NCBI GenBank assembly: GCA_030753015.1
Contig: JASMDC010000072.1
Coordinates: forward strand, 1 to 7,444
Length of the DNA stretch: 7,444 nt
Direction of reading: 5' to 3'
DNA from: Candidatus Undinarchaeales archaeon
Lineage (GTDB): Archaea > SpSt-1190 > JASMDC01
The position numbers and the translations under genes are program-made. The notes beneath the pieces are model-generated. The model was not told the origin of the DNA, did no database searches, and worked only from the letters and a program-made list of their open reading frames with translations. Shown in pieces: positions 1 to 7,444 of the stretch (its first letter is position 1; the number at the start of each line of letters is the position of its first letter).

Positions 1-64
1 GGACCACCCGATGCGCCCGTGGAGCTGGAAACAGCGTTGAAGCGGGAAGCCCCTTGCGTCAGCT
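1..64. repeat. Repeat A: partial attC-like site, right half only
   Basis: The segment resembles the right half of repeats B-E: a GGAAACAGCG stretch resembling the conserved loop motif, then GGAAGCCCC as in B, then GTCAGCT at 58-64 where the others have GTTA. The left half lies outside the window. The core reads GTC instead of GTT, and it is not complementary to the left end of repeat B, so this copy looks degenerate or belongs to a rearranged cassette boundary. Confidence 0.45.
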
Positions 65-102
65 AGGGGTAGTTCACCAGTATGATCATTAACAAACACA
101 GC

Positions 103-157
103 TGACACATTTGTGTCACTTCAAAGAATATCTCAATAGTCCGTCACAATTGTGTCA
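103..157. promoter_or_regulatory. Second copy of the double operator, behind the nucleotidyltransferase gene
   Basis: A perfect inverted repeat TGACACA-TT-TGTGTCA lies at 103-118, and an imperfect one, CGTCACA-AT-TGTGTCA, at 142-157. The spacing between equivalent positions is 39 bp. This is the same order and spacing as the operator pair upstream of the HEPN gene at 1068-1122, including an ATTCTTT stretch between the sites on the minus strand. Read on the minus strand it would drive transcription toward position 1, yet only repeat A follows within about 40 bp and no gene is visible. It is probably a leftover promoter of a lost or duplicated module. Confidence 0.6.
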
Positions 158-176
158 TTATAACGATTCAACATAT

Positions 177-722
177 TCAACTCGGCATCAGTACTTGTAT
201 TCGCTCCAGCAATGCCTCGTAGGTACGAAGGAGTCTCTCTGCCTCGGACGACCTCGACGATGGAACTAGGAGAACAGTACCCTTCTTGTACTTCGTAAGC
301 TTCGTGGATTCCAATGCACGATAGAACTTCTTCCTTCTAGTGGAATCGAGATGAGAAGTTCCATACCTCAATAGCACATAGGAAGCAAGTTGTTCGAACT
401 CCGGCCGTGCGCGTGATAATAAGACCTGCCCCTCGGCAGCGATCGCCATCCGTAATGATTCATCAACGTCCTTCCATGAGCGCGCGAAGAGAAAAGAGAA
501 CTCTCTTGTCATTTCCAATTTTTCATCAAGCTCATGTCGTACCTGTTCTGCACGCTCACGCACAGTATCTCCCTCACATTCACCCAGTACCAGGATATCA
601 ATGTCGCTTCTATCATCATGCTCGTCCCGAGCAAAGCTTCCAAAGAGGACAATAGTGATATCCGGATAATCCTTAACGATTGTCCGAGCGAGTTCACTCG
701 CTTGAATCGGGATCAATTCCAA
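177..722 (-). CDS. MNT-type nucleotidyltransferase, likely antitoxin of a HEPN/MNT module
   Basis: This 181-residue protein has the polymerase-beta-fold nucleotidyltransferase signature GSx10DxD: G28-S29, then D40 and D42, in the context VLFGSFARD and SDIDILV. Minimal nucleotidyltransferases paired with HEPN proteins are antitoxins; in the studied MntA-HepT systems they transfer AMP to the toxin. Residues 1-105 form that domain. Residues 106-181 add a basic tail rich in Arg, Lys and Tyr (for example YGTSHLDSTRRKKFYRAL) that I do not recognise, making the protein longer than minimal forms of roughly 100-140 residues. The start is TTG at 722, or TTG at 716; an AAGGAG ribosome site lies 4 or 10 bases before these. 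The gene overlaps the upstream HEPN gene by 29 bp, so the two are probably co-transcribed and translationally coupled. Stop is TGA. Confidence 0.85.
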   Translation of the reverse strand: MELIPIQASELARTIVKDYPDITIVLFGSFARDEHDDRSDIDILVLGECEGDTVRERAEQVRHELDEKLEMTREFSFLFARSWKDVDESLRMAIAAEGQVLLSRARPEFEQLASYVLLRYGTSHLDSTRRKKFYRALESTKLTKYKKGTVLLVPSSRSSEAERLLRTYEALLERIQVLMPS

Positions 723-1065
723 TCAACTCCTTGATCTTTGTAAGAATCTCCTCTGCGCGCTCCAAATCACGAACATCTTCTCGAGAGCCATAGACGACGG
801 CTCCGCGCAGGTCCTTGAGCCTGCTGTATATATTCGCAAGTTCCTCAGGATTCTCGAATGCTTCCGGATGGCTTCTTACGAACCGCTCAATCCTATTGAG
901 ATTCTGTTCATGAAGACCAAAGCGCGCTGCACGGGCATTGATCAAATGACCTGCTCCAGCACGGTAATCATCCATTATCGACTCGATCACATCCTCCTTG
1001 GATGGATGATCCAACATCGCCCGACGACGAGAAAGGTATTTCTGAATATGCACGTCGTCTTTCAT
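694..1065 (-). CDS. HEPN-like protein, likely toxin of the HEPN/MNT module
   Basis: This is a 123-residue, largely helical and charged protein just upstream of, and overlapping, the MNT nucleotidyltransferase. Residues 77-115 have the pattern of HEPN family C-termini: helix, then LRGAVVYGS with R87 and Y92, then a segment in which Ala-Glu-Glu begins a final helix (RAEEILTKIKELIGI). Canonical HEPN toxins have Rx4-6H; here the position is Rx4Y, as in the branch of HEPN proteins with an R-x-x-x-D/V-Y-G motif, so RNase activity cannot be taken for granted. In MntA-HepT pairs a tyrosine near this motif is the AMPylation target, which makes Y92 an obvious candidate (inference). The start is ATG 1065, 2 bp from a palindromic operator, so the mRNA is probably leaderless and autoregulated. 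Stop is TGA. Confidence 0.75.
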   Translation of the reverse strand: MKDDVHIQKYLSRRRAMLDHPSKEDVIESIMDDYRAGAGHLINARAARFGLHEQNLNRIERFVRSHPEAFENPEELANIYSRLKDLRGAVVYGSREDVRDLERAEEILTKIKELIGIDPDSSE

Positions 1066-1067
1066 GG

Positions 1068-1122
1068 TGACACAAGTGTGTCATTAAAAGAATAAATACC
1101 TTTCCCCGTCACAAATGTGTCA
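1068..1122 (-). promoter_or_regulatory. Promoter with paired palindromic operators for the HEPN/MNT module
   Basis: On the minus strand a TATA-like box (TATTTATT, about 1090-1097) preceded by purine-rich GGGGAAAGG lies about 28 bp before ATG 1065, the usual archaeal distance for a leaderless transcript. It is bracketed by two operators: perfect TGACACA-AG-TGTGTCA at 1068-1083 over the expected transcription start, and imperfect CGTCACA-AA-TGTGTCA at 1107-1122 upstream. A repressor bound to both would cover the TATA box, which suggests autoregulation by the module or a linked regulator. Confidence 0.7.
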
Positions 1123-1174
1123 CCCTTCAATCGGGACATCTTTAAGCTCTTAACGTGGAAAGTAAGGCAACGGC

Positions 1175-1316
1175 GTACAACATCCGGGTTTCCGGCTCCG
1201 GACCTTCGTTCCCTCGGCCCTCCGCCCACACGCCCCCAAAAGCCATAACCTCGCCGACATGAACTTCGCTTGGAATCGCTTGCAGGGGCGCGCTCGGAAG
1301 CCCTCTACCGTTATCA
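1175..1316. repeat. Repeat B: attC-like site between modules 1 and 2
   Basis: The left core is GTACAAC (1175-1181) and the right core GTTATCA (1310-1316). The outer stem is GGGTTTCC (1186-1193) with GGAAGCCC (1296-1303), one G-T pair. The inner stem is CGCCCC (1231-1236) with GGGGCG (1285-1290). The terminal loop carries the conserved motif at 1261-1280 (GAACTTCGC and GGAATCGCT). The right end, 1310-1325, is complementary at 15 of 16 bases to 2234-2249 at the start of repeat C. Confidence 0.75.
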
Positions 1317-1342
1317 GACAGGGCGTAATAGTATTGATTCAA

Positions 1343-1828
1343 TTACTGTAACAGCTGTTTCTCCTTACTGCTTGAGAACTTATACCGGTCCTTCTTCTCC
1401 AACTCGATGATGATCTCTTTAATTTCTTGATTATTCAATACCTGCGTGCGTTTCAATGCAAGCATGATCTCATGCAGGGCATAGGATTCGATATCGTACT
1501 CCCGCTCGGCCACCTTCAATAACCTTCCATCATCAGAGAACAGGGTACAATCGTTGTCCTGACAGGCGACGAGCAGCTCGCAATCAACAAGGCTCAGGTA
1601 AGGAAAAGACCGTTGAATAATACTTGCCCGGATATAATCAACGTCGTCCAATACTCGCAGTCATTTTCTCAATGCCTTTGTTAATGGATGAATTATCTCT
1701 TCATTCTCCGATTCAATCAACTCGTTGATCACCGGGCTCGTGGTATAGATCTCATCGAACTCGAGGAGAAGTTACAACCTACGGATCTTTGAAAGAGAGC
1801 TCAGGATACAGGCATCGACTATGATCAC
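1343..1828 (-). pseudogene. PIN-domain ribonuclease toxin (VapC-like), broken by two in-frame stops
   Basis: Read from GTG 1828, the single frame of 161 codons encodes a PIN protein: VIIVDAC with D5, SPVINEL with E36, LSLVDCELL with D82, and LFSDDG with D99/D100, the acidic residues expected of this Mg-dependent RNase fold. The C-terminal ILNNQEIKEIIIELE-type tail resembles the archaeal DUF3368 branch. The frame is interrupted by TAA at codon 19 (1772-1774) and TGA at codon 56 (1661-1663), with no frameshift. The start overlaps nothing but follows the antitoxin stop by only 4 bases, so the gene was an operon partner of it. The fragment after the second stop (1343-1651) could start at TTG 1651 but would lack the first catalytic residues. 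Either stop would arise by one substitution, for instance CAA to TAA and CGA to TGA. Confidence 0.85.
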
Positions 1829-1832
1829 GATA

Positions 1833-2171
1833 TCAGCTCTTCTTCTTCCTCTTCTTGACGATCATTCCCTCCAGGCTGCTCGTATCCTTACTGTCTCCTT
1901 CCCTGCCGCGTTGAAGGATGCCCTCATCGATGAGGATGGATTTCATGTCCTCAAAGGATACTCCTGCGATCTCGGCCGCGCGGGAGATGGTGATCCCTTT
2001 GTTCTTGTACATGCGGATCGCGACGACCAGGCGCTCCTTGGGGCGGTGCATGAGGAACATGCGGATGGCTTCGCGGATCAGCTCGGACCGGTTATCGTAA
2101 TACCCTTCTTTGATGAAACCATCGATCTCTTCGCCCATTTTCGCAGGAATTGTAATTGAAACCACGACCAT
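1833..2171 (-). CDS. Ribbon-helix-helix antitoxin with UPF0175-like C-terminus (VapB-like)
   Basis: This protein is 112 residues from ATG 2171 (GTG 2174 would add one). Residues 2-45 form a CopG-type ribbon-helix-helix DNA-binding domain: a beta strand VVSITIPAKM, then helices EEIDGFIKEGYYDNRSEL and REAIRMFL, with the N-R-S-E-L-I-R-E-A-I pattern typical of archaeal members. Residues about 48-85 (VVAIRMYKNKGITISRAAEI then AGVSFEDMKSIL) resemble the UPF0175 antitoxin fold. The tail is basic (KKRKKK). Such fusions usually pair with PIN toxins of the DUF3368 type, which agrees with the broken PIN gene 4 bp downstream. It likely binds the inverted repeat at 2201-2231 to repress its own operon. Intact, stop TGA. 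Confidence 0.88.
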   Translation of the reverse strand: MVVVSITIPAKMGEEIDGFIKEGYYDNRSELIREAIRMFLMHRPKERLVVAIRMYKNKGITISRAAEIAGVSFEDMKSILIDEGILQRGREGDSKDTSSLEGMIVKKRKKKS

Positions 2172-2200
2172 CACCAGAGTTCTTTTATACGATATCTATA

Positions 2201-2231
2201 GTATCAAGTATTATTTATAGTTATTTGATAC
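2201..2231 (-). promoter_or_regulatory. Promoter and operator of the antitoxin/PIN operon
   Basis: The 7-bp inverted repeat GTATCAA (2201-2207) and TTGATAC (2225-2231), with a 17-bp spacer, surrounds a minus-strand TATA box CTATAAATA (2212-2220). The box lies about 45 bp before the start codon, giving a leader of about 20 bases. The half-site and wide spacing recall NikR-type ribbon-helix-helix operators (GTATGA-N16-TCATAC), fitting binding by the ribbon-helix-helix product itself. Confidence 0.6.
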
Positions 2232-2242
2232 GACGCCCTCTC

Positions 2243-2379
2243 TGATAACAACCGGGCTTGCGGCTCACTGAGCTGTGCTCGCTCGCCCACAGCCCTCCAA
2301 GGAGCAGACGATCTCCAGTCTTGAACTTCGCACACGAATCGCTAGTGGAGGGCCGACGCAAGCCACACAACACCTATAG
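2243..2379. repeat. Repeat C: attC-like site between modules 2 and 3
   Basis: The left core is TGATAAC (2243-2249). The outer stem is GGCTTGCG (2255-2262) with CGCAAGCC (2357-2364), perfect. The inner stem is GCCCTCCA (2292-2299) with TGGAGGGC (2346-2353), perfect. The conserved loop motif is at 2323-2343. The right core is decayed: CCTATAG (2373-2379), where the partner end of repeat D predicts GTTATAC. Positions 2323-2364 match repeat E 3892-3933 at 41 of 42 bases. Confidence 0.72.
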
Positions 2380-2420
2380 TTTAATACTAAAACTCAGAAT
2401 ACATCAAGTCATTCTCTTCA

Positions 2421-2681
2421 TTAGTTCTTCTTGAAAACCTTCTGACGTGTTTCCATCTTGATGATGAATACTTTCTGATGTGATTCGTCAACCTGATACA
2501 GAAAACGGAATTGTCCAATCCTTACCCGATACAGTCCTTTTTTACCCCGGATCTTCTTATAGGGGTATGAGAATGGATTTATCTTCATTTCATCGATAAT
2601 TTTTCGTAGCTTCTTCTTGTTGCCTTTCGGAAGAGATCCTGCTAATACAGCTGCCTTCTTCGAAAAGAGAACATCGAACAT
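2421..2681 (-). CDS. RelE/ParE-superfamily toxin
   Basis: This 86-residue protein matches the usual 80-95 residue RelE family. It has an N-terminal beta strand with KKA, two basic helices (residues about 10-33), the motif NPFSYPYKKIRGKKGLYRVRIGQFRFLYQV (given here only as landmark residues N36, P37, G45, Y50, R51, R53, G55, R58), and the C-terminal strand VFIIKMETRQKVFKK. Members are ribosome-dependent mRNA endonucleases or gyrase inhibitors; the GLYRVRIGQFRFLYQVD pattern followed by a basic C-terminus fits the archaeal RelE mRNase type. The start ATG overlaps the antitoxin stop (TAATG), a coupled antitoxin-first operon. The frame is complete, so this toxin appears functional. Stop TAA, 41 bp from the end of repeat C. 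Confidence 0.9.
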   Translation of the reverse strand: MFDVLFSKKAAVLAGSLPKGNKKKLRKIIDEMKINPFSYPYKKIRGKKGLYRVRIGQFRFLYQVDESHQKVFIIKMETRQKVFKKN

Positions 2682-2857
2682 TATCGATCTCCAAGAACCT
2701 CATCAGATGACACGAATTCTCCCGATGCGATTTCTTGCTGGATCGTTTCGACTTCCTCTTCCTCTCCAGGTTCGAGGTCTTCAAAACCAATGAAGTTATC
2801 GAGCTTTGAGTTTATCTCCATCAGCAATGACTCGATGTGATCTATCTTATCCATCAT
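2681..2857 (-). CDS. Small acidic antitoxin of the RelE toxin
   Basis: This protein is 58 residues from ATG 2857, or 57 from ATG 2854; GTG 2869 is also possible. A frame open to 3043 exists, but it would run through repeat D and the promoter, so I reject the long start. The N-terminal helix DHIESLLMEINSKLDNFIGF is amphipathic and probably dimerises. The acidic C-terminal part (EEEEVETIQQEIASGEFVS) ending in DEVLG would wrap the toxin, as known for archaeal RelB-like partners. It has no obvious DNA-binding domain. An AGGT sequence just before the two ATGs gives better spacing to ATG 2854. It is the first gene of the operon, overlapping relE-like 2421-2681 by 1 bp. Stop TAA. Confidence 0.8.
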   Translation of the reverse strand: MMDKIDHIESLLMEINSKLDNFIGFEDLEPGEEEEVETIQQEIASGEFVSSDEVLGDR

Positions 2858-2901
2858 GACCTGTGACACGACGACACCTATTGATAGATACCACGTCGCT
2901 G

Positions 2902-2940
2902 TATTTAATCCTTTCTTTCCAGAACCGCCTTTCTTTATAA
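2902..2940 (-). promoter_or_regulatory. Promoter region of module 3
   Basis: On the minus strand an ATTAAATA box (2902-2909) preceded by purine-rich GGAAAGAAAGG is about 45-50 bp before ATG 2857, implying a leader near 20 bases. A second AT-rich box, TTATAAAG (2933-2940), lies further upstream and could be an alternative. I see no palindrome as clear as those of modules 1, 2 and 5. Confidence 0.45.
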
Positions 2941-2954
2941 CGGATGTGGCCTGC

Positions 2955-3090
2955 GTATAACATTCACCCTCCCGGGTTCGCGCCTTCGGCGTTCCCCCAA
3001 CACGGCTCAGGATTACTGGTGCATTGATGTCTGAACCTCGCACGAAATCACTCTACTGAGCCGCCTCTAGGGAGGGCTCGACCGTTAGCT
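2955..3090. repeat. Repeat D: attC-like site between divergent modules 3 and 4
   Basis: The left core is GTATAAC (2955-2961) and the right core GTTAGCT (3084-3090). The outer stem is CCCTCCC (2967-2973) with GGGAGGG (3070-3076). The inner stem is CGGCTCAG (3003-3010) with CTGAGCCG (3056-3063), perfect over 8 bp. The conserved loop motif at 3033-3052 reads GAACCTCGC then GAAATCACT. The right end 3084-3100 is complementary at 15 of 17 bases to 3792-3808 at the left of repeat E. Confidence 0.75.
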
Positions 3091-3261
3091 GAAATTGCCG
3101 TATGCCGTTTTTCCAGTTTAATTCATATAAATCCCAATAATTGCCCCCGTTATCCAATTTCATACACGTCACACCCGTTTTATCAGTATTGAATCAAATT
3201 ATTTACCCCTCTAGCGAAATTAACGATGGGGGTTGTGAATTATAAAACTCCTTTGATAGAA

Positions 3262-3269
3262 ATATTTAT
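3262..3269 (+). promoter_or_regulatory. TATA-like box of module 4
   Basis: ATATTTAT lies about 30 bp before ATG 3296, preceded by GATAGAA, consistent with an archaeal promoter producing an almost leaderless mRNA. The stretch 3101-3255 between repeat D and this box holds no gene that I can see; it is AT-rich, with a short ACCCC/GGGGT inverted repeat near 3205-3235. Confidence 0.5.
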
Positions 3270-3295
3270 TTGAGGATGGCTACTCTAGAATAAGT

Positions 3296-3517
3296 ATGGC
3301 TCACACGGTCACGATAGAGGATGTCTATAAAGAACTGAAATTGCTTGAAGAGCGGATGGTGACTCATGAAGATATTGAAGCTCTTATCGAAACCGTGGAC
3401 ATTCTCAACAATCCTAAGACCGTGGAAGCCCTTCGCAAGAGTGATCAGGATATCAAAGCGGGAAGAGTAAAGGATGTGACGTCCGTCGATGACATGCTCA
3501 AAGAGTTGAACGCATGA
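3296..3517 (+). CDS. RelB-like antitoxin
   Basis: This 73-residue protein follows the archaeal RelB-like pattern: an N-terminal helical segment TIEDVYKELKLLEERMV then THEDIEALIETVDILNNP, and a C-terminal arm with DIKAGRVKDVTSVDDMLKEL that typically contacts the RelE toxin. It would neutralise the product of the next gene, with which it overlaps by 4 bp (ATGA), a coupled operon. The start ATG 3296 has no ribosome site upstream but sits at the right distance from a TATA-like box, so a leaderless message is likely. The antitoxin is intact although its toxin partner is interrupted. Stop TGA. It is not related in sequence to the antitoxin of module 3 beyond general RelB character. Confidence 0.87.
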   Translation: MAHTVTIEDVYKELKLLEERMVTHEDIEALIETVDILNNPKTVEALRKSDQDIKAGRVKDVTSVDDMLKELNA

Positions 3518-3777
3518 CTTGGATTGTCAAGAGAACTGACACATTCCTCGAGTCATTGAGTGATGTCGCCAAGAACAAGCAAGTCCTCAGGGACCTTCAG
3601 AAAAAGATTGACCGATTGCGCTAGAATCCTTTACATGTCGGGAAATGGCTCTCGGGGGAACTACACGGCAAGAAGTCTACACGACTCGCCAAGAAATACC
3701 GGCTAATTTTTACACCGATAAAGAGGAAGAATGTGGTGTATCTCAATTGGATAGACCATAGAGAAGCTGTCTATTAA
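3514..3777 (+). pseudogene. RelE-type toxin interrupted by an in-frame TAG
   Basis: The frame from ATG 3514 to TAA 3775-3777 has 87 codons and reads as a whole RelE protein: MTWIVKRTDTFLESL, a helical segment KNKQVLRDLQKKIDRL, then after the stop NPLHVGKWLSGELHGKKSTRL, KKYRLIFTPIKRKNVVYLNW and the end IDHREAVY with the characteristic D-H-R/E-Y finish. Codon 37 is TAG (3622-3624), between R36 and N38, a place where related proteins commonly have a polar residue such as Gln, Glu or Lys. One substitution, for example CAG to TAG, explains it, and no frameshift is present. A pyrrolysine codon is formally possible but unsupported. It overlaps the RelB-like gene by 4 bp; the stop is 24 bp before repeat E. 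Confidence 0.88.
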
Positions 3778-3801
3778 TTAGTAATAACTTACGACAACTT
3801 C

Positions 3802-3947
3802 AGCTAACAATCGGACTTCAGGGAAAGGAACGTCGTAGTCACTCCGCCCATTTCCCCACACGCCCCCGAGATCCAACAGCTCACCTGGTTTGAACTTCGC
3901 ACACGAATCGCTAGCGGAGGGCCGACGCAAGCCCTTTTCCGTTATGC
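3802..3947. repeat. Repeat E: attC-like site between modules 4 and 5
   Basis: The left core is AGCTAAC (3802-3808) and the right core GTTATGC (3941-3947). The inner stem is CTCCGC (3842-3847) with GCGGAG (3914-3919). The conserved loop motif is at 3892-3912. The outer stem is weak: the right arm CGCAAGCC is that of repeat C, but the left arm GGACTTCAGGG does not match it, hinting at a chimeric site. The right end starting at 3941 (GTTATGCGA) is complementary to 4655-4663 before repeat F. Confidence 0.73.
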
Positions 3948-3992
3948 GAACAGCGTATCTCGACGATATTATCTCCAGACAAAAGCGGTAAT

Positions 3993-4020
3993 CATATATA
4001 GTTATATGTACTTATATAAC
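3993..4020 (+). promoter_or_regulatory. Promoter and overlapping palindromes of module 5
   Basis: A CATATATA box (3993-4000) lies 23-30 bp before ATG 4023, fitting a leaderless transcript. Two inverted repeats overlap it: CATATA-TAGT-TATATG (3993-4008) and GTTATAT-GTACTT-ATATAAC (4001-4020). The second ends 2 bp before the start codon, where a repressor would block transcription initiation. The DNA-binding protein would plausibly be the first gene of the module. Confidence 0.6.
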
Positions 4021-4022
4021 TT

Positions 4023-4313
4023 ATGGTACAGGTTCAGAAAGAGATTAACAAATCCAAGGTCATTCATTTTCCTCGATTGGATACCGTTCTCATGGTTGAG
4101 GAATTTATCGAAGAACACTCAGGAGAGTATAAGAAAAAAGCGTTATGGGAACACCTTCCAAAGAAAATGATGTATCAAACCTATTCACTGATCCTGGATT
4201 ACCTCTCCAACTCAAACAAGATCGCTTATGATCAGGAAGGAAAGATAGCGTGGATCTGGAATCCTAAACTCGTCCAGTACTACCTTTCCAAGCCCGAGCT
4301 GATGGTGAGATGA
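4023..4313 (+). CDS. Winged-helix-like antitoxin
   Basis: This 96-residue protein resembles a family of small archaeal proteins that I recall next to RelE-like genes in methanogens, with landmarks HFPRLDTVLMVEEFI, a segment LPKKMMYQTYSLILDYL and the hairpin-like GKIAWIWNP. The order helix-helix-helix followed by a beta-hairpin (residues about 22-82) is that of a winged helix, which suggests DNA binding and repression of its own promoter at 3993-4020. The function as antitoxin is inferred from position: first gene, 4-bp overlap (ATGA) with a RelE-like gene, own promoter. There is no ribosome site before ATG 4023, agreeing with a leaderless mRNA. Stop TGA. Confidence 0.72.
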   Translation: MVQVQKEINKSKVIHFPRLDTVLMVEEFIEEHSGEYKKKALWEHLPKKMMYQTYSLILDYLSNSNKIAYDQEGKIAWIWNPKLVQYYLSKPELMVR

Positions 4314-4642
4314 CCGAGTTTCAAGTAGGATTCGCTGATGAGAAAATCCTCGAAGCTTTCAATAAACTGAAAGATTCTAAAGTAGAAGACAGGGATTTAC
4401 ATCGCTGGATAAGTAATGCAATTGACGATCTGAAAAAGAATCCCTCTTGCGGCGTCCAAATCAAAAAACGTCAAATACCGAGGACATACATAACGAAATA
4501 TCACGTTACCAATCTGTGGAAATATGACTTGCCCAATGCATGGAGATTGATCTACTTCGTTATTGGTGATCAAGTTAATATCATTTCAATCGTTCTTGAA
4601 TGGATGGACCATAAAGACTACGAGAGACGTTTTAAGTACTAA
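4310..4642 (+). CDS. RelE-superfamily toxin partner of the winged-helix protein
   Basis: This 110-residue protein is a longer RelE-like member. It has N-terminal helices (residues about 9-45, ILEAFNKLKD and HRWISNAIDDLKKNP), a basic middle VQIKKRQIPRTYITKY, then the RelE core LPNAWRLIYFVIGDQVNIISIVLEWMDHKDYERRF with the R-L-I-Y strand and the final D-H-K-x-Y-E-R motif (landmarks W88-98 region). Related proteins act as mRNA-cleaving or ribosome-directed toxins. It overlaps the preceding gene by 4 bp and ends with TAA 14 bp before repeat F. The frame is complete. The different partner and the roughly 20 extra residues separate it from the two other RelE proteins here, so the three modules are not recent duplicates. 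Confidence 0.82.
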   Translation: MTEFQVGFADEKILEAFNKLKDSKVEDRDLHRWISNAIDDLKKNPSCGVQIKKRQIPRTYITKYHVTNLWKYDLPNAWRLIYFVIGDQVNIISIVLEWMDHKDYERRFKY

Positions 4643-4656
4643 TAAGTTACGCCGTC

Positions 4657-4792
4657 GCATAACATAAGTGCATCCGGCTCCGGCCCTTGCGGCCCTCCAC
4701 GAACACGCCGACAATCGTTAGGGCCTTGACGATCCGAACCTCGCCAGAAATCGCTACACGTCGGCGCGTCGGATGGCACCCAGCCGTTTGGC
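4657..4792. repeat. Repeat F: attC-like site at the right end of the array
   Basis: The left core is GCATAAC (4657-4663) and the right core GTTTGGC (4786-4792). The outer stem is GTGC-ATCCG (4668-4676) with CGGAT-G-GCAC (4770-4779), leaving one extrahelical G at 4775, a hallmark of attC hairpins. The inner stem is CGCCGAC (4706-4712) with GTCGGCG (4760-4766), perfect. A small extra stem ATCGT/ACGAT lies at the loop base. The conserved loop motif is at 4736-4755. No further repeat follows to the right. Confidence 0.75.
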
Positions 4793-5053
4793 TCCACGTA
4801 ATTCAATCCTCCGTAGTATACGATACCCGTGCTCTTCTGTACCGGCTTCCTGTCTTTTCGCCAGTCATCGAAGAGGAGCCTAATATCGAACGACATCCGC
4901 AAGGAGTACTTCGATGGCCGCTGCGGATCCATTGAAGATCATGCTGAAATGATGGGCGGATGTATCGCGATCACGCCCTTGACCGAACTTGCATGCAGGT
5001 GAATCTGTTCGGAGCGCCATCGGTAGAGGATAAAAGGATAGACGTCATTCGAA
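4793..5053. other. Gene-poor junction between the array and the membrane-protein gene
   Basis: Counting repeat F, 4643-5053 is 411 bp without a convincing gene. On the plus strand, GTG 4829 to TGA 5002 gives 57 residues (landmarks NDIRKEYFDGRCGSIEDHAE and MMGGCIAITPLTE) that look protein-like but match nothing I know. The overlapping minus-strand frame ending its ATG at 4932 is probably its shadow, or the reverse. This could be the truncated tail of a gene cut by the array. A TATA-like GATAAAAGG at 5030-5038 lies about 20 bp before ATG 5054. Confidence 0.3.
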
Positions 5054-7186
5054 ATGATAATGAATCGCTTGTTCGATGGCCTTTTCATTTGTGTTCTTCT
5101 TCTCGTGTTCATCGATACTACCATCCTCTGCAGCTCATTCATCAGCTATCCCGGCCTCGACAATCTTAGCAGCACCACGCTTCACCTGAGCACCCTCGGT
5201 TCACTGAACAAACGGGGTGTTGCTGGAGCAGATCCCATCTACGCTGATGAGCAACACGATTATCCCTGGTTGCACCAACTCATTCAGGTTCTTGTCATCA
5301 AGGTCACGTCACTTCCCCCCGGTACCGTCTATATCATGTGGCCACTGTTCCAATTGTTCCTTATCGTAACGGGAGCATACGGAATAGGCAAGGCGTTGAT
5401 CGGTGGTAATGGGGGACAATGGGTTGTCCTTTTTTCAATCATCATCAGATCGACGAAGCGGGTCATGTTCCTGTCGTGGCCCCTCTATACCTCGTTCGGC
5501 CTGGTCTATCTACTGATCCTTTTCGTCTCATGGTATTCGATACGGAGAAAGATGTCGTACTTGGTGATCGGAGGTTGCCTTCTGGGTCTTATCTTCATGA
5601 CACACATTAATACGTTCGTGGCCTGCGCATTATTGCCTTTACTTGCGCTGCTATTTGGAAATCCCGATGGCCGAACAATAAGAAGAAGGCTCATCGAGAT
5701 CGGGATCCTTTATTTCATCGCATTTCTTGTCAGCTCGGCTTACTGGTATCCACTTTTCGAGAATTATCGGTTCAAGATACAGTCGGCGACCCAGGAATTC
5801 GTTTACTTCGATATGAAATTATATCCATGGCCTCAATATTCAACCCCTGCACAGATCGCTGACATGGTCCTGAATCGGGTCACAAGCGAGGTGGAAGGTC
5901 GCGAGAATAGTTGCAGTGCGAACAATGCGCTGGTCTTCCTCTTTGCGATCTCGGGTCTTATTTTGGTCGGAAGGAACAGGTCCATTGGAAATCGGCTCAT
6001 TCTCATTGTTTTCATTACCTTCTTATTGGCAAGATTACATCATATCATTCTCTATCCCTTGATCTCATTTCGATTACAATTCTTCAGATTCTCCGATTAC
6101 CTGGAGATCTCATATGCGATCCTCGCGGGATTGAGCATGACTTCAATAGACAGGCTATCGAGAATCCATTGGAGACCGATCTTCCCTACCCTATTCCTGA
6201 TCCTTCTTGCCTGCTTCCATTTCAGTTCGACACACTATGCGATACAAATGAACGAGGCCATTCAAAGTGGAAGAGGGAACGACTGGGGAATAATCTCCAA
6301 GGACAATGGGCGCATGATGGCTATCGATAACGGATCAAGATTCGCCTGTTTCTTCAAGGCTTCACAAACATTGTACAACACGGATGGTGTTATCAATACT
6401 GATCCTTATTACTCTCAACTCCTCAATATAATGAATCAAGGTGAATACCTTGCCGGTCCAAAAGGCTATTCGAATATCTTTGTTGATGTCGGCCTGCGCG
6501 AACGTCTATCGAGATACATCTATTATGGCGTGCAAAGTGCGGGGTTCCAGTCACTTTTCAGCCATTATAATATTACACATGTAGTTGTTGACCCTTACAA
6601 TTTCAATAAATGGCCCTTAGGAATGACCAAGTTCAGGTCTCCACTCTTTGAAAAAACGATCGAATGCTGGCAAGATGATCTGCCATCTCCTACTGGCGAT
6701 ACAATAAGCGGACCCGTTATCGTCTACAAGGTCAATCAAACGTACATGCAAGGAGCACCCCGCCCGTTGGACACGTTCCTGTCCTGTTATTATGCGATCC
6801 CGCTTTCTACAGAGGTATCGTATGCGCTATACGATGTAGAGGACGTTCGCGAGAAGGCAAGGAAGCATGGATTGATCCTTGTCCATGGTGAAGGAAGATC
6901 ATTCGACTCATCTCAAGCCCAGAGGATCGCCCAGCATTTCGCAAACTCATTTGTCACGGATGATTACCGATATGAGGGCAAGAAAGGTGATGAGATAACG
7001 ATCTTCATTGGAGGCCCTGCTACGAACGACTATATCGCGGCACTATCATTCGAAGAGCTTACCGTTCTTTATCACTCTCCATTCGATCACTCTTGCATAT
7101 TCCTTCATGGGAACGACCTTATAGTGGGTGGATATAAAGAACGATCCACTAGAGACGCGGTCAATCTATTCCTTTCATTAGAATGA
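5054..7186 (+). CDS. Multi-pass membrane protein, GT-C-like, with large C-terminal domain; function unknown
   Basis: This is a 710-residue protein. The N-terminal half has about ten hydrophobic segments, roughly at residues 7-30, 92-112, 123-140, 143-163, 167-201, 213-232, 291-306, 313-328, 350-362 and 376-392. The rest (395-710) is soluble, probably outside the membrane. The first large loop (31-75) holds acidic and aromatic residues (LDN at 35-37, DEQHDYPW at 65-72), as in the first extracytoplasmic loop of GT-C glycosyltransferases using lipid-linked sugars. The FRLQFFRFSDYLEISYAILAG stretch resembles archaeal membrane proteins annotated as PTPS-related; here I see no direct catalytic proof. 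ATG 5054 follows a TATA-like box at about 20 bp, so a leaderless mRNA is likely; ATG 5060 is the alternative. It is unlike the TA modules in size and in lacking flanking repeats, so it probably belongs to the host chromosome. Confidence 0.72.
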   Translation: MIMNRLFDGLFICVLLLVFIDTTILCSSFISYPGLDNLSSTTLHLSTLGSLNKRGVAGADPIYADEQHDYPWLHQLIQVLVIKVTSLPPGTVYIMWPLFQLFLIVTGAYGIGKALIGGNGGQWVVLFSIIIRSTKRVMFLSWPLYTSFGLVYLLILFVSWYSIRRKMSYLVIGGCLLGLIFMTHINTFVACALLPLLALLFGNPDGRTIRRRLIEIGILYFIAFLVSSAYWYPLFENYRFKIQSATQEFVYFDMKLYPWPQYSTPAQIADMVLNRVTSEVEGRENSCSANNALVFLFAISGLILVGRNRSIGNRLILIVFITFLLARLHHIILYPLISFRLQFFRFSDYLEISYAILAGLSMTSIDRLSRIHWRPIFPTLFLILLACFHFSSTHYAIQMNEAIQSGRGNDWGIISKDNGRMMAIDNGSRFACFFKASQTLYNTDGVINTDPYYSQLLNIMNQGEYLAGPKGYSNIFVDVGLRERLSRYIYYGVQSAGFQSLFSHYNITHVVVDPYNFNKWPLGMTKFRSPLFEKTIECWQDDLPSPTGDTISGPVIVYKVNQTYMQGAPRPLDTFLSCYYAIPLSTEVSYALYDVEDVREKARKHGLILVHGEGRSFDSSQAQRIAQHFANSFVTDDYRYEGKKGDEITIFIGGPATNDYIAALSFEELTVLYHSPFDHSCIFLHGNDLIVGGYKERSTRDAVNLFLSLE

Positions 7187-7444
7187 GAACATACCGGATT
7201 TCCGTTCCACTTTCTTCCTTTCCCGATCATTATCGTCCCAATCTCAAGCCCAGGACGGGATTCCAATATCTTCCCTACAAGCCGTAGGGATATACCTGAC
7301 CGACATCCGATAACAGTGGGTTATCTGACGTCGCTTTTTCCTTCCAGATGACTGTAAGAGGCACACATACGTTGTCGCCCCCTCAGCCTGAATAACGCCC
7401 ATGTGGATATCCGAATTACCGAATTTCCACCACGACGCGATAAT
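7187..7444. other. Downstream non-coding stretch with two small hairpins
   Basis: No gene with a start is visible. A pyrimidine-rich run (7197-7217) follows the stop codon. Hairpins CCCTAC-N5-GTAGGG (7273-7289) and GATAAC-N5-GTTATC (7309-7325) are followed by a T run at 7336-7340, together a possible archaeal termination region. Two minus-strand frames stay open from the right edge for 50-65 codons, but neither shows a recognisable domain, so I do not call a gene. Confidence 0.3.

Follow-up and report, generated by a model that had tools for sequence, protein, structure and literature searches.

The DNA analysed here (the window) is the entire contig C87, 7,444 bp long, of the archaeal MAG G000, and it very probably belongs to a larger cassette array of integron type, located in the chromosome of an archaeon, in which the cassettes are mobile and moved by a tyrosine recombinase. 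By the usual definition the array is a CALIN, that is, a cluster of attC sites without intI, because no IntI-type integrase was found anywhere in the assembly. The integron reading of the original prediction is supported by the varied genes between sites, by the complementarity of cassette starts and ends and by the core-exact boundary of a cassette that was found twice. G000 comprises 3.85 Mb in 117 contigs, is 98.9% complete and has an estimated contamination of 5.0%. The DNA is archaeal, as had seemed apparent from the letters, because the genome has four TATA-binding protein (TBP) genes, one of them within a cassette array; among the control genomes the TBP family matched only archaeal ones.

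Sites and genes of the window

The five repeats that had been described from the letters alone, of 136-146 bp and with AAC cores, were confirmed as follows:

1175-1316, minus strand: attC-like site B, 142 bp; R'' GTACAAC and R' GTTATCA in plus orientation
2243-2378, minus strand: attC-like site C, 136 bp; GTT core lost
2955-3090, minus strand: attC-like site D, 136 bp
3802-3947, minus strand: attC-like site E, 146 bp
4657-4792, minus strand: attC-like site F, 136 bp

The AAC core is present in all five sites and, as predicted, the terminal GTT in B, D, E and F, having been lost in C. The covariance model of the sites was built on the minus strand. The consensus fold, on the strand complementary to plus, takes the form of a long, bent hairpin with 32 pairs, made of the R pairing, an unpaired spacer, the L stem and a long inner stem, and 14 of the 32 pairs have at least one two-sided compensatory change. 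In this sense, size, cores and folding fit attC sites, as had been proposed. For a CALIN, two attC sites within 4 kb of each other suffice, and five are found at 1175-4792, with RYYYAAC...GTTRRRY cores (site C without GTT) and an inner L stem. A generic attC descriptor (RYYYAAC and GTTRRRY cores plus L stem), not trained on these sites, scored at least 15 at 20 of the 21 scorable sites against 10.9% of the 2,256 candidates in the background. Restricted to the window, its result is no more than suggestive, not being significant against shuffles. No match over the gathering score came from an Rfam scan of the window, and an attC pattern search in the genome contigs collection found no match.

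Sites B-F lie within the extent first given for the array, 1175-4792, but the array continues past 4792 to an X-type site at the contig end. The other features of the window are:

177-722, minus strand: MntA-like nucleotidyltransferase (MNT)
694-1065, minus strand: short partner gene of the nucleotidyltransferase, probably HEPN
1310-2249: cassette B-C, start GTTATCAGACAGGGCGT complementary to end ACGCCCTCTCTGATAAC (16/17); ribbon-helix-helix antitoxin and decayed PIN toxin
1343-1828, minus strand: PIN-like toxin frame, recognized by eye; two in-frame stops at about 1772-1774 and 1661-1663
1833-2174, minus strand: ribbon-helix-helix antitoxin with a UPF0175-like part (PF01402, PF03683)
2421-2681, minus strand: ParE/YoeB-like toxin of cassette C-D
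2681-2860, minus strand: putative antitoxin partner in cassette C-D, no family match
3084-3808: cassette D-E, start GTTAGCTGAAATTGCCGTA complementary to end (18/22)
3296-3517, plus strand: antitoxin of cassette D-E, with a 70% identical homologue in another archaeal genome (locus L089)
3514-3777, plus strand: RelE-like toxin frame of cassette D-E, in-frame TAG at 3622
3941-4663: cassette E-F, start GTTATGCGA..GCGTA complementary to end
4023-4313, plus strand: putative antitoxin of cassette E-F, kept together with the following gene in eight or more other archaeal genomes
4310-4642, plus strand: YoeB/RelE-like toxin of cassette E-F, completing an intact pair
5054-7186, plus strand: ORF of a 710-aa membrane protein, between F and X
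7308-7444, minus strand: platform site of type X, truncated where the contig ends

Toxin-antitoxin (TA) modules do stand between the repeats, as had been stated, but two of the four toxin frames are broken and no TA module is found in the final segment. At least two toxins in the window are thus decayed: the PIN-like frame, which gave no Pfam or NCBIfam match, and the RelE-like frame of cassette D-E, whose L089 homologue is an open frame. Pyrrolysine recoding of the TAG at 3622 was considered and rejected, no PylS having been found in the genome and a decayed toxin being the simpler explanation. The antitoxin and YoeB-like toxin at 4023-4642 form a conserved unnamed archaeal TA operon occurring in many small genomes. 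A toxin query against viral contigs gave no match. The segment from F to X is not a simple cassette, because its ends are not complementary.

Whether the nucleotidyltransferase pair at 177-1065 is a cassette is uncertain. Such MNT pairs, with a HEPN-like partner, occur in four separate cassettes or platforms of this genome (L107, L110, L042 5278-6637 and the window at 177-1065). A palindrome of the TGACACAnnTGTGTCA type is found four times, twice on each side of this operon (102-118, 141-157, 1067-1083 and 1106-1122), the members of each pair standing 38-39 bp apart; its presence at both operon ends is unusual, and these palindromes are likely operators. Positions 1-78 are a repeat shared with the start of contig C82 (L042 1-78, 98.7%) and with C29 (L072 154-232, 90%), which looks like the right end, or omega-RNA, of an IS200/IS605 TnpB element. 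The window and C82 both begin exactly in this repeat, and the contigs break there.

Cassette boundaries and platforms across the genome

A covariance model made from sites B-F alone (R1) found 20 further sites in the genome (E 1e-25 to 0.02), 25 in total, on contigs C87, C53, C82, C29, C26, C23, C70 and C24. Confinement of the repeats to fixed gene sets, which the original prediction had named as speaking against it, was not seen: at about ten places of the genome, as in a CALIN, they surround different genes, which include TA pairs, cupins, a MerR/GyrI-like regulator, a PKD lipoprotein, an F420-dependent reductase-like protein and nucleotidyltransferase pairs. A search of related archaeal genomes had been suggested; among 394 archaeal genomes, R1 detected attC-like sites in six others (G064, G182, G155, G253, G156 and G163); those inspected in G182, G155 and G156 are compact AAC...GTT hairpins. 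One locus of G156 (L115), with three attC-like hairpins in 2.3 kb, is probably another archaeal cassette array. At nine loci examined that hold DNA-level relatives of the E-F pair, R1 found no site.

In integrons the crossover lies inside the GTT core, and the hairpin formed by the end of a cassette is completed by the first bases of that same cassette. The expectation for adjacent sites is therefore start/end complementarity within one cassette. We found this behavior over 17 adjacent pairs of R1 sites from G000 and G064 taken together, where cassette starts are complementary to their own ends and not to those of the neighbour (sum 166 against 95.5 +/- 7.6 when permuted; 0 of 20,000 permutations). 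As in a CALIN, R'' of a site complements the beginning of the cassette that it belongs to. With the X and Y ends described below added, the sum was 267 against 143.6 +/- 9.0 (0 of 50,000 permutations), with 19 of the 26 pairs in first rank among 31. The choice of Y cores was made by eye for C11 and C62, which makes those two weaker; the 17-pair test is free of that choice. The complementarity is still significant past the first nine bases (142 against 101 +/- 5.8). Between a site and the opposite end of its module it reaches 15-19 bp, often longer than the 10-12 bp of three class 1 integron cassettes taken as controls. The pairs F-X, C-D and two in C82/C24 failed the test, and in C-D, site C is without its core.

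Comparison of the array loci also disclosed a site, X, with two inverted core pairs, one extra base and, in the fitted structure, an L stem of 11 pairs. Model R2 found nine copies in the genome, and every copy with flanks marks a step from GC-rich host DNA (about 0.62) to low-GC cargo (about 0.44); an outer flank of about 75 bp with a hairpin is common to eight of them. A second site, Y, is conserved at the far end of several arrays (twice on C73 and on C29, with related forms on C11, C62, C53 and C23). Y is longer than X and non-palindromic, whereas X is a classic hairpin of two simple sites. Cassettes that run from X to Y again have complementary ends. Altogether, the GC-rich chromosome holds at least nine low-GC cassette stretches, most of them bounded by X and Y, and about 34 sites on some 13 contigs. 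As to which of X and Y serves as attI, the evidence from spacer lengths and extra-helical bases is divided.

One cassette, on C53, carries a TBP gene (PF00352, 1.6e-53). A copy with 88% DNA identity on C44 begins together with it at the core CTGTTATG (the GTT core); an X site precedes the C44 copy and an attC-like site the C53 copy. This shared start is the boundary expected of an integron. The C44 copy is cut by a segment with ACCCATCGTCGGCACCC inverted repeats (L059, about 998-1540), which looks like a MITE or an IS remnant. The sole match of the TBP query in the genome contigs collection is from Pacearchaeota (43%). The literature search found no paper joining integron, attC and TATA-binding protein.

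These boundaries weigh against other explanations of the repeats. The repeats could be fixed features, acting as intrinsic terminators or insulators that separate TA modules of independent acquisition, with no recombination; the hairpins do stand between genes and gene orientation is mixed, but terminators need neither AAC/GTT cores, nor the complementarity to the far end of the module, nor a matching cassette boundary at two loci, and we consider this explanation extremely improbable. Somewhat less remote, and still unlikely, is that the units of X, cargo and Y are mini-transposons, MITE-like and served by a transposase in trans, the internal repeats being passenger structures. X and Y are repeated at no fewer than nine chromosomal sites with conserved outer flanks, no integrase adjoins them, and IS and TnpB elements are common nearby. 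Outer ends, however, leave unexplained both the tandem arrays with internal sites and the cassette-specific start/end complementarity, and the shared start of the two TBP copies is an internal core and not an outer end. The platforms themselves may have been copied by a transposon, which may be an addition to the integron reading rather than its rival.

Misbinning of a bacterial cassette array into the archaeal genome would be conceivable for a contig of just 7.4 kb in a MAG with 5% contamination, integrons being chiefly bacterial. Yet the same sites lie within long contigs (C29, 229 kb; C73 and C62, 148 kb; C95, 127 kb) where GC-rich host DNA flanks them, one cassette encodes an archaeal TBP, and DNA-level homologues of the E-F TA pair were found in other archaea, so we regard this origin as very unlikely.

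Recombinases and proposed mechanism

The window contains no integrase, as had been noted. The proposed search for a tyrosine recombinase with the IntI-specific domain found none of IntI type in the assembly (TIGR02249 and PF00589 searches), which is 98.9% complete and may lack IntI; among the 394 archaeal genomes none was found at E 1e-45, a threshold at which no controls matched either. Of the tyrosine recombinase genes of the genome, two intact ones lie in tandem on C31 and a TAG-stopped copy lies on C76; C53 has a gene with an internal deletion and C88 a fragment. The C53 gene, which lies beside an array, was considered as IntI and rejected, being an internally deleted Xer-like gene. The intact recombinases are XerA/IntI-like, without the IntI domain and with an extra N-terminal domain. 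The C31 protein passes the XerA_Arch cut-off (224.7 bits against 220) and fails that of IntI (220 against 265); its closest PDB relative is Vibrio IntI4 (2a3v), and at the place of the IntI-specific domain it is about 40 residues shorter, with 23 against about 65 in IntI4.

The tandem C31 genes sit at a contig end (L009 1-2571), and over 346 bp the upstream regions of the first of them and of the C76 copy share 81% identity. A 21-bp platform-end motif has exact matches only at the end of the C11 array and in the upstream regions of the recombinase genes of C31 and C76; looser matches lie inside two X sites and near the C24 array, and the reversed motif, used as a control, had no matches in the genome. 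The motif links the platform ends to the C31 and C76 recombinases, a link that does not by itself prove function. Where an integron has attI next to intI, what is seen here are the boundary sites X and Y and this motif upstream of the recombinase genes.

We propose that each module would be a mobile cassette, a circle with a TA pair and a single folded attC-like site, the outer core of which would pair with the other end of the same cassette. A tyrosine recombinase would insert and remove cassettes at the GTT/AAC cores, in arrays that would sit in chromosomal platforms bounded by X and Y. The enzyme most likely belongs to the XerA/IntI-like family of C31 and C76; the recombination itself, the single-strand folding as its substrate and the end that serves as entry point are inferred. 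The TA genes probably stabilize the arrays, as in bacterial superintegrons. More tentatively, we suggest as a possibility short of even likelihood that this is an archaeal integron lineage with many small chromosomal X/Y platforms, in which XerA-like recombinases without the IntI domain act in trans and shuffle core genes such as TBP with TA modules. If true, the sites, platform ends and TBP cassette would imply that archaea run cassette exchange themselves and that this exchange reaches the basal transcription machinery. Furthermore, if the enzyme works without the IntI domain, it could be tested directly which features turn a recombinase into an integron integrase.

Comparison with known integrons

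Integrons are gene-capture platforms, best known for antibiotic-resistance genes in bacteria. Until 2022 they were regarded as bacterial, and most of the archaeal examples are short orphan arrays. The sedentary chromosomal superintegrons of Vibrio have long structured attC sites and many TA cassettes, as found here, but there one large array per chromosome lies beside intIA, whereas here the arrays are many and small. With class 1 integrons (control loci L067 and L069-L071) the array shares the complementary cassette ends and the architecture of core and L stem. It differs in the length of its sites (136-149 bp against 60-112), in cassettes that probably have their own promoters and in having neither IntI nor a single attI; R1 gave no matches to class 1 attC sites, which have no sequence similarity by this model, so that sequence gives no support for placing the sites in one family with them. 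Among tyrosine recombinases, the C31 protein resembles archaeal XerA by its score and IntI by its best PDB match, and departs from IntI in lacking the length of the specific domain, in its extra N-terminal domain and in falling under the IntI cut-off.

A study of 2022 already described archaeal integrons, CALINs and cassettes with TA modules (Ghaly et al. 2022, PMC9668308), with TA systems among the commonest cassettes and most arrays without IntI. In that study, archaeal IntIs have the extra domain and cassette genes are generally in one orientation (PMC9668308). The novelty that had been seen in an archaeal array of TA cassettes is lowered by this, and the window alone is a new member of a known archaeal kind, sharing with those arrays the attC-like AAC/GTT hairpins between short ORFs in archaeal MAGs; the wider genome adds features that could not be seen from the window. 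In contrast to the published cases, a single genome here repeats a conserved platform site, X, at least nine times and also has a recurrent second boundary site, Y, its cassette genes lie in either orientation, one cassette carries TBP, and the only recombinases found are without the extra IntI domain. New with respect to the literature searched are therefore the repeated X/Y platforms without IntI, the TBP cassette and the mixed orientation.
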